A DNA stretch of 64,000 nucleotides from Miltoncostaea marina (GTDB taxonomy: Bacteria > Actinomycetota > Thermoleophilia > Miltoncostaeales > Miltoncostaeaceae): NCBI RefSeq assembly GCF_018141525.1, contig NZ_CP064655.1:1550001-1614000 (forward strand). The letters are read 5' to 3'. Under the pieces are notes generated by a model. The model saw nothing but the letters and a program-made list of their open reading frames with translations, was not told where the DNA came from and ran no database searches. Below are positions 1 through 64,000 of this stretch, in pieces. Each line of letters opens with the position of its first letter. Within the stretch, counting starts at the first letter, position 1. The translations under genes and the position numbers were made by a program.

Positions 1-213
1 CCGGGGCTCGTGGTGGCGGTCAACGCCCACGAGGGCGACCGGGTGGAGCGCGGCGACCGGCTGCTGTCGATCGAGGCGATGAAGATGGAGACGGGCGTGT
101 TCGCCGAGCGCCCGGGGGTGGTGCGGGAGGTGCTGGTGCCCGCCGGCACCCAGGTCGAGACCAAGCAGCTGCTGATGATCGTCGGCGAGGAGGCCGGCGG
201 CGACGAGGGGTAG
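1..213 (+). CDS. Biotin carboxyl carrier domain, C-terminal end of a biotin-dependent carboxylase (partial)
   Basis: Only the last 70 codons lie in the window; the reading frame is open through base 1, so the true start is upstream. The sequence is a classic biotinyl lipoyl-like barrel: the EAMKMET motif (codons at about 73-93) carries the lysine that is biotinylated, with the usual hydrophobic VxxVNxxEGDxVERGD strand before it and a second half (GVVREVLVPAGTQV) that mirrors it. This carrier swings carboxyl-biotin between carboxylase and transferase sites. It could be the end of pyruvate carboxylase, of an acyl-CoA carboxylase alpha chain, or a free carrier protein; the upstream sequence would be needed to decide. 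Confidence 0.85.
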   Translation, partial: PGLVVAVNAHEGDRVERGDRLLSIEAMKMETGVFAERPGVVREVLVPAGTQVETKQLLMIVGEEAGGDEG

Positions 214-246
214 GATCGCGGGGACGCCGAGGGGGAGGGGGAGCGG

Positions 247-651
247 ATGGCCGGTTGGACGAGGATCGACCCGGGCGAGGTCGAGGAGCGGGAGCGCCGC
301 GGCGGCGGGGCCTCGTCGCGCGACCTGGCCGGCGCGCTGGGCGCCGAGTCGATGACGGCCCGCCTCTGGCGCTACGGCCCGGGGCACGAGATGGCCTACC
401 ACCGCCACCAGACCCAGGAGGAGCTCTACCAGCTCGTCTCGGGCGGCCCCCAGGAGATCATGGTCGACGGCGAGACCGTCACCGTGCAGGACGGCGAGTG
501 GCTGCGCTTCCACAAGGACACGCCGCGGCGCATCCAGAACCACACCGACCGCGAGGCCGTCTGGCTCACCATCGGCGCCCCGCCCGGCGAGGGCATCAGG
601 GACGGCATCCGGCTCGACCCCGCCACGGGCGAGGTGATCCCGCGCACGTGA
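247..651 (+). CDS. Cupin-domain protein
   Basis: A 134-residue single-domain cupin. The metal-binding pattern of cupin motif 1 is visible as HRHQTQEELYQLVSG near residues 56-70 (His, His, Glu), followed by the glycine and the second half ending in a conserved tryptophan/threonine strand. Single-domain cupins range from sugar-phosphate isomerases to dioxygenases and small-molecule sensors, so no substrate is assigned. The ATG is preceded by a strong purine-rich ribosome site (GGGGGAGGGGGAG, about 231-243), which supports this start. It sits 33 bp after the carboxylase stop and could be co-transcribed with it. The C-terminal [11 protein letters not shown] tail is probably unstructured. Confidence 0.75.
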   Translation: MAGWTRIDPGEVEERERRGGGASSRDLAGALGAESMTARLWRYGPGHEMAYHRHQTQEELYQLVSGGPQEIMVDGETVTVQDGEWLRFHKDTPRRIQNHTDREAVWLTIGAPPGEGIRDGIRLDPATGEVIPRT

Positions 652-664
652 GGCGGCGCGCCTG

Positions 665-1195
665 ATGGGCCCGCGGCTGTTCGCGCTCGCGGCCCTGCTG
701 GCGCGCCGGCAGGGCCCGGTCGTGGCGCAGGCGCTCCTGCGCGCCGCGCGGGCCTGGCTGGAGGACCCCGCCAACGAGGAGGCCAAGCGCCGGCTGCTCG
801 GCCGGCTGCGCCTCGCGGCCGAGACCGCCGGGGGCGCGGCCGGCCGCATGGGCGGGCGGCTCGCGCGCGAGGTGGAGCGGCGCCGCGTGTCCGTGGCGTC
901 GTGGGAGCGCGACCTGATGGCGCTGCGCTACGAGGTGGTCGACACCGCGCACGGGCCGGTGCGCGACGCGGCGCTCGACGCCTACGCCGCCCAGGCGCGC
1001 GCGGGCGCGCGCCTGATCGCGTCGGCGCGCAACCCGGGCGAGGCACGGCTGGAGATCCTGCGCGCGCTCGAGGCGGAGGAGCGGATGCTGCGCGGCGAGC
1101 GGCTCGGCGCGGCCGAGCGCGAGCGGGCCCGTGCGGCGATCACCGAGGCGCGCGTGGCGGCGGCGGGCCGGGCGCCGGTGGCGCGGCGGCGGTGA
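665..1195 (+). CDS. Uncharacterised alanine/arginine-rich helical protein
   Basis: A 176-residue protein of no recognised family. Composition is dominated by Ala, Arg, Glu and Leu, and the sequence reads as long amphipathic helices, so a coiled-coil or helical-bundle fold is likely. The first 25 residues are hydrophobic with an interspersed Arg pair and could be a peripheral membrane helix, but no clean signal peptide or transmembrane span is seen. It begins 13 bp after the cupin gene, and its TGA overlaps the GTG of the next gene (GTGA), so translation is probably coupled to the oxidoreductase. Function unknown; codon usage matches the neighbours, so it is likely a real gene. Confidence 0.6.
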
Positions 1196-2277
1196 GCGTG
1201 GCGCGCGACTACGACGCCGTGGTGTGCGGCGGCTCGTTCGCCGGCCTCGCCGCGGCGGGCCAGATCGGCGGCAGGGTGCTCGTGATCGACTCGGGCGAGA
1301 TCGGCGACGGCGAGACGTCGGCGTCGGCCGTCCCGCTCGCCTGCCTCGAGAACATGGGCCTGACGGCGTGCATCGAGCAGGTGCACGAGGACCTCGTGCT
1401 GCACACGCGCCGGCGCACCCAGCGGATGCGCTTCTTCCCGTTCGCCACGTTCGACTACCGGCGGCTGTGCCACGAGATGCTCGAGCGCAGCGGCGCCGAC
1501 GTCCTGCGCGCGCGCATCGCGTCGGCCGGGGCGGGGGTCGTGCGGACGAGCGCCGGCACGATCGAGGCGCCGATCCTCGTGGAGGCCACCGGCTGGCGCA
1601 CCTCGGCCCCGGCGGGCGCCGCCCGGCGGCGGGCGCGGGCCGGGCGGCGCAGCTTCGGCGTGGAGGCGCGCCGGCCGTTCCGCGGCGAGGGGCTGCACTT
1701 CTACGTGGGCCCCGGCTGGGGCCGGCGGCGCTTCTGGTGGGTCTTCCCAGCCGGCGACCACGTGCGCGCGGGCCTGGCCGCGTACGACGGCCGGACGGCC
1801 CTCTCCGGTGAGCTGCGGGCGTTCCTGGAGCGCCACGGGCTCGGCGAGCCGGAGCGCCGCCACGGCGGCTACTTCACCTCGCGCTTCGGCGAGCCGGTGC
1901 GCGACGGCATGTTCGTGGCCGGCGACGCCGCCGGGCACTGCCTGCCGGTCTCGGGCGAGGGCATCCGCCCCGCGCTGGTGTTCGGCCAGGTGGCCGGGCG
2001 CCTGGCCGAGCGGGTGCGCACCGGCGAGCTGCCGCTCGACGCGGCGCTGTCGCGGTACCGCGCCTTCGTCACCTCGCGCCGGCGCGGCTACGACGTGCTC
2101 GACCGGCTCCAGACGGCGCTCGACCTGCTGCCCGACCCGCTGTTCGCGCTGTTCGCGCGGGCCGTGGCGAGCGACCGCGTGCTGCCGTGGGCGGTGCGCA
2201 ACTACTGGGAGGTCGCCGACCCGGCGCTCCTCACGCCCACCCGCTCCCGGGAGCCCCTGCCGGCCCTCGCGGCGTGA
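1192..2277 (+). CDS. FAD-dependent oxidoreductase of the geranylgeranyl-reductase/PHBH-like class
   Basis: A 361-residue flavoprotein. The N-terminal Rossmann fold has the [15 protein letters not shown] dinucleotide-binding signature (GxGxxG-like, residues 7-20). The second FAD contact [20 protein letters not shown] (about 238-257) is typical of geranylgeranyl reductase and related halogenase/monooxygenase folds. Such enzymes reduce isoprenoid double bonds or hydroxylate aromatic compounds, so the substrate cannot be assigned. The first glycine-rich motif reads GGSFAG rather than the usual GAGxAG. The start is the GTG that overlaps the previous stop (GTGA); an upstream extension of the open frame only mirrors the previous gene in another frame and is rejected. 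Confidence 0.8.
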
Positions 2278-2410
2278 TCGCGGGAGGGGTCGAGCCCCGG
2301 CCGCCCCCTGCCGATAGAGGAATGTCCAGCTCGACGCGCACCACGCCGCGGCCTCCCCCCGGCGACGCCGGGTGCGGCGACGGATGTCGCCCCGTCCGCA
2401 GGAGGTCACG

Positions 2411-3262
2411 TTGCCCCGACCGAGCGCCCGCTCCGTCGTCCCCGCCGCCGTCGTGGTGCTCGTCGCCCTCGTCGCGGCGCCGCAGGCTGTCGCCGCCGGC
2501 GGCGTCCAGGCGCCCCACGCCCGCGCCACCCAGGCCACCGTCAAGCTGACCAAGCAGCTCAAGGTGCTGCCCCGGCAGGCCAAGCGCCTCGAGGTGCAGC
2601 TGCGCACCGTCGTCGCCCGCCTGGCGGCGCTCGAGGCGCGGGTGGGCGCCCTCGAGGCCGGCGCCGGGCGGGCCGGCGCGACCGGTGCGCAGGGCCCCCA
2701 GGGGCCCCAGGGGCCGGCCGGCCCCGCCGGCCCGGAGGGGCCGCAGGGACCGGCCGGGCCCAGGGGCACGACCGGCGCGACCGGCCCCCAGGGACCCGCG
2801 GGCGCGCCGGGGCTGGCGTGGCGCGGCGCGTGGAGCGCCGCCACGTCCTACGCCGAGGACGACGTCGTGCGCCACGACGGCTCCTCGTACGTCGCGACCG
2901 GCGCGGTCGCGGCCGGCGGCACCGCGCCCGGGACGAACCCCGCGTGGGACCTGGTCGCCCAGAAGGGGGGCGCGGGGAGCGGCGGCGCCGGCGGCCTCGC
3001 GTTCCGGGTGGAGGCCTCGTCGCCGGTGGTCGCGGCGAACGCGGGGGTCGTCTACCCGGTCAGCCACGAGTGCTCGGGCGGCGGCGTCGCGACGGGCGGG
3101 ATCGCCACCCTGCAGAACTTCGGCCACGGCGAGGTCGTGGGCGGGGAGATCGCGACCGACGGCGACGGCGTGCCGCGCCGCTGGGTCGTGTACGTGCGGT
3201 CGAACGTCTCGAACGACATCACGGTGACCGTCTCGGTGGTCTGCGCGACGCCGGCGTCGTGA
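2411..3262 (+). CDS. Secreted collagen-like protein with coiled coil and carbohydrate-binding-like module
   Basis: About 283 residues. A TTG start is chosen because a perfect GGAGGT lies 4 nt upstream (2401-2406) and the protein then begins directly with an Arg-tipped signal peptide (hydrophobic [16 protein letters not shown], cleavage near AVAA-GG). Next come a short heptad-like segment (residues about 45-80, [22 protein letters not shown]), about 15 Gly-X-Y collagen triplets rich in GPQ/GPA, then a module with [11 protein letters not shown] and [13 protein letters not shown] that resembles chitin/cellulose-binding CBM5/12 domains. The C-terminal 80 residues are an uncharacterised beta-rich domain. 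The coiled coil probably trimerises the collagen stem, giving an extracellular stalk. In-frame ATGs at 2372-2384 exist but lack a good ribosome site. Confidence 0.75.
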
Positions 3263-3290
3263 CCGGCCGGGGGCCCGCCGGTCGCGCGTC

Positions 3291-3296
3291 TATACT
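3291..3296 (+). promoter_or_regulatory. -10 element (TATACT) of a leaderless dapA transcript
   Basis: TATACT ends 8 nt before the GTG of dapA, so transcription should start at or next to the start codon. There is no ribosome site before this GTG. No convincing -35 hexamer is seen. Confidence 0.6.
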
Positions 3297-3303
3297 CCCG
3301 CCC

Positions 3304-4182
3304 GTGTTCGGCGCGATCCTGACCGCGATGGTCACCCCCTTCGACGCGGACGGCCGGGTCGACGAGGCGGCCGCCGCCGCGCTGGCGCGGCACCTGGTGG
3401 AGCACGGCTCCGACGGCCTCGTCATGGCGGGGACGACGGGCGAGGCCTCCACGCTCACCGACGACGAGAAGGTCGGCCTCTTCCGGCTGGCCCGGCGTGA
3501 GGTGGGGGACCGGGCGACCGTCGTGGCCGGCACGGGCTCCAACGACACCGCGCACTCGGTGCACCTGACGCACCTGGCCGCCGAGGCCGGCGCCGACGCC
3601 GCGCTCGTGGTGACGCCGTACTACAACCGCCCGCCGCGGGCCGGCATCGTGGCGCACGTCGCCGCGATCGCGGAGGTCGGCGTGCCGGTGATCCTCTACA
3701 ACATCCCGGGCCGGGCCGGGCTCAACCTGGAGCCGGACATCATCGCCGAGCTGGCGACGATCCCGAACGTCGTCGCGCTCAAGCAGGCCAACCCGGACCT
3801 CGACCAGTGCCGGCGCGTCGCCGAGACGACCGACCTGGTCATCTACGCGGGCAACGATGACATGACGCTGGCCGTCGCCGAGATGGGCGGCGCCGGCGTC
3901 ATCTCCGTCGCCTCGCATCTGGTGGGGGAGGAGATGGCCGCGGTCGTGGCCGCGGCCCGGGCCGGCGAGCTCGACGAGGCCCGGCGGCGCGACGCCGAGC
4001 TGACGGACCTCTACGCGGGGCTCTTCGTGACCACCAGCCCCATCCTGATCAAGGCGGCGCTCGAGATGCTCGGGCTCATCCCTTCCGGCCGCCTCCGCCT
4101 GCCGCTCGTCGAGGCCACGCCGGTGCAGCGGGACATCCTGCGCACGGTCCTCGAGCGCCAGGGCATTCTCGCGCGGGGATAG
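3304..4182 (+). CDS. dapA: 4-hydroxy-tetrahydrodipicolinate synthase
   Basis: A cytoplasmic TIM-barrel lyase that condenses pyruvate with aspartate semialdehyde, the first committed step to diaminopimelate and lysine. The 292-residue length is standard. Visible family features are GTTGE (residues 43-47, substrate threonines), TPYYNRP (104-110), the catalytic tyrosine in LYNIPGR (Tyr132) and the Schiff-base lysine in VALKQ (Lys160). The GTG start at 3304 follows a TATACT -10 element by 8 nt with no Shine-Dalgarno, so the mRNA is probably leaderless. rnj follows 32 bp downstream, an arrangement seen in other actinobacteria. Two more DAP-pathway genes (dapF and an aminotransferase) lie about 12 kb downstream. 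Confidence 0.95.
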   Translation: MFGAILTAMVTPFDADGRVDEAAAAALARHLVEHGSDGLVMAGTTGEASTLTDDEKVGLFRLARREVGDRATVVAGTGSNDTAHSVHLTHLAAEAGADAALVVTPYYNRPPRAGIVAHVAAIAEVGVPVILYNIPGRAGLNLEPDIIAELATIPNVVALKQANPDLDQCRRVAETTDLVIYAGNDDMTLAVAEMGGAGVISVASHLVGEEMAAVVAAARAGELDEARRRDAELTDLYAGLFVTTSPILIKAALEMLGLIPSGRLRLPLVEATPVQRDILRTVLERQGILARG

Positions 4183-4214
4183 CCCCCGCGATCGCAACGG
4201 ACTGAGGAGGTCGG

Positions 4215-5909
4215 ATGCCGGCGAGCGGATCCGTGCACGTCATCCCGCTCGGCGGGGCGGGGGAGATCGGCAAGAACATGTACGTGGTCGAGCACGACGA
4301 GCGCATCGTGGTCATCGACTGCGGCATCACCTTCCCCAAGAACGACCAGATGGGCGTCGACATCGTCCTGCCGGACTTCGGCTACCTCATCGAGCGGGCG
4401 GATCGGGTCGAGGCGCTGATCCTCACCCACGGCCACGAGGACCACATCGGCGCCGTGCCGTTCCTGCTGCGGGCGATCGGCCCCGTGCCGATCCACGGCC
4501 GCCGCTTCACGCTCGCGCTGCTGCGCACGAAGCTGGAGGAGCACCGGCTGCTCGACAAGGTCGAGCTCAACGAGGTGCGCTTCGACGGCCCCCAGCGGAT
4601 CGGCCCGTTCGACACGGAGTTCGTGCCGCTCACCCACAGCACGCCCGACTGCGCCGCGGTCGCCCTCAGCACCCCCGCCGGGACCATCGTGCACACCGGC
4701 GACTTCGGCATCGAGTACGCGCCCGTCGGCGGCCGTCGCAGCGACCTGCCGGCCCTCGCGCGCCTGGGCGAGCGCGGCGTGCAGCTGCTGCTCGCCGACT
4801 CCACCAACGCCGAGGAGGGCCCGATGCCCTCCGCGCTGCCCACCCGCGGCGTGCGCAGCGAGCTGGCGCGCATCTTCGCCACCGCCCGCGGCCGGGTGCT
4901 CGTCACCACCTTCTCGTCGCACATCCACCGCGTGCAGCAGGTGCTCGACGCGGCGTACGACGACGGCCGCGTCGTCGCGCTCGTGGGCCGCTCGCTCACC
5001 CGCAACGTCAACATGGCGGCCAACCTCACCGACCCCGAGACCGGCCGGCCGTACCTCACCCCGCCGCCCGGCACGCTCGTGCGGCTGCGCGAGCTGGATG
5101 CCCACCCGCGCGACGAGCAGGTGCTCATCTGCACCGGCAGCCAGGGCGAGCCGATGGCCGCGCTCAGCCGCATCGCGCGCGGCGAGCACAACCAGGTGTC
5201 GATCGAGCCGGGCGACACCGTGCTCTACTCGTCGAGCACCGTCCCGGGCAACGAGCTGGCCGTCAACGAGATCGTCAACCGCCTCGTGCGGGCCAAGGCG
5301 GACTTCATCACCGAGCGCCAGAACCCCCGCGTGCACGTCTCGGGGCACGGCAGCGCGAGCGACCTGCTGCTCATGCTGGAGCTGCTGCGGCCGCGCTTCT
5401 TCGCACCGATCCACGGCGAGGCCCGCCACCAGCGCGCGCACGCCGACCTGGCCGAGGCGCTCGGCATCGGCGCCGACCGGACCCTCATCCTCGACAACGG
5501 CGACGTGCTCGAGGTGACCCCCGACGCCGCGGCGGTTGTCGACCGCGTCCACGCCGGGCTGACCTACGTCGACCAGGCCGGCGGCGGCGACATCACCGAG
5601 AGCATCCTCCGCGACCGCCGGCACCTGGCCGACGACGGCCTGGTGGTGGTCATCGCGCGGGTCGACGCCAGCGACGGCACCAGCCTGGGCGACGCCGAGA
5701 TCATCACGCGCGGCTTCGGCGCCGCCGGCGACGAGGAGCTCATCGAGGAGACACGCCTGGCGGTCGAGCGCTCGCTCGCCGCCTCGTCGGAGCAGCAGGT
5801 CACCGAGATCGGCATCCTCCAGCACCAGCTCCACGACGCCGTCACCGCCCTCGTGCGCAAGCGCACCTCGCAGCGGCCGCTCGTCGTCCCCGTGATCGTG
5901 GAGGTCTGA
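4215..5909 (+). CDS. rnj: Ribonuclease J
   Basis: A 564-residue metallo-beta-lactamase/beta-CASP RNase with both endonuclease and 5'-to-3' exonuclease activity in mRNA decay and rRNA maturation. The N-terminus has GGAGEIGKN (residues 13-21). The metal site THGHEDHIG lies at 71-79, with further ligands in LTHSTPD and HTGDFGIEY. The beta-CASP signature SGHGSASDL and the C-terminal histidine loop in PIHGEARHQ are intact. A strong GAGGAGG site (4203-4209) precedes the ATG. It follows dapA closely and is probably co-transcribed with it. The long hairpin-rich gap downstream separates it from ftsK. Confidence 0.95.
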   Translation: MPASGSVHVIPLGGAGEIGKNMYVVEHDERIVVIDCGITFPKNDQMGVDIVLPDFGYLIERADRVEALILTHGHEDHIGAVPFLLRAIGPVPIHGRRFTLALLRTKLEEHRLLDKVELNEVRFDGPQRIGPFDTEFVPLTHSTPDCAAVALSTPAGTIVHTGDFGIEYAPVGGRRSDLPALARLGERGVQLLLADSTNAEEGPMPSALPTRGVRSELARIFATARGRVLVTTFSSHIHRVQQVLDAAYDDGRVVALVGRSLTRNVNMAANLTDPETGRPYLTPPPGTLVRLRELDAHPRDEQVLICTGSQGEPMAALSRIARGEHNQVSIEPGDTVLYSSSTVPGNELAVNEIVNRLVRAKADFITERQNPRVHVSGHGSASDLLLMLELLRPRFFAPIHGEARHQRAHADLAEALGIGADRTLILDNGDVLEVTPDAAAVVDRVHAGLTYVDQAGGGDITESILRDRRHLADDGLVVVIARVDASDGTSLGDAEIITRGFGAAGDEELIEETRLAVERSLAASSEQQVTEIGILQHQLHDAVTALVRKRTSQRPLVVPVIVEV

Positions 5910-5960
5910 GGGGTCCCGAGCCGGCGTCCGGCCCCGGCGCCCTGGGGCCGGCCGCCGCTT

Positions 5961-6187
5961 GACGAGGTCGTCGAGGGACGGGGTCGGCTGGGGCCGATCC
6001 TGAGCGCGGGCGGGACCCGGCCCTCTCGGGCCGGCCCGTCCGTCGACGAGTCGTCGACGGACCGGGTCGGCTGGGGCCGATCCACTGCGCGGGCGGGACC
6101 CGGCCTATCCCGTGACGAGGTCGTCGACGGACCGGGTCGGCGGGGGCCGATCCTGAGCGCGGGCGGGACCCGGCCCTGCGGGCCGGC
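5961..6187 (+). repeat. Three imperfect direct repeats of about 70-84 bp
   Basis: Units start at 5961, 6045 and 6114. Each carries GACGAG(G)TCGTCGA, then GACCGGGTCGG, GGGGCCGATCC and CGGGCGGGACCCGGCC in the same order. Spacing is 84 and then 69 bp because of small insertions or deletions. Each unit ends in a GC hairpin. No coding potential. Confidence 0.8.
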
Positions 6188-6230
6188 TCGCGCTGGGCAC
6201 GGTGTCGACCGGCGTGCCCCTCACGCGGGG

Positions 6231-6253
6231 ACCCGGCCTCTTTCGGGCCGGGT
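6231..6253. terminator. Hairpin, 8-bp perfect stem
   Basis: ACCCGGCC (6231-6238) pairs perfectly with GGCCGGGT (6246-6253) around a 7-nt loop. It lies 320 bp after rnj. There is no T-tract, so a terminator role is only possible. Confidence 0.35.
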
Positions 6254-6259
6254 CACGCG

Positions 6260-6288
6260 GCAAATCGCCCCTGGCCGGGGCGATTTGC
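6260..6288. terminator. Hairpin, 12-bp perfect stem with 5-nt loop
   Basis: GCAAATCGCCCC (6260-6271) is perfectly complementary to GGGGCGATTTGC (6277-6288). The AT-containing end stands out in this GC-rich DNA. It lies between rnj and ftsK and could terminate rnj transcripts or be part of a structured RNA. No T-run follows. Confidence 0.45.
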
Positions 6289-6620
6289 GGACCGGCGCAC
6301 CGCCTTCGGCGGGGCGGGCGCCGGAAACCCCACCGACGTGAGCGTCCGTGGTGCGCGTGGGGTGTGCCCCGCGCCCTCGTGGCCGGTGATCCCTCCCGCC
6401 TTCGGCGGTCGTGTCTACGACCACGTCGAAGCTCGGTCACGTCGTCCAGGACGGATCACGACCACGCGGGCCAGGACGGGTCCGCACCGCGACCGGGTCG
6501 CCGCGCGGCGCGCCCCGGCGGCGCGTCAGCGCCGACGGAGCCGCGCGGTTAGGGGCAATCTGCCGAATCGGCGCGCCCCGGCCGCCAGGCCGGAGCCGAT
6601 TCGGCCGGCGCGCCCGCCGG

Positions 6621-6729
6621 CGTTCCTCAGTTCGACGCAGCCGGGACCTCTCTGCGAAGCGGAAGGTCCCGGCGGACGCCCCTGGCTCGCCGCCGCGCGC
6701 CGGCCAGCGTTCCTCAGCCCGACGCAGCC
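6621..6729 (+). repeat. Pair of 22-bp direct repeats flanking a hairpin
   Basis: CGTTCCTCAG-NN-CGACGCAGCC occurs at 6621-6642 and 6708-6729 with only the two central bases changed. Between them is a GGGACCT...AGGTCCC inverted repeat (about 6643-6671). Confidence 0.7.
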
Positions 6730-6808
6730 CCGGCAGGAACCGCGGCCCCCGTCGCCAATCCCCCCCTCGCGGGCGTGTGCCCGTACGTCGCGCATCCGGA
6801 GGTGTGAG

Positions 6809-9268
6809 ATCAGCACGCAGGCCGCCCGCCAGACCCGCCGACGCCGGCCCGCCAAGCCCGCCGCGCGCAAGGCGCCCCAGGGCGCGCAGACGCGCGAGCT
6901 CGCCGGCCTGGGCCTCGTCGCCCTCGGCCTCTTCCTCGCCGTGTCGCTGTTCCTCGGGGCCGGCGGCCCCGTGGGGGGGTGGCTGGAGGAGGGCCTGCGG
7001 CTGCTCGTCGGCCGCGCCGTCGCCGTCGCCCCGCTCGCGCTGCTGCTGGTGGGCCTCGGGCTGATCCTCGACCACCCGCTCCTCGGGGCGCGCCCGCTGC
7101 GCCTCGGCGTGCTGATCGGCTCGGCGGCGGTGGTCGTCGCCCTGGCGGGCGGTGTCTTCGGCCTGGGCGGGTCCGAGCGCACGGCCTGGTTCGAGGACGT
7201 CGGCGGCCGCGGCGGGCACATCGGCGAGGCGGGCTACTGGATCACGAGCAGCACGGTCGGCGGGTTCGGCACGGCGCTGCTCATCGTGGTGGCACTGATC
7301 GCGGCGGCGGTCCTGATCTCCGGAGCGTCGCTCGGCCTGGCGGTGCGGCGCGGGGGCGAGGGGGCGGCGGTCGCCTCGCGCAGCGTCGGGCGCGGCGTGG
7401 CGCTGGCCTCGCAGGGCGCCCTGAAGGGCGGCCAGCGCATCCGGGAGCGCCTGGACGCGATCGAGCCGCCCACCCTCATCAGCAGCCGCCGGCGCGCGCG
7501 GCCGGTTGAGTCGCGGCCGCTCGTGGACGGCGCCGACGCGTACGCCGACATCTTCGACGGCCCGTCGGCCCTGCCGCCCTCGCCGGCCCTCGTGGGCGAG
7601 GCGCCGGCCGACGAGGACGACGTGCTCCCGCGCCCCGCGAGCCCGCTCACCGCGGCCGCCGTGGTGGCCAACGAGCCGGTCGCGCCGCCGGAGCGCGCCG
7701 CCGAGCAGCTCGAGCTGGCCGACGAGGCGCCCGAGCTGGAGCCGGTGTTCACGCCGACGCCCGCCCCGTCGCGTATGCCCGAGCCGCGGGGCGCCCGCGG
7801 GACCCCGTACCGGCGGCCGCCGCTCAGCCTGCTGCGGCGCTCGAGCGGGCCCACGAGCCTCCCCGAGGACCTGGTGCGCCGCACGAGCCGCCAGCTCGAG
7901 GAGGCGCTCGGCCACTTCGGCATCGAGGCGACGGTCACCGACACGGTGGGCGGCCCGCGCGTGACCCGCTACGAGCTCCAGCTGGCGCCGGGAACGAAGG
8001 TGGGGCGCATCACCGCGCTGCGCGACGACCTCGCGTACGCCCTGGCCTCCCGCGAGGAGCTGCGCATCATCGCGCCGATCCCCGGCAAGCAGGCGGTGGG
8101 CGTGGAGGTGCCCAACCCCGAGGCGTCGCTGGTCACCCTCGGCGACATCACGCGCGAGTTCCCGCCCCACGCCGGGCCGCTGATGGCCTGGCTCGGCCTC
8201 GACCTGGGCGGCAAGCCGGTCTACATCGACCTGGCGAAGATGCCGCACCTGCTGATCGCCGGCTCCACCGGCACCGGCAAGAGCGTCTGCCTCAACTCAC
8301 TGCTCGCCTCGCTGCTGCTGCGCTCGACCCCGGATGAGTTGCGGATGATCCTCATCGATCCCAAGAAGGTCGAGCTCAACCACTACGAGAGCATCCCGCA
8401 CCTGCTGACGCCCGTCGTCACGAACATGAAGGACGCGGCGGCGGTGCTCTCCAACATCGTGCGCGAGATGGAGACCCGCTACGAGTTGATGGGCATGGCG
8501 CGGGCGCGCAACCTGCGCGACTGGAACGAGATTAGGGTCGCCGGCGGCGAGAAGCCGATCCCGACGGTCCTGGTGGTCATCGACGAGCTCGCCGATCTGA
8601 TGATGGTCTCGCCGGCCGAGGTCGAGGACTCGATCATCCGCCTCGCCCAGAAGAGCCGCGCGGTGGGGATCCACCTCGTGCTCGCCACCCAGCGCCCGAG
8701 CGCGGACGTCATCACCGGCATGATCAAGGCCAACGTGCCCTCGCGCATCGCGTTCGCGGTGTCGTCGCAGGTCGACTCGCGGGTCGTGCTCGACGCCGGC
8801 GGCGCCGAGTCGCTGCTCGGCCAGGGCGACATGCTGTTCCGCCCGGTGGGCACGTCGCGGCTGCAGCGCCTGCAGGGCGCGTACATCGGCGAGGACGAGA
8901 TCCTGGCGATCACCGACCACTGGCGCGCGCAGGGCAAGCCGGAGATGCGCCGCGAGCTGATGGAGCGCGCCGAGCCCGAGGACGACCCGGTCGAGACCGA
9001 GGTCGACGACATGCTCGAGCGCGCCATCGAGATGGTCGTCGAGCAGGGGACGGCGTCGGTGTCGCTGCTGCAGCGGCGCCTCGGCGTGGGCTACGCGCGC
9101 GCCGGCCGGCTGGTCGACTCGATGGAGCGCATGGGGGTCGTCTCCGGGCACGAGGGCTCGAAGCCGCGGACCGTGCTCGTGGGCCCCGGCGACCTCGACC
9201 GCCTGCTGCGGCGGACGCCCGCGCCGGAGCCGGAACCGGCGGAGGAGGAGGCGCCCGCCCCGGGGTGA
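6809..9268 (+). CDS. ftsK: DNA translocase FtsK/SpoIIIE
   Basis: A septal DNA pump that moves chromosome ends during division. It has about 819 residues: a basic N-terminus, four membrane spans within roughly residues 30-200, a Pro/Glu-rich linker to about 370, then the motor with Walker A GSTGTGKS (near 485-492) and Walker B VVIDELADL (near 590), and a C-terminal gamma winged helix for KOPS-like sequence reading. There is no in-frame ATG, GTG or TTG close to a ribosome site. A perfect GGAGGTG (6798-6804) sits 6 nt before an ATC codon, giving a sensible N-terminus (STQAARQTRRRR), so an AUC start is proposed. The alternative, a GTG at 6338 with no ribosome site, would add about 157 low-complexity residues. 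Confidence 0.9.
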   Translation: MSTQAARQTRRRRPAKPAARKAPQGAQTRELAGLGLVALGLFLAVSLFLGAGGPVGGWLEEGLRLLVGRAVAVAPLALLLVGLGLILDHPLLGARPLRLGVLIGSAAVVVALAGGVFGLGGSERTAWFEDVGGRGGHIGEAGYWITSSTVGGFGTALLIVVALIAAAVLISGASLGLAVRRGGEGAAVASRSVGRGVALASQGALKGGQRIRERLDAIEPPTLISSRRRARPVESRPLVDGADAYADIFDGPSALPPSPALVGEAPADEDDVLPRPASPLTAAAVVANEPVAPPERAAEQLELADEAPELEPVFTPTPAPSRMPEPRGARGTPYRRPPLSLLRRSSGPTSLPEDLVRRTSRQLEEALGHFGIEATVTDTVGGPRVTRYELQLAPGTKVGRITALRDDLAYALASREELRIIAPIPGKQAVGVEVPNPEASLVTLGDITREFPPHAGPLMAWLGLDLGGKPVYIDLAKMPHLLIAGSTGTGKSVCLNSLLASLLLRSTPDELRMILIDPKKVELNHYESIPHLLTPVVTNMKDAAAVLSNIVREMETRYELMGMARARNLRDWNEIRVAGGEKPIPTVLVVIDELADLMMVSPAEVEDSIIRLAQKSRAVGIHLVLATQRPSADVITGMIKANVPSRIAFAVSSQVDSRVVLDAGGAESLLGQGDMLFRPVGTSRLQRLQGAYIGEDEILAITDHWRAQGKPEMRRELMERAEPEDDPVETEVDDMLERAIEMVVEQGTASVSLLQRRLGVGYARAGRLVDSMERMGVVSGHEGSKPRTVLVGPGDLDRLLRRTPAPEPEPAEEEAPAPG

Positions 9269-9273
9269 CGAAC

Positions 9274-9303
9274 TTGCGCGGGTCGCGCGGGCTGGGCTAG
9301 GGT
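9274..9303 (+). promoter_or_regulatory. Promoter for the rodZ-like gene
   Basis: TTGCGC (9274-9279) and TAGGGT (9298-9303) are spaced 18 bp apart. They lie just after ftsK and leave a leader of about 30 nt before the ATG at 9339. Confidence 0.5.
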
Positions 9304-9338
9304 GCCGCGGCGGGCGGGGTGCCGCTCGCCACGCACCC

Positions 9339-10163
9339 ATGTTCGAGATCGGGAACACACTCCGTGAAGCGCGCCTGCGTCGAGGGCTGGACATCCTCGA
9401 CTGCGAGGCCGAGACCAAGATCCGCGCGAAGTACCTCCGGGCGATGGAGGAGGAGCAGTTCGACCTCATGCCGTCGCCCACCTACGTGCGGGGCTTCCTG
9501 CGCACGTACGCGGACTTCCTCGACCTCGACGGCCGGCTCGTGCTCGACGAGTACGAGTCGCGCTTCGGCGAGCTGCGCCACCTCAGCGAGGCGGGCCCAC
9601 GCTCGGCCCGTCAGGCCCGCGGCCCGCGGGGCTCCTCGTCACGGCCCGACGCGCGCCGTCCTCCGCCCACCCCGATGCGCCGCCGCAACCAGCGCCGCCG
9701 CCGCACCGAGGTGCAGCTCCTGTGGCTCGCGATCGGCGGCGTGATGGCCGTGGCGCTCCTCATCTGGATGGGCGTGGGCGAGACGCGCAGCGGGGCGCAG
9801 CTGCCCGTCACGGCGCCCGGGGGCCCGACCGCCGGCGCGCCCGCGCCCACGGCCTCGGCACCCGACACCGACTCCACCGAGCGCCCCGTGCGCGCGAAGA
9901 AGACTGCGATCACGCTCACCGGTGACGGCACGAACGGCTGCTGGGTGCAGGTGCGCTCGAAGACGGCCGACGGCCGGCTGGTCTACGAGGGCACCCTCGC
10001 GCCCGGCGAGTCCCGGACGTTCCGCGTGCTGGAGGGCATCTGGCTGCGCGCGGCGAACCCCGCCGAGCTGGCCGTGACGATCGGCGGCAAGGCCGTGAGC
10101 CTCGACGCCAGCCAGAGCGGCACGTGGCGCCTCACGCCCAACGGGGTGAAGAGCGCCGCCTGA
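9339..10163 (+). CDS. RodZ-like HTH membrane protein
   Basis: A 274-residue protein with the RodZ architecture. Residues 1-70 form an HTH_25 domain (IGNTLREARLRRGLDI, then YLRAMEEEQFDLMPS and YVRGFLRTYA). A basic/proline linker follows, then one transmembrane span (LWLAIGGVMAVALLIWMGV, about 128-146), and outside it a DUF4115-type beta domain from about residue 185 containing CWVQVRS and EGTLAPGESRTF. RodZ links the MreB cytoskeleton to the wall-elongation machinery; no mreB is in this window, so its partner is unknown. In many actinobacteria this gene sits between ftsK and cinA, as here. Confidence 0.8.
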   Translation: MFEIGNTLREARLRRGLDILDCEAETKIRAKYLRAMEEEQFDLMPSPTYVRGFLRTYADFLDLDGRLVLDEYESRFGELRHLSEAGPRSARQARGPRGSSSRPDARRPPPTPMRRRNQRRRRTEVQLLWLAIGGVMAVALLIWMGVGETRSGAQLPVTAPGGPTAGAPAPTASAPDTDSTERPVRAKKTAITLTGDGTNGCWVQVRSKTADGRLVYEGTLAPGESRTFRVLEGIWLRAANPAELAVTIGGKAVSLDASQSGTWRLTPNGVKSAA

Positions 10164-10179
10164 GCCCGCCGGCGGGGCC

Positions 10180-11436
10180 GTGACCGCCGCCGTGCTGGTC
10201 ACGGGGGACGAGGTCCTCCGCGGCCGCATCCAGGAGCGCAACGCGGGGCTGCTCGCCCGCAGCCTCGAGGCGCGGGGCGTCACGGTGGCGCGCGTCGAGA
10301 TGGTCGGCGACGACCTCGAGGCGATCGCCGCGGGCGTGGGGCGGCTGGCCGGCTCGGGCGTCGACCTGGTCTGCGTGTCCGGCGGCCTGGGGCCCACCCA
10401 CGACGACGTCTCGATGGCCGCGGTGGCGCGGGCCACCGGCAGGCGGCTCGTCGTCCACCCGGCGGCGCTCGAGATGGTGCGCCGGGCGAGCCGCGCGGTG
10501 GCGGTCGACCCCGCCGTCGCGCGGGCGGTGCAGGATAAGCAGGCATCGCTGCCGGAGGGCTCGCGCGTGCTGCCCCCGCCCGGCACCGCCCCCGGCTGCG
10601 CGCTGCGCCACGGCGGCGTGTCCGTGGTGGTGCTGCCCGGCCCGCCGTGGGAGCTCGCCGCCATGTGGGAGGGCGCGCTCGGCGTCCCGGAGGTCGCGGA
10701 GGTGCTGGCACGGGCGACGGCCCGCCACGAGCGCGTCCTGCGCCTGTTCGGCGTGCCGGAGTCGCGGCTGGTCGGCGTCCTGGAGGGCCTCGGACGCGAC
10801 GCGTGGGCGCGCCTGCGGGTGGGGATCTGCGCCCGCGACGCCGAGCTGGAGGTCACCGTCCGGGCGCGGCCGGCGGACGAGCCCGCGGCCGCCGCGCTGG
10901 AGGAGCTCGTGCGGGCGGCCCTCGGCGACGCGCTGTTCGCCGCCGACGGGACGACGGTGGACGAGATCGTGGCCCGGGACCTGGTCGCGGCGGGGGAGAG
11001 CGTCGCGGTCGCCGAGTCGTGCACCGGCGGCGGCCTCGGCGCCCGCCTGACGGCCCTGCCCGGCTCGTCCGCCTACGTGCTCGGGGGCGTCATCGCCTAC
11101 TCGAACGACCTCAAGGAGCGCCTCCTGGGGGTCGACCGGGGGCTCCTCGAGCGGCACGGCGCCGTCTCGGCCGAGTGCGCCCGCGCGATGGCCGAGGGCG
11201 CGCGGGCCCGCCTCGGCAGCGACTGGGCGCTCTCGGTGACCGGGGTCGCGGGGCCCGGCGGGGGCACCCCCGACAAGCCGGTCGGCCTCGTGCACGTGGG
11301 CCTCGCGGGGCCCGGCGGCGTCGTGCGGCTCGCCGAGCTGCGCCGCGGCGGCGACCGCGAGGCGATCCGGGCGCGCTCGGTGACGGCCGCCCTGCACCTG
11401 CTGCGCGTCGCCCTGGGGGAGCGCGCCGGGGCGTGA
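10180..11436 (+). CDS. cinA: CinA: competence/damage-inducible protein, nicotinamide-nucleotide amidase
   Basis: A 418-residue two-domain protein. The N-terminal molybdopterin-binding-like (COG1058) domain covers residues 1 to about 165 with TGDEVLRG, SGGLGPTHDD and PGPPWE. The C-terminal amidohydrolase domain (about 250-418) carries AESCTGGGLGARLT and SVTGVAGPGGG, which deaminate NMN formed when NAD is consumed. The GTG start follows the rodZ-like stop by 16 bp. The order ftsK, rodZ, cinA, thpR, recA is a conserved actinobacterial arrangement; pgsA, often present before cinA, is missing here. Confidence 0.93.
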   Translation: MTAAVLVTGDEVLRGRIQERNAGLLARSLEARGVTVARVEMVGDDLEAIAAGVGRLAGSGVDLVCVSGGLGPTHDDVSMAAVARATGRRLVVHPAALEMVRRASRAVAVDPAVARAVQDKQASLPEGSRVLPPPGTAPGCALRHGGVSVVVLPGPPWELAAMWEGALGVPEVAEVLARATARHERVLRLFGVPESRLVGVLEGLGRDAWARLRVGICARDAELEVTVRARPADEPAAAALEELVRAALGDALFAADGTTVDEIVARDLVAAGESVAVAESCTGGGLGARLTALPGSSAYVLGGVIAYSNDLKERLLGVDRGLLERHGAVSAECARAMAEGARARLGSDWALSVTGVAGPGGGTPDKPVGLVHVGLAGPGGVVRLAELRRGGDREAIRARSVTAALHLLRVALGERAGA

Positions 11437-11504
11437 CGCCCGGCGGCGCGGGCTCGGCACACCCCCGTCGCACCCGTGGCCGGCCACGACGCGCGCGCCC
11501 GGGG

Positions 11505-11510
11505 TAGCGT
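11505..11510 (+). promoter_or_regulatory. -10 element (TAGCGT) before thpR
   Basis: TAGCGT ends 8 nt before the GTG at 11518, the same geometry as at dapA and miaB; this helps choose that GTG over those at 11476 and 11509. Confidence 0.45.
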
Positions 11511-11517
11511 GGCCGGT

Positions 11518-12087
11518 GTGGACGCCGTCCGGCCGGTCAACCGCCTGTTCGTCGCCGCCGAGCTGCCCGCGGCCGCCCGGGAGCGCGCGGCGGCGCTCGG
11601 CCGCGAGGTGGCCGGGCGGGTGGACGGCCGCGCCGTGCCGGCGGCCTCGCTCCACGTGACGCTCGAGTTCCTCGGCCCCGTGCCGGCGGACCGGGTCCCC
11701 GCCCTCGCCGAGGCGGTCACCGGCGCCGCCGCCGGCCCGCCCGCGCGCGTCGCCCCGGCCGCCCTGCGGGCCCGCCCACGGGCCGCGCGGGCCCGCCTGG
11801 TGGCGCTCGAGCTGGCCGACCCCGACGGGGTGCTCGCCGCGATGGCGGGCCGCGTCCGCGGCGCCGCCGACCGCGCCCTGGGGCGCGCGCCGTCGGCGGT
11901 CGCCTTCTGGCCGCACGTGACGATCGTGCGCCTGCGCCGGCCCGCCCGGGTGGCGGGCCTGCCGGCCGTCGATGGGGAACGCCTGTTCGATATCAGCCGA
12001 GCGGCGCTCTATGATTCCGTCCAGTCGCCGGGCGGGCCTCCGGAGTACCGGGAGCTCGCCGCGGTGGAGTTGTCACCAGCCCGCTGA
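11518..12087 (+). CDS. thpR: RNA 2',3'-cyclic phosphodiesterase (2H family)
   Basis: A 189-residue 2H phosphoesterase that opens 2',3'-cyclic phosphate ends on RNA. Both catalytic HxT motifs are present: SLHVTLEF near residue 43 and [10 protein letters not shown] near residue 132. The family usually starts with a short lead into RLFVAxELP, here RLFVAAELP, which fits the GTG at 11518. In-frame GTGs at 11509 and 11476 are possible, but 11518 has a TAGCGT -10 element at leaderless spacing. The gene ends 14 bp before recA, with the recA ribosome site overlapping its stop region, so the two are probably co-transcribed. Confidence 0.85.
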
Positions 12088-12101
12088 AGGAGGCCCTTCC
12101 C

Positions 12102-13187
12102 GTGGAGAAGCACGAGGCGCTCGGCTCCGCCGTCGCGCAGATCGAGCGGCAGTTCGGCAAGGGCGCCATCATGCGCATGGGCGACACCGCGATGACCGAG
12201 GTCTCGGCCGTCCCGACCGGCGCCCTGGCGCTCGACATCGCGCTCGGCATCGGCGGCATCCCGCGCGGCCGCATCGTGGAGGTCTTCGGCCCGGAGAGCT
12301 CCGGCAAGACGACCCTCCTGTACCACCTCATCGCGCAGGCCCAGAAGCGCGGCGGGCTCTGCGCCTTCATCGACGCCGAGCACGCGATGGACCCGACGTA
12401 CGCCAAGCGGATCGGCGTCGACGTGGACGAGCTGCTGCTGTCGCAGCCCGACCACGGCGAGCAGGCGCTCGAGATCGCCGACCTGCTCGTCCGCTCGGCG
12501 GCGCTCGACGTCGTCGCGATCGACTCCGTGGCGGCGCTCGTGCCGAAGGCGGAGATCGAGGGGGAGATGGGCGACTCACACGTCGGCCTGCAGGCGCGCC
12601 TCATGTCGCAGGCGCTGCGCAAGCTGGCCGGCAACCTCAACCGGGCCGGCACGATCTGCATCTTCACCAACCAGCTGCGCGAGAAGATCGGCGTCATGTT
12701 CGGGTCGCCCGAGACCACCCCCGGCGGCCGCGCGCTGAAGTTCTACGCGTCCGTGCGCCTCGACATCCGCCGCATCGAGACCCTCAAGGAGGGGACCGAG
12801 GCCGTCGGCAACCGGGCGCGGGTGAAGATCGTCAAGAACAAGGTCGCGCCGCCGTTCCGCCAGGCGGAGTTCGACATCATCTACGGCGAGGGGATCTCCC
12901 ACGAGGGCAACCTCCTCGACCTGGGCGTCGAGCGCGGCATCGTCCAGAAGAGCGGGGCGTACTTCTCGTTCAACGACGAGCGCCTCGGCCAGGGGCGCCA
13001 CGCGGCGCGGGCGTTCCTGAGGGAGCACCCCGACGTGGCGGCGATCCTCGAGGCCAGGATCCGCGAGGACGCCGGCGTGCCGGGCGGGGTGCCGTTCGAC
13101 CCGGCGACCGGCGAGGTCATCGAGCCGACGACCGGCGCGGGGGACGCGCCCGCCGCCAAGCCCAAGCTGGCGGCCGCGAAGGGCTGA
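12102..13187 (+). CDS. recA: RecA recombinase
   Basis: A 361-residue RecA that forms filaments on single-stranded DNA for strand exchange and the SOS response. Walker [10 protein letters not shown] lies near residues 64-72, with [13 protein letters not shown] (Walker B), loop 2 around [22 protein letters not shown], and the C-terminal domain ending in an Ala/Lys tail. The GTG start has a GAAGGAGG site 9 nt upstream. There is no intein. No recX follows; instead there is a small membrane protein. No SOS box is recognised upstream, but the gene is likely read through from thpR. Confidence 0.97.
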
Positions 13188-13239
13188 CCCGGGGGCCGGA
13201 CGGGGCGCGGGGCGCTCCGTCCGGCCCGCCCGCGGCCGC

Positions 13240-13626
13240 ATGTCGGCGCGCAGACTCCGCCGCTGGGGCGCCGTGACGGCGGCCGCGCTCATCGTCGTGG
13301 CCGCGGTGTGGGCGGTCTGGTACCGCGACACCTATCACCTCTGGCCGGGCCAGAGCGTCCCGCCGCGCGTCCACTGGTGCGGCCGCGACTACGACCGCAG
13401 CAGCAGCCCGCCGGTCGCCTACGCGGAGGCCCGGCGGACGCTCGGCGCCCCGCTGCGGCACGTCATGCGCGTGCCGCCGGCCGGGCGGCGGCACGACGTG
13501 GTCGCCGCGATCGGCCCCGGCGCGGCGGAGCGGCGCGAGCGCGGCGGGGTGGCATGCGCGAGCCTCATCGCGCTCCGGCTCGGGCCGAGCCGCTACCTCT
13601 TCTACGAGCTGCAGGGCGGCGTCTGA
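13240..13626 (+). CDS. Small membrane-anchored protein of unknown function
   Basis: A 128-residue protein with an Arg-rich N-terminus (SARRLRRWG), one transmembrane helix (residues about 10-28, AVTAAALIVVAAVWAVW) and an external domain of about 95 residues with two cysteines (WCGRDYD and VACASL) that could form a disulphide. No family recognised. It starts 52 bp after recA in the position where recX often sits, but bears no resemblance to RecX. Its stop faces the convergent gene at 13667 across a small hairpin. Confidence 0.6.
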   Translation: MSARRLRRWGAVTAAALIVVAAVWAVWYRDTYHLWPGQSVPPRVHWCGRDYDRSSSPPVAYAEARRTLGAPLRHVMRVPPAGRRHDVVAAIGPGAAERRERGGVACASLIALRLGPSRYLFYELQGGV

Positions 13627-13637
13627 CACCGCGTCGG

Positions 13638-13653
13638 GGCCCGCCCGCGGGCC
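13638..13653. terminator. Hairpin between convergent genes
   Basis: GGCCCG (13638-13643) pairs with CGGGCC (13648-13653) around a 4-nt loop, midway between two converging stop codons. No T-tract; possibly bidirectional. Confidence 0.35.
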
Positions 13654-13666
13654 GCCCGGGGAGGCG

Positions 13667-13957
13667 TCAGCCCGCCGCGCCGGGCGGCGGCGGGCCTCCC
13701 ACCCGGCCGTCGGGCCCGAAGCGGCCGAAGCGCGACTGGGCGCCGCGCATGTGGACCTCGAGCACGACGCCCTTCACGAAGCGCTCGCGCTCGCCCAGCT
13801 CCATCTGCTCGAGCTGCAGCACCTGCTCGGCCGAGGCGGTCACGCCGGGCTCGCCGGCGAGCGCGCGGAGCGGGTCGTCGATCAGCGCGTCGCGGAAGCC
13901 GGGGTCGGCGACCACGCGGGTCCAGAGGGGGATCGTCGTCGGCGGCGGCTCGGCCAC
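13667..13957 (-). CDS. Small NHLP/Os1348-like protein
   Basis: A 96-residue protein. Its first half (RVVADPGFRDALIDDPLRAL followed by a PGVTASAEQV turn) closely resembles the nitrile-hydratase-leader-like clan (Os1348-type), in which an xDPxFRxxLxxDPxxAL helix precedes a second helix. The remainder is acidic/helical, then Gly/Pro-rich (GRVGGPPPPGAAG). Proteins of this clan are either RiPP leader peptides or stand-alone proteins. No nearby gene is a convincing RiPP modifying enzyme; MiaB, divergent and 49 bp away, is a radical-SAM tRNA enzyme. GTG start. The assignment to the clan is by eye. Confidence 0.6.
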   Translation of the reverse strand: MAEPPPTTIPLWTRVVADPGFRDALIDDPLRALAGEPGVTASAEQVLQLEQMELGERERFVKGVVLEVHMRGAQSRFGRFGPDGRVGGPPPPGAAG

Positions 13958-13994
13958 GCCCCCATGATCCCACGGAGGGCCGGCGCGGCGCCGG

Positions 13995-14000
13995 TAGGAT
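13995..14000 (+). promoter_or_regulatory. -10 element (TAGGAT) of leaderless miaB
   Basis: TAGGAT ends 7 nt before the miaB ATG and there is no Shine-Dalgarno in between. The divergent gene begins 49 bp away. Confidence 0.6.
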
Positions 14001-14006
14001 GGGCCG

Positions 14007-15344
14007 ATGCGCTACCACCTGACGACGTTCGGCTGCCAGATGAACGAGCACGACTCCGAGCGGATGCGCGGGGTCTTGGAGGACCTCGGCTACTCGCGGG
14101 TCGACGCGCGCGACGAGGCCGACCTGATCCTCTTCAACACCTGCACCATCCGCGGCAGCGCGGACGAGCGCTTCCTCGGCAACCTGGGCGACGCGAAGCG
14201 GGTCAAGCGCGAGCGGCCGGACGCGCTGGTGGCCGTCGGCGGCTGCTGGGCGCAGAGCATGAAGGAGCAGGTCTTCCGCGAGTTCCCGTTCGTCGACATC
14301 GCGTTCGGCCCGAGCGAGGTGGCGCGGCTCGGCGAGCTGGTGGCCCGCGAGCGGATCGACGCGGTGGGGGCGTTCAGCTTCGACGGCGCGTTCAGCGGCA
14401 GCCTGCCAGCGCGGCGCGAGCGCGCGCACCAGGCGTGGGTGCAGATCTCGGTGGGCTGCAACTGCGTCTGCGCGTACTGCATCGTGCCGAGCGTGCGCGG
14501 CCGCGAGCGCAGCCGTCCGCTCGCCGACGTGGTCGGCGAGGTGCGGGCGCTGGCCGCCGACGGCGTGGTCGAGGTGACGCTGCTCGGCCAGAACGTCAAC
14601 TCGTACGGCCGCGACCTGCCGCGCGAGGAGCGGGCCACCTTCGCCGAGCTGCTGCGCGCGGTCGCGGGCGTCGAGGGCATCGCGCGGGTGCGCTACACCA
14701 GCCCGCACCCGAAGGACATGAAGGCCGACGTCATCGCCGCGATGGCGGAGTGCCCGGAGGTCTGCGAGCACCTCCACCTGCCCGCGCAGTCGGGCAGCAC
14801 GCGGATCCTCAAGGCGATGCGGCGCACCTACAGCCGCGAGCGCTACCTCGACCTGGTGGCGCGGCTCCGCGGGGCGATCCCCGACCTGTCGCTCACCACG
14901 GATCTGATCGTGGGCTTCCCCGGCGAGACCGAGGCCGACTTCGAGGACACGCTGCGCCTGGTCGAGGAGTGCCGCTACGACGGCGCCTACACGTTCCTCT
15001 ACTCGCCCCGGCCGGGCACGGAGGCGGCCGAGCGGCTGCCCGACGACGTGCCGGCCGAGGTCAAGCGCGAGCGCATCGGGCGGCTGGTCGAGGTCGTGCA
15101 GCGCACCGCCGCGGAGCGCGCCGCCCGCTTCGTCGGCACGACCGGCGAGGTGCTGGTCGAGGGGCCCTCGCGCACCGACCCGTCCAAGCTGCGGGGGCGG
15201 CTGCGCCAGAACATCACCGTCAACTTCACCGGGACCGCCGCGCCCGGCTCGCTGGTGCGGGTGGCGATCGAGGGCGCGACGTCGACCACGCTGTCCGGGC
15301 GCCAGGCCGGCGCCCCCGCGCCGGCGGACCTCGTCCCGGCCTGA
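14007..15344 (+). CDS. miaB: tRNA-2-methylthio-N6-isopentenyladenosine37 synthase MiaB
   Basis: A radical-SAM methylthiotransferase that adds a methylthio group to i6A37 of tRNA, after MiaA. It has 445 residues. The N-terminal UPF0004 domain holds cluster cysteines Cys10 (TFGCQMNE), Cys46 (NTCTIRG) and Cys80 (VGGCWAQ). The radical-SAM CxxxCxxC is Cys151, Cys155 and Cys158 in GCNCVCAYC, with an extra cysteine at 153 where the family usually has Arg or Asn. LLGQNVNSYG and the C-terminal TRAM domain are intact. The ATG is leaderless behind TAGGAT. miaA follows 7 bp after the stop, so both steps of the modification are made from one transcript. Confidence 0.95.
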   Translation: MRYHLTTFGCQMNEHDSERMRGVLEDLGYSRVDARDEADLILFNTCTIRGSADERFLGNLGDAKRVKRERPDALVAVGGCWAQSMKEQVFREFPFVDIAFGPSEVARLGELVARERIDAVGAFSFDGAFSGSLPARRERAHQAWVQISVGCNCVCAYCIVPSVRGRERSRPLADVVGEVRALAADGVVEVTLLGQNVNSYGRDLPREERATFAELLRAVAGVEGIARVRYTSPHPKDMKADVIAAMAECPEVCEHLHLPAQSGSTRILKAMRRTYSRERYLDLVARLRGAIPDLSLTTDLIVGFPGETEADFEDTLRLVEECRYDGAYTFLYSPRPGTEAAERLPDDVPAEVKRERIGRLVEVVQRTAAERAARFVGTTGEVLVEGPSRTDPSKLRGRLRQNITVNFTGTAAPGSLVRVAIEGATSTTLSGRQAGAPAPADLVPA

Positions 15345-15351
15345 CGCGGCG

Positions 15352-16305
15352 GTGCCGCGGCCGGCGCGGCCGCAGGTCCTGGCCCTCGCCGGGCCGACGG
15401 CCGCGGGCAAGAGCGCGCTGGCCCTCGCGGCGGCGGAGGCGCTCGGCGGCGAGGTCGTGGTCGCCGACCCGTTCGCGCGCTACCGGGGCCTCGAGATCGC
15501 GGCCGACACCCCCCGCCCGTCCGAGCTCGCCCGCGTGCCGCACCACGGGGTGGGCGACCTCGCGCTGACCGAGCGCTCCACGGCGGCCACGTTCGCGCGC
15601 CTGGCCCATCGCGCGATCGACGCGGCGCTGGCCGCGGGCCGGACGCCGGTCGTGTCGGGCGGCACGGGCCTCTACCTGCGGGCGGCGCTCGGCGAGCTGC
15701 GCTTCGGCCCCGAGGCGCCGGCCGAGGTGCGCAGGTGGGCCGAGCGGCTCGCCGAGGACGACCCGGCGGCGGCGATCGCCGCGCTGCGCGAGCGCGACCC
15801 GGCCGCGGCGGCGCGCGTCGACGCCGCCAACCCGCGCCGGGTGGCGCGCGCGCTCGAGGCCGCCGCCGCCGGGCGCCCGCGCGAGGACCGCGGCGAGCTG
15901 TGGTCGGGCGCCATGCGCCGGCCCGCGCTCGTCGTGGGCCTGACCCGCCCGCGGGAGGTGCTCGACGCGATGATCGCCGAGCGGGTCGCCCGGGAGCTGG
16001 CGGACGGCCTGGTCGCCGAGCTCGGGCGGGCGCTCGACACGCCGGGCGTGGCGCGCGAGCCGCTCCAGGTGATCGGCGCGCGCGAGGTGGCGGCCGTGCG
16101 CGCCGGCGCGCTCGACCCGGCGGAGCTGCCCGGGCGCCTCGCCGCGCGCACCCGCCGCCTGGCGCGGCGGCAGATGACCTGGCTGCGCAAGACGCCGGGC
16201 GTGGTCGAGCTCGACCTCGGCGACCGGCCGCCGCTCCACGCGCTGCCGCGCCTGCTCGGCATGTGGCGGGAGGCCGGCGGCCATCCGGTACCCTCTGGCG
16301 GATGA
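15352..16305 (+). CDS. miaA: tRNA dimethylallyltransferase MiaA
   Basis: Transfers dimethylallyl to A37 of tRNAs reading UNN codons, the substrate for MiaB. It has 317 residues. The P-loop GPTAAGKS is at residues 14-21; GTGLYLRAAL and the C-terminal RRQMTWLRK motif match the family. One motif is unusual: the conserved DS(M/A)xxYxGxDIGTAKP stretch, which binds tRNA and substrate, reads ADPFARYRGLEIAADTP, so the Ser and the TAK triplet are changed. It is coupled to miaB (7 bp gap), and its TGA overlaps the ATG of dapF (ATGA). Confidence 0.9.
   Translation: MPRPARPQVLALAGPTAAGKSALALAAAEALGGEVVVADPFARYRGLEIAADTPRPSELARVPHHGVGDLALTERSTAATFARLAHRAIDAALAAGRTPVVSGGTGLYLRAALGELRFGPEAPAEVRRWAERLAEDDPAAAIAALRERDPAAAARVDAANPRRVARALEAAAAGRPREDRGELWSGAMRRPALVVGLTRPREVLDAMIAERVARELADGLVAELGRALDTPGVAREPLQVIGAREVAAVRAGALDPAELPGRLAARTRRLARRQMTWLRKTPGVVELDLGDRPPLHALPRLLGMWREAGGHPVPSGG
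16289..16294 (+). promoter_or_regulatory. Possible internal -10 element (TACCCT) for dapF
   Basis: TACCCT ends 8 nt before the dapF ATG, inside the last codons of miaA, so dapF may have its own leaderless promoter as well as read-through from miaA. Confidence 0.4.
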
Positions 16306-17111
16306 GGTTCGCCAAGTGGCAGGGATCCGGGAACCACCACCTCGTGGTCGAGCGCGACGACTGGCCGCTCGCGATCACGCCCGAGCGGGCGCGGCGCATC
16401 CTCGACCCGGCCTTCGGCGTGGGCGGGGAGGGCATCCTCGAGGTCTCGCGCGACCCCGACGGCGCGCCGCGGATGACGGTCTGGAACGCCGACGGCAGCC
16501 AGGCCGAGAACTGCGGCAACGGCATCCGCATCGTCGCGCGGCACCTGGCGGCCACCGGCCGCCTGCCGGAGGACGGGCGCATCATGACCGGCGGCGGTCC
16601 GGTGCGCGTGCGCGTGCTGGACGACGGCCGCGTGGAGGTCCAGATGGGTCGGGCCCGCTTCCCGGCCGGCGAGGGGCGCGAGCGGCTGGCCGTGGCCGGC
16701 GCCTCGGTGGAGCTCGCCGAGGTCTCGATGGGCAACCCGCACGCCGTGATCGAGCACCCCGAGCCGGGCGCGGTGGTGCGGGAGCTGGGGCCGGCGATCG
16801 AGACCGACCCGCGCTTCCCCGAGCGCACCAACGTGGAGTTCGTGCGCGCCGAGGGGCCCTCGGAGCTCACGATGCGCGTCTGGGAGCGGGGCGTGGGCGA
16901 GACGATGTCCTGCGGGACCGGCGCCTGCGCCGCCGCCGTGGCGGCCGTGCGGCTCAGCGGGCTGTCGAGCCCGGTGACGGTCCATCTTGCGGGCGGCGAC
17001 CTGGTGATCGCCGTCGACGACGACCTGGAGGTGACGATGACCGGCCCGGCCGAGGAGATCTACCGGGGCCAGCTGTCCGCGGCGCTGATCGACGCGCTGG
17101 AGGGGCTCTGA
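16302..17111 (+). CDS. dapF: Diaminopimelate epimerase
   Basis: Converts LL- to meso-diaminopimelate for lysine and peptidoglycan, by a two-base mechanism with paired cysteines. Both are present: Cys71 in ENCGNGIR and Cys204 in MSCGTGACA. The 269-residue length is normal. The beginning MRFAKWQGSGNHHLV is slightly unusual, since the family more often reads KxxGxGNDF(V/I). The gene overlaps miaA by 4 bp, and its TGA is overlapped by the CTG proposed as the start of the aminotransferase, making a tight DAP-pathway pair. Confidence 0.95.
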   Translation: MRFAKWQGSGNHHLVVERDDWPLAITPERARRILDPAFGVGGEGILEVSRDPDGAPRMTVWNADGSQAENCGNGIRIVARHLAATGRLPEDGRIMTGGGPVRVRVLDDGRVEVQMGRARFPAGEGRERLAVAGASVELAEVSMGNPHAVIEHPEPGAVVRELGPAIETDPRFPERTNVEFVRAEGPSELTMRVWERGVGETMSCGTGACAAAVAAVRLSGLSSPVTVHLAGGDLVIAVDDDLEVTMTGPAEEIYRGQLSAALIDALEGL

Positions 17112-18277
17112 TCGGCAAGACCGTCGGCGCCGAGCGGCTCCGACGGCTCCCCCCGTACCTGTTCGCGCAGATCGAGCAGAAGATCGCGGCCAAGAAGGCC
17201 GCGGGCGTGGACGTCATCTCGCTCGGCATCGGCGACCCCGACACGCCGACGCCCGCCCTCGTCGTGGAGGCGATGCGCGAGCAGGTCGCGCGCCCCGACA
17301 CGCACCAGTACCCCTCCAACCGCGGCCGCGAGAGCTTCCGCGAGGCGGTGGCCGGCTTCTACGCCACCCGCTTCGGCGTGACGCTCGACCCGGCGACGCA
17401 GATCATCCCGGCGATGGGCGCCAAGGAGGCGGTCGCCAACGTCAACCTGGCGTACCTCGACCCGGGCGACGTCGCCCTCGCGAGCGACCCCGGCTACCCC
17501 GTCTACACCACCGGGCCGCTGCTGGCCGGCGCCGAGCCGGTCGCGATGCCGCTGCTGCCCGAGCGCGGTTTCCAGCCCGACCTCGAGGCGATCCCCGCCG
17601 ACGTGGCGGCCCGGGCCAAGCTGATGTTCCTCAACTACCCCAACAACCCGACGGGCGGGGTGGTGGAGGACGACTTCTTCGACCGCGTGGTCGAGTTCGC
17701 GCGCCGCAACGACATCATCGTGGTGCACGACAACGCCTACTCGGAGATCACCTACGACGGCTACCGGGCGCCCTCGTTCCTCGAGACCCCCGGCGCCCTC
17801 GACGTGGGCATCGAGATCTTCTCGCTGTCGAAGACCTACAACATGACCGGCTGGCGGGCCGGCGCCGTGGTCGGCAACAGCGACCTGGTGGGCGCCTACT
17901 GGCAGCTCAAGACGAACATCGACTCGGGCATGTTCGAGGCGCTGCAGGAGGCGGCCGCCGCCGCGCTGCGCTCCGACCAGTCGAGCGTCGAGGAGATGTG
18001 CGCGATCTATCAGCGGCGGCGCGACGTGCTGGTGGGCGCGCTGCAGCGCATCGGGCTGCGGGTCGACCCGCCGAAGGGGGCGATCTACGTCTGGGCCCGC
18101 GTGCCCGACGGCGAGACGTCGGCCTCGTTCACCGAGAAGGTGCTCGAGGAGGCCGCGGTGGTGATCTCGCCCGGCGCCGCCTACGGCGCCAGCGGCGAGG
18201 GCTTCGTGCGGATGAGCCTCACCGTGCCCGACGAGCGCCTCAACGAGGCCGCCGACCGGATCGCCTCGCTCGTCTGA
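17108..18277 (+). CDS. Class I/II aminotransferase, probably LL-diaminopimelate aminotransferase-like
   Basis: A PLP enzyme of fold type I, 389 residues. Landmarks are SLGIGDPDTPTP (32-43), HQYPSNRGRESFREAV, FLNYPNNPTGG, the Asp/Tyr of VVHDNAYSEITYDG, and the PLP lysine in SLSKTYNMTGWRAG. The pattern fits the DapL/AlaA branch, and the position next to dapF favours tetrahydrodipicolinate transamination (inference). There is no ATG, GTG or TTG near the expected N-terminus. A GGAGGGG site (17099-17105) precedes CTG at 17108, which overlaps the dapF stop as CTGA; an ATC at 17111 is the alternative. The CTG reading begins (M)IGKTVGAERLRRLPPY, as expected for the family. Confidence 0.85.
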   Translation: MIGKTVGAERLRRLPPYLFAQIEQKIAAKKAAGVDVISLGIGDPDTPTPALVVEAMREQVARPDTHQYPSNRGRESFREAVAGFYATRFGVTLDPATQIIPAMGAKEAVANVNLAYLDPGDVALASDPGYPVYTTGPLLAGAEPVAMPLLPERGFQPDLEAIPADVAARAKLMFLNYPNNPTGGVVEDDFFDRVVEFARRNDIIVVHDNAYSEITYDGYRAPSFLETPGALDVGIEIFSLSKTYNMTGWRAGAVVGNSDLVGAYWQLKTNIDSGMFEALQEAAAAALRSDQSSVEEMCAIYQRRRDVLVGALQRIGLRVDPPKGAIYVWARVPDGETSASFTEKVLEEAAVVISPGAAYGASGEGFVRMSLTVPDERLNEAADRIASLV

Positions 18278-18281
18278 CGGG

Positions 18282-18722
18282 GTGGACACGCCCGGGCTGC
18301 CGGTGCGGCGGCTCCATCCGGCCGCCGCGCTGCCGGCCCGGGCCCACCCCGGCGACGCGGGCCTCGACCTCGTGGCGGTCGAGGGCGTCGAGCTGCCGCC
18401 GGGCGGCCGGGCGGCCGTGCCGACCGGCCTGGCGATCGCGATCCCGCCCGGGCACGCCGGCCTGGTGGTGCCCCGGTCGGGGCTCGCCCGCCGCCACGGG
18501 GTCACGGTGGCCAACGCGCCGGGGCTCATCGACAGCGGCTACCGGGGCGAGCTGCAGGTGCTGCTGGTCAACCTCGGCGACGCGCCGCACGCCGTCGCCC
18601 CGGGCGACCGGGTGGCGCAGCTGGTGATCGTGCCGGTCGCCCTGCCGGCCCCCGCCGAGACCGACGAGCTGCCGCCCTCCGACGGGCGCGGCGAGGGCGG
18701 GTTCGGCTCCTCGGGGCGCTAG
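18282..18722 (+). CDS. dut: dUTP diphosphatase
   Basis: Hydrolyses dUTP to dUMP, keeping uracil out of DNA and supplying thymidylate synthesis. It has 146 residues and all five motifs of the trimeric family: HPGDAGLDL (motif 1), PRSGLARRHG (2), GLIDSGYRGEL (3, with the catalytic Asp), DRVAQLVI (4) and the C-terminal GEGGFGSSG (5). The GTG start lies 4 bp after the aminotransferase stop. The TAG stop overlaps the TAG of the convergent gatD in the palindrome CTAG (18719-18722). Confidence 0.95.
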   Translation: MDTPGLPVRRLHPAAALPARAHPGDAGLDLVAVEGVELPPGGRAAVPTGLAIAIPPGHAGLVVPRSGLARRHGVTVANAPGLIDSGYRGELQVLLVNLGDAPHAVAPGDRVAQLVIVPVALPAPAETDELPPSDGRGEGGFGSSGR

Positions 18723-19504
18723 GCCCGGGGGGCGCGCCCGCGGGGCGCCGGCCGCCGGCCGCGGGCGGCGGCCCGGGCCGCCGCCACGGCGCGGGCGGCG
18801 TCCTCCAGCGAGTCGTCGAGCGGCGCCAGCTCGGGTGGCTCGCCCAGGCGGTGGGCGAGCGCCCAGCGGATGAGCGTGTCGGCCAGCCAGGGGTTGCGCG
18901 GCAGCAGCGGCCCGTGCAGGTAGGTGCCGATCACCCGGCCCGCGACCCCGCCCTCGCCGCCGTCCTCGCCGTTGTTGCCGTGGCCGTCGAGCACCCGCCC
19001 CAGCGGCCGGCATCCCGGCCCCAGGCGGGTGCGGCCGGCGTGGTTCTCGAACCCGGCCACCAGGCGGCGCTCGCCGTCGAGCTCGGCCTCGATCGCCAGG
19101 TCCCCGATCAGGCGGGTGGGGCCTGCGACGGTGTCCAGGTCGAGGATGCCGACGCCGGGCATGCGCGAGCCGTCGGCCCCCGTGTAGCCGTGGCCGGCGA
19201 GCTGGAAGCCGCCGCACACGCACAGGGCGGCGGCCCCGCCGGCCACCGCCGCGCGCAGCCCGTCGGCCTTCGTGCGCGCGAGGTCCTCCGCCACGACCGC
19301 CTGGTCGCGGTCCTGGCCGCCGCCCAGGTAGTAGAGGTCGTGCGCGCCGGGCTCCACCGGGTCGCCGACGCCGAGCGGCGTGACCTCCAGCGCGAGCCCC
19401 CGCCATGCCAGGCGCCGCTCGAGCACGGCGATGTTGCCCCGGTCGGCGTAGATGTTCATCTCGCCGGGGTAGAGGTGGCCCAGGCGCAGGGCGGGCGGGC
19501 TCAC
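18719..19504 (-). CDS. gatD: Lipid II isoglutaminyl synthase, glutaminase subunit GatD
   Basis: Class-I glutamine amidotransferase (CobB/CobQ-like) that supplies ammonia to MurT for amidating the D-glutamate of lipid II. It has 261 residues. The nucleophile is in LCVCGGFQL (near residue 94), after DLYYLGGGQDRDQ, and the catalytic His is in FENHAGRT; the N-terminus HLYPGEMNIYADRGN is characteristic of the family. The GTG start overlaps the stop of the upstream methyltransferase gene as GTGA. A longer upstream frame is only the antisense shadow of that gene. In other Gram-positives gatD directly follows murT; here a methyltransferase separates them. Confidence 0.92.
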   Translation of the reverse strand: MSPPALRLGHLYPGEMNIYADRGNIAVLERRLAWRGLALEVTPLGVGDPVEPGAHDLYYLGGGQDRDQAVVAEDLARTKADGLRAAVAGGAAALCVCGGFQLAGHGYTGADGSRMPGVGILDLDTVAGPTRLIGDLAIEAELDGERRLVAGFENHAGRTRLGPGCRPLGRVLDGHGNNGEDGGEGGVAGRVIGTYLHGPLLPRNPWLADTLIRWALAHRLGEPPELAPLDDSLEDAARAVAAARAAARGRRPAPRGRAPRA

Positions 19505-20271
19505 GCGGCGGCCGCCCGGCAGCGGTGGATCTGCCGCTCGCAGCCCGGGCGCAGCGGCGAGCCGTCGAAGTCGCCCATCGCCTCGACGGGCTCCAGCCCC
19601 GCGCGGGCCAGCAGGCCGGCGAGCTCCTCGGGCGTGAACAGGTGCACGCGGTGGCGGCGCAGCCGCTCGGCCGGCGGGGCGCCCTCGCGCCGCTCCACCA
19701 CGCGCAGCGTGAACTCCAGCGTGTGCGTGGCGGGGTCCCAGGCGTCGTACCAGCCGGAGTGGCGCAGCTCGGCGCCGGTGGCGGGGTCGCGGTGGCGGCC
19801 GCCGTCGCGCTCCACGCCGATCGATCCGGCGATCTCGTCGGGGTCGGGCAGGGCGACGTCGAAGACCAGCTCGCCGTCGTCGGCCAGGTGCTCGCGGATG
19901 CCGCGCATGCAGGCCAGGCGGTCGTCCGGCTCGGTCAGCACCTGCAGGGTGTTCATCGCCACGATCACCAGCGGGAAGCGCCGCCCCAGGCGCAGGGCCG
20001 CCAGGTCGCCGTCGACGGGCCGCACCCGCGCGCGCACCTCCGGGGGCTCCGCGTCGAGGCGGCGCACCAGCTCGGCGCGCATCTCGGGCGAGCGGTCGAG
20101 CGCCCACACCTCGGCCCCGTCGCGCGCGAGCGGGATCGCCACCCGGCCGACCGCGGCGCCCAGGTCGAGCACCGGCGACCCGGCCCGCGCGGCGGTCGCC
20201 CGCCAGAACGCCAGGTCGTCCGTGTAGTGGGCATGCTCCAGCGCCCAGCTGCGCGCCTCCTCACCCGTCAC
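19501..20271 (-). CDS. Class I SAM-dependent methyltransferase embedded in the murT-gatD operon
   Basis: A 256-residue Rossmann-type methyltransferase. Motif I is VLDLGAAVGRVAIPLA (residues about 34-49), the acidic end of strand 2 is VWALDRS, and motif IV is FPLVIVAMNTLQVLT. The C-terminal half has beta strands with RHRVHLFTPEELAGLL, as in small-molecule methyltransferases. The substrate is unknown. The gene overlaps the end of murT by 11 bp and the start of gatD by 4 bp, so translation is coupled to both, which suggests a role in wall precursor chemistry (inference). GTG start. Confidence 0.85.
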   Translation of the reverse strand: MTGEEARSWALEHAHYTDDLAFWRATAARAGSPVLDLGAAVGRVAIPLARDGAEVWALDRSPEMRAELVRRLDAEPPEVRARVRPVDGDLAALRLGRRFPLVIVAMNTLQVLTEPDDRLACMRGIREHLADDGELVFDVALPDPDEIAGSIGVERDGGRHRDPATGAELRHSGWYDAWDPATHTLEFTLRVVERREGAPPAERLRRHRVHLFTPEELAGLLARAGLEPVEAMGDFDGSPLRPGCERQIHRCRAAAA

Positions 20272-21634
20272 GCCAGAAGGCCTCCACGGCGCCCCGCTCC
20301 GCCAGGGCGTCGCGCAGGCCGAGCATCGCGGTGTAGGTGGGCAGCACGTAGAGCGTGCCGCCCGCGGGCGTGGCGGCGACCGCGCCCTCGAGGGCCCGCC
20401 CGGCGTCGGGCTCGACGGTCATCCGACCGGCCGGCACGCCCGCGTAGCGCATGCGCAGGGCGAGGTCGTGCGCGCGGTCCCCCGTCAGCGTGAGCGAGGC
20501 GAACCGCTCGAGCAGCGGCTCGTAGTCGACGTCCCAGATCCACGAGACGTCGTGGCCGTCCGCCGTGCGGTCGTTGAGGGCGATCAGCAGGTGGGGCGGG
20601 TCGGGGTCGAGCAGCACGGTGCGCACGGTCTCGTTGGCCCCGGCCGGGTTCTTCGCCAGCAGCAGCACCAGCTCGCGCCCGTCCAGGCGCACCCGCTCGG
20701 CGCGGCCGAAGGCCGCACGCCCCGCGGCGAGCCCGCGGGCGGTCTCCGCGGGCCCGATGCCCATCGCCACGGCGGCCGCCGTCGCCGCCACGGCGTTGTA
20801 CGCGTTGTGCAGGCCCGGCAGCGGCAGCTCGGCCTCGACCGTGCCCGCGGGCGTGCGGATGGTCACCGCGACGCCGCGCGCGCCGTCGAGGCGCACCCGG
20901 GTGGCCGCGACGTCGGGCGCCGGCCGCGCGCGCCTGCAGGCCGGGCAGCTCCAGTGCCCGAGGTGGCCGATCGTCACCAGCGCGTAGTCGAGCGGGTGGT
21001 CGCAGGCGCGGCAGCGGGTGGAGTCGGCGGCGTGGGGGAGGGCGGGCAGGGCGATCGATGGGTCGTCGATGCCGAACGTGAGCACGCCCGGGCGTCCCTC
21101 GCCCAGCGCCGCCACGGCCGGGTCGTCGGCGTTCAGCACGGGCGTGGCGTCCGCGGGCAGGCCGGCCACCATGCCCGACCAGAGGGCGGCCAGGTGCTCG
21201 AGCTCGCCGTAGCGGTCGAGCTGGTCGCGGAAGAGGTTCATCAGCAGCAGCACGCGCGGGCGCAGCTGGCGGGCGACCTCCACGAGCGCCGCCTCGTCGA
21301 CCTCGAACAGGCCGGCGTCCGGGCGGGGGCGCCGGCCGCGGGCCTCCAGCAGCGACGTGGCGATGCCCGAGACCAGGTTCGCGCCGGCCGTGTTGGCGAC
21401 GAGCCGCCAGCCGGCCGCCCGCGCGCACTCGGCCACCAGCCGCGCCGTGGTGGTCTTGCCGTTGGTCGCCGAGATCACCGTCACGCCGCGCGGCAGCTCG
21501 CCGCCGAGCTCGGCCAGCGCCCCGGGGCGCATGCGGAGCAGCAGCTTGCCGGGCAGGCTCGTGCCGCCGCCCCGCCCGAGCCTGCGCGAGAGCATCCCGG
21601 CGGCGCGGGCGATCGTCAGCGAGGGCGCGGGCAC
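20261..21634 (-). CDS. murT: Lipid II isoglutaminyl synthase, Mur-ligase-like subunit MurT
   Basis: Partner of GatD; it activates the D-isoglutamate carboxyl of lipid II with ATP so that it can be amidated. It has 457 residues. The Mur-ligase P-loop ISATNGKTTTARLV lies near residues 55-68. The four-cysteine zinc ribbon typical of MurT is present (CRACDHP and CPACR, about residues 203-230), and the C-terminal DUF1727 domain contains LLLAKNPAGANE and ALNDRTADGHDVSWIWDVDYE. GTG start, with a TACCAT -10 element 7 nt upstream and no ribosome site, so leaderless. Confidence 0.93.
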   Translation of the reverse strand: MPAPSLTIARAAGMLSRRLGRGGGTSLPGKLLLRMRPGALAELGGELPRGVTVISATNGKTTTARLVAECARAAGWRLVANTAGANLVSGIATSLLEARGRRPRPDAGLFEVDEAALVEVARQLRPRVLLLMNLFRDQLDRYGELEHLAALWSGMVAGLPADATPVLNADDPAVAALGEGRPGVLTFGIDDPSIALPALPHAADSTRCRACDHPLDYALVTIGHLGHWSCPACRRARPAPDVAATRVRLDGARGVAVTIRTPAGTVEAELPLPGLHNAYNAVAATAAAVAMGIGPAETARGLAAGRAAFGRAERVRLDGRELVLLLAKNPAGANETVRTVLLDPDPPHLLIALNDRTADGHDVSWIWDVDYEPLLERFASLTLTGDRAHDLALRMRYAGVPAGRMTVEPDAGRALEGAVAATPAGGTLYVLPTYTAMLGLRDALAERGAVEAFWRDG

Positions 21635-21640
21635 GCGGGG

Positions 21641-21646
21641 ATGGTA
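21641..21646 (-). promoter_or_regulatory. -10 element (TACCAT) of the leaderless murT operon
   Basis: Read on the - strand, TACCAT ends 7 nt before the murT GTG. It should drive murT, the methyltransferase and gatD. Confidence 0.55.
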
Positions 21647-21670
21647 GCGGCGCGCCCGCCCGCCGACCGG

Positions 21671-22327
21671 CTATCCGGCGGGGGCGCAGCCGCCGTCGGG
21701 GCGGCCCACCAGCACGTCGCCGAGCGGCACGCGGAAGAGGCCGTGGTCGACCACGCCCGCCAGGCCGCCCGCCCGCGCGGCGACCGCCTCCCAGTCGGCG
21801 CCCGGCGGCACGTCGGCGTCCACGATCACCAGGCCGTCGTCGCTGCGGCCGGGCCGCCGCCGCGCGCCGAGGTCGGCCAGCTCCTCCAGCACGCGCCCGG
21901 CGGCGAACGGCACCACGGCGAGGGGCAGGACGCCCCACTCGTCGAGCGAGCGGACGATCTTGGGACCGTCCACCAGCACCAGGAAGCGGCGGGCCGCGTC
22001 GGCCACGATCCGCTCGCGCACGAGCGCGCCGCCCGCGCCCTTCACCACCAGGCCGCGCGGGTCGACCGCGTCGGCGCCGTCGAAGGCGAGGTCCAGCGGT
22101 CCGCGCAGCCGCCCGAGGGGGATGCCGAGCTCGCGGGCGAGCGCGTCGCTCGCCCGCGACGTGGGCACGCCGGTGCAGCGCAGGCCGTCCGCCACCCGCC
22201 GGCCGAGGGCCCGGATGCCGGCCGCCGCGGCGCGGCCGGTGCCCAGGCCGACCCGCATGCCGTCCTCCACCTGCGCGGCCGCCGCCGCGCCGGCGGCGTC
22301 CCACGCGCGCTGTCGGCCGTCCTCCAC
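21671..22327 (-). CDS. rpiA: Ribose-5-phosphate isomerase A
   Basis: Interconverts ribose-5-phosphate and ribulose-5-phosphate in the pentose phosphate pathway. It has 218 residues. Family motifs are GLGTGRAAA (27-35, usually GLGTGSTA), DLAFDGADAVD (catalytic Asp residues), KGAGGALVRERI (catalytic Glu and Lys) and the C-terminal VVDHGLF. The serine of the phosphate-binding TGS is replaced by Arg here. GTG start; a TAGCCT -10 element lies 8 nt upstream. The open frame reaches further upstream to 22519, but that part is a shadow of the divergent hydrolase gene. Confidence 0.9.
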   Translation of the reverse strand: MEDGRQRAWDAAGAAAAAQVEDGMRVGLGTGRAAAAGIRALGRRVADGLRCTGVPTSRASDALARELGIPLGRLRGPLDLAFDGADAVDPRGLVVKGAGGALVRERIVADAARRFLVLVDGPKIVRSLDEWGVLPLAVVPFAAGRVLEELADLGARRRPGRSDDGLVIVDADVPPGADWEAVAARAGGLAGVVDHGLFRVPLGDVLVGRPDGGCAPAG

Positions 22328-22334
22328 GGGGGCA

Positions 22335-22340
22335 AGGCTA
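22335..22340 (-). promoter_or_regulatory. -10 element (TAGCCT) of leaderless rpiA
   Basis: Read on the - strand, TAGCCT ends 8 nt before the rpiA GTG. The divergent hydrolase gene starts at 22356, so the two promoters share about 28 bp. Confidence 0.55.
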
Positions 22341-22355
22341 TGCGACGATGGGCCC

Positions 22356-23309
22356 GTGCAGGGGACCGCGCCCGGGATCACGACGATCGACACCCGCCTG
22401 GGCGGCATGACGGGCGTGATGGCGGCCCACCTCGTGGCGGCGCCGCGGCCCGCGATCGTCGACCCGGGGCCGCGCACCTCGGCCCCCGTCGTGCGCGAGG
22501 CCCTCGAGCGGCTCGGCATGGGGCCCGACGACCTGGCCTGGATCGTGCTGACCCACGTGCACCTGGACCACTGCGGCTCGACCGGGATCCTCGCCCGCGC
22601 GTTCCCGCGCGCGCGTGTCGTGGTGCACCGGCGCGGCGCGCGCCACCTCGCCGAGCCCGCCCGCCTCGTGGCGGGCTCCGTGGCCGTCTACGGGCGCCGC
22701 TGGTCGCTGTACGGCCTGCTCGACCGCACCCCCGCCGACCGGATCGACGCGGCCGAGGACGGCCACCGAGTGCCGCTGGGCGACGGGCGCGACCTCGTGA
22801 TGCTGGAGACGCCCGGGCACGCCCGCCACCACATGTCGGTGCTGGAGGAGGGGGAGGGGGCCGTCTTCGCCGGCGACGCCGCCGGCGTGCGGTTCCCCGG
22901 GTCGGGGCTCTACCCGGCGCTGCCGCCGCCCGACATCGACCCCGAGGCCGGCGACCGCAGCCTCGCCCGCCTGGCTGACCTGCGGCCGGGATCGCTGATG
23001 CTCGGGCACTTCGGCGCGGTCGCCGACCCGCTCGGCGACATCGATCTGGCCCGCAGGCAGCTCGCGGCCGCGGCCGCGGCCGTCCGTCGCCACGGCCCGG
23101 GGCCGGGGCTCGGCGAGGCCATCGCGCGGGCGCTGCCGCTCGAGCCGGCCGTGGCCTCCCCGGCGGGGCTGGCGCGGTGGCGGGCGCTCGGATGGGCCGA
23201 GGCCAACGTCGACGGCCTCGCCGGCTGGGCCGCGGCGGCCGCGGCCGCCGACGGGCCCGCGGAGCCCTCGAAGACGGGCGGCGGCGACGGTACCGTCGGG
23301 GCGGCATGA
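22356..23309 (+). CDS. Metallo-beta-lactamase-fold hydrolase
   Basis: A 317-residue MBL-fold protein. The metal motif is LTHVHLDHCGS (near residue 67), with further ligands in TPGHARHHMS and FAGDAAGVR. The last 100 residues are helical and include LGHFGAV and the Ala-rich GLAGWAAAAAAAD tail. The overall plan resembles hydroxyacylglutathione-hydrolase-like or lactonase-like enzymes; the substrate is unknown. GTG start, 29 bp from the divergent rpiA start. Its TGA overlaps the ATG of the next gene (ATGA), so it is co-translated with the NrtR-like protein. Confidence 0.8.
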   Translation: MQGTAPGITTIDTRLGGMTGVMAAHLVAAPRPAIVDPGPRTSAPVVREALERLGMGPDDLAWIVLTHVHLDHCGSTGILARAFPRARVVVHRRGARHLAEPARLVAGSVAVYGRRWSLYGLLDRTPADRIDAAEDGHRVPLGDGRDLVMLETPGHARHHMSVLEEGEGAVFAGDAAGVRFPGSGLYPALPPPDIDPEAGDRSLARLADLRPGSLMLGHFGAVADPLGDIDLARRQLAAAAAAVRRHGPGPGLGEAIARALPLEPAVASPAGLARWRALGWAEANVDGLAGWAAAAAAADGPAEPSKTGGGDGTVGAA

Positions 23310-23995
23310 AGGACGTCCGCGTGGAGCTGGTGGTGGTGAGCGTCCGCGACCGGGCGGCGAACGCGCTGCTCGTGCGCCTGCCCGGCAGCGTCTGGGCGCT
23401 CCCCGGGGCCGCCGTCGCGCCGGGGGTGACCCTCGAGGCGGCGGCGCACGCGGCCCTCGCCGACCAGACCGGCGTGCGCGGGGTCGCGCTCGAGCAGCTC
23501 TACTCGTTCGACCGGCGCGGGGGGGAGGCGGTCTGCGTGGCGCACCTCGGGCTCGTGTCGGCCGGGCGCCACCCGCTCGCGCCCGGGCCCGCCGTCGTCG
23601 AGGTGCGCTGGTTCCCGCTCGACGACCTGCCCGCCCTCGACACCGATGCGACGCAGGTGCTGGAGTACGGCCGCTCGCGGGTGCGCGCGAAGGCCGCCTA
23701 CGCGCCGATCGCCCTGCAGCTGCTGCCCGAGATGTTCACGCTCGGCGAGCTGCAGACGGCGTACGAGGCCGTGCTCGGGCACGACCTCGACACCCGCAAC
23801 TTCCGCCGCGACGTGCTGGCCGCGGGCATCGTGGAGCCGGCCGGTCGCTCGCGCGCCGACGGCCCCGGCCGGCCGGCCGGCCTCTACCGCTCGTGCGGCG
23901 GCGACTTCCAGGTGCTCGCGCGCGAGCGGCGCATCGCGCGCGCGATCGCGGGCGCGCCCGAGCCCGAGCCCGACCCGGAGCCCGCCGGCGGCTGA
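23306..23995 (+). CDS. Nudix-fold transcription regulator, NrtR-like
   Basis: A 229-residue protein: an N-terminal Nudix fold (1 to about 135) and a C-terminal winged helix of about 75 residues with FTLGELQTAYEAVLG and LDTRNFRRDVLAAGIVE, the signature of NrtR regulators of NAD metabolism. The Nudix box is degenerate: GVTLEAAAHAALADQTGV lacks the catalytic RExxEE, so it should bind a ligand such as ADP-ribose rather than hydrolyse it. It is coupled to the MBL hydrolase through ATGA. cinA lies 12 kb away, but no NAD biosynthesis gene adjoins it, so its regulon is unknown. It ends in an acidic/proline tail (PEPEPDPEP). Confidence 0.78.
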   Translation: MKDVRVELVVVSVRDRAANALLVRLPGSVWALPGAAVAPGVTLEAAAHAALADQTGVRGVALEQLYSFDRRGGEAVCVAHLGLVSAGRHPLAPGPAVVEVRWFPLDDLPALDTDATQVLEYGRSRVRAKAAYAPIALQLLPEMFTLGELQTAYEAVLGHDLDTRNFRRDVLAAGIVEPAGRSRADGPGRPAGLYRSCGGDFQVLARERRIARAIAGAPEPEPDPEPAGG

Positions 23996-24075
23996 GCCGC
24001 GGCCGGCGGCCGCCAGGGACGAAGCGCCCGCGCCGCCGGGGCGCGCGGGCCGCCGAGGCGATCCGGGCCCCGTGG

Positions 24076-24081
24076 TAGCCT
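24076..24081 (+). promoter_or_regulatory. -10 element (TAGCCT) for the 24.1-25.2 kb operon
   Basis: TAGCCT leaves a leader of about 27 nt before the ATG at 24115, which has a GAAAGGGG ribosome site (about 24103-24110). This is one of the non-leaderless promoters here. Confidence 0.45.
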
Positions 24082-24114
24082 GCGGGCGGTTCGTCGACGG
24101 GTGAAAGGGGCGCG

Positions 24115-24360
24115 ATGGCGCACGATGATTCGAGGTACGAGGGCCTGCCGGCGACGTGGCCGTTCCGGGTCGCGGGCACCGTCTTGATCGTGGCGTTCTG
24201 CTGGTTCTGCTTCGGCTTCGCGGTCGAGGACATGGGCGACGAGCTCGCGAACCACCTGCCCGTCTTCTACTCGCTGATCCTCGTGGCGATCGTCTTCGTC
24301 GTGGGCGGCGCGGCGTACAACCTGGCCCAGTCGCGGAAGCGCAGGCAGACCGGGGTGTGA
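24115..24360 (+). CDS. Small two-span membrane protein
   Basis: An 81-residue protein with two predicted transmembrane helices, residues about 18-35 (VAGTVLIVAFCWFCFGFAV) and 49-69 (VFYSLILVAIVFVVGGAAYNL), and a basic C-terminus (SRKRRQTGV) that should face the cytoplasm. No family recognised. It overlaps the next gene (stop TGA with GTG at 24357), suggesting an operon with the 91-residue protein and yqgE. Confidence 0.65.
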   Translation: MAHDDSRYEGLPATWPFRVAGTVLIVAFCWFCFGFAVEDMGDELANHLPVFYSLILVAIVFVVGGAAYNLAQSRKRRQTGV

Positions 24361-24632
24361 GCGCCCCGTCCGCGGCGGCGGGCGGCGACGCGCGGACCTT
24401 TCACGACGTCGCCCGCACGGGCGTCGACCGCCTCGTGGCCCTCTCGCGCGCGGGGGCGTGGCCCGAGGCGGTCGACGTGGCGCGCTCGCTGAAGGCGACC
24501 TTCCTCGAGGCCCGGCCGGTGCTGGGCCCGATCCCGCCGGAGGTGTTCGACGGGGCGCTCGCCGCCTGCCTCGCCCGGGACGCCGAGGAGCTGGACGACT
24601 TCCTCGACCTGGCGCGGGAGATCTTCCCATGA
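24357..24632 (+). CDS. Small helical protein of unknown function
   Basis: A 91-residue, probably soluble helical protein containing FHDVARTGVDRLVALSRAG and an acidic C-terminus (DAEELDDFLDLAREIFP). No family recognised. The GTG start overlaps the previous stop, and its TGA overlaps the ATG of yqgE (ATGA), so it is sandwiched in a coupled three-gene operon. Composition and codon usage are like the neighbours. A longer open frame starting at 24156 is only a shadow of the upstream membrane protein. Confidence 0.6.
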   Translation: MSAPSAAAGGDARTFHDVARTGVDRLVALSRAGAWPEAVDVARSLKATFLEARPVLGPIPPEVFDGALAACLARDAEELDDFLDLAREIFP

Positions 24633-25186
24633 GCGAGCCGCCCGGCAACCGCCGCGGGCGGCTGCTGGTGGCGGCCCCGGCGCTGGCCGACCCCAACTTC
24701 CACCGCGCCGTGGTGCTGATGCTCGAGCACTCGGAGGAGGGGGCGCTCGGGCTCGTGCTCAACCGGCCCACGCCCCTCGTCTCGCGCGAGGCGCTCCCGC
24801 CGCACCTGGCGGAGGTCATGCCGGACGACGAGCGCGTGCACCAGGGCGGCCCGGTACAGCCGGACGCGGTGATCCTGCTCGCCGACTTCGGCGACGTGGC
24901 GGCGGCGGCCGGCGTCGCCTTCGGCAGCGTCGGCATCGTCGACCCCGAGGGCGATGGCGCCCGCGACGGCGACGTCCGCGCCATCCGCGCCTTCGGCGGC
25001 TACGCCGGGTGGGGCGAGGGCCAGCTCGAGCAGGAGCTGGCGGAGGAGGCCTGGCTCGACGCCGAGCCGCGCGTCGAGGACGTCTTCACCGACGACCCCG
25101 ACGGGCTCTGGAGCCGCGTCCTGGACCGCAAGGGCGGCTCCTGGCGCTTCATCGCCCGGATGCCGGAGGACCCCTCGCTCAACTGA
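24629..25186 (+). CDS. yqgE: YqgE/AlgH family protein
   Basis: A 185-residue member of the UPF0301 (AlgH/YqgE) family. The start GRLLVAAPALADPNFHRAVVLMLEH and the segment ALGLVLNRPT are diagnostic, as are VHQGGPVQPD and RAFGGYAGWGEGQLEQEL. The biochemical role of the family is unsettled; it has been linked to alginate regulation in Pseudomonas. The ATG overlaps the previous gene by 4 bp. The stop faces sigA across a 75-bp gap with a strong hairpin. Confidence 0.9.
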   Translation: MSEPPGNRRGRLLVAAPALADPNFHRAVVLMLEHSEEGALGLVLNRPTPLVSREALPPHLAEVMPDDERVHQGGPVQPDAVILLADFGDVAAAAGVAFGSVGIVDPEGDGARDGDVRAIRAFGGYAGWGEGQLEQELAEEAWLDAEPRVEDVFTDDPDGLWSRVLDRKGGSWRFIARMPEDPSLN

Positions 25187-25217
25187 GCCGCGGTCCGGTC
25201 CGGCGGGCGGGCCCGGC

Positions 25218-25246
25218 GGCGGCCGGCGCGCGGGGCGCCGGCCGCC
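25218..25246. terminator. Bidirectional hairpin between yqgE and sigA
   Basis: GGCGGCCGGCGC (25218-25229) is perfectly complementary to GCGCCGGCCGCC (25235-25246) around a 5-nt loop. It is the only structure between two converging stops. No T-run, as is usual in such GC-rich DNA. Confidence 0.5.
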
Positions 25247-25261
25247 GGGGCGGTACCGCTG

Positions 25262-26344
25262 CTACCCGAGGCGCCCGGAGTCCGGGAGCGAGCCGAGCTT
25301 CTGCAGCGACTGGCTCTCCACCTGGCGGATGCGCTCGCGGGTGACGTTGAACATGCGCCCGAGCTCGTCGAGCGTGCGGGGCTTCTCGCCGCGCAGGCCG
25401 TAGCGCAGCTCGAGCACCCGGCGCTCCCGGTAGGAGAGCTGGTCGAGCAGGTCGCGCAGGGCCTGCTCGCGCAGGCTCGTCTCCGCCGAGACCTCCGGCG
25501 GCGGGCTGTTCTCGTCCGCGAGGAAGCGCCCGAGCTCGGACTCCTCCTCCTCGCCGACCGGCTTCTCCAGCGAGACCGTGGGCTGCGCGCTGCGCAGGAT
25601 CTCCTCGACCTCGTCGGGCGGCAGGCCGGCGGCCTCGCCGATCTCCTCGACGGTGGGCTCGCGGCCGAGCTGGCCGATCAGGACGCGCTCGGCGCGGCTG
25701 ATCTGGTTCAGCTTCTCGACCACGTGCACCGGGATGCGGATCGTGCGGCCCTTGTCCGCGAGGGCGCGGGTCACGGCCTGGCGGATCCACCAGGTGGCGT
25801 AGGTCGAGAACTTGAAGCCGCGGCGCCAGTCGAACTTCTCGACCGCGCGCACGAGGCCGAGCGTGCCCTCCTGGATCAGGTCCAGGAAGGGGAGGCCGCG
25901 GCCGCGGTAGCCCTTGGCGATCGACACCACGAGGCGCAGGTTGGCCTCGACCATCTGCTGCTTGGCCGCCTGGTCGCCGAGCTCGATCCGCTTGGCGAGG
26001 CGGACCTCGTCGGCGGCGGTGAGCAGCGGCACGCGGCCGATGTCCTTCAGGAAGAGCTGGAGGGCGTCGGTCGTCGCCTCGACGGTGGTGGCGGTCTTGC
26101 GCGGGCGCTCGACCTCCTCGGCCATCTGGGCGGCGCGGGCGCCGGCCTCCGACTGCTCGAGGAGCTCGACGCCGGCCTCCTCGAGGTGCTGATAGACCGC
26201 CTCGACCGCCTCGGCGTCCAGCCCGAGCCCGTCGAGGACCTCGGCGACCTCCTCCATGCCGAGGAAGCCCATCTCCTGCCCGCGGACGATCAGCTCTCGG
26301 AGCTCACCGTCGCGCGTCAGCCCGGTAACCTGCTGCGTCGTCAT
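25262..26344 (-). CDS. sigA: Primary RNA polymerase sigma factor (RpoD/SigA)
   Basis: A 360-residue group 1/2 sigma-70. Region 1.2/2.1 begins near residue 90 ([21 protein letters not shown]); region 2.2-2.4 contains [24 protein letters not shown] and [17 protein letters not shown], which bind core and the -10 element. Region 3 follows, and region 4 ends with [19 protein letters not shown] for the -35 element. Region 1.1 is short and acidic. The ATG is preceded by GGAGGCGG. A conserved TTGACG/TAGTCT promoter lies about 190 bp upstream. No second copy is visible in the window, so the primary rather than an alternative factor is likely but not proven. Confidence 0.9.
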
Positions 26345-26537
26345 CCGCCTCCGTTCCCGCGTGGGGTCCCCGTACGTGTCGCGCGGTGACGATCCGCCGG
26401 CGGGCGGGCGGTCTGGCCCGGCGCGCTGTCGGAGAGCACCACGGAGCCGATCCCGGGTCGAGCATCGCGGGCAACCGCAAAAAGGGACCCCTCCTCATCC
26501 GCGAGTGGTCCCCCCTCGACCGCGACCGGCCAGAGCG

Positions 26538-26568
26538 AGACTATGTTGCGCCCGGCGCGTGTCGTCAA
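26538..26568 (-). promoter_or_regulatory. sigA promoter (TTGACG ... TAGTCT)
   Basis: On the - strand, TTGACG (26568-26563) and TAGTCT (26543-26538) are 19 bp apart; a shifted -10 CATAGT gives 17 bp. It leaves a leader of about 185 nt before the sigA ATG, the longest leader seen here. The 253-bp gap 26345-26597 holds nothing else convincing. Confidence 0.5.
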
Positions 26569-26597
26569 GTCCCGCCGCCCGTGACGAACGGCCATGC

Positions 26598-27635
26598 TCA
26601 CCGGTACCCGCAGACCGGCCAGGGGGCCGGGCCGCGCTGGGCGTAGAGCAGGGCGGCGAGCCGATCCTGCTCGGCCTCCGGGGCGGCGGCGGGGTCGCCG
26701 GTGCCGCCGAGCGACTGCCAGGTGCCCGGGTCGAACTGGTACTTGCCGCGGTACTGGCCGCTGGCGGAGACGGCGCGCGGGTTGCCGCCCGACTCGCACT
26801 GGGCGATGCGCTCCAGGTGTGCCGGGGCGCCGCCCGACGAGGGCGCCGGGCTCGCGGGCGCCGCGGGCGCCGCGGGCGCCGGGGCGGAGGGCGCGGCGGC
26901 GGCCGCGGGGGCGGGGCCGGTGGCGGCGGGCGCGCCGCCGCCGGCGCGGTCGCGCAGGGCGCGCTCGGCCAGGGCGTCGGCGGCGGCCGCGGCCGCCGCC
27001 GCCCGGCGGCGCTCGGCGGCCGCCGCCTCCGCGGCGACCAGGCGGTCCAGGCGCGAGCGCGCCTGGGCGAGGGTCGAGCGGCGGTCGGCGATCAGCCCCT
27101 CCAGCTCCTGCAGGCGCTCCCGCGACTCGCGGACGCTGGCATCGACCCCCGCGCGGCTGCGCTCGAGCTCGGCGCGCAGGGCCGTGAGCCGCCCCCGCGT
27201 GCGCTCGAGCTGCTCGACGACCTCGCGGTCGCGCCGGCCGATCGACTCCAGGGCCCGCTGGGCGTCGACGGCCTCGGTGAGCCCGCCCGATGTGAGCATG
27301 ATCTCCACGAGCGTCGGCCGCTCCTGGGCGTAGAGCGCTCGCAGCCGCTGCCCGAGGCGCTCGACGCTGACGCGGTGGGCCCGGCGCGCCTCGGCGAGCG
27401 CGACGTCGGTCTCGGCGATGCGCCGGCGCAGGTCCTCGGCCCGCCGCACCGCGGCGGCGTGGGCGTCCGCCGCCTCGCCGGCGCGGGCGTCGATCGCGAG
27501 CACCTGTGCCTCGAGCTCGCGCACCTCGCTGCGCTGCGCGTCGATCACCTGGGGCGCGGCGCTCGCGTGCACGCCCAGCACGGCCAGCGCGCCGGCCAGG
27601 GCGAGGCCCGCGGCAAGGAGGAGCCGACGGTGCAT
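26598..27635 (-). CDS. Secreted Rpf-like transglycosylase with N-terminal coiled coil
   Basis: A 345-residue secreted protein. It has a signal peptide (HRRLLLAAGLALAGALAVLGVHASA), a long coiled coil (residues about 30-215, PcsB/CwlO type, with EVRELEAQVLAID and RDREVVEQLERTRGRLTALR), an Ala/Pro-rich linker and a C-terminal resuscitation-promoting-factor fold of about 75 residues: ERIAQCESGGNPRAVSASG with the catalytic Glu, then YRGKYQFDPGTWQSLGG. Rpf domains cut peptidoglycan glycan strands and promote regrowth; the coiled coil probably keeps the enzyme inactive or docks it on an FtsEX-like complex (inference). ATG start; the family supports this N-terminus. Confidence 0.85.
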   Translation of the reverse strand: MHRRLLLAAGLALAGALAVLGVHASAAPQVIDAQRSEVRELEAQVLAIDARAGEAADAHAAAVRRAEDLRRRIAETDVALAEARRAHRVSVERLGQRLRALYAQERPTLVEIMLTSGGLTEAVDAQRALESIGRRDREVVEQLERTRGRLTALRAELERSRAGVDASVRESRERLQELEGLIADRRSTLAQARSRLDRLVAAEAAAAERRRAAAAAAAADALAERALRDRAGGGAPAATGPAPAAAAAPSAPAPAAPAAPASPAPSSGGAPAHLERIAQCESGGNPRAVSASGQYRGKYQFDPGTWQSLGGTGDPAAAPEAEQDRLAALLYAQRGPAPWPVCGYR

Positions 27636-27790
27636 GGGGCGCCGTCCCTCGACGGGGGCGCTGACGGGTGGGCAGTCCATGACGGTCTGTCGCGGTGGCG
27701 CGGGGGCGGTCTGGGCGTACCTGCCCGGCGCGGGGCGCACCGTACCAGAGGCCCGGTGGTGGCGACGCGGGCCGGGCATCCCCGGCGCTC

Positions 27791-29476
27791 ATGGCGCGGG
27801 CCCGCGGCGCCGATGTCCCCGGGGCCGTGCAGGCACCGCGCCCACAGCCGGGACCCACCCGGCCCGTCGCCCTGGTCGTCTCCGACGCCGCGCTGACGCG
27901 GCACCGCCTGGCGCGGCGCCTGGGGCGCGCCGGCGCCGACGCGTCGCGGGCGGTCGACCCGTGGCGCGCGGCGGACGAGATCGCCCGCCGCGCGCCCGAC
28001 GTGGTCGTGTGGTCGGCGCCCGCGCACGAGGCCCTCGCCCGCGAGCTGCTCGGCGGCCCGGCCGGCGGAGCGATCGTGCTCGTGGCCCCGGCCGGGGCGG
28101 CCGCCGGCAGGATCGTGGCGGCGCTCGAGGCCGGCTTCGCCGACGTCGTGCGCGCCGACGCCCGCGGCGCGGAGGTGGTGGCCCGCGCGCTGGCCGTGGC
28201 GCGACGGGCGGGGCGGATGGCCGCGGCGGCGGCCGACGCGGACGCCCTGCGCGCCCTCGTCGACGCGAGCCCCGACATCCTGGCGCGGGTGGCGCCCGAC
28301 GGCAGCCTGCTGCACGTGTCCGCCGCGGTGCGGGACGTCCTCGGCGACGACCCGGGCCGCCTGGCGGGCGCGCGCGCCGCCGACCTCTGGCACCCCGACG
28401 ACCGCGAGCGGACGGCCCGCGCGCTGGAGGGCGACGGCGGGTCGCTGCTGCACCGGGTGCGCCGGCGGGGCGGCGGGTGGGTGTGGCTCGAGACCACGGC
28501 GCGCGCGCTGCGCGATGATCACGGGCGCCTGCGGGAGACCCACACGGACTCACGCGACGTCACCGAGCGCGTGCGCGCGGAGGCCGAGCGCGAGGCGCTG
28601 GCCCGCGTGACCGCCGCCGTGGCGGCGGCCGCGCCGCTGCCGGAGGTGGCCGGCCTGGTCGCGGGCGAGGCGGCCGCCCTCTGCGACGTCGACGGCGCCG
28701 CCGTGGTGCGCTTCGCGGGCGACGAGGGCGTGGTGGTCGCCGCGGTCGGCCCGGCGCGGAGGGCGGGCGACCGCATGCCGCTCGCGACCCTGCCCGGGGG
28801 CGACCTGGTGCTGCCGGTGGTGGCCGACGGCCGGCCGTGGGGGATGGTCCACGCGCCCGGCGCCCGCTCGGGCCGGCCCGACGGGCCCCGCCGGGCGCGC
28901 CCGCTGGCCGACCTGCTCGCGCTCGCCGTGGCCAACGCCCGGGCGCGGGAGCGGCTCGTGGCCCTCGCGACCACCGACGGGCTGACCGGCCTCGCCAACC
29001 GGCGGGTCTTCCACGAGCGTCTGGCGGGCGAGGCGGCCCGGGCGCGGCGCGCCGGCCGGCCGCTGAGCCTGGTGATGATCGACCTCGACCACTTCAAGGC
29101 CGTCAACGACACCCACGGCCACCAGGCGGGCGACGAGGTGCTACGCGCGATGGCGACGCGCCTGCGCGAGACCAGCCGGGCGGGCGACGTGGTGGCCCGG
29201 TTCGGCGGCGAGGAGATGGCCTGGCTGCTGCCGGACGCCGCGTGGGCCGACGCGCTCGAGGCGGCCGAGCGGCTGCGCTCGCGCATCCGCGGCGAGCCGG
29301 TCGGCGCCGCCGGGCGGGTGACGGCGTCGCTGGGCGTGGCCGAGATGGACGGGCGCGGGCCCGAGGACCTCGTGCGCCGCGCCGACCTGGCGCTCTACCG
29401 CGCCAAGGCGGGCGGGCGCGACCGCTGCGTCGCCTGGGCCACCGGGATGGAGGCTACGGCAGCTCCGTCCGGGTGA
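27791..29476 (+). CDS. PAS-GAF-GGDEF signalling protein (probable diguanylate cyclase)
   Basis: A 561-residue cytoplasmic protein. A receiver-like domain occupies about 25-135 (VALVVSDAALTRHRLARRLG), without a clear phospho-acceptor Asp. A PAS domain follows (ALVDASPDILARVAPDGSLL, about 150-265), then a GAF domain (about 270-395), then GGDEF (about 405-555). The active-site motif is GGEEM (472-476) instead of GGDEF/GGEEF, so only the fifth position differs. The RxxD inhibitory site (463-466) is intact at the standard 5-residue spacing, which argues for an active, product-inhibited cyclase. A PilZ gene, a possible c-di-GMP receptor, lies 12 kb away. The stop overlaps the convergent permease gene by 23 bp. 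Confidence 0.85.
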   Translation: MARARGADVPGAVQAPRPQPGPTRPVALVVSDAALTRHRLARRLGRAGADASRAVDPWRAADEIARRAPDVVVWSAPAHEALARELLGGPAGGAIVLVAPAGAAAGRIVAALEAGFADVVRADARGAEVVARALAVARRAGRMAAAAADADALRALVDASPDILARVAPDGSLLHVSAAVRDVLGDDPGRLAGARAADLWHPDDRERTARALEGDGGSLLHRVRRRGGGWVWLETTARALRDDHGRLRETHTDSRDVTERVRAEAEREALARVTAAVAAAAPLPEVAGLVAGEAAALCDVDGAAVVRFAGDEGVVVAAVGPARRAGDRMPLATLPGGDLVLPVVADGRPWGMVHAPGARSGRPDGPRRARPLADLLALAVANARARERLVALATTDGLTGLANRRVFHERLAGEAARARRAGRPLSLVMIDLDHFKAVNDTHGHQAGDEVLRAMATRLRETSRAGDVVARFGGEEMAWLLPDAAWADALEAAERLRSRIRGEPVGAAGRVTASLGVAEMDGRGPEDLVRRADLALYRAKAGGRDRCVAWATGMEATAAPSG

Positions 29477-30185
29477 GCCGGCGGGCCGCCGCCCAGGTGG
29501 CGAGGGCGCCGATGATCAGCAGGATCGCCACCGCGGCCCCCGCGGAGGCGTCGGGCGCGTTGACCCGCTGCACGCCCTCCACGGCGATCGCCCGGCCGTA
29601 GGCCGCGATCGAGAGGCGATCGGCCGACGCGGCGAACGTCGCGATCGAGCCCTCCCAGAGCAGGATGTAGAGCACCCCGATGACGACCGGACGGCGGGTG
29701 GTCATCGACAGCCAGGCCGAGACGGCGCAGTAGCAGAGCGACGACAGCGCGACGCCGGCCAGCGGCCACGCGAGCTGGCCGGCGGTGAAGCGGTCGCCCA
29801 GGCTGATGGCGGCCGCGGCGACGATCGAGGGCACCAGCAGCGCCAGGGCCAGCGTCCAGGCGGCCAGCACCTTCGTCAGCACGAGCGTCGTGCGCGAGAG
29901 AGGGGTGGCGGCGAGGTACAGGATCGTGCCGTCCTCGCGCTCCTCGCCGATCGCGCTCGCGCCGATCACCACGGCGACGAACGCCGTCACCGTGGGGATG
30001 ACGAGGCGCTGCAGCAGGCGCGCCCAGAAGATGCGTGGGTCGATCTCGCCGGCGCTCGCGAAGACGATGGCGGCGACCACCGGCACCAGCACCAGCACCG
30101 ACAGCGCCACCAGTCGGCGCCCGGCGACCAGGCTGCGCAGCGTGAGCCGGTAGACCGGCCACGAGACGCCGGGCGGGCCGGTCAC
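29454..30185 (-). CDS. ABC-2 type transporter permease
   Basis: A 243-residue integral membrane protein with about six hydrophobic spans (for example LVALSVLVLVPVVAAIVF and LALALLVPSIVAAAAI). The EREDGTILYLAATPLSRTTLVL segment is typical of ABC-2 permeases. It is the last gene of the four-gene exporter operon. GTG start overlapping the ATPase stop (GTGA), so it should pair with the ATPase at 30182-31117. Substrate unknown; such systems export drugs, lipids or polysaccharides. Its 3' end overlaps the convergent GGDEF gene by 23 bp. Confidence 0.8.
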   Translation of the reverse strand: MTGPPGVSWPVYRLTLRSLVAGRRLVALSVLVLVPVVAAIVFASAGEIDPRIFWARLLQRLVIPTVTAFVAVVIGASAIGEEREDGTILYLAATPLSRTTLVLTKVLAAWTLALALLVPSIVAAAAISLGDRFTAGQLAWPLAGVALSSLCYCAVSAWLSMTTRRPVVIGVLYILLWEGSIATFAASADRLSIAAYGRAIAVEGVQRVNAPDASAGAAVAILLIIGALATWAAARRLTRTELP

Positions 30186-31117
30186 CGGCCCACGCCCCGG
30201 GCGCGCTCGTGCAGGTAGGCGTAGACGCTCTCGAGGTCGTCGCCCACCGGCTCCACCCGGCGCAGCCGCGCGCCGGCGTCGCGCGCCAGCGGGGCCAGCC
30301 CGCGGGTGAAGCGCTCGACGTCCTCGCACTCGACGACGATCGCGCCGTCGTCGAGCCGCACCGACTCGACGAGGCCCGCGCCGACCAGCTCGCGCGCGAG
30401 GGCGCGGGCGGCGCCGGGCGCCTCGATGCGGAAGCTGCGGGGCCGCTCGGCGATGAGCTCCCGGATGGCCGCGGTCGCCCCGCTCGCCACCAGGTGGCCG
30501 TTGACCAGCACGATCACCCGCGGCGCCATCCGCTCCACCTCGTGCAGCACGTGAGAGGACACGAGCACCGTGCGCCCCTCCTCGCCGAGCCGGTGGACGA
30601 GCTCGACCACGTGGCGGCGGCGCCCCGGGTCGAGGCCGTTGAGCGGCTCGTCGAGCAGCAGCACCTCAGGATCGTGGGCCAGCGCCTGGGCCAGCTTCAC
30701 GCGCTGGCGCATGCCGTGCGAGAAGCCCTTCAGCCTGCGGTCGGCCGCGTCCGCCAGGCCGACCTCGGCCAGCGCGCGGTCGGCGGCGGCCTCGGGGTCG
30801 GCGACGCCGCGCAGGCGGGCACACAGCGCGACCATCGCCCGCGCGGTGAGGAACGGCCACAGCGCGTCGCGGTCGTGCGCGATGCCGATGCGCCGGTAGG
30901 CGGCCGGGTTGGCCGCCAGGTCTTCGCCGAGCACGCGCACGGTGCCGCTGCTCGGGCGGGTGAAGCCGGCGCAGAGCTTCAGCGCGGTCGACTTGCCGGC
31001 GCCGTTGTGCCCCAGCAGGCCGGTGACGCCGGGCTCGAGGGCGAACGAGACGTCGGCCAGGGCGACGGTGTCGCCGTACCAGCGCGAGACGCCGTCGAAG
31101 ACGAGGGGCGCGCTCAT
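30182..31117 (-). CDS. ABC transporter ATP-binding protein
   Basis: A 311-residue ATPase of the ABC-2 exporter class. Walker A GHNGAGKST (near 37-45), signature FSHGMRQRVKLAQAL (the canonical LSGGQ reads FSHGM, common in this class), Walker B EVLLLDEPLNGLDP and the H-loop VLVSSHVLHE are all present. About 90 residues after the core form a regulatory tail typical of CcmA/DrrA-like ATPases. ATG start, overlapping the upstream permease stop as ATGA. Confidence 0.88.
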   Translation of the reverse strand: MSAPLVFDGVSRWYGDTVALADVSFALEPGVTGLLGHNGAGKSTALKLCAGFTRPSSGTVRVLGEDLAANPAAYRRIGIAHDRDALWPFLTARAMVALCARLRGVADPEAAADRALAEVGLADAADRRLKGFSHGMRQRVKLAQALAHDPEVLLLDEPLNGLDPGRRRHVVELVHRLGEEGRTVLVSSHVLHEVERMAPRVIVLVNGHLVASGATAAIRELIAERPRSFRIEAPGAARALARELVGAGLVESVRLDDGAIVVECEDVERFTRGLAPLARDAGARLRRVEPVGDDLESVYAYLHERARGVGR

Positions 31118-31995
31118 CCCTCGGCGCCGCGCCGGTAGCGGAACAGCAGCACCGCGGCGGCGACGCCCACCACCACGGCGTAGACGAGCCCCCACTGCCA
31201 CAGGTCGTTGGGGATGTCGTCGCTCGCGTCGGGGAAGAGCTCGCCGGCGAACGAGATGGGCAGCACGGAGAGGTTCATCAGCTGCACCGCGTCGCTGTCG
31301 GGGAAGACCTCGCTCAGCAACCCGCCGACGATCGTCGGCGCCACGAGCAGCAGCAGGTAGCCGCCGACGGCGAACGCCCGGCGCGTGGTGAGCGACGCCA
31401 CCGCCAGCCCGATCACGGCGTAGTAGACGGCGTTGACGAGGCCCGCGGCCACGATGCGGGGCAGCTCGTCCCACGTGTCCTGCAGGTAGGCGAGCGGGAA
31501 CTCCTCGAAGACCAGCACGCCGCAGTAGAGGACGAGCAGCGGCACGAGAGTCACCAGCAGCAGCGGCACGACCGCGGCCAGCAGCCGCCCGGCCAGGTAC
31601 TCGCGGCGGCTGACCGCGGTCGAGAAGTAGAGCGCCAGCGTGCCGTCGCGGCGGTCGGGGCACAGCAGCTCCGGCGTGGTGACCGCCGCGAACACGAGGA
31701 TCACCACCCCGATGATCGCCTGGTACTCGGAGTAGGGCAGGGCGTCCGAGAGGTCGATGCCGCTCTGCTCTGCGAACAGCGCGCGCACGCCGAGCACGAT
31801 CACCGCCGGCGCCACCGCCAGCAGGATGAGCGCGATCGGGATCGCCTTCGCCCGCCAGCCGCGCCGCGCGCCCAGGGAGCGCAGGGCGCCCCAGCGCGCC
31901 AGCGACAGCACCCCCGCCCAGCGCCCCCGGCGGACGCCGGAGTAGCGCGAGTAGCGGACGTCGCTGACCTGGGCGTCGCCGGCGCCCGTGCTCAC
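31114..31995 (-). CDS. ABC-2 type transporter permease
   Basis: A 293-residue membrane protein with about six spans. A cytoplasmic N-terminus of some 50 residues with many Arg and Tyr precedes AIPIALILLAVAPAVIVLGV. The CPDRRDGTLALYFSTAVSRREYLAG loop is the ABC-2 signature region, matching the loop in the second permease of the operon. GTG start, overlapping the first ATPase stop; its own stop overlaps the second ATPase start. It probably forms a transporter with the ATPase at 31992-32942, or all four subunits make a heteromeric complex. Confidence 0.8.
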   Translation of the reverse strand: MSTGAGDAQVSDVRYSRYSGVRRGRWAGVLSLARWGALRSLGARRGWRAKAIPIALILLAVAPAVIVLGVRALFAEQSGIDLSDALPYSEYQAIIGVVILVFAAVTTPELLCPDRRDGTLALYFSTAVSRREYLAGRLLAAVVPLLLVTLVPLLVLYCGVLVFEEFPLAYLQDTWDELPRIVAAGLVNAVYYAVIGLAVASLTTRRAFAVGGYLLLLVAPTIVGGLLSEVFPDSDAVQLMNLSVLPISFAGELFPDASDDIPNDLWQWGLVYAVVVGVAAAVLLFRYRRGAEG

Positions 31996-32942
31996 CCGAT
32001 CGCCTCCACCAGGGCGTCCTCCAGCGACGGCCCGGCGCCGCGCAGCTCGCGCAGGGCCACGCCGGCCTCGGCCACCGCGTCGCGGACGCCGTCGAGCAGC
32101 GCCTCCTCGGAGGGCCCGGCGACGGCGACGGCGTCGCCGTCGCGGCGCTCCGCGCGCAGGCCGCGGCGGACGAGGGCCTGCTCGAGCGCCGCCAGGTCGC
32201 CCGCCACGCGCACGATCACCCCGTCGCCCGCCGCGCCGGCCATCGCCGCGATGGGGCCCGCCGTGACCACCCGCCCGTCGCGCAGCGCGACGACCGCGTC
32301 GCAGGTGCGGGTGACGTCCTCGAGCACGTGCGACGACATCAGCACCGCGATGCCGAGCTCGCTCGAGAGGCGGCGCACGAGGGTCAGCATCTCGTCGCGC
32401 CCCGACGGGTCGAGGCCGTTGGTGGGCTCGTCGAGCACCACGAGCTCCGGCGCGTGCACGAGCGCCTGGGCGAGCTTGGTGCGCTGCTTCATGCCGGTCG
32501 AGAACGTGCCGATCAGGCGCGAGCGCTCCTCCTCGAGGCCGACCTGGAACAGCACCTCCGACGCGCGCAGCACGGCGTCGCGGCGGGGCAGCCCGCGCAG
32601 CTCCGCCATGTGCACGACCAGGTCGCGGGCCGTCATCTCCAGCGGCAGGCAGTCGAGCTCGGGCATGTAGCCCAGCCGCCGGCGCACCTCGCCGGGGTGG
32701 CGGGCGGCGTCGATGCCGAGCACCTCGACCGAGCCGGCGTCCGGCTGCACCAGGCCGAGGATCGTCTTCATGAGCGTCGACTTGCCGGCGCCGTTGGCGC
32801 CCAGCAGGCCGGTGGCCGCGGCGGTGATCTCCACCGAGACGCCGTCGAGCGCCTGCACGGCGCCGAACCGGCGCGCGAGGTCGCGGGTGGCGATCAGCCG
32901 CGTGGCGCTCGGCGCGGGGGCGGTGGGGGCGGCGGTGGTCAC
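31992..32942 (-). CDS. ABC transporter ATP-binding protein
   Basis: A 316-residue ATPase. Walker A is GANGAGKST, the signature FSTGMKQRTKLAQAL, Walker B ELVVLDEPTNGLDP and the H-loop VLMSSHVLED. A C-terminal tail of about 95 residues follows. It is the first gene of the exporter operon. The GTG start is 9 nt from a TAGACT -10 element with no ribosome site, so the operon mRNA is probably leaderless. The two ATPases are clearly related but diverged, so the operon looks like a duplicated ATPase-permease pair. Confidence 0.88.
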   Translation of the reverse strand: MTTAAPTAPAPSATRLIATRDLARRFGAVQALDGVSVEITAAATGLLGANGAGKSTLMKTILGLVQPDAGSVEVLGIDAARHPGEVRRRLGYMPELDCLPLEMTARDLVVHMAELRGLPRRDAVLRASEVLFQVGLEEERSRLIGTFSTGMKQRTKLAQALVHAPELVVLDEPTNGLDPSGRDEMLTLVRRLSSELGIAVLMSSHVLEDVTRTCDAVVALRDGRVVTAGPIAAMAGAAGDGVIVRVAGDLAALEQALVRRGLRAERRDGDAVAVAGPSEEALLDGVRDAVAEAGVALRELRGAGPSLEDALVEAIG

Positions 32943-32950
32943 CCCCGTGC

Positions 32951-32956
32951 AGTCTA
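32951..32956 (-). promoter_or_regulatory. -10 element (TAGACT) of the ABC exporter operon
   Basis: Read on the - strand, TAGACT ends 9 nt before the GTG at 32942. The ino1 terminator hairpin lies immediately upstream. Confidence 0.5.
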
Positions 32957-32961
32957 GAGAC

Positions 32962-32995
32962 GGCCCCGCCCGCCCGCGTCGGCGCGGGCGGGGCC
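32962..32995 (-). terminator. Terminator-like hairpin after ino1
   Basis: GGCCCCGCCCGC (32962-32973) and GCGGGCGGGGCC (32984-32995) form a perfect 12-bp stem with a 10-nt loop, 9 bp after the ino1 stop. It separates ino1 from the exporter promoter. No T-tract. Confidence 0.55.
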
Positions 32996-33003
32996 TCCCG
33001 CAG

Positions 33004-34146
33004 CTACTGGCGGACGGGCTCCTCGGCCTGGTGGCCGGCGGCGGGTGCCGCGCCGCCGGTCTGGCTCGAGCCGTCGCGGCCGGCGATGAACGCCTCGGTG
33101 AGGTCGTGCGCCTCGGCGTCCGGGTGCTGCACCGGCGGGCTCTTCATGAAGTACGACGACGGGCCCTCCAGCGTGCCGCCGATGCCGCGGTCCATCGCGA
33201 GCTTGGCGCAGCGGACGGCGTCGATGACGATGCCGGCCGAGTTGGGCGAGTCCCACACCTCGAGCTTGAGCTCGATGTTGATCGGCACGTCGCCGAAGCC
33301 GGCGCCCTCGAGGCGGATGTGGGCCCACTTGCGGTCCGTCAGCCACGGCACGTAGTCGCTCGGGCCGATGTGGACGTCGTCCTTGGCGATCTCGTCGTCG
33401 AGGATCGAGGTGACCGCGTTGGTCTTGGAGATCTTCTTCGACTCGAGCCGCTCGCGCTCGAGCATGTTGAGGAAGTCCGTGTTGCCGCCGAAGTTGAGCT
33501 GCGAGGTGTGGGCCAGCTTGACCCCGCGCTCGCGCATCAGGCGGGCGAGCTGGCGGTGCACGATGGTCGCGCCCACCTGGCTCTTGATGTCGTCGCCGAC
33601 GATCGGCAGGCCGCGCTCGGCGAAGCGCTGCTGCCAGTACGGCTCGCGGCCGATGAAGACCGGCACGCAGTTCACGAACGCGCAGCCGGCGCGCAGGATC
33701 TGCTCGACGTACCACTTGGTGGCGTTCTCCGAGCCGACCGGCAGATAGCTCACGACCACGTGCGTGTTCGTGTCGCGCAGGATGCCCGCGATGTCGGCGG
33801 TCGGGCCGTCGGCTTTGGTGATGACCTCGGAGAGGTACTTGCCGAGGCCGTCGTGGGTCATGCCGCGGTGCACCTCGACGCCGAGATTCGGCACGTCGCA
33901 CAGCTTGATGGTGTTGTTGGGCTCGGCGAAGATCGCGGCGGACAGGTCCGTGCCGACCTTCGTGGCGTTGATGTCGAACGCCGCCGTGAACTTCACGTCG
34001 CGGACGTGGTAGCCGCCGAGGTCGACGTGCATGAGCCCCGGCACGAAGCCCGCGGGATCGGCGTCCTTGTAGTACTCGACGCCCTGCACCAGGGATGCGG
34101 CGCAGTTGCCCACCCCGATGATCGCTACGTTGACGGTGTCGCTCAC
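33004..34146 (-). CDS. ino1: Inositol-1-phosphate synthase
   Basis: Makes L-myo-inositol-1-phosphate from glucose-6-phosphate with NAD, the entry to inositol lipids and mycothiol-type thiols in actinobacteria. It has 380 residues. The NAD-binding N-terminus [16 protein letters not shown] is standard. The central [12 protein letters not shown] and the [10 protein letters not shown] segment belong to the active site, and the [20 protein letters not shown] stretch is conserved. A GTG start with a GGGAG ribosome site is chosen; the open frame upstream to 34698 is a shadow of the divergent gene. Transcription probably starts in the symmetric divergent promoter at 34196-34226, giving a leader of about 40 nt. 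Confidence 0.93.
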
Positions 34147-34195
34147 GCGTTGCTCCCTCTGCTGTCGGTGCGGCCCTTGCACGAACTCTTTCGCG

Positions 34196-34226
34196 TTTTT
34201 ACACCAAACGGCCTTTAGTGTAAAGT
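34196..34226. promoter_or_regulatory. Symmetric divergent promoter/operator between ino1 and the recombinase-like gene
   Basis: TTTACAC (34198-34204) and GTGTAAA (34218-34224) form a perfect inverted repeat 13 bp apart in an AT-rich island. On the + strand TTTACA (34198-34203), a 17-bp spacer and TAAAGT (34221-34226) make a good promoter whose -10 ends 8 nt before the GTG at 34234. On the - strand TTTACA (34224-34219), 17 bp and TAAAAA (34201-34196) face ino1. Each -35 overlaps the other promoter's -10, so the two cannot be used at once. Confidence 0.65.
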
Positions 34227-34233
34227 CGCGGTC

Positions 34234-34839
34234 GTGGACCGGCCGCTCATCGGATACCTGCGCGTCGCGCCCCGCGAGCGGGCGGCGGACCGGCCGGGCC
34301 TGGACGCCCAGCGCGCCGAGCTGGAGCGCGCCGCCCGCGAGCGCGGGTGGCGCCTGGTGCGCGTGGAGGAGGACGTCCGCTCGGGGCGCAGCCTCCGCCG
34401 GCCGGGCCTGCGCGCGGCGCTCGCGGCATGCCGCGCGGGCGAGGCCGAGGGTATCGCAGTCGCCCGGCTCGACCGGCTGACCTACTCGCTCACCGACCTG
34501 GCCGAGCTGGTGCGCGAGGCGGTCGACGGCGGCTACACCCTCGTCGCGCTGCAGCCGGAGGTCGACATCTCGGCCGACGGCGGCCGGGCGGTGGGGGAGG
34601 TGCTCGCCGAGGCCGCCACCTGGCACCCGCGCGCGAGCACCACCGTCGGCCGCGCGCTGGCCGGCCGCCCCGGCCGGCCGTCCTCGACGCCGCCGCACGT
34701 GGCCGCGCGCATCCGCGAGCTACGGGGGCAGGGCATGACGCTCCAGGCGATCTGCGACACCCTGAACGCCGAGCAGGTGCCCACGCCGCGCGGCGGCGCC
34801 GAGTGGCGCCCCACCTCGCTGCGCTCCGTCCTGCGCTAG
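34234..34839 (+). CDS. Serine-recombinase homologue lacking the catalytic serine; probable DNA-binding regulator
   Basis: A 201-residue protein with a resolvase catalytic fold (2 to about 125) and a recombinase-type C-terminal DNA-binding segment (about 153-201, [19 protein letters not shown], then [10 protein letters not shown]). The family motif Y-x-RVS reads YLRVAP, so the nucleophilic serine is Ala12. In the LDRLxR motif (residues 79-84) the final Arg is Tyr84, and the Glu-Arg pair after the long helix is lost. Arg10, Asp80 and Arg81 remain. It should bind DNA but not cut it. It is divergent from ino1 behind a shared symmetric promoter, suggesting a repressor of ino1 and itself (inference). 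Leaderless GTG start. Confidence 0.75.
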
Positions 34840-35135
34840 CCGCCGGCCGGGTCCAGCAGCCCCTCCAGGCCCGGGGCGGCGCGCACCGGCCGGTACTCGC
34901 GCACCTCGTACTCGGACATGCCGGCCGCGTGGAACGGGTCCTCGCGGATCATCTCCCACACCTCGTCGACGCTGCCGGCGCGGGCGAGGATGAGGCCGCC
35001 GACGAGCGGCTCCTCGCGGGCGGTCAGCAGGATCCGGTCGGCGTTGCGGCCGATCCAGGCCTTGTGCTCCTCGAGGAGGGCGTCGACCTCCTCGATCGGC
35101 CTGGTGTAGCGGGCGAGCAGCACGAACATCGGCAC
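34836..35135 (-). CDS. YciI family protein
   Basis: A 99-residue ferredoxin-like-fold protein. FVLLARYTRP at the start, REEPLVGGLILARAGSVDEV and the DPFHAAGMSEYEVREYRPV segment match the YciI/YCII family, in which an active-site His (here DPFHAAG) and Asp are conserved. Some members act as dehalogenase- or isomerase-like enzymes; the role here is unknown. The stop codon overlaps the convergent recombinase-like stop as CTAG (34836-34839). ATG start chosen from MPMFVLLAR. Confidence 0.82.
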   Translation of the reverse strand: MPMFVLLARYTRPIEEVDALLEEHKAWIGRNADRILLTAREEPLVGGLILARAGSVDEVWEMIREDPFHAAGMSEYEVREYRPVRAAPGLEGLLDPAGG

Positions 35136-35154
35136 GGCCTCCCTGGTCGGCGGT

Positions 35155-35625
35155 TCAGCGGGGGATGGGCTCCCAGACGAGCTCGGCGAAGTCGATCACG
35201 AAGTCGACGCGGGCGCCCACCACGCCGCGCGCCTCGACGGGGCCGTCCTGCGGGCGGAACTCGCCCGTGCCCACGCAGACGACGTCGTTGAGCCAGGAGT
35301 AGCGCCCGTCGCCGCAGACGTGGGTCCCCGCGACGACGATCTGCCGGCCCTCCGGCGGGTACGGGCGGGCGAACCCGCGCCAGTCGAAGACGATCGTCGC
35401 GCCGTCGTCGGTCTCGATCGCCCCCTGGATGTCGGGCAGCGCGTTCTTGTCGACGCGCGAGCGGGGGTGGTTGGCGGCCGTCAGCCGGCCGGTGACCCGG
35501 CCCTCGACGGTCCCGTCGGCGACGAAGAAGTAGTGCCCCTCGCTGCCGGCCTCGCCCTCGAGGACGGTCCCGCGACCGCCGTCGGGGTAGCGGAACACGG
35601 CGCGGTAGAGCGGTTCGAGCCTCAT
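35155..35625 (-). CDS. DUF3237-type protein
   Basis: A 156-residue beta-rich protein starting MRLEPLYRAVFRYPD. The GTVEGRVTGRLTAANHPRSR and YSWLNDVVCVGTG segments resemble the DUF3237 family, whose function is unknown. It may form an operon with the YciI gene, which begins 19 bp downstream. The ATG start is supported by the family-like N-terminus; a far longer open frame upstream is a shadow crossing the repeat array and the C5-epimerase gene. Upstream lies the 48-bp tandem repeat array, so its promoter, if local, is in the first 55 bp. Confidence 0.65.
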   Translation of the reverse strand: MRLEPLYRAVFRYPDGGRGTVLEGEAGSEGHYFFVADGTVEGRVTGRLTAANHPRSRVDKNALPDIQGAIETDDGATIVFDWRGFARPYPPEGRQIVVAGTHVCGDGRYSWLNDVVCVGTGEFRPQDGPVEARGVVGARVDFVIDFAELVWEPIPR

Positions 35626-35681
35626 GGGTCCTCCCGGGGGTCGGAGCGCATCGTACGTCGTCGCCGTCGGCGCACGGGCCG

Positions 35682-35933
35682 GCGCCGAGTGGCGCGCGGG
35701 GGGATCCGCGCCGAATGGCGCCCGCGGACGGCGACAAGTGGCGCGCGGGGGGTCCGCGCCGAATGGCGCCCGCGGACGGCGACAAGTGGCGCGCGGGGGG
35801 ATCCGCGCCGAATGGCGCCCGCGGAGGGCGACAAGTGGCGCGCGGGGGATCCGCGCCGAATGGCACGCAGGAACGGCGCCACGTGGCGCGCTCGGCCGAC
35901 GCGGAGCGGCCCGCCCCCGGCGCCGAGTGGCGC
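35682..35933. repeat. Tandem palindromic array, about 48-bp period made of two ~23-25 bp half-units
   Basis: Copies of a core GCGCC-N4-GGCGC (or GCGAC-AAGT-GGCGC) begin at 35682, 35708, 35731, 35756, 35779, 35805, 35828, 35853, 35876 and 35920. GAAT and AAGT spacers alternate in the middle of the array. Steps are 23 bp and 25-26 bp in alternation, giving a 48-49 bp super-period. The copy at 35876-35889 (GCGCCACGTGGCGC) is a perfect 14-bp palindrome. The 368-bp gap 35626-35993 contains no gene. Confidence 0.9.
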
Positions 35934-35993
35934 ACGCGGTCGACGACGATCGGCGCGCGACCCACGGCGGCCCCCCGGGACACGCGCCGGCGG

Positions 35994-37514
35994 TCACCGC
36001 GCTGGGCACGCCACGCCCGCCCGCTCGACGTAGCCCTGCCAGCGGGCGGCGACGTCGGCGAAGCCGAGATCGGGATAGGTGACGGCCAGCCGTCCCAGTA
36101 GCCGGACGTGGTAGCAGTGGTAGTTGAGGTCGGCGAGGTACGAGCGCCAGGGCCGGCCGGGCGTGAGCAGACCGTAGAGGCTCCACGAGCCGGTGTCGTG
36201 GTCCGGGAGGTGGCGCGCCAGGCTGGCGGCGCCGCGGTCGGCGAGGTCCCGCGCCAGTCCGGCGGCCGTCGCGGCCACGGCGCCGCCGCCGGGGGCGCGG
36301 TCGAGCGCGGCGGCGGCGCCGCGCAGGTTGAGCAGCGTCACCATGAAGCCGTTGAGCGCGCCGCCGGTCCAGGGCTCCGCGCCCGGGTAGGCGCGCTCCA
36401 CGTACCAGGGCGCCGGCGGGTGGCCGGCCGCGGTCGAGACCATGCTGCGCACGCCGCCGCGGTCGACGTCGACCGTGAGGGCGGCCAGCGCGAGCAGGGC
36501 GGCGCGGGCGAAGGCCGCGTCGCCCGTGCGCTCGGCGGCGTAGGCCATGACGAGGGCCACCCGGGCCTGCGCCATCCCGGAGGGGCCGGGCACGATCGCG
36601 GCCGGGTCGCCGGGGAGGTCGTAGTATTCCCACACCAGGAAGCGCCGCGCGCCGGCGCGCCGCTCCACGCCCATCGAGAGGAGCGCCGCGGCGAGCCCCT
36701 CGGGCGGCACGTCGGCGTTGAGCCCGCGCCAGCGGCCGGTGGTGGCGACGGCGTTGACCGCGAACGCCTGACCCGCCCGGTAGGTGAGGATCACCCCGTC
36801 GGCGTCGCGCAGCAGCACCCGGGCGGCGGGCGCGGCCCGGCGCGCGTACCACCATGCGTTGGCACGGAGGGCCCGCGCGATCGTCGCCCGCCGGCCCGGC
36901 GGGGCCGAACCCCCCGGCCCGAGCGCCTCGCGCCACAGCGCCAGCAGGCGCCGGATGTCCGCCTCCTCGACCGACCCCGGCGCCGCCCGCCCCAGCGCCG
37001 CCACGAGCTGCCGGCGCGCCGGCTCGTGCCCCGTGGGCGCCTCGCCGGCCGGGATCGCCACGCCCTCGGGGGGCGGCGCAGGCTCGGCCACGGCCCGCGG
37101 GGGCGGTGGCGCCGGAGCCGGATCCGGCTCCGGTTCCGGCGCGGGCGGGGCGGGCGCGCGCCCGCGGGTCGTGGCGGGAGGGCTGGCGGGGCCGGCCGGC
37201 GGCTCGGCTCGCGGCGGCCCCGGCGGGCCCGGCGGGAGCGGCGCCCCCTCCGGAGGCGGCACGGGGGCCGGCGCCCGCTCGCGCTCCCCCTCCGGCCGCG
37301 GCGGCGCGGGCGCGGCCGGCGACGGCCCGGACGGGGGCTGCTCGAGCAGCGCCTCCTCGGGCGCGGCGGCCGGCGCCACGGCGGCCGCGGCCGGCGCCGG
37401 GCCCGCCGCGGGCGACGGCTCTCCGGCCAGCCACGCGGCCCCGGCGAAGCCGATCACGGCCGCGCCGAGCCCGACCGCCGCCAGCGCGGCCAGTTGGCGC
37501 GGGGGGACCACCAC
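35994..37514 (-). CDS. Membrane-anchored D-glucuronyl C5-epimerase-domain protein
   Basis: A 506-residue protein: an N-terminal membrane anchor (residues about 7-30, LAALAAVGLGAAVIGFAGAAWL), a Pro/Ala/Glu-rich extracytoplasmic linker to about 165, then an alpha/alpha-barrel domain. The latter has WYARRAAPAARVLL, FLVWEYYDLPGDP, PSGMAQARVALVMAYAA, WTGGALNGFMVTLLNL, DTGSWSLYGLL and YHCYHVRLLGRL, which match the C-terminal domain of D-glucuronyl C5-epimerase (heparan/heparosan-modifying enzymes). A surface uronic-acid polymer is a plausible substrate (inference); no capsule genes adjoin. GTG start. A longer anchor-to-domain linker than usual is notable. Confidence 0.72.
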   Translation of the reverse strand: MVVPPRQLAALAAVGLGAAVIGFAGAAWLAGEPSPAAGPAPAAAAVAPAAAPEEALLEQPPSGPSPAAPAPPRPEGERERAPAPVPPPEGAPLPPGPPGPPRAEPPAGPASPPATTRGRAPAPPAPEPEPDPAPAPPPPRAVAEPAPPPEGVAIPAGEAPTGHEPARRQLVAALGRAAPGSVEEADIRRLLALWREALGPGGSAPPGRRATIARALRANAWWYARRAAPAARVLLRDADGVILTYRAGQAFAVNAVATTGRWRGLNADVPPEGLAAALLSMGVERRAGARRFLVWEYYDLPGDPAAIVPGPSGMAQARVALVMAYAAERTGDAAFARAALLALAALTVDVDRGGVRSMVSTAAGHPPAPWYVERAYPGAEPWTGGALNGFMVTLLNLRGAAAALDRAPGGGAVAATAAGLARDLADRGAASLARHLPDHDTGSWSLYGLLTPGRPWRSYLADLNYHCYHVRLLGRLAVTYPDLGFADVAARWQGYVERAGVACPAR

Positions 37515-37547
37515 CCCCTCATACCACGGGGGCGGTGGTCCCGGCTG

Positions 37548-39794
37548 CTACGCCTCCTCGGCCGCCGGCCGGCCCGGGGCCGCCGGGCGCGGGCGGTCGG
37601 CGTCGTCCACGAGCACCGTGGGCGGCTCGATCGTCAGGCGCGGCAGCGCCCGGTCGAGCCAGCGCGGCATGTACCACATGCGCTCGTCCATCAGGTGCAT
37701 GATCGCCGGCACGATGATCAACCGCACCAGGAAGGCGTCGATCAGGATCGCCATCCCGAGCGCGAGCCCGAACTCCTTGATGATCCGGTCCTCGCCGAGC
37801 AGGAACGAGAGGAACACCACGGTCATGATCAGCGCCGCGGCCACGACCACCCGGCCGATCGCCGCGATGCCGCGGGTGATGGCGGGGCGGGCCCCGGCGC
37901 CGAGCGCGTACTCCTCCCGGATGCGGCTGGCGAGGAACACCTCGTAGTCCATCGACAGCCCGAACAGGATCGAGAACACGATCACGGGCACGAACGACTC
38001 GATCGGGCCGGTGCGGTCGAGGCCGATGAGGCCCTGCAGCCAGCCCCACTGGAAGACCGCGATCAGGATGCCGAAGCTCGCGAACGCCGAGCCGAGGGTG
38101 GTGATCGAGGCCTTCAGCGCGACCACGATCGAGCGGAACGCCATCGACAGCAGCACGAACGTGATGCCGATCACCGCCATCAGGAACAGCGGCAGGCGTT
38201 CGTAGATGCGCTGGGCCACGTCCTCGAACGCCGCCGTCGGGCCGCCGACGAACGCGGCGGCACCCGTGCCCTCCAGCGTGGCCGGGATCACGTCGCTGCG
38301 CAGCTCCTCCACGAGGTCCTGCGTGGCCGCGTCCTGGGGCGAGGTGGTGGGGTAGACCGTCACGATGCCCGTGTCGCCGGCCTCGTTGGCGATCGGGTCC
38401 GGGACGTTCTCGACGCCGTCGACCCGGCGGAACGCCGCGGCGAGCCGCTCGGCGCCGTCGCCGCCGGCGCCCTCGTCCACCGCGACCAGCAGCGGGCCGT
38501 TGAAGCCCGCGCCGAAGCCGTCCACGAGCAGGTCGTACGCCTTGCGCGTCGTCGTGTCAGGGGGGGCCGACCCGGCGTCGGATGCCCCCAGCTGCGCGTC
38601 GAACACCGGGATGCAGAGCACCAGCACGAGCACCGTGGCCGCGATGCCGAACTTGTGCGCGTTGCGCGTCACCAGGCGGCCCCAGCGCGCCACGGGCGAG
38701 CGCTCCTGGGCGGCGAGCGAGTCGTCCTTCGGCTTCATGAAGGGCAGCCGGCCCGTGTCGATGCGGTGCCCGAGCAGGCTGAGGATGGCGGGCAGGAGGG
38801 TGACCGCCGCGGCGACGGCGGTGACCACCGTGATCGCCGCCCCGAGGCCGAGCTTCGTGATGAAGTCGAGCCCGATCACGGCCAGGGCCGAGATCGAGAT
38901 CGCCACCGTGATCCCGGCGAACAGCACGGCCCGCCCGGCGGTGGCCGCCGCGATCGCCGCGGAGTCCTCCGGGGAGTGCCCGTCGTGGAGCGCCTGCCGG
39001 AAGCGGGTGACGATGAACAGCGCGTAGTCGATGCCCACGCCGAGGCCGAGCATCGTGGCCAGCACGGGCGTGATGGTGTTGAAGTTGCTGACCGCCGCGG
39101 CGAGCAGCAGCAGGGAGGTGCCGAGGCCCACCGAGATCAGCGCGAGCACGATCGGCAGCCCCGCGGCGACCGCGCTGCCCAGCATCACGATCAGGATGAT
39201 GATCGCCGCGACGATGCCGAGGAGCTCGCTGGTGCCGGTCTCGACCGGCTGGGCGGCCTGGATGACCTGCCCCGCGAACTCGAGCTGGACGCCCGAGCCC
39301 TCGACGGCCGCCAGCGTGTCGTCCTGGAAGCGCTCGACGTCGTCGACCGGCACGTCGAACGCGGCCTCGGAGAACTGGACGTCCGAGAACGCCACGCGCC
39401 CGTCGTCGCTGAGCTGCCCGCCGGTCCCGGCGAAGGGGTCGCCGACGTCCTCGACGCCGGGGATCCCGCCGGCCGCCGCCAGCGCGCGCTGCACGGCCTG
39501 GCGGGACGCGCCGCCGTCCAGCCGGCCGTCCTCGACGGCGAAGACGAGCTGGGCCGAGTCGCCGGCGCGCTGCTCGAAGCGCTGCTCGAGCAGGTCGGTG
39601 GCGCGCTGGGCGTCCGAGTCGGGGATCGTGAACTCGTCCACGAGCGTGCCGCCGGCGGTGGCCGAGGCGGTCACGATCGCGGCCGCCGCCACGATCCAGA
39701 TGAGCACCGTCCGCCAGCGGTGACGCGCGCACGCGCGCGCCAGGCCCGCGAGCGCGCCCTCGTGCCGGTGGTCCATCTCTCGGTGCTGGCTCAT
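37548..39794 (-). CDS. MMPL/RND family transporter
   Basis: A 748-residue inner-membrane exporter of the MmpL type with about 12 spans arranged as 1+5, then 1+5, around two external domains. Proton-relay Asp-Tyr pairs are seen in LGVGIDYALFIVTRFR and LFGLSMDYEVFLASRIREEY. The N-terminus RHRWRTVLIWIVAAAAI is typical. Such proteins export lipids, siderophores or drugs; the substrate is unknown. The ATG at 39794 follows a weak GGGGACC; the open frame upstream is discounted. The divergent gene is a PilZ protein 236 bp away. Confidence 0.9.
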   Translation of the reverse strand: MSQHREMDHRHEGALAGLARACARHRWRTVLIWIVAAAAIVTASATAGGTLVDEFTIPDSDAQRATDLLEQRFEQRAGDSAQLVFAVEDGRLDGGASRQAVQRALAAAGGIPGVEDVGDPFAGTGGQLSDDGRVAFSDVQFSEAAFDVPVDDVERFQDDTLAAVEGSGVQLEFAGQVIQAAQPVETGTSELLGIVAAIIILIVMLGSAVAAGLPIVLALISVGLGTSLLLLAAAVSNFNTITPVLATMLGLGVGIDYALFIVTRFRQALHDGHSPEDSAAIAAATAGRAVLFAGITVAISISALAVIGLDFITKLGLGAAITVVTAVAAAVTLLPAILSLLGHRIDTGRLPFMKPKDDSLAAQERSPVARWGRLVTRNAHKFGIAATVLVLVLCIPVFDAQLGASDAGSAPPDTTTRKAYDLLVDGFGAGFNGPLLVAVDEGAGGDGAERLAAAFRRVDGVENVPDPIANEAGDTGIVTVYPTTSPQDAATQDLVEELRSDVIPATLEGTGAAAFVGGPTAAFEDVAQRIYERLPLFLMAVIGITFVLLSMAFRSIVVALKASITTLGSAFASFGILIAVFQWGWLQGLIGLDRTGPIESFVPVIVFSILFGLSMDYEVFLASRIREEYALGAGARPAITRGIAAIGRVVVAAALIMTVVFLSFLLGEDRIIKEFGLALGMAILIDAFLVRLIIVPAIMHLMDERMWYMPRWLDRALPRLTIEPPTVLVDDADRPRPAAPGRPAAEEA

Positions 39795-39998
39795 GAGGTC
39801 CCCGGTGCTCGTCGTGCGGGGCCGCGCGGGCCCCCGGGCGGCGGCATGCTGCCACAGGCCGCGCGCGGCTGGGTAAACCGGGCGCAAAGACGGCGCTGCC
39901 GCCGGTAAAGGGCGCGCAAAGCCCGTCGCCGCCCGCCCGGCTCTGCGCACGGGAACTGATGTTATGTCGCACAGGGCGGACGGGTCGCCCTCGCCCAT

Positions 39999-40004
39999 TA
40001 GGAT
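39999..40004 (+). promoter_or_regulatory. -10 element (TAGGAT) before the PilZ gene
   Basis: TAGGAT is followed by an AGGAGGTG ribosome site (40015-40022) and the ATG at 40031, so this transcript has a leader of about 20 nt. Confidence 0.5.
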
Positions 40005-40030
40005 GCGGTCGACCAGGAGGTGCCGCCCCC

Positions 40031-40615
40031 ATGGCGTCCGCGACCCGATCCGTCTCCGCCGTACCCGACCGCCGCCGCGCGCCGCGCATCCCGGTGGACA
40101 CGCAGGTGCGGATCAGCGCCGCGTCTGGCGGCTGGGTCGCGACGGCGGTCAACGCCTCCGAGCGCGGCCTGCTCGTGGGCGGATCCGGGCCCGTGCGCGC
40201 CGCGCCCGGCGAGGCCGTCAAGCTGCGCCTCGAGCTCGACGGCGGCCCCACGGAGGTGGCCGCGGAGATCGTGCGCGTGGAGCCCGGGGCCGGCTGGGTG
40301 GCCTTCCGCTTCACCGGCGAGCCGCAGCGCATCGCCGGCGGGCCGCGGCGGCGGGTCCGCAAGAGCCGGGCCATGCCCAGGGAGCCGCGGCCGCGGACCG
40401 CCGTGCGCGCCGAGCTGCGCTCCCTGTCCGCCCTGGTCTACGAGCAGGCGCTGATGGACGCCGAGGCCGCGCCGGTCGAGACGCTGCTCGCCTGGGCCGA
40501 CGGCCTCGCCGCCGAGCTCGGCGTGGCGGGCGTCGGCGACCCGCACGACAACCGGGCGTTCCTCCACGCCATGGTGCAGGTCTCGCACGACGCCGACCGC
40601 GACCTCGGCGGCTGA
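40031..40615 (+). CDS. PilZ-domain protein, putative c-di-GMP receptor
   Basis: A 194-residue protein. The N-terminal PilZ barrel (about 12-105) carries the RxxxR-type stretch DRRRAPRIPVDTQVRI and the later NASERGLLVGGSG (D/NxSxxG). Together these form the c-di-GMP site; the NAS reading replaces the usual D-x-S. The remaining 90 residues are helical and unassigned. The start is the ATG after AGGAGGTG, not the earlier in-frame ATG. It is followed 0 bp later by a metallo-hydrolase gene. The GGDEF protein 10 kb upstream is a possible source of the ligand. Confidence 0.8.
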   Translation: MASATRSVSAVPDRRRAPRIPVDTQVRISAASGGWVATAVNASERGLLVGGSGPVRAAPGEAVKLRLELDGGPTEVAAEIVRVEPGAGWVAFRFTGEPQRIAGGPRRRVRKSRAMPREPRPRTAVRAELRSLSALVYEQALMDAEAAPVETLLAWADGLAAELGVAGVGDPHDNRAFLHAMVQVSHDADRDLGG

Positions 40616-41374
40616 GTGCGGCTCACGCTCATCCGCCACGCGACGCTGCGCCTCGAGCTCGGCGGCCGCACCCTCATGGTCGACCCGATGCTCGACCCGC
40701 CGGGCGCGCGCGGGCCGGTGCGCGGCACCCCCAACGAGCGGCCGAACCCGCTCGTGCCGCTGCCGCTGCCGCTCGAGCAGGCGGTGGCCGGCGTCGAGGC
40801 GGTGCTGCTCACCCATACCCACGTGGACCACGTCGACGCCGCGGGCGTCACCGGCGTACCCGCGGGGGTGCCGTGGTTCTGCCAGCCCGCCGACGTGGCC
40901 GACCTCGGCGATGTCGGCCTCGAGCTGCGCCCCGTGCCCCACGGCGCGTCGGTCGACTGGGCGGGGCTGCGCATCACGGCCGTCGGCGGCCGTCACGGCC
41001 GCGACGAGGCCCTGGCCCAGGCGCTCGGCCCGGTGACGGGCTGGGTCGTCGCCGCGGACGGCGAGCCGACGGTCTACGTCGCAGGCGACACGGTCTGGTG
41101 CCCCGAGGTCGCCGGGGCGATCGCGCGGCACGCGCCCGCCGTGGTCGTGGTCAACGCGGGCGGCGCGCGGTTCGTGGAGGGCCGTCCCGTCACGATGACC
41201 GGCGAGGACGTCATCGAGGTCTGCCACGCGGCCGGCGACGCGCGCGTGGTGGCCGTCCACATGGAGGCGATCAACCACTGCCTCGAGACGCGCGCCGAGC
41301 TGAGCGCGCGCATCGACGGCGCCGGGCTGGCCGAGCACGTCGTCATCCCGGCGGACGGCGAGACGGTCGTCTGA
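40616..41374 (+). CDS. Metallo-beta-lactamase-superfamily hydrolase (UlaG-like)
   Basis: A 252-residue protein. It starts RLTLIRHATLRLELGG and has the metal motif LTHTHVDHVDAAG (near residues 63-75), with further ligands in YVAGDTVW and VAVHMEAINHC. This arrangement resembles UlaG-like lactonases and the YtkL group. Substrate unknown. The GTG directly abuts the PilZ stop, so the two are co-expressed. A perfect CCCGGCCGCGGCCGGG palindrome (41382-41397) follows the stop and may end transcription. Confidence 0.8.
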   Translation: MRLTLIRHATLRLELGGRTLMVDPMLDPPGARGPVRGTPNERPNPLVPLPLPLEQAVAGVEAVLLTHTHVDHVDAAGVTGVPAGVPWFCQPADVADLGDVGLELRPVPHGASVDWAGLRITAVGGRHGRDEALAQALGPVTGWVVAADGEPTVYVAGDTVWCPEVAGAIARHAPAVVVVNAGGARFVEGRPVTMTGEDVIEVCHAAGDARVVAVHMEAINHCLETRAELSARIDGAGLAEHVVIPADGETVV

Positions 41375-41381
41375 GGGCTCG

Positions 41382-41397
41382 CCCGGCCGCGGCCGGG
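41382..41397. terminator. 16-bp perfect palindrome after the hydrolase gene
   Basis: CCCGGCC-GC-GGCCGGG sits 8 bp after the stop at 41374. It may be a terminator or an operator for the tetR-type gene that starts at 41415. Confidence 0.35.
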
Positions 41398-41414
41398 TCT
41401 GGGATCATCGGCGT

Positions 41415-42020
41415 GTGGCCGCCCGACGCAAGCTCACCCGCGACGCGGTGCTCGGGGCCGCGCTCGCGGTGATCGACGAGCGCGGCCTCGAGGGCTGCAC
41501 GATGCGCGCCGTCGCCGCCGCGCTCGGCGTGGAGGCGATGTCGCTCTACCACCACGTCGACGGCAAGGACGCCCTGCTCGACGGCGTCGTCGAGCGCATC
41601 CTGCGCGAGGTGCAGGGCGACGGCGGCCAGGCGGGCGACTGGCGCGAGGGCCTCGAGCTGTTCGCGGCGGCCTTCCGCGGCGTGATGCTGCGCCACCCCC
41701 GCGCGGCCCCCCTGCTGGCGGGCCGCGCGCTGGGCGCCTACGCGGCCGCCGCCGGGATGCTCGAGCGCGGCATCGCCACGATGCAGGCGGCGGGCTTCGA
41801 CCGCCCCACCGCCGTCCGCGCCGCCCGCACGGTGGCGCGCTACGTCGTCGGCTTCACGATGGCCGGCGCCGGGCCGGCGCCGCCGCCGGCCGCGGCGCCG
41901 CCCGGCTCCGCCCTCGCCGAGGTCCTCGACCAGGTCGCCGCGGGCGACTCGGACGGGCTGTTCGCGTTCGGGCTCGAGACGATCCTCGACGGCCTGGAGG
42001 TCCGGCTCAGGCGGGCGTGA
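41415..42020 (+). CDS. TetR/AcrR family transcriptional regulator
   Basis: A 201-residue repressor. The N-terminal HTH is AARRKLTRDAVLGAALAVIDERGLEGCTMRAVAAALGVEAMSLYHHV split across residues 1-47, with the recognition helix in VEAMSLYHHVDGKDALL as in the TetR_C-type (DUF1956/TetR-class) branch. The ligand domain is helical. GTG start. It overlaps the 3' end of the convergent SDR gene by 14 bp. Tandem palindromes upstream of that SDR gene are candidate operators for this protein (inference). Confidence 0.85.
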   Translation: MAARRKLTRDAVLGAALAVIDERGLEGCTMRAVAAALGVEAMSLYHHVDGKDALLDGVVERILREVQGDGGQAGDWREGLELFAAAFRGVMLRHPRAAPLLAGRALGAYAAAAGMLERGIATMQAAGFDRPTAVRAARTVARYVVGFTMAGAGPAPPPAAAPPGSALAEVLDQVAAGDSDGLFAFGLETILDGLEVRLRRA

Positions 42021-42870
42021 CCCGCGCGCCGAGGCCGTGCGGCATGACGGCGTCGTGCAGGCCGTACAGCTCCTCCGAGTAGCGCGGCGCGCCCACGGTC
42101 GCCGAGGTGCCGCCGTCCACCGCGACCACGGCGCCGGTCATGTAGCTGGAGGCGTCGGAGGCGAGCAGGAGCAGCGGGCCCACGAGCTCCTCGGGCCGGC
42201 CGGCGCGCCCCAGGGCGGCCTGGTCGTCGATCCGGGCGCGGAAGACGGGCGCCGCGAGCACGGCCTCGGTCATCTCGCTCGGGAACCAGCCCGGCGTCAG
42301 CGCGTTGACGCGCACGCCGCGGTCGCCCCAGCTCGCGGCGAGCTGCTGGGTGATGTTGATCAGCGCGGCCTTCGAGGCCTGGTAGGCCGGCGGGAAGTTC
42401 GGCACCCCGGCCACGCCCGTGTACGAGGACACCACGACGATCGAGCCGCCGCCGTGCGCCAGCATGTGACGGCCGGCCGACTGGCAGGTGTTCCACGTGC
42501 CGATCAGGTTGACGCGCACGCTCTGCTCGAAGAGCTCGCCCGGGATGCGCTCGGGCATCGAGAAGCCGTCCGGCACGGCGCCGGCGTTGGCGACCACCAC
42601 GTCCAGCCGACCGAGCTCCTCGGCCGCGGCCGCGACGGCGGCCTCCATCTGGGCGGCGTCGGTGACGTCGCACGCGACGGGCAGCGCGCGGCGGCCGGCA
42701 GCCCGGATGCGCCCGGCGACCTCCTCCAGGCGGTCGACGCGACGGGCGGCCAGCACGACGTCGGCGCCGGCCTCGGCGAGCGCCTCGGCGAAGGTCACCC
42801 CCAGGCCCGACGAGGCGCCCGTGACCAGGGCGACGCGACCGCTGAGGTCGAACAGGGACGGCAAAGGCAT
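42007..42870 (-). CDS. SDR family oxidoreductase
   Basis: A 287-residue classical short-chain dehydrogenase/reductase. NAD(P) motif TGASSGLG (residues 16-23, with a preceding GRVALV strand), NAGAVPDG (the NNAG-like motif), SSYTGVAGVPNFPPAYQASKAAL with the catalytic Ser and YxxxK. The tail from about 250 is longer than usual. Substrate unknown. The ATG is 21-29 nt from the tandem palindromes at 42891-42920, suggesting repression of this gene. The 3' end overlaps the TetR gene by 14 bp. Confidence 0.88.
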   Translation of the reverse strand: MPLPSLFDLSGRVALVTGASSGLGVTFAEALAEAGADVVLAARRVDRLEEVAGRIRAAGRRALPVACDVTDAAQMEAAVAAAAEELGRLDVVVANAGAVPDGFSMPERIPGELFEQSVRVNLIGTWNTCQSAGRHMLAHGGGSIVVVSSYTGVAGVPNFPPAYQASKAALINITQQLAASWGDRGVRVNALTPGWFPSEMTEAVLAAPVFRARIDDQAALGRAGRPEELVGPLLLLASDASSYMTGAVVAVDGGTSATVGAPRYSEELYGLHDAVMPHGLGARVTPA

Positions 42871-42890
42871 GTGGGGCTCCCCCGTGACGT

Positions 42891-42920
42891 GGCCGTACGG
42901 CCGTAAACTTACGACGTAAG
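42891..42920. promoter_or_regulatory. Tandem palindromes, candidate TetR-type operator
   Basis: GGCCGTACGGCC (42891-42902) is a perfect 12-bp palindrome. CTTACGACGTAAG (42908-42920) is a 13-bp palindrome with an odd central base. They lie just upstream of the SDR start and in an AT-rich patch that would hold its promoter. Confidence 0.5.
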
Positions 42921-42949
42921 GCTAGCGCGGCGGGCGGCCGTCGCGTACC

Positions 42950-43490
42950 CCCCGTGTCCACGACCTCGACGTCGGCTCCGCGCAGGCGCCGCAGCCGTAC
43001 CGGCAGTCCCAACCGGCGGCAGCGCCGGGTCGGAGGACGACGACGCCGCGTGGCGGGCAGGTGCGTACGCCCGCCGGGTGCGCGGCGCGGTGAGCCGCAG
43101 CGCGCGGCGGATGCCGCCGCGGGCGAGCTCGTCGTCGCGGGCGAGCCCCGGCAGGATCGGCGGGCCGGCGGCGTCGGCGCTGGTCCGGCCGGCGCGGCGC
43201 TGCCGGGGCGTGGAGCGGCCGACGAGCGTGACCGGAGGGCCGTGCCGGCCGCGGTCGCCGGCGTCCGGGTGCGGGGGCGCGCCGAGCCCGATCGAGCGCA
43301 CGAGCCGCGCCGGGTCGGCGTTGCGGGGCAGCCCTCGACGCGCACGTTCCAGACGGTGTCGGCCGGCAGCACCGCACCGCGGCGCGCCCGGCAGGGGCGC
43401 GGCGAGCGGCCCCCGGGGGGCTCGGCGAGCCCGGCGGCGACGACCGCGAAGCTGAGGGGCGACGCCCGCCTCCCGCCGGCATCGACGCCC
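42950..43490 (-). pseudogene. Decayed secreted-protein gene with frameshifts and internal deletions
   Basis: The 650-bp gap 42871-43520 is not empty. Read on the - strand in changing frames it gives LPADTVWNVRVEG (about 43330-43370), then ARLVRSIGLGAP and HPDAG in another frame, then TSADAAGPPILPGLARDDE and ALRLTAPRTRRAY, DPALPPVG (about 43020-43040), and GADVEVVDT (about 42955-42980) in a third frame. I recognise this order from secreted actinobacterial proteins of unknown function of about 300 residues; roughly 90 residues are missing after HPDAG and about 40 before GADVEVVDT. No single frame is intact, so it is a remnant. The family match is from memory, not from a search. Confidence 0.65.
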
Positions 43491-43507
43491 CGGCGCCGCG
43501 GCGCGAA

Positions 43508-43513
43508 TAGACT
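43508..43513 (+). promoter_or_regulatory. -10 element (TAGACT) of the leaderless LLM-oxidoreductase gene
   Basis: TAGACT ends 8 nt before the GTG at 43521; there is no ribosome site. Confidence 0.55.
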
Positions 43514-43520
43514 GCGCCTC

Positions 43521-44681
43521 GTGCGGCTGCGCTTCGGAGTGTTCCTGGCCCCGTTCCACGAGCCCGGCGAGAACCCCACGCTGGCGCTGGAGCGCGACCT
43601 CGAGCTGATCGTGAGGCTCGACGAGCTGGGCTACGACGAGGCCTGGGTCGGCGAGCACCACTCCACCGGGTGGGAGATCATCGCCTCGCCGGAGCTCGTC
43701 CTGGCGGTGGCCGCCGAACGCACGCGCCACATCCGGCTCGGCACCGGGGTGGTCAGCCTCCCCTACCACCACCCGCTGATGGTGGCCGACCGCATCGTGC
43801 TGCTCGACCACCTCACGCGCGGGCGGGTCAACTTCGGCGTGGGTCCCGGCGGCCACCTGACCGACGCGCGGATGCTCGGCATCGAGCCGGCCCAGCTGCG
43901 GCCGCGCATGGCAGAGGCCCTGGACGTCATCGTGCGCCTGCTCACCGAGACCGAGCCGATCACCGTGCGCAGCGAGTGGTTCTCGCTCACCGACGCGGTG
44001 CTGCAGCTGCGGCCCTACCAGCGCCCGCACCCGCCGATCGCCGTCACGAGCATGGAGTCGCCGGCGGGCATGGTGCTGGCGGGCCGGCACGGCACCGGCG
44101 TGCTGTCGCTGACCGTGGCCAAGGGGCCGCGCGGCCCCATCGACCTCGCCGCCCAGTGGCGGGTTGCCGAGGAGGAGGCCGGCCGCTCCGGCGCGACGGT
44201 GCGCCGCGAGGACTGGCGCCTCGCGATGCCGATGCACATCGCCGAGACGCGCAAGGAGGCCTTCGACGATGCCCGCCGCGGCGCGGCGGCCTACCTGATC
44301 GACTACGCCGAGGAGGTCACGGGCCGCCCGCGGCCGGTGCCCGGCCCGCGCGACCTCGTGATCGAGCAGATGGTGGAGGCCGGCAGCTGGGTGGTCGGCA
44401 CCCCCGACGACGCGATCGCGGCCATCGAGCGCCTCCAGGAGCGCTCGGGCGGCTTCGGCGGGATGATGATCTGGGCCAACGAGTGGGCGCCGCGGGAGAA
44501 GGTGCTGCGCAGCTACGAGCTGCTCGCCCGCCACGTGATCCCCCGCTTCCAGGGCTCGCTCGAGGGCATCGAGGCATCCAACCGCGTCGCCCGCGAGCGG
44601 GCGGAGATCACCGGCGAGCAGCGGACCGCCGCGATCGAGACGGCCCAGCGGGCCTACGAGCAGGCGCGCGCCTCGGGCTGA
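43521..44681 (+). CDS. LLM-class (luciferase-like) flavin-dependent oxidoreductase
   Basis: A 386-residue luciferase-fold monooxygenase or F420 oxidoreductase. It begins VRLRFGVFLAPFHEPGENPTL. YDEAWVGEHHSTGWEIIASPE and IRLGTGVVSLPYHHPLMVADRI are standard for the family, as are GVGPGGHLTDARMLGIE and the VVGTPDDAIAAIERLQ segment near the end. Substrates are typically alkanes, aromatic acids or small hydrophobics; it could use FMNH2 or F420 (the window encodes npdG). The GTG is leaderless. The upstream in-frame extension covers the pseudogene and is rejected. Confidence 0.9.
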   Translation: MRLRFGVFLAPFHEPGENPTLALERDLELIVRLDELGYDEAWVGEHHSTGWEIIASPELVLAVAAERTRHIRLGTGVVSLPYHHPLMVADRIVLLDHLTRGRVNFGVGPGGHLTDARMLGIEPAQLRPRMAEALDVIVRLLTETEPITVRSEWFSLTDAVLQLRPYQRPHPPIAVTSMESPAGMVLAGRHGTGVLSLTVAKGPRGPIDLAAQWRVAEEEAGRSGATVRREDWRLAMPMHIAETRKEAFDDARRGAAAYLIDYAEEVTGRPRPVPGPRDLVIEQMVEAGSWVVGTPDDAIAAIERLQERSGGFGGMMIWANEWAPREKVLRSYELLARHVIPRFQGSLEGIEASNRVARERAEITGEQRTAAIETAQRAYEQARASG

Positions 44682-44690
44682 GGCGGAGGG

Positions 44691-46292
44691 TCAGGAGAGG
44701 CGCCGGGGCACCCTCTGGTACAGCCTGACGTCGCCCTCCTCGAAGACCAGCCGCCACAGGGGGCTGGTGCGCAGCTGTCGGATGCGCGCGCGGGTGCCCG
44801 GCGGCCGCAGGGTCGGGCGGTCGTGGGCGACGCGGCGGGCGCGCTCGCTGTCGACCACGAGGGCCCAGCGGGTGCCCGCGAGGTTCGGGAACAGGTTGAT
44901 GCGCCGGCGGGCCGACAGGTGGGCGCCGGCCGAGTTGGTGGCCGAGACGGCGGCCCGCTCCGGCACCCGGTCGACCGCGTGCGCGATCGCGCGCGCCTCG
45001 GCGTCCTTGGTGAACTGGTGCAGGGGGCTCCCGTCCCACCCCCCGGGCACCCAGCCCCACAGGGGCAGCGGCCCCTGCCAGACGCCGGCGAGGGCGACCG
45101 CGCCCACCATCGCGGCCGCCACCCGGCCGGGGCGCGCGAGCGGCCCCTCGCCGCGGCCGGCGCCGGTGCGGGCGCGCAGGCGGGCCAGGCCGAGCATCGC
45201 GGCCGCCACGAGCACCGGCACGAGCAGCACCGCGTAGTGGTACTCGACCGACTGCGCGGGGCCCGACGAGGCGAGCAGGTTGATGAGCAGCTGGGGCACC
45301 GCGACCGCGGCCAGCAGGGGCGCGGCCAGCGGCAGCAGGAACAGGGGCACGAGCAGGCTCAGCAGGTAGCCCGCCCGGCCGGGCGTGGCGATGATCTCGA
45401 CGACCTCCCACGGGCGCGTGAGGGCGGTCCTGATGATCTCCCCGGGCCCGTCGCCGAGCCGCTCGTAGCGGCCGATGTGCGGGCTCGTACCGTCGAGGGC
45501 GAAGGCGGGCATGACGACCGCGTTGGCCACGACCACCCACGCGGCGGCGCCGGCGGCGAGCAGCGCCGCGCCGAGCCGCCGCGACGGGTGGCGGAACCAC
45601 ATCCAGACCGCCAGCATCACGATGAGCAGGCCGACCTGCTCCTGGCACACGGCCGCCAGCGCCGCGCAGACGCCGAGCGTCACCCACCGCCCCTCCTCGG
45701 CCGCCCAGATGCAGAACAGCAGCAGCGGCGCGGCCAGCGTGACCGGGTGGAAGTCGAACAGCACCGCGCTCTGGAGGGCCGGGAAGAGCAGGTAGACGGC
45801 CGCGCCGGCGACCGCGAGCCGCCGGTCGCCCAGCCAGCGGCGGCCGAGCCGGTAGGCCGGCAGCGCCCCGCTCGCCACGACGACGGCCTGGACGACCAGC
45901 AGCATCTCGGGGGCCGGCCAGACCATCCAGAGCGGCGCGAACAGCGCCAGGATCGGGTCGACGTGGGCGCCCAGGCGCGAGAACTGCTCGCCCGAGACGT
46001 CGGTCGACTCGAGGAACCGCCCCTCCGTGGTGCTCCAGACCGCCTGGACCATGTTCCCGAGGTCGAAGCGCCCGGTGGCGAACGCGTGGTGACGCGCCAC
46101 CGACAGCCAGGCGAAGACGGCGGCGTGGAGCGCGGCCAGGGCCCAGACGAGCGCCTCGGCGCGCTCGGGGCGGCGGGTGCGGCGACGGGCGGACGGGCGG
46201 TCGCCGGACCCGGTCCGCGGCGCGGCGGTGGTCAGCCGATGGCTGCCGGTGTCCCCGTGCGGGTCGACCTCGATCCTCGGCCGTGTGGCCAC
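44691..46292 (-). CDS. DUF2079 polytopic membrane protein
   Basis: A 533-residue integral membrane protein with about 11-12 hydrophobic spans. An Arg-rich cytoplasmic head of some 45 residues precedes LVWALAALHAAVFAWLSVA. The motif FATGRFDLGNMVQAVWSTTEGRFLE and the HVDPILALFAPLW segment identify DUF2079, distantly related to GT-C glycosyltransferases, and the C-terminal 90 residues are extracellular. Its role is unknown; a lipid-linked sugar transferase is possible (inference). GTG start. Its 3' end is 9 bp from the convergent LLM stop. Confidence 0.85.
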   Translation of the reverse strand: MATRPRIEVDPHGDTGSHRLTTAAPRTGSGDRPSARRRTRRPERAEALVWALAALHAAVFAWLSVARHHAFATGRFDLGNMVQAVWSTTEGRFLESTDVSGEQFSRLGAHVDPILALFAPLWMVWPAPEMLLVVQAVVVASGALPAYRLGRRWLGDRRLAVAGAAVYLLFPALQSAVLFDFHPVTLAAPLLLFCIWAAEEGRWVTLGVCAALAAVCQEQVGLLIVMLAVWMWFRHPSRRLGAALLAAGAAAWVVVANAVVMPAFALDGTSPHIGRYERLGDGPGEIIRTALTRPWEVVEIIATPGRAGYLLSLLVPLFLLPLAAPLLAAVAVPQLLINLLASSGPAQSVEYHYAVLLVPVLVAAAMLGLARLRARTGAGRGEGPLARPGRVAAAMVGAVALAGVWQGPLPLWGWVPGGWDGSPLHQFTKDAEARAIAHAVDRVPERAAVSATNSAGAHLSARRRINLFPNLAGTRWALVVDSERARRVAHDRPTLRPPGTRARIRQLRTSPLWRLVFEEGDVRLYQRVPRRLS

Positions 46293-46364
46293 TCGCCCCC
46301 TCTGAGCCGACCCCGCCCGGGGCCATCGTTGCGCCGGGCGGGATCGTAGAGGACAGGGGCGATG

Positions 46365-47432
46365 TTACGAGGCGCCGAAGACGCCGTTGTACCCCTCGCG
46401 CCAGGCGGTCGCCTGGGCGCCGAGGTCGTAGGCGCCGGGGCCGTTGGCGAGCATCGCGCGCCCGGCCGCCGTGGAGCTGGCGAGGGACCACTGGCAGGCC
46501 ATCGGCTCGCCGCAGCCCGTCGCGCCCTTCGGCACCGACGGGGACCCGGCGAACATCATGTGCAGGCGCGACGGGTCGACGCCGAACCGGCGACCGTAGG
46601 CCGTGAAGGCCTGCGGCACCGTCCGCCACTCCTTCGCGGTCAGCGAGTAGGTCGTCCCCGAGTGGTGGTACATCTCGACCCAGACGCCGCCCGCGCGGGC
46701 GAGCGCCGGCATCACGCCCCGCCAGGTGGCCCGGTGCGGCTTGCCGTCGTTGCCCAGGTGGCGGTGCGGCCCGCGGCCGGCGGCGATCGACGTGCCGAAC
46801 GCCGGCGCGATGTAGAGGTGCACCCGCTCGGCGTAGGTGCCGCCGCTGGGGTGCGGCCGGGCGGCGAGGAGCTCCATCGCGGTGGACAGCTTGGAGCCGG
46901 GGCTGTCCGGGAGCACCTTGGGCAGCGGCGCGGCCACGCGCTTGAGCTTCCAGCCGCGCGCCGTGATCACCAGCTTGCGCACCGAGGAGACCTTGATCCG
47001 CTTGCCGTGGACGTTGACGTACTTGTAGGTGATCGTCGCCCGGCCGTCGTTGAAGGCGTTGCCGATCTCGTCGACCGCCACGAGGCCCGAGGTGCTGTTC
47101 GGGACCTTCGGCCGGTCGATCTCGCGCTGCAGCCGGTCGGCCATCGCCTCGGCGGGGAGCGGCGCCAGCTCCCGCGCGGAGACCTTCGCGATCCGGTGCG
47201 CGTCGTTGCGCGTCTCGTCCGGGTCGAGGATCCCGCCGCCGCCCGGGTCCTGGCGGAAGAGGCCGCGCGCTGCCCCGAGCGGCGCCCCCGGCCCCGAGGG
47301 ACTGACGAGCGCCGCGACGGTCTCCGCACGGTCGTAGACGATCGACATCCGCTCGGCGGACGCGACCGCGGGGGCGACGGCGAGCGCGGCGACGGCGGCG
47401 GCCAGCGGCATGACGGGGCGGATCGGCTTCAC
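46365..47432 (-). CDS. Secreted protein of unknown function
   Basis: A 355-residue exported protein. The signal peptide is KPIRPVMPLAAAVAALAVAPAVASA with a likely cut after ASA. The mature part has LHMMFAGSPSVPKGATGCGEPMACQW with two cysteines and a WVEMYHHSGTTYSLTAKEW segment; no family was recognised. The GTG start is supported by GAGGAG 8 nt upstream (- strand) and by the clean signal peptide. It is divergent from an SRPBCC gene across an inverted 23-bp repeat set. The 72-bp gap to the DUF2079 gene could allow co-transcription. Confidence 0.65.
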   Translation of the reverse strand: MKPIRPVMPLAAAVAALAVAPAVASAERMSIVYDRAETVAALVSPSGPGAPLGAARGLFRQDPGGGGILDPDETRNDAHRIAKVSARELAPLPAEAMADRLQREIDRPKVPNSTSGLVAVDEIGNAFNDGRATITYKYVNVHGKRIKVSSVRKLVITARGWKLKRVAAPLPKVLPDSPGSKLSTAMELLAARPHPSGGTYAERVHLYIAPAFGTSIAAGRGPHRHLGNDGKPHRATWRGVMPALARAGGVWVEMYHHSGTTYSLTAKEWRTVPQAFTAYGRRFGVDPSRLHMMFAGSPSVPKGATGCGEPMACQWSLASSTAAGRAMLANGPGAYDLGAQATAWREGYNGVFGAS

Positions 47433-47544
47433 GCGGGGGCTCCTCGGACGGGGTCTCCACCCCCTATCGGCCGCGTCGCGCCGGGAGTCGAGGGCTCCGT
47501 CCACCCGCGGCGGCGACGCTCCGGGCGCCGGGCGCTGCGGTATC

Positions 47545-47627
47545 GCGCGATTGGCGCACGCGGCTCGCGCCAAGTGGCGTCGACCGCACCGCGCGCCACT
47601 TGGCGCCGACGCCACGCGCCAATCGCG
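47545..47627. repeat. Inverted pair of 23-bp-spaced palindromic units
   Basis: The order is GCGCGATTGGCGC, GCGCCAAGTGGCG, CGCCACTTGGCGC, GCGCCAATCGCGC. The TGGCG cores start 23 bp apart (47552, 47575); the mirrored CGCCA cores end 23 bp apart (47598, 47621). Inner and outer arms are exact inverted complements over 13 bp. It fills the divergent gap between the secreted-protein gene and the SRPBCC gene. Confidence 0.9.
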
Positions 47628-47666
47628 CATATCGCCGCGCGCCGTCCCGCCGGGGCGCGACCGCCG

Positions 47667-47672
47667 TAGGCT
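47667..47672 (+). promoter_or_regulatory. -10 element (TAGGCT) of the leaderless SRPBCC gene
   Basis: TAGGCT ends 7 nt before the GTG at 47679, with no ribosome site. Confidence 0.55.
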
Positions 47673-47678
47673 GCGCCG

Positions 47679-48146
47679 GTGCGCACCCCCGGCATCGAGC
47701 GCTCGGTCGAGATCGCCGCCCCGGTCGACGAGGTCTTCGCCTTCCACCTCGACACCCGCAACGCCGCGCGGATCGCGCCGCGGGGCCAGCGCGTGGTGGG
47801 CGTGGACGGGGTCTTCCCGGTGACGGCCGGCGGCGTCGTGGTGATGCGGATGCGCCACCCTCCCCTGCCGCTCACCATCACGTGGCGGGTGCGGATCGAG
47901 ATCGTGGAGCCCCCGCACCGCATCGTGGACGTCGCGGAGCGGTCGCCGTTCGCGGCGTGGCGGCACGAGCACATCTTCCAGCCGCTCGGCCCCGGCCGGA
48001 CCCTCATGACGGACCGGGTCACCTACCGCCTGCCGGGCGGCCCCGTGGGACGGGTGGCGGGCCGCCTCATCGTGCGCCCGCTGCTCGCGCGCGCCTTCGC
48101 CGGGCGCCACCGGCGCACCCGCGAGGTGCTGGAGGGGCGGGGATGA
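47679..48146 (+). CDS. SRPBCC (START/Bet v1-like) family protein
   Basis: A 155-residue cytoplasmic protein with the ligand-pocket fold of polyketide cyclases and CoxG-like proteins: ERSVEIAAPVDEVFAFHLDTRN at the start, EIVEPPHRIVDVAE in the middle, FQPLGPGRTLMTDRVTYRLPGGP near the end, and an Arg-rich tail. Such proteins bind hydrophobic ligands; the ligand is unknown. GTG start, leaderless behind TAGGCT. The following 123-bp gap to cheW contains a 7-bp hairpin. Confidence 0.8.
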   Translation: MRTPGIERSVEIAAPVDEVFAFHLDTRNAARIAPRGQRVVGVDGVFPVTAGGVVVMRMRHPPLPLTITWRVRIEIVEPPHRIVDVAERSPFAAWRHEHIFQPLGPGRTLMTDRVTYRLPGGPVGRVAGRLIVRPLLARAFAGRHRRTREVLEGRG

Positions 48147-48160
48147 CGCGCCGCCGGGCG

Positions 48161-48180
48161 CGTCGTCGGTCACGACGACG
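48161..48180. terminator. Hairpin between SRPBCC and cheW genes
   Basis: CGTCGTC (48161-48167) pairs with GACGACG (48174-48180) around a 6-nt loop, between converging genes. No T-tract. Confidence 0.35.
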
Positions 48181-48270
48181 GCCCGGCGGGCGGGCGGACC
48201 CGGCCGGCGGCGCCCGCGGCGGCGGGGTGCGACGGGTCCCGGGTGGCGGCCGGCGGAGCGCCGGCCGCGG

Positions 48271-48729
48271 TCATGCGGCCAGCGGCTGCTCCCCGAGCAG
48301 GCGGAGCATGTCGAGGATCACCACGAGGCGCCCGTCGAGCTTGCCGACGGCCTCGACGAAGTCCGCGTCGGAGGTCCCGGGCGGCGGCTCCTCGCAGACG
48401 TCCGCGCTCAGCGTCAGCACCTCGCGGACCTCGTCCACGACGACGCCCACGGTGAGGTCCGGCATCTCGACGATGACGATCTTCGCCTCGTCGGGCCGCG
48501 CGCCGGCGACGCCGAACCGCTGCCGCAGGTCGACCACCGGGATGATCCGGCCGCGCAGGTTGATGACGCCCTCGACGTGCATCGGCGACCCGGGCACCGG
48601 CCGCGGCGGGCTGTAGCGGATGATCTCCTGGACGAGGGTGATCGGCACGCCGAACTCCTCGTCGCCCAGCGTGAAGACGACCAGGCGGTGCGCCTGGCCC
48701 TCGTCCAACGTCGCGTCGTCGCTCGCCAT
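48271..48729 (-). CDS. cheW: CheW chemotaxis adaptor
   Basis: A 152-residue single CheW domain. RLVVFTLGDEEFGVPITLVQEIIRY opens the fold, the GVINLRGRIIPVVDLRQRFG core is diagnostic, and VGVVVDEVREVLTLSADVCEEPP completes it. CheW couples chemoreceptors to CheA. No cheA, receptor or flagellar gene is nearby, so its partners are elsewhere or it serves another signalling array. ATG start with GGAGA upstream (- strand); earlier in-frame starts reach into the thiamine leader and are unlikely. Confidence 0.9.
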   Translation of the reverse strand: MASDDATLDEGQAHRLVVFTLGDEEFGVPITLVQEIIRYSPPRPVPGSPMHVEGVINLRGRIIPVVDLRQRFGVAGARPDEAKIVIVEMPDLTVGVVVDEVREVLTLSADVCEEPPPGTSDADFVEAVGKLDGRLVVILDMLRLLGEQPLAA

Positions 48730-48806
48730 CTGGCCGTCTCCGATCCGAGGTGTGCTCACCCGGGGTATCGGCGCGTGCGCGTCGCGCATTGAGCCCGGCC
48801 GGGTGG

Positions 48807-48812
48807 TACCCT
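48807..48812 (+). promoter_or_regulatory. -10 element (TACCCT) of the thiamine operon
   Basis: TACCCT lies 7 nt before the likely transcript start at about 48819, which coincides with the 5' edge of the TPP riboswitch. Confidence 0.5.
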
Positions 48813-48817
48813 CCTCG

Positions 48818-48918
48818 CGGAGCAAGGGGAGCTGCCGTCGGGCGGCTGAGAGGAGGCGAACCGGCCTCGACCCTCACACCTGATCTGGGTAATGCCAGCG
48901 AAGGGAGCCATCACTCCG
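48818..48918 (+). promoter_or_regulatory. TPP riboswitch (THI element)
   Basis: Diagnostic blocks occur in order: AGGGGAGC (about 48825-48832), GGCTGAGAGG (48844-48853), GACCCTCACACCTGATCTGGGTAATGCCAGCG split over 48869-48900, and AAGGGAG (48901-48907). A terminal stem may form between CGGAG (48818-48822) and CTCCG (48914-48918), ending next to the thiL ATG at 48919. The GGGAG that serves as the thiL ribosome site is inside the aptamer's 3' side, so control is probably at translation initiation. Confidence 0.92.
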
Positions 48919-49887
48919 ATGTCGGAGATCGCGCTCGTCGAGCGCATCGCAGCACGCGCGGCCCTCCGCGACGGCACCAGCCTCGGGATCGGCGACGACG
49001 CCGCGGTCGTCGCGACCGGGGGCGAGGCGGTCGTCACGCACGACATGCTCGTGGAGGACGTCCACTTCCGGCGCGCCACCACGGGCATGCGCGACCTGGG
49101 CGCCAAGGCGCTGGCCGTCAACCTGTCGGATCTCGCCGCCATGGGGGCCGTCCCGGTGGCCGCGACGGTCGGCCTGGGCGTGCCGGCCTGGCTGCGGGAC
49201 GCCGAGGCCGACGAGCTCTACGCGGGGCTGGAGGAGATGGCCGCCCGCCACGGGGTCACGGTCGCGGGCGGCGACGTCACCGGCGCGCCGGTGCTGGTGC
49301 TGGCCGTGACGGCGATCGGGCGGGCGCTCGACGACGTGCCGCCGGTGCGGCGCTCGGGCGCCGCCGAGGGCGACCTGCTCTGCGTCACCGGGGCGCTCGG
49401 CGCGGCCGCCGCGGGCCTGCTGCTGCTGGAGGACCCCACCCTGCTGCCGGACCTGGCGCAGCGCCCGGCCCTCGTCGCCGCCCACCGGCGGCCGGCGCCG
49501 CGCGTCGCGGAGGGGCAGGCGCTGGCCCGCGCCGGCGCCTCGGCCATGATGGACGTCTCCGACGGCCTCGCCCTCGACGCCCGCCGCCTGGCGGTGGCGA
49601 GCGGCCTGCGCGCCCGCATCCGGCTGGACGCCGTCCCGCCCGCGCGCGGCGTGCGCGAGGTGGCGGCGGCGACGGGCACGTCACCCCACCTGCTGGCCGC
49701 GACCGGCGGCGAGGACTACGAGCTGCTCGTGGCGATCACCGCCGAGCGCGCCGCCCGCCTGCGCGAGTCGGGGCCCCGCCTGGTCGTGGTGGGCGGGCTC
49801 ATCGAGGGCGAGCCGGGCGTCGAGCTGGTCGACGCGGACGGCCGACCCGTGGCACCCGCGCGCCTGGGGTGGGAGCACGGTGCCTGA
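48919..49887 (+). CDS. thiL: Thiamine-monophosphate kinase
   Basis: Phosphorylates thiamine monophosphate to the active cofactor TPP, the last step of synthesis. It has 322 residues of the AIR-synthase (PurM) fold. GIGDDAAVVAT (near 22-32), HDMLVEDVHFRR, LSDLAAMGA (Asp residues for Mg-ATP), VAGGDVTGAP and the C-terminal TGGEDYELL are the family landmarks. It is first in the operon behind the TPP riboswitch. The ATG at 48919 uses GGGAG within the aptamer; an in-frame ATG at 48892 lies inside the aptamer core and is unlikely. Its end overlaps the ATPase gene by 8 bp. Confidence 0.93.
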   Translation: MSEIALVERIAARAALRDGTSLGIGDDAAVVATGGEAVVTHDMLVEDVHFRRATTGMRDLGAKALAVNLSDLAAMGAVPVAATVGLGVPAWLRDAEADELYAGLEEMAARHGVTVAGGDVTGAPVLVLAVTAIGRALDDVPPVRRSGAAEGDLLCVTGALGAAAAGLLLLEDPTLLPDLAQRPALVAAHRRPAPRVAEGQALARAGASAMMDVSDGLALDARRLAVASGLRARIRLDAVPPARGVREVAAATGTSPHLLAATGGEDYELLVAITAERAARLRESGPRLVVVGGLIEGEPGVELVDADGRPVAPARLGWEHGA

Positions 49888-50653
49888 GCCGGTCGCCGGC
49901 CTGGAGCTCGGTGCGGAGGGCGTGCGACTCGCGCTCGACGGGCTGCCCGTGCTCGGCGGCGTCGACCTGCGCGTCGGCCCGGGCGAGATGGTCGCGCTGG
50001 TCGGCCCCTCGGGCTGCGGCAAGAGCACGCTGCTCTCCGTGCTCGCCGGCCTCGTCGAGCCCGACGATGGCGAGGTGCTCGTCGACGGCCGGATCGGCGG
50101 CGACCGCCTGGGGCGCATGACGCTCATGCCCCAGCGGGACGCGCTGCTGCCGTGGCGGACGGTGCTCGACAACGTCGCGCTCGGCCCCCGCCTGGCGGGG
50201 GCCGCCGCCGCCGACGCCGAGCGCGCCGCCCGCCGCGCCCTGATGCGGATGGGCCTCTCGGGGTTCGAGGAGCACTACCCGCACGCGCTCTCGGGCGGCA
50301 TGCGCCAGCGCGCCGCGCTCGCGCGCACGCTGCTCGGCGGCGCCCGCGCCTGGCTGCTCGACGAGCCGTTCGGCGCGCTCGACGCCCTCACCCGGGCCGA
50401 CCTGCAGGGCGTGCTGGCGGCGACGTGGGCCCAGGACCGGCCGAGCGCCCTGCTCGTGACGCACGACCTCGACGAGGCGCTGCTGCTCGCCGACCGCGTG
50501 CTGGTGGCCTCGCCGCGCCCCATGCGGGTGGTGGCCGAGGTGGCCGTCGACCTCGCGCGACCGCGCCGCCTGGACGACGCGGGCGGGCGGCGCTTCGCCG
50601 AGCTGCGCGGCGAGCTCCTCGGGGCCCTGCGCGCAGCGGGGGTGCTGGCATGA
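49880..50653 (+). CDS. thiZ: ABC transporter ATP-binding protein for thiamine pyrimidine precursor (ThiZ-type)
   Basis: A 257-residue ATPase of the nitrate/sulfonate/taurine importer class. Walker A GPSGCGKST (near 43-51), Q-loop LMPQRDALLPWRTV, signature LSGGMRQRAALART, Walker B WLLDEPFGALDAL and H-loop LLVTHDLDEALLL are all present. Together with the next two genes it forms an importer of an HMP/formylaminopyrimidine-like thiamine precursor, judged from its place in a TPP-riboswitch operon with tenA. The GTG start overlaps thiL by 8 bp. Confidence 0.85.
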   Translation: MPEPVAGLELGAEGVRLALDGLPVLGGVDLRVGPGEMVALVGPSGCGKSTLLSVLAGLVEPDDGEVLVDGRIGGDRLGRMTLMPQRDALLPWRTVLDNVALGPRLAGAAAADAERAARRALMRMGLSGFEEHYPHALSGGMRQRAALARTLLGGARAWLLDEPFGALDALTRADLQGVLAATWAQDRPSALLVTHDLDEALLLADRVLVASPRPMRVVAEVAVDLARPRRLDDAGGRRFAELRGELLGALRAAGVLA

Positions 50654-51489
50654 GCGCCACCGGCCGCGTCGCCGTCGCGGTCGACCGCCCGCGGGCGGCC
50701 GGCGCCGACGGGGCCCCCCGGGCCCGCGGGCGCCGGCTGCCCTTGCTGCTGCTCCCCCTGCTCGGGCTGGCGGCGTGGCAGGCTGCGGTCTGGATCGCCC
50801 GGCCGCGCGAGTGGCTCCTGCCGTCGCCGTCGACGGTGGCCGAGGTCCTCTGGGACGAGCGCGGACGCCTCTGGTTCCACGCCCAGGCGACCATCGCCGA
50901 GGCGGCCGTCGGATTCGCGATGGCCGCGGTGCTGGGCGTGCTCCTGGCCGTGGCGGTCGCGGGCTCGCGGGTGGTCGAGCGCACCCTCTACCCCTGGCTG
51001 GTCGCGAGCCAGGCGATCCCCGTCCTGGCGATCGCGCCGCTCGTCGCCGTCTGGCTGGACTACGGCGCGGCGCAGGTGATGGTCGCGTTCGTGATCGCCT
51101 TCTTCCCCGTGGTCGTGACCGGCGTCGACGGGCTGCGCTCGGTCGACCCCGCCCTCGCCCGCGCGGCGCGCACGCTCGGCGCCTCGCGCGGCTGGGCGTT
51201 CCGCCACGTCACCCTGCCCGCCGCCCTGCCGTCGCTCTTCTCCGGCATGCGGATGTCGGCCGTGTTCGCCGTCACCGGCGCGACCGTCGCCGAGTACGTC
51301 GGCGCCGACCGCGGCCTGGGCTACCTGTCCGAGTTCTCGACCGCCCAGTTCGAGACCGCCCGCTCCTTCGCCGCGATCGCGCTGCTCGCGCTCATCGGCC
51401 TCGCGTTCTTCGCGGCCGTGGGGCTCGCGGAGCGGATCGCCCTCCCCCACCGCCGCCACGCGGCCCGCCCGCCCTGGAGACGCCGATGA
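50650..51489 (+). CDS. thiX: ABC transporter permease (ThiX-type)
   Basis: A 279-residue inner-membrane permease of the BPD (SsuC/TauC-like) class with about six spans. The EAA cytoplasmic loop is seen as LARAARTLGASRGWAFRHVTLPAALPSLFSG in segments after DGLRSVD. The N-terminal segment holds RRLPLLLLPLLGLAAWQAAVWI. ATG overlaps the ATPase stop (ATGA). It pairs with the ATPase before it and the lipoprotein after it. Confidence 0.87.
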   Translation: MSATGRVAVAVDRPRAAGADGAPRARGRRLPLLLLPLLGLAAWQAAVWIARPREWLLPSPSTVAEVLWDERGRLWFHAQATIAEAAVGFAMAAVLGVLLAVAVAGSRVVERTLYPWLVASQAIPVLAIAPLVAVWLDYGAAQVMVAFVIAFFPVVVTGVDGLRSVDPALARAARTLGASRGWAFRHVTLPAALPSLFSGMRMSAVFAVTGATVAEYVGADRGLGYLSEFSTAQFETARSFAAIALLALIGLAFFAAVGLAERIALPHRRHAARPPWRRR

Positions 51490-52489
51490 TCCGCCGCCGC
51501 CACCTCGCCCTCGTCGCCGCCCTCGCCGCCGCGCTGCTGGCGCTCGTCGCCGGCTGCCGCGACGGCGGCGGCGGGACCGACGAGGGCCTCGAGCGCGTCC
51601 AGCTCGTCCTCGACTGGTCCCCCAACGCCGACCACGCGGGGATCTACGGCGCCATCGAGCAGGACTACTTCGCCGACGAGGGGCTCGACGTCCGGCCCTC
51701 GGTGCCGAGCGACCCGGCCGCCGCGCTGAAGCAGGTGGGCGCCGGGCGGGCGCCCTTCGCCATCTCCTACGAGCCCGAGGTGCTGCTCGCGCGGTCGCAG
51801 GGCATCCCGGTGGTCGCGATCGGCGCGCTGGTGACCCATCCCCTCAACAGCGTCATCGTGCGCTCGGACCGCGGCATCGAACGGCCACGCGACCTGGAGG
51901 GCAGGACCGTGGGCGCCGCCGGGGTGCCGTCCGACCGGCCGCTGCTCGACGCCGTCGTGCGCTCGGACGGCGGCGACCCGTCGAAGGTGCGCCTGCGCAC
52001 CGTGGGCTTCAACCTCTCCCCGGCGCTCGCCTCGGGGCGCGTCGACGCCGTGATCGGCGCCTACTGGAACGTTGAGCTGGTCGAGCTCGAGCGCCAGGGG
52101 GTGGAGGCCTCGGCGCTGCGCCTGGAGCAGCACGGCGTGCCCGACTACGACGAGCTGGTGGTCGTCACCAGCGACGAGGTCGCGCGCGACCGCCCCGACC
52201 TGGTGCGCGCCTTCCTGCGCGGCCTGCGCGCCGGCCAGGACTGGGCGGCGACCGACGAGACCGGCGCGGTCGAGCACCTGCTCGCGGCGAACCCCGACCT
52301 CCAGGAGGACACGCTCCGCGAGCAGGTCCACCTGACCGCCCCCCTCCTGTCGCCCGACGACGAGCCGACCCTCCACCTCGATCGCGAGGAGTGGCGCGCG
52401 TTCGCCGGCTGGATGCTCGAGTCCGGCCTCCTGAGCCGCCCGGTCGACGTGGAGGCCGTCGCGCGGCCGGAGTTCCTCCCGGAGGACCG

Positions 52490-52493
<4 letters not shown>
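51486..52493 (+). CDS. thiY: ABC transporter substrate-binding lipoprotein (ThiY/NMT1-like)
   Basis: A 335-residue exported lipoprotein: a signal peptide with lipobox ALVAGC (Cys near residue 22), then an NMT1/THI5-like fold beginning LVLDWSPNADHAGIYGAIEQD and continuing FADEGLDV, as in ThiY proteins that bind N-formyl-4-amino-5-aminomethyl-2-methylpyrimidine. Residues TNSVIVRSDRG-type and GFNLSPALASGRVDAVIGAYWN segments match the same family. In this operon with TenA it should import a pyrimidine breakdown product of thiamine for re-use. ATG overlaps the permease stop (ATGA). Confidence 0.87.
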
Positions 52494-55968
<3,475 letters not shown>

Positions 55969-55972
<4 letters not shown>

Positions 55973-56631
55973 GCGCCGCCGTCGTGGAGGGCCAGATCGC
56001 GCCCCTCATCGGCCCGATCCTGCGCCACCCTTTCATCACCGGGCTGTCCGACGGCACGCTGCCGCGGCCGGCGTTCCGGCGCTTCCTGCTGCAGGACGGG
56101 CTCTTCCTGCGCGACTACGCGCGCGCCCTCGCGCTCGCCGCCGCCCGGGCCGGCGACTCGGGCGACGTCCGCCTGCTGTGCCGCCACGCCGCCGAGGCGC
56201 TCGACGTGGAGCGCGAGCTGCACGAGCACCTCACCGGGCGCCTCGGCATCGGCGCGGACGAGATCGCCGCCGCCGAGCGGAGCCCCACCTGCCTCGGCTA
56301 CGGATCGTTCCTGATCCGCGCCTGCGCGGTCGGCGACCGCGCCGAGGCGCTCGCCGCGCTCGCCCCGTGCTTCCTGATCTACCGGCGCGTCGGCGAGGCT
56401 CTCGCCGCCGGCGGCTCCCCCGACCCCGCCTACGCGGAGTGGATCGCGACCTACGACGGCGAGGCCTTCGGTGCGGCCACCGACGAGCTCGCGGGCGCCT
56501 GCGCCCGGGCGCTCGTCGGCCTCGGCGACGGGGCGCTCGCCGCCGCCGCGGCCGGGGCGCGGACCGCCGCGCGCTTCGAGTGGATGTTCTGGGACGCCGC
56601 CCTGCGGGGCGAGGCCTGGCCCGTCGCCTGA
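55969..56631 (+). CDS. tenA: Aminopyrimidine aminohydrolase / thiaminase II (TenA)
   Basis: A 220-residue helical protein of the TenA family, which hydrolyses aminopyrimidine breakdown products of thiamine to HMP. IAPLIGPILRHPFITGLSDGTL at the start, FRRFLLQDGLFLRDYARALALAA and the catalytic cysteine in ALAPCFLIYRRVGEAL (near residue 128) are conserved, as is WIATYDGEAFG. It is the last gene of the thiamine operon, coupled to thiED by GTGA. With the ThiXYZ importer it makes the salvage route. Confidence 0.92.
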
Positions 56632-56640
56632 GGGCCGCGG

Positions 56641-57138
56641 CCCGGCGGGCGCCGGGCGCCCGTCGCCACCGGCCAGCCACCGGCCCTCCGAGAACCAGCG
56701 CTGCATGGTGCGCCTGCTGGGCACCCGGGCGGCGTCCCGCGCGTGCCGGGCCCGCAGGTCGGCGATTACCGCCGCCGGCTCCTCGCCCGCGGCGAAGCGC
56801 GCCTCGGCCTCGCGCCGCAGGTCCGGCCAGGCGTACGAGCCCGGCTGCGGCGCCGAGCGCGCCCCGCGGCCCTGGATCCGGGCCAGGTGCGCGGCGAGGG
56901 CCCGGCTACGGCCGGCGGTGAGACAGCCGGCCGCCTGCCAGACCGCGGTGAGGCTCGCCACCAGGTCGCGCCCCGCACGCCGGGTCTGGAACTCCGCGGA
57001 GCGGTGGTCCGCGCACAACCACACGGTGGCGCCGAACGGCAGGTGCAGCGGCGCTCGCCCGCCGCGCCCCGCGCCGACGCAGATCGCGCAGGGCGGCTGC
57101 TTCCCCATCCCCCGGGCCTTGTAGAAGCTCCGCGCCAC
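56641..57138 (-). CDS. Uncharacterised protein with zinc-finger-like N-terminus; 3' end unclear
   Basis: The GTG at 57138 opens a frame with SFYKARGMGKQPPCAICVGAG, HLPFGATVWLCADHRSAEF (Cys-Cys-Cys-His pattern, probably zinc-binding), then PGSYAWPDLRREAEARFAAG and SRRTMQRWFSEGRWL. I have seen this layout in uncharacterised actinobacterial proteins that end shortly after the last Trp-Leu, which here lies near 56675. The frame, however, has no stop until 55570 and would run antisense through all of tenA and part of thiED. The end given is the limit of the conserved-looking part, not a stop codon; the stop may have been lost. DNA binding is possible from the basic helix at the end. Confidence 0.45.
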
Positions 57139-57204
57139 GCCCCCATGGTCGCCCGGCGGAGCCGGACGGATCACCGTGCAGGCGTCACAAGGGACGGCCA
57201 CGGG

Positions 57205-57263
57205 TGCGCCGGGGGTCGACGTCGATCGACGCGCCGGGGTCGCGCCAATCGACGTCGACCGCG
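57205..57263. repeat. Inverted 23-bp-spaced repeat upstream of the ftsH terminus
   Basis: GTCGACGTCGAT (57216-57227) and its complement ATCGACGTCGAC (57248-57259) form a perfect 12-bp inverted repeat. ATCGAC also recurs at 57225 and 57248, exactly 23 bp apart, with GCGCCAATCGACG as the second unit. The motif resembles the 60.8-61.0 kb array. Confidence 0.7.
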
Positions 57264-57275
57264 GGGCGGGCGTCC

Positions 57276-59171
57276 TCAGCCCCCGGCGGCCCCCGCGCCC
57301 CGGGGCGTCAGCCGGGCGCCGGTCGGGCGGGCGCCGAAGAGGGCGACGAGGTCGTCGCGCTCGAGCTCCTCGGCCTCCATCAGCCGCGACGCGGCTCGGT
57401 GGAGGAGCTCCAGGTTCTCGCGCAGCAGGGCCGTCGCCGCGGCGAGCCCCCGCTCGACGAGCTCACGCGTGGCGTCCTCGACGCGCTCGCCGGCCGCGGT
57501 GTCCGCCGCGCCGGGGAGGCAGGCGGCGAGGCTCTCGGCGGTCGTCGGGGCGGCCATGGCGAGATCGCGCACCATGCGGCGGGCGAGGGTCGTCGCCCGG
57601 TCCAGGTCGTCCGCCGCGCCGGTGGTGAACTCGCCGAAGACGAGCTCCTCGGCGGCGCGGCCGGCCATCATCATGGCGAGCCGCTCCATGCACTCCTCCC
57701 GGGTGGCGAGGAAGCGGTCCTCGGCGGGCAGGGCGATCGTCACGCCGAGCGCCTGCCCCTGCGGGATGACGGTGACCCGCTCCACGGCGTCGCAGGTCCG
57801 CGAGAGGTGCCCGACGAGCGCGTGCCCCATCTCGTGGTATGCGACGAGCAGGCGCTCGTCCTCGGACATGATCCGGCTGCGCCGCTCCGGGCCGCCGACA
57901 ATGCGCATCAGTGCGCGCCGGAAGTGCGGCAGCGTGAGGGCGTCGGTGCCCGCGCGGGCGGCCTCGAAGGAGGCCTCGTTGCAGAGTGCCGCCAAGTCGG
58001 CGCCGGCCATGCCCACGGTGAAGGCCGCGATCGCGCCGGGGTCGGTGCCCGGCGCCAGCGGCCGGCCTCGCAGGTGGACGTCGAGGATCTCGCGCCGGGC
58101 CTCCCGGCCGGGCAGCCCCACGGCGATCTTGCGGTCGAACCGTCCAGCGCGGATGAGGGCCGGGTCGAGCGCGTCGAGCCGGTTCGTGGACGCGAGCACC
58201 ACGACGGGGCGCGCGGGGTCGACCGCGAAGCCGTCCATCTCCGTGAGCAGCTGGTCGAGGGTCTGCTCGCGCTCGCTCGTGGCGGCGTGCCCGGTGCGGC
58301 GCCCCCCGACGGCGTCGATCTCGTCGATGTAGACCACCGCCGGGGCCGCCTTGCGGGCCGCGGCGAACAGCGCGCGGATGCGCTTCGACCCGAGCCCCGA
58401 GTAGACCTCGACGAACTCGGAGCCCGAGGCGCTGAAGAAGGGGACGCCCGCCTCGCCGGCGACCGCGCGGGCGAGCAGGGTCTTCCCCGTGCCGGGCGGG
58501 CCGTGGAGGATGATGCCGCGCGGCAGCTCGGCCCCGACGCGCCGATAGCGGTCGGGGGCCCGCAGGACCTCGGCGATCTCGCCGACCTCGTCGCGGATCT
58601 CATCGATGCCGGCCACGTCGTCGAACCTCGTGGTCGAGCGCACGGCGCCGACGCGGTGGGCGAAGCGGGCGCCGCCCGCCATCCGCAGGGCCAGGGCCGA
58701 CACGATCACGAGGCCGGCCAGCAGGATCATCGGGCCCCACGTCTGCATCCATGCCTCGACGTCGAAGCCCCCGCCCTCAGGGACGGGCTCCGGTGCCGGC
58801 TGGGGGGCCGGCTCGACCACCCGCAGCGGCACGCCGCCGGCCCGCGCGGCGTCGATCACGCGCTCGGTGAGCCCGGTCGGAAGCGCGGTGCCCCGGTCGC
58901 GCCCGCCCACGCGCAGGATGAGACGCTGGGCCGCCGGGCCGCCGGTCAGGCGCGCGGACTGCGCATCGCCCGCCTCGAGCAGCTCCAGGGCGCGCGACAG
59001 GGCGATCGGCGGGCCGTCCGCCGCGCCGGCCGCCCCGGCGCCCGGGCCGCCCGCGTGCGCGGTCCCCGCCATCGCGGCCATGCAGAGCGCTGCGACGGCC
59101 AGAAGGCGCGCCAGGCCCCCCCTCGCCGCCGCCGTCCGTCGTGGGCCATCAGGTCGCGGTCGGTCGTGCAT
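57276..59171 (-). CDS. ftsH: FtsH-type ATP-dependent zinc metalloprotease
   Basis: A membrane AAA protease for quality control of membrane proteins, 631 residues. An N-terminal hydrophobic segment (residues about 20-40, [20 protein letters not shown]) leads to an external domain of about 100 residues, then a second span ([19 protein letters not shown], 148-166). The AAA domain has Walker A GPPGTGKT (224-231), Walker [13 protein letters not shown] and the SRH with [19 protein letters not shown]. The zinc site is HEMGH (446-450), with the third ligand in the DDLDRAT region. It lacks a long acidic C-terminus. The start ATG is the first that gives a complete signal segment; there is no clear ribosome site. 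Confidence 0.88.
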
Positions 59172-59248
59172 TCGCGCAGTAGAGCGCGCCGCGCCTCCTG
59201 CGAGTACCGACCTATGGACGTCCCGGGGCTCCCCGATCGGGGAGTGGG

Positions 59249-59254
59249 TACGAT
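59249..59254 (+). promoter_or_regulatory. -10 element (TACGAT) of the leaderless metallopeptidase gene
   Basis: TACGAT ends 8 nt before the GTG at 59262; no ribosome site is present. Confidence 0.55.
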
Positions 59255-59261
59255 CGGCCGC

Positions 59262-59606
59262 GTGATCATCGGTCGTGCGGAGTTCGAGGAGCTGGTCGCC
59301 GAGGCGATGGACGCGGTCCCCGAGCCGTTCGCCTCGGCGCTCGACGAGGTGGCCGTCGTGGTCGAGGACCACGCGCCGCCCGGCATGGGGCGGCTGTACG
59401 GGCTCTACACCGGCGTGCCCCTCATCGAGGGGGTGGTCCCGTCGGGGATGCTGCCGCCGCGGATCGCCATCTACATGCACCCTCTGATGGAGGACTTCGA
59501 CGACCCCGCGACCCTCGTGGAGGAGGTCCGCGTCACCGTGCTGCACGAGCTGGGGCACCACCTCGGCATGGACGAGCGCCAGCTCGACGAGCTGGGGTAC
59601 GGATGA
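59262..59606 (+). CDS. Small metallopeptidase-family protein (zincin-like, PF06262 type)
   Basis: A 114-residue cytoplasmic minimal zincin. The zinc motif HELGHHLGMDE (from His95) provides two His and the downstream Asp/Glu. EFEELVAEAMDAVPEPFASALDEV and LYGLYTGVPL are typical of the family, and MLPPRIAIYMHPL is conserved. It is found widely in actinobacteria; substrates are unknown. GTG start, leaderless. Its TGA is overlapped by the ATG of the nitroreductase gene (ATGA). Confidence 0.85.
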   Translation: MIIGRAEFEELVAEAMDAVPEPFASALDEVAVVVEDHAPPGMGRLYGLYTGVPLIEGVVPSGMLPPRIAIYMHPLMEDFDDPATLVEEVRVTVLHELGHHLGMDERQLDELGYG

Positions 59607-60235
59607 GCACCCCCGCGCCGGGCGACGTCGTGCTCGAGGCCATCCACGGCCGCCGCAGCGTCGGCAGGGTCGACGGCGGCGAGCTCTCGCGCGAGGTCGT
59701 CCGCGAGCTGCTGGCGGCCGCGATCGCGGCGCCCAACCACCACCTGACCGAGCCCTGGCGCTTCGTGGTGCTCTCGGGCGCCGCGCGGCGGGAGGTCGGC
59801 GAGGCCCACGCCCGGGCGGTGCTGCGCGAGCGGCCCGACGTCCCGCCGGAGGCGCTCGAGCGCGAGCGCGCCCGCCTGGAGCGCGCGCCCGTGGTGATCG
59901 CGTGCTGCGTGGCGCCGGGCGACGAGCCGGTGCAGGCGCGCGAGGACCGCGACGCCGTCGCGGCCGCGGTGCAGAACCTGCTGCTCGCCGCGCACGCCCG
60001 CGGCCTGGCGGCCATGTGGCGCACCGGGGTGATGGCCGACGAGCCGGAGGTCGCCGAGGCGCTCGGGCTCGCCCCGGGCGAGGCGGTGGTCGCCTTCGTC
60101 TACCTCGGCCGCCCGCTCGGCCCGGCCGCGAAGCGCCCCCCGCGCGAGACCGACCCGGACGCGTTCACCGTGTGGCGCGACGGCGGAGGCGGCGATACGG
60201 TGGTCGCCCGACCCGCGGCACCAGGGAGGAGCTGA
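59603..60235 (+). CDS. Nitroreductase family protein
   Basis: A 210-residue FMN-dependent oxidoreductase. It starts with AIHGRRSVGRVDGGELSREVV; AAPNHHLTEPWRFVVLSG is the FMN-contacting loop, and LLAAHARGLAAMWRTG and VAFVYLGRPLGP near the end are conserved. It resembles the YdjA-like single-domain group, which reduces nitro compounds or quinones. The physiological substrate is unknown. The ATG overlaps the metallopeptidase stop. The following gene starts 2 bp after its stop. Confidence 0.87.
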   Translation: MSTPAPGDVVLEAIHGRRSVGRVDGGELSREVVRELLAAAIAAPNHHLTEPWRFVVLSGAARREVGEAHARAVLRERPDVPPEALERERARLERAPVVIACCVAPGDEPVQAREDRDAVAAAVQNLLLAAHARGLAAMWRTGVMADEPEVAEALGLAPGEAVVAFVYLGRPLGPAAKRPPRETDPDAFTVWRDGGGGDTVVARPAAPGRS

Positions 60236-60236
60236 G

Positions 60237-60758
60237 GTGGCCACGACCGTCGCGGACCAGGTCTACGAGCGCGTCGTCGCCTTGATGGCGGACGGCGCCA
60301 GCCAGACGGAGGCGATCCGCCGGGTCGCCGAGGAGATGGACCGCTCGGTGCCGGCGACGTCGTCCGCCTACACGGCCGGCGCGCGCCGGGCGAGCGCCGA
60401 CATGGCGGGCGACGATGCCCCGGCCACCAGCCGCGCCGCCTCGCCGCAGCTCTTCGCCGAGATGCTGCCGCTCGTCGAGGCGGGCGCCACGGTGGAGCAG
60501 GCCGCCCGGCGCTTCGGCGACGAGGACGCCGTCGAGGAGATCGCCGCCGGCTTCACCCGGTGGGCGCGCCAGGAGTTCGGCGATGACTTCGAGCTGCCCG
60601 GCGACGGCGAGGCCGACCCGCTCACCGAGGCGCAGGACCGCATCGACGAGCTCGAGGCCGAGGTGCGGCGCCTGCGGCACGAGGTCGCCCGCGCGCGCCA
60701 GACGCTCAGCCGGGCCCGCGCCATCATCGACGCGGGGCTGGGCGAGACCGGAACCTGA
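60237..60758 (+). CDS. Protein with N-terminal HTH-like segment and C-terminal coiled coil
   Basis: A 173-residue acidic protein. The first 60 residues (ATTVADQVYERVVALMADGASQTEAIRRVAEEMDRSVPAT in overlapping pieces) look like a DNA-binding helix-turn-helix of the homeodomain-like kind. The last 60 are a heptad coiled coil (DELEAEVRRLRHEVARARQTL). No family name is certain. GTG start with a GGGAGGAG site (about 60226-60233), 2 bp after the nitroreductase gene, so the three genes form one operon. It ends at the edge of the 23-bp repeat array. Confidence 0.6.
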   Translation: MATTVADQVYERVVALMADGASQTEAIRRVAEEMDRSVPATSSAYTAGARRASADMAGDDAPATSRAASPQLFAEMLPLVEAGATVEQAARRFGDEDAVEEIAAGFTRWARQEFGDDFELPGDGEADPLTEAQDRIDELEAEVRRLRHEVARARQTLSRARAIIDAGLGETGT

Positions 60759-60788
60759 GCGGCGGCGCGCCGCGCGGCGCGCGCGGTC

Positions 60789-61026
60789 GACGCCATTCGA
60801 CGCCGGGGGGCGACGCCAATTCGACGGGACCCCGGTGGCGCCGAGCGAGCGATGAGGCGACGCCAATCGACGCGACCCGGCGACGCCGAGTGGCGCGACG
60901 GGCCGGCGCCGAGTGACGCGACCGGGCGGCGCCGAGTGGCGTGAGCGTGCCGCGTCGAGTGACGCGGTCGGGTCGACGCCGAGTGGCGCGACGGGTCGAC
61001 GCCGAGTGACGCGACCGGGCCGCGCG
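60789..61026. repeat. Tandem array of ten ~23-bp units
   Basis: Units start at 60789, 60812, 60837, 60859, 60882, 60905, 60928, 60951, 60975 and 60998, each about GACGCC-NANT/C-GRCGCGAC-CGGG. Later units carry GCCGAGTGRCGCG. One unit (60951) reads GCGTC-GAGT-GACGC, in which both arms changed together and still pair. The array fills nearly the whole 296-bp gap between converging genes. No spacers, so not a CRISPR. Confidence 0.9.
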
Positions 61027-61054
61027 CCCGTGGGACGCGCGGCCCGCGCCGGGG

Positions 61055-61732
61055 TCAGACGGGGCGCTCCGGGGCGCTCTCGAGGCCGGAGATCGACACG
61101 CTGGCCTCACCGCCGTAGCGACGGTTGAGGTTGATGATGAGCGCCGTCATGCCCTCGAGGATGAGGGCGTTGGCGAGGGGGCCGGCGTCCAGGGCGCGCG
61201 TGCCGGGGATCGCAGAGGTGAGCTCGATGACCTCCTCGCGGGCGGCCTTGCTCTTGCCGCACACGAGGACGTCGGCGCCGAGCGAGTGGCGCGCCTGCAG
61301 GCCGGCGGCCGGCAGGTTGTTGTAGGCCACGACCACCTTCGCCTCGGGGGCGAGGTCCTGGATCTTGTGGGCGCAGGAGGCGGCGCCGATGGCGTCGCCC
61401 TGCTCGGCGATCGCGCCGTTCTTGCCGAAGCGCAGCGCGTTGACCACGGAGACCACGATCTTGCCCGCGAGGGCATCGGCCATCGGGGGGATGGTCGACT
61501 CGATGCCCTCCCAGGGGATGGAGACGACCGCGAGGTCGCCCTCCTGCGCGGCGGCGACGTTCTCGCGCGGCGTGAACGTGCCCTCGGGGAGCGCCTCCCG
61601 CAGCGTCGCGGCGGCCTGGTCCGCCCGCTCCTGGCTCCGCGAGCCCACGACGATCTCGTGGCCCGCGGCCGCGAAGTTGATGGCGAGGCCGCGACCGAGG
61701 TCGCCGGTGCCGCCGAAGATCGCGATCTTCAT
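61055..61732 (-). CDS. npdG: NADPH-dependent F420 reductase (Fno/NpdG)
   Basis: A 225-residue enzyme that moves hydride between NADPH and coenzyme F420. The NADP site IAIFGGTGDLGRGLAINFAAAG, then VVGSRSQERAD, opens the Rossmann fold. VVSIPWEGIES, then SVVNALRF, AYNNLPAAGLQ and VLVCGKSKAAREEV are characteristic of this family. It implies that this organism makes and uses F420, which fits the LLM-class oxidoreductase at 43.5 kb. ATG start. It follows folD after 4 bp on the - strand, so the two are probably co-transcribed with the helicase. Confidence 0.9.
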   Translation of the reverse strand: MKIAIFGGTGDLGRGLAINFAAAGHEIVVGSRSQERADQAAATLREALPEGTFTPRENVAAAQEGDLAVVSIPWEGIESTIPPMADALAGKIVVSVVNALRFGKNGAIAEQGDAIGAASCAHKIQDLAPEAKVVVAYNNLPAAGLQARHSLGADVLVCGKSKAAREEVIELTSAIPGTRALDAGPLANALILEGMTALIINLNRRYGGEASVSISGLESAPERPV

Positions 61733-61736
61733 CCTG

Positions 61737-62612
61737 TCACTCGTCCCCTTGTTCGGTGTCGTCGCCCTCGCGGCGCCGGGCCGCGGCGAGCGTGTTCGCC
61801 AGCAGGTACGCGATGGTCATGGGCCCGACGCCGCCCGGCACGGGCGTGAGCCAGCCCGCGACCTCCGCGGCCTCGTCGCCCGCGACGTCGCCGCGCAGCC
61901 CCGCGTCCGTGCGGTTGATGCCGACGTCGATCACGGCGGCGCCCGGCTTGATCCAGTCGCCCCGGATCATCTCCGGCCGGCCGACCGCGGCGACGAGGAT
62001 ATCCGCCGTGCGGCACAGCGAGGGCAGGTCGCGCGTGCGCGAGTGGGCGACGGTGACCGTGGCGGAGCGCGCGGTGAGCAGCAGCGCCATCGGCTTGCCG
62101 ACGATCAGGCTGCGCCCCACCACCACCGCCGTGGCGCCCTCGATCTCCACGCCGGCGCGGTCGAGCAGCCACATCACGCCGGCCGGCGTGCACGGCACCG
62201 AGCCCGGCTCGCCGCGCACCAGCCGGCCGAGGTTGACCGGCGCGAACCCGTCGACGTCCTTCGCGGGGTCGATCCGGTTCGCGATCAGCACCTCGGAGAG
62301 CTGGTCGGGCACGGGCAGCTGCACGAGCATCCCGTCGACCTCGTCGTCGGCGTTGAGCCCGTCGATGACCGCGTCGAGCTCGGCCTGCGTCGTCTCGGCC
62401 GGGAGCACGACGCGGCGCGACATCATCCCGGCCTCCTCCGCCGCGCGCGCCTTGCCGGCCTGGTAGAGCTCGGACGCCGGGTCGTCGCCCACCTGGATGC
62501 CGACGAGCCCGGGCGGGCGCCCGTGGCGCGCGCGGAACGCCGCCGCGCCCTCGGCCACCTGCGCGCGCAGCTCCGCCGCCGCCGCCTTGCCGTCGATGAT
62601 CGTCGCCGCCAT
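61737..62612 (-). CDS. folD: Methylene-tetrahydrofolate dehydrogenase/cyclohydrolase FolD
   Basis: A bifunctional one-carbon enzyme, 291 residues, interconverting methylene-, methenyl- and formyl-tetrahydrofolate. [25 protein letters not shown] contains the catalytic Lys and Tyr. [13 protein letters not shown], then [65 protein letters not shown] and [15 protein letters not shown] are all conserved. The ATG overlaps the helicase stop by 1 bp (TGATG). Confidence 0.95.
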
Positions 62613-64000
62613 CAGCCCACCTTCCGCATGGGCGCCGCGCCGGCCATCAGCCGCCGCTCCGCCCCGTCCTGCGAGAACCGCACCCGCACGAGCTCACCCC
62701 CGCTCTCGATCGCCGTCACGACACCCTCGCCGAACGTCGCGTGCAGCACCGAGTCGCCGGTGGCGAGCGCCGGCACCCGGGGCGCGGGCGGGCCGGACCG
62801 CCACCCGCCGCCGCCGTCCGCGGGCATACCCGCCAGATGCCCCCGTGAGCGCCGCCCGCCCGCGGGCTCGCGCAGCGCGTCGGCGGGCAGCTCGCCGAGG
62901 AACCGCGACGGCAGCCGGTAGTCGCGGCCGCCGTGCATCGCGCGGCTGTCGGCGTGGGTCAGCATGAGGTGGCGCCGCGCCCGCGTGAGCCCCACGTAGA
63001 AGAGGCGCCGCTCCTCCTCGAGGGCCTCCCGCGTGTCCGAGCGGATGTGCGGGAACAGGCCCTCCTCGAGCCCCGTGATCAACACGGTGTCGAACTCGAG
63101 GCCCTTCGCGTTGTGGATGGTCATGAGCGTGACGGCGCCGGTCGACTGATCGACCAGGTCCGCGTCGGCCTGGAGCGCGATGCCCTCGAGGAAGCCCGCG
63201 AGGGTCGCCTGCTCCTCCGAGGCGTCGTACTCGGCCGCCACGCGGACCATCTCCTCGAGGTTCTCGATGCGGCCCTGGGCCTCGAACGTGCCCTCGCGCT
63301 CCAGGGCGTCGCGCAGGCCTGAGCGCTCGAGCACCTCCTCGAGGATGCGGTCGAGCGGCGCGCCGGCCTCCGCCCGCTGCCGCACGTCGGCCAGGAGCGC
63401 CCCGGTGGCCGCCAGCGTCGCCCGCTGGCCGGGCGGCAGACCGGGCACCTCGTCGGGGCGCAGCACGCCCTCCGAGACGGGCGTCTCGCGGGCCGCCGCG
63501 AACGCCTCGAGCTTGGCCACGCAGCCGGGCCCGAGCCCGCGCTTGGGCGCGCCCAGCATGCGCGCCAGGCTGACCCCGTCGGCCGGGTTGGCCACGACCC
63601 GCAGGTACGCGAGCAGGTCGCGCACCTCGGCGCGCTCGTAGAAGCGCGGGCCGCCGACGACGGCGTACGGGACGGCGCGGCGCACGAGCTGGTCCTCGAT
63701 CGCGCGGCTCTGGGCGTTGGTGCGGTAGAAGACCGCGACCTCCGACAGGCTCGCCCCCCGCCCGACCGCGCGGTCGATCTCCGCGGCCACCACCCGCGCC
63801 TCCTCGTGCTCGTCGCGGCACGCCATCACGGTGATCGGCTCGCCGTCGCCGAGGTCGGTCCACAGGCGCTTGGGGTGGCGGTGCGGGTTGCGCTCCACGA
63901 CCGCGTTGGCGGCGCGCAGGATGGTGCCGGTGGAGCGGTAGTTCTGCTCGAGGGCGACCACGTGCGCGTCGGGGTAGTCGCGCTCGAAGTCGAGGATGTT
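62612..64000 (-). CDS. UvrD/PcrA-type superfamily 1 helicase, C-terminal part (runs off the window)
   Basis: The last 462 codons of an SF1A helicase; the frame is open to base 64000 ([13 protein letters not shown] before VVALEQ), so the start is beyond the window. Motif IV is [15 protein letters not shown], motif [23 protein letters not shown] and motif [24 protein letters not shown]. The tail (about the last 110 residues) is PcrA-like, with [18 protein letters not shown], a Tudor-like domain that binds RNA polymerase in PcrA. It unwinds DNA in repair and conflict resolution. folD overlaps the stop by 1 bp. Confidence 0.9.

Follow-up and report, generated by a model that had tools for sequence, protein, structure and literature searches.

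We propose that a serine recombinase homologue of Miltoncostaea marina has been exapted as a dedicated local transcription factor that represses its own gene and the divergently transcribed ino1 gene and carries out no recombination, a reading to which we assign a probability of about 0.78. The gene encodes a protein of 201 amino acids from a GTG start and occupies positions 34234..34839 on the forward strand of the 64,000-nucleotide stretch analyzed here (the window), which derives from a genome assembled as a 3.37-Mb single contig. Its divergent neighbor and predicted target, ino1 (33004..34146, reverse strand), encodes a putative inositol-1-phosphate synthase of 380 amino acids; this name was taken from the initial annotation and from the sequence.

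In both ancestry and fold, the 201-amino acid protein is a member of the serine recombinase superfamily. A Pfam scan matched residues 6-130 to the Resolvase family (PF00239, E=6.5e-21, 75.4 bits) and residues 157-201 to the first half of the Recombinase family (PF07508, a partial match with 24.1 bits against a cut-off of 21.1). These were the only two families above the cut-off, and LacI-type DNA-binding and ligand domains were absent among the matches. The predicted structure, with a mean pLDDT of 80.9, comprises a resolvase-like N-terminal domain (residues 1-130), a linker (131-149) that is disordered at 133-149, and a three-helix DNA-binding domain (150-201, with helices at 154-165, 170-179, and 193-200). 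Its best Foldseek matches are serine recombinases, headed by the catalytic domain of the TP901-1 integrase (3bvp, E=2.5e-08), the best match in the PDB (TM 0.82 on the target). These results bear out the initial annotation, which had described a recombinase fold with a preserved C-terminal recombinase segment. Helix E, which as a long helix is a dimerization feature, appears truncated near W130-P132; in the monomer model, a helix at residues 115-127 lies at its position, and confidence is low beyond it.

The catalytic apparatus is incomplete. Residue 12, at the nucleophile position of the Y-x-R-x-S motif, is alanine; residue 84, at the second arginine of LDRLxR, is tyrosine; and WHPR occupies the place of the Glu-Arg pair of helix E. 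With the nucleophile, one catalytic arginine, and the Glu-Arg pair all missing, we would not expect strand exchange. Orthologues were found in 12 of the 42 genomes of the order, counting the source genome, with the other eleven proteins 59-85% identical, and a thirteenth comes from a different family of the class (G222). The three losses, first noticed in the single protein, recur throughout this set, and none of the orthologues has an intact catalytic set: the nucleophile position is alanine in 12 of them, including G222, and glycine in one (Gly12 in G006), whereas tyrosine replaces the second arginine of LDRLxR and the Glu-Arg pair is missing in 13 of 13. In the rest of the phylum we found no orthologues, and the five matches outside the class (E<=1e-25, 397 genomes) retain both the serine and the LDRLxR arginine. 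The genomes compared are nearly all drafts, one per species.

Loss of catalytic residues is the expected first product of decay, and the gene could be a decaying recombinase remnant that lies beside ino1 by chance, with the nearby dyad described below owned by another regulator of ino1. We consider this very unlikely. The 13 orthologues are full length, share the substitutions, and form one clade with 100/100 support in the tree, separate from the intact homologues. Pairwise dN/dS values among them range from 0.035 to 0.26, far under 1, and conservation peaks in the DNA-binding domain, with 59% invariant columns in the orthologue alignment, compared to 25% in the N-terminal domain and 6% in the linker. 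These comparisons indicate that the clade evolves under purifying selection and that the catalytic loss was fixed in one clade; the decay reading thus appears already disfavored, and catalysis, judging from the sequences, was lost, yet not through decay. Among the twelve orthologues of the order, R10, R52, D80, and R81, which by numbering matched by eye are the equivalents of R8, R45, D67, and R68 of gamma-delta resolvase, are invariant. As these several residues persist, the active-site pocket appears to be only partly dismantled.

The 87-bp gap between ino1 and the pseudo-recombinase gene holds an imperfect inverted repeat (34192..34230) with 17-nt arms that are 82% complementary and 5 nt apart. 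At its center is a dyad, TTTACACNAA-N7-TTNGTGTAAA, whose core (34200..34222, TACACCAA-N7-TTAGTGTA) we consider the predicted operator. At up to 3 mismatches the core occurs once in the window, against 0.02 sites expected; the source genome has no other site within 1 mismatch, and hence nothing that would point to a wider regulon. Two weaker half-sites, TGCACGAA...TTCGCG (34178..34197), form a second pair 22-23 bp upstream of the first and are present as an exact dyad (N5) in G020 and G021. Elsewhere in the window, a G+C-rich unit that includes GCGCCGAATGGCGC and GCGACAAGTGGCGCGCGGGG recurs in imperfect copies between genes at 35676-35940.

A promoter scan of 34000-34400 returned one site only, TTTACA-N17-TAAAGT (34198..34226, forward strand; none expected in shuffled sequences), which we assign to the regulator. 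Its -10 hexamer ends 7 nt ahead of the GTG, so the regulator mRNA is probably leaderless, and in the dyad-bearing orthologues the start, located by eye, is 6-11 nt past the corresponding hexamer. On the reverse strand, a candidate ino1 promoter, TTTACA-N17-TAAAAA (34196..34224), falls within the same dyad; it was read from the sequence and is absent from the scan output. It is the weaker promoter match, with 4 of 6 positions matching in the second hexamer. Both hexamers of the regulator promoter overlap the extended dyad, a position typical of a repressor site, and this layout favors repression. The initial annotation had singled out 34196-34226 as the DNA to be examined for binding of the protein; the dyad and the overlapping promoter are indeed found there, although neither had been described.

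Comparison across genomes connects the dyad to the gene. Nine genomes have the core TACACNAA-N7-TTNGTGTA ahead of the orthologue (with one mismatch in G017), and ino1 is the divergent neighbor in eight of these. With up to 1 mismatch allowed, 10 of the order's 12 genomes with the orthologue have the dyad and the remaining 30 genomes lack it, and the reversed control pattern has no match in the 42 genomes. Adding a relaxed pattern (N4-9), which was searched across the class, brings the count to 11 of 12 against 0 of 30 (Fisher p 2.8e-9, an inflated value, since some of the genomes counted had themselves supplied the pattern). The dyads of G008, G013, and G222 are independent of pattern construction. 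In G222, a dyad occupies the promoter of the orthologue itself. The regulator gene of G008 and G013 is away from ino1, behind trp genes, and its own promoter has no dyad; instead, the relaxed pattern places dyads, with spacings of 6 and 9, 16-24 bp ahead of a gene for a CDP-alcohol phosphatidyltransferase (PF01066, tested in G008) that is followed by ino1. Most other class-wide matches to the relaxed pattern contain CGAACNNNNGTTCG, which we take to be LexA-box-like, and do not track the regulator gene. G013 counts among the ten genomes at up to 1 mismatch through a 1-mismatch site (L044:1501-1523; G013:C182:8995-9017) that precedes a citrate-synthase-like gene by about 150 bp, whereas its exact dyad is at the ino1 operon; the 1-mismatch site is likely a chance match but may be a second target.

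The connection to ino1 itself is common, not universal. Eleven orthologue-bearing genomes within the order have a detected ino1, and in ten of them the gene or the operator is tied to it: in eight the genes are divergent neighbors, and in two the operator stands in trans ahead of the ino1 operon. The eleventh, G007, belongs to the same genus as G008, and its operator is not visible because ino1 is cut at a contig end and its start is lost. The regulator's own promoter is without a dyad in G007, as it is in G008 and G013, so autoregulation is not universal. Two genomes with both the gene and a dyad, G006 (94% complete; dyad at G006:C37:36723-36745) and G222 (82% complete), yielded no ino1 at E<=1e-8, so in G006 control of ino1 is not the sole use of the system. 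The initial annotation had named two sequence findings that would count against its reading, orthologues with a complete catalytic set and a lack of conserved linkage to ino1, and neither turned up. The orthologue gene is, however, almost confined to the order and is not spread across Thermoleophilia.

In 21 genomes of the order, ino1 is present and the regulator gene is absent, and none of the 21 has the dyad; by eye, ino1 in these genomes follows a conserved reading frame resembling the same phosphatidyltransferase. The dyad appears to follow the regulator gene, not ino1, and this speaks further against a decaying remnant beside a site that belongs to another ino1 regulator. A conserved candidate operator at the promoter, tied to the presence of the regulator, is what would be expected of a dedicated transcriptional regulator.

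Under the repressor model, the C-terminal recombinase-type helix-turn-helix domains would bind the dyad, probably as a dimer, and the bound dimer would cover the -35 and -10 elements of the regulator promoter along with the overlapping divergent ino1 promoter, such that both genes are repressed. Where the gene is elsewhere, the protein would act in trans, at the copy of this dyad that precedes the phosphatidyltransferase-ino1 operon. Repression would be relieved by a signal. From the arrangement of these sequences we infer that the protein binds DNA, that it represses and does not activate, and that a signal relieves the repression. Our guess is that this signal could be a phosphorylated metabolite bound by the arginines that remain, R10, R52, and R81; in active serine recombinases, these residues hold the scissile phosphate.

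The direction of control could conceivably be the opposite, with the same protein on the same operator activating ino1 at inositol shortage and repressing only itself, although we regard this as unlikely. The characterized regulator of ino1 in Corynebacteriales, the LacI-type protein IpsA, is an activator with myo-inositol as its effector (PMC3899939); in the window the ino1 start is about 53 bp downstream of the dyad core, and the weaker upstream half-sites are on the ino1 side. However, a classical activator would not fit at the dyads of G008 and G013, which precede the opening gene of the ino1 operon by 16-24 bp, and the window's own candidate promoter for ino1 is inside the dyad. IpsA resembles the predicted repressor in being an actinobacterial ino1 regulator whose binding motif at the ino1 promoter is palindromic (binding is predicted in our case), and differs from it in belonging to an unrelated family, activating ino1, having further targets, and responding to a known effector. 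Because IpsA is released by myo-inositol, an inositol-related effector is plausible by analogy for the pseudo-recombinase as well.

The initial annotation had called the gene single-copy. This is correct for the orthologue but not for serine recombinases in general: the source genome, and no other of the order's 42 at E<=1e-15, encodes a second, intact serine recombinase at 2149943 that is 37% identical to the pseudo-recombinase. This copy and the intact relatives in G212, G364, and G418 are short serine recombinases with one PF07508-type domain and the same two-domain build, with 37-44% identity to the pseudo-recombinase; unlike the latter, they retain the serine, the LDRLxR arginine, and the Glu-Arg pair. 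Ahead of their own genes, the relatives in G212, G364, and G418 have 26-bp dyads, GTATAGCAA-N8-TTGCTATAC, GTACAGCAA-N8-TTGCTGTAC, and GTACATAAA-N8-TTTATGTAC, respectively, each unmatched in 60 shuffles. Their shared half-site, TAYANNAA, also fits TACACNAA of the catalytically dead clade. Most other intact relatives have no significant dyad of the TAYANNAA-N8 form. These few cases suggest that the operator may be a derived recombinase site. The three dyads have even spacing (N8), which suits a crossover site with a 2-bp overlap, whereas spacing in the dead clade varies among 6, 7, and 9.

This kinship raises the question of whether the protein still rearranges DNA, through another residue or with a partner recombinase such as the 2149943 copy, the dyad being its crossover site. 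The dyad, at about 27 bp, is indeed near the size of those beside the intact relatives, and the active-site residues R10, R52, D80, and R81 are retained. We nevertheless give this reading a very small probability: the serine, one arginine, and the Glu-Arg pair are absent from every orthologue, the dyad spacing is odd or variable among orthologues, and an intact copy is available only in the source genome among the 42; most carriers have one strong dyad per genome, so there is no partner site. A role in a mobile element was likewise considered and rejected, in agreement with the initial annotation, which had seen no such context: there are no plasmid relatives, and the single phage match is distant (28.7%) and annotated as a DNA invertase.

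The closest precedent for the proposed arrangement is the Tn3 resolvase TnpR, which binds res between the divergent tnpA and tnpR genes and represses both (PMC7157771). In both systems, serine recombinase sites lie between two divergent genes and cover both promoters, with repression of self and neighbor, which is proposed in the present case. TnpR is, by contrast, an active resolvase in a transposon, whereas the pseudo-recombinase lacks catalytic residues, is chromosomal, and adjoins a metabolic gene. Another member of the superfamily for which loss of catalysis is predicted, the poxvirus F16 protein (cited in PMC4304020), is viral and nucleolar, has an obscure role, and is not known to be linked to transcription of a metabolic gene. 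RNA-guided transcription factors are a further case of machinery related to mobile elements being reused as transcription factors; they descend from TnpB nucleases and, unlike the pseudo-recombinase, are RNA-guided and have no recombinase fold. In the literature searched, mostly non-subscription papers, we found no bacterial case of an inactive serine recombinase acting as a regulator.

Seven more homologues in the class lack the serine and form a separate clade (support 100/99). Two of these Resolvase proteins (L106:5330-7123 and L107:7256-8962, both on the reverse strand, from G352 and G283, respectively) begin with a hydrophobic stretch, carry two PG_binding_1 domains, and have a further hydrophobic segment near residues 237-264, after which comes the Resolvase domain. 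Their layout suggests regulators that cross the membrane, with a peptidoglycan-binding portion outside and a dead recombinase inside. Other members of this clade are encoded at L105:7154-8119 (reverse strand, G233), L104:6174-7649 (forward strand, G227), and L103:8309-9211 (reverse strand, G209); one of these has an N-terminal hydrophobic segment and one a second resolvase-like stretch. A tentative extension, which we consider possible but doubtful, is that Thermoleophilia converted the recombinase chassis to transcription factors at least twice: once to a cytoplasmic repressor of inositol synthesis, with an operator derived from a recombination-type dyad and a phosphate-binding arginine pocket now sensing a phosphorylated metabolite, and once to a membrane-spanning, peptidoglycan-binding dead recombinase with a helix-turn-helix, which would be a new one-component architecture.

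If the repressor model is correct, loss of catalysis would have made a site-specific recombinase a metabolic regulator whose operator is still recognizably kin to a recombinase dyad, and this step from enzyme to regulator would become experimentally accessible. The model would also give an actinobacterial order a named regulator of inositol synthesis, and genes annotated as "recombinase family protein" may, in some cases, encode transcription factors.
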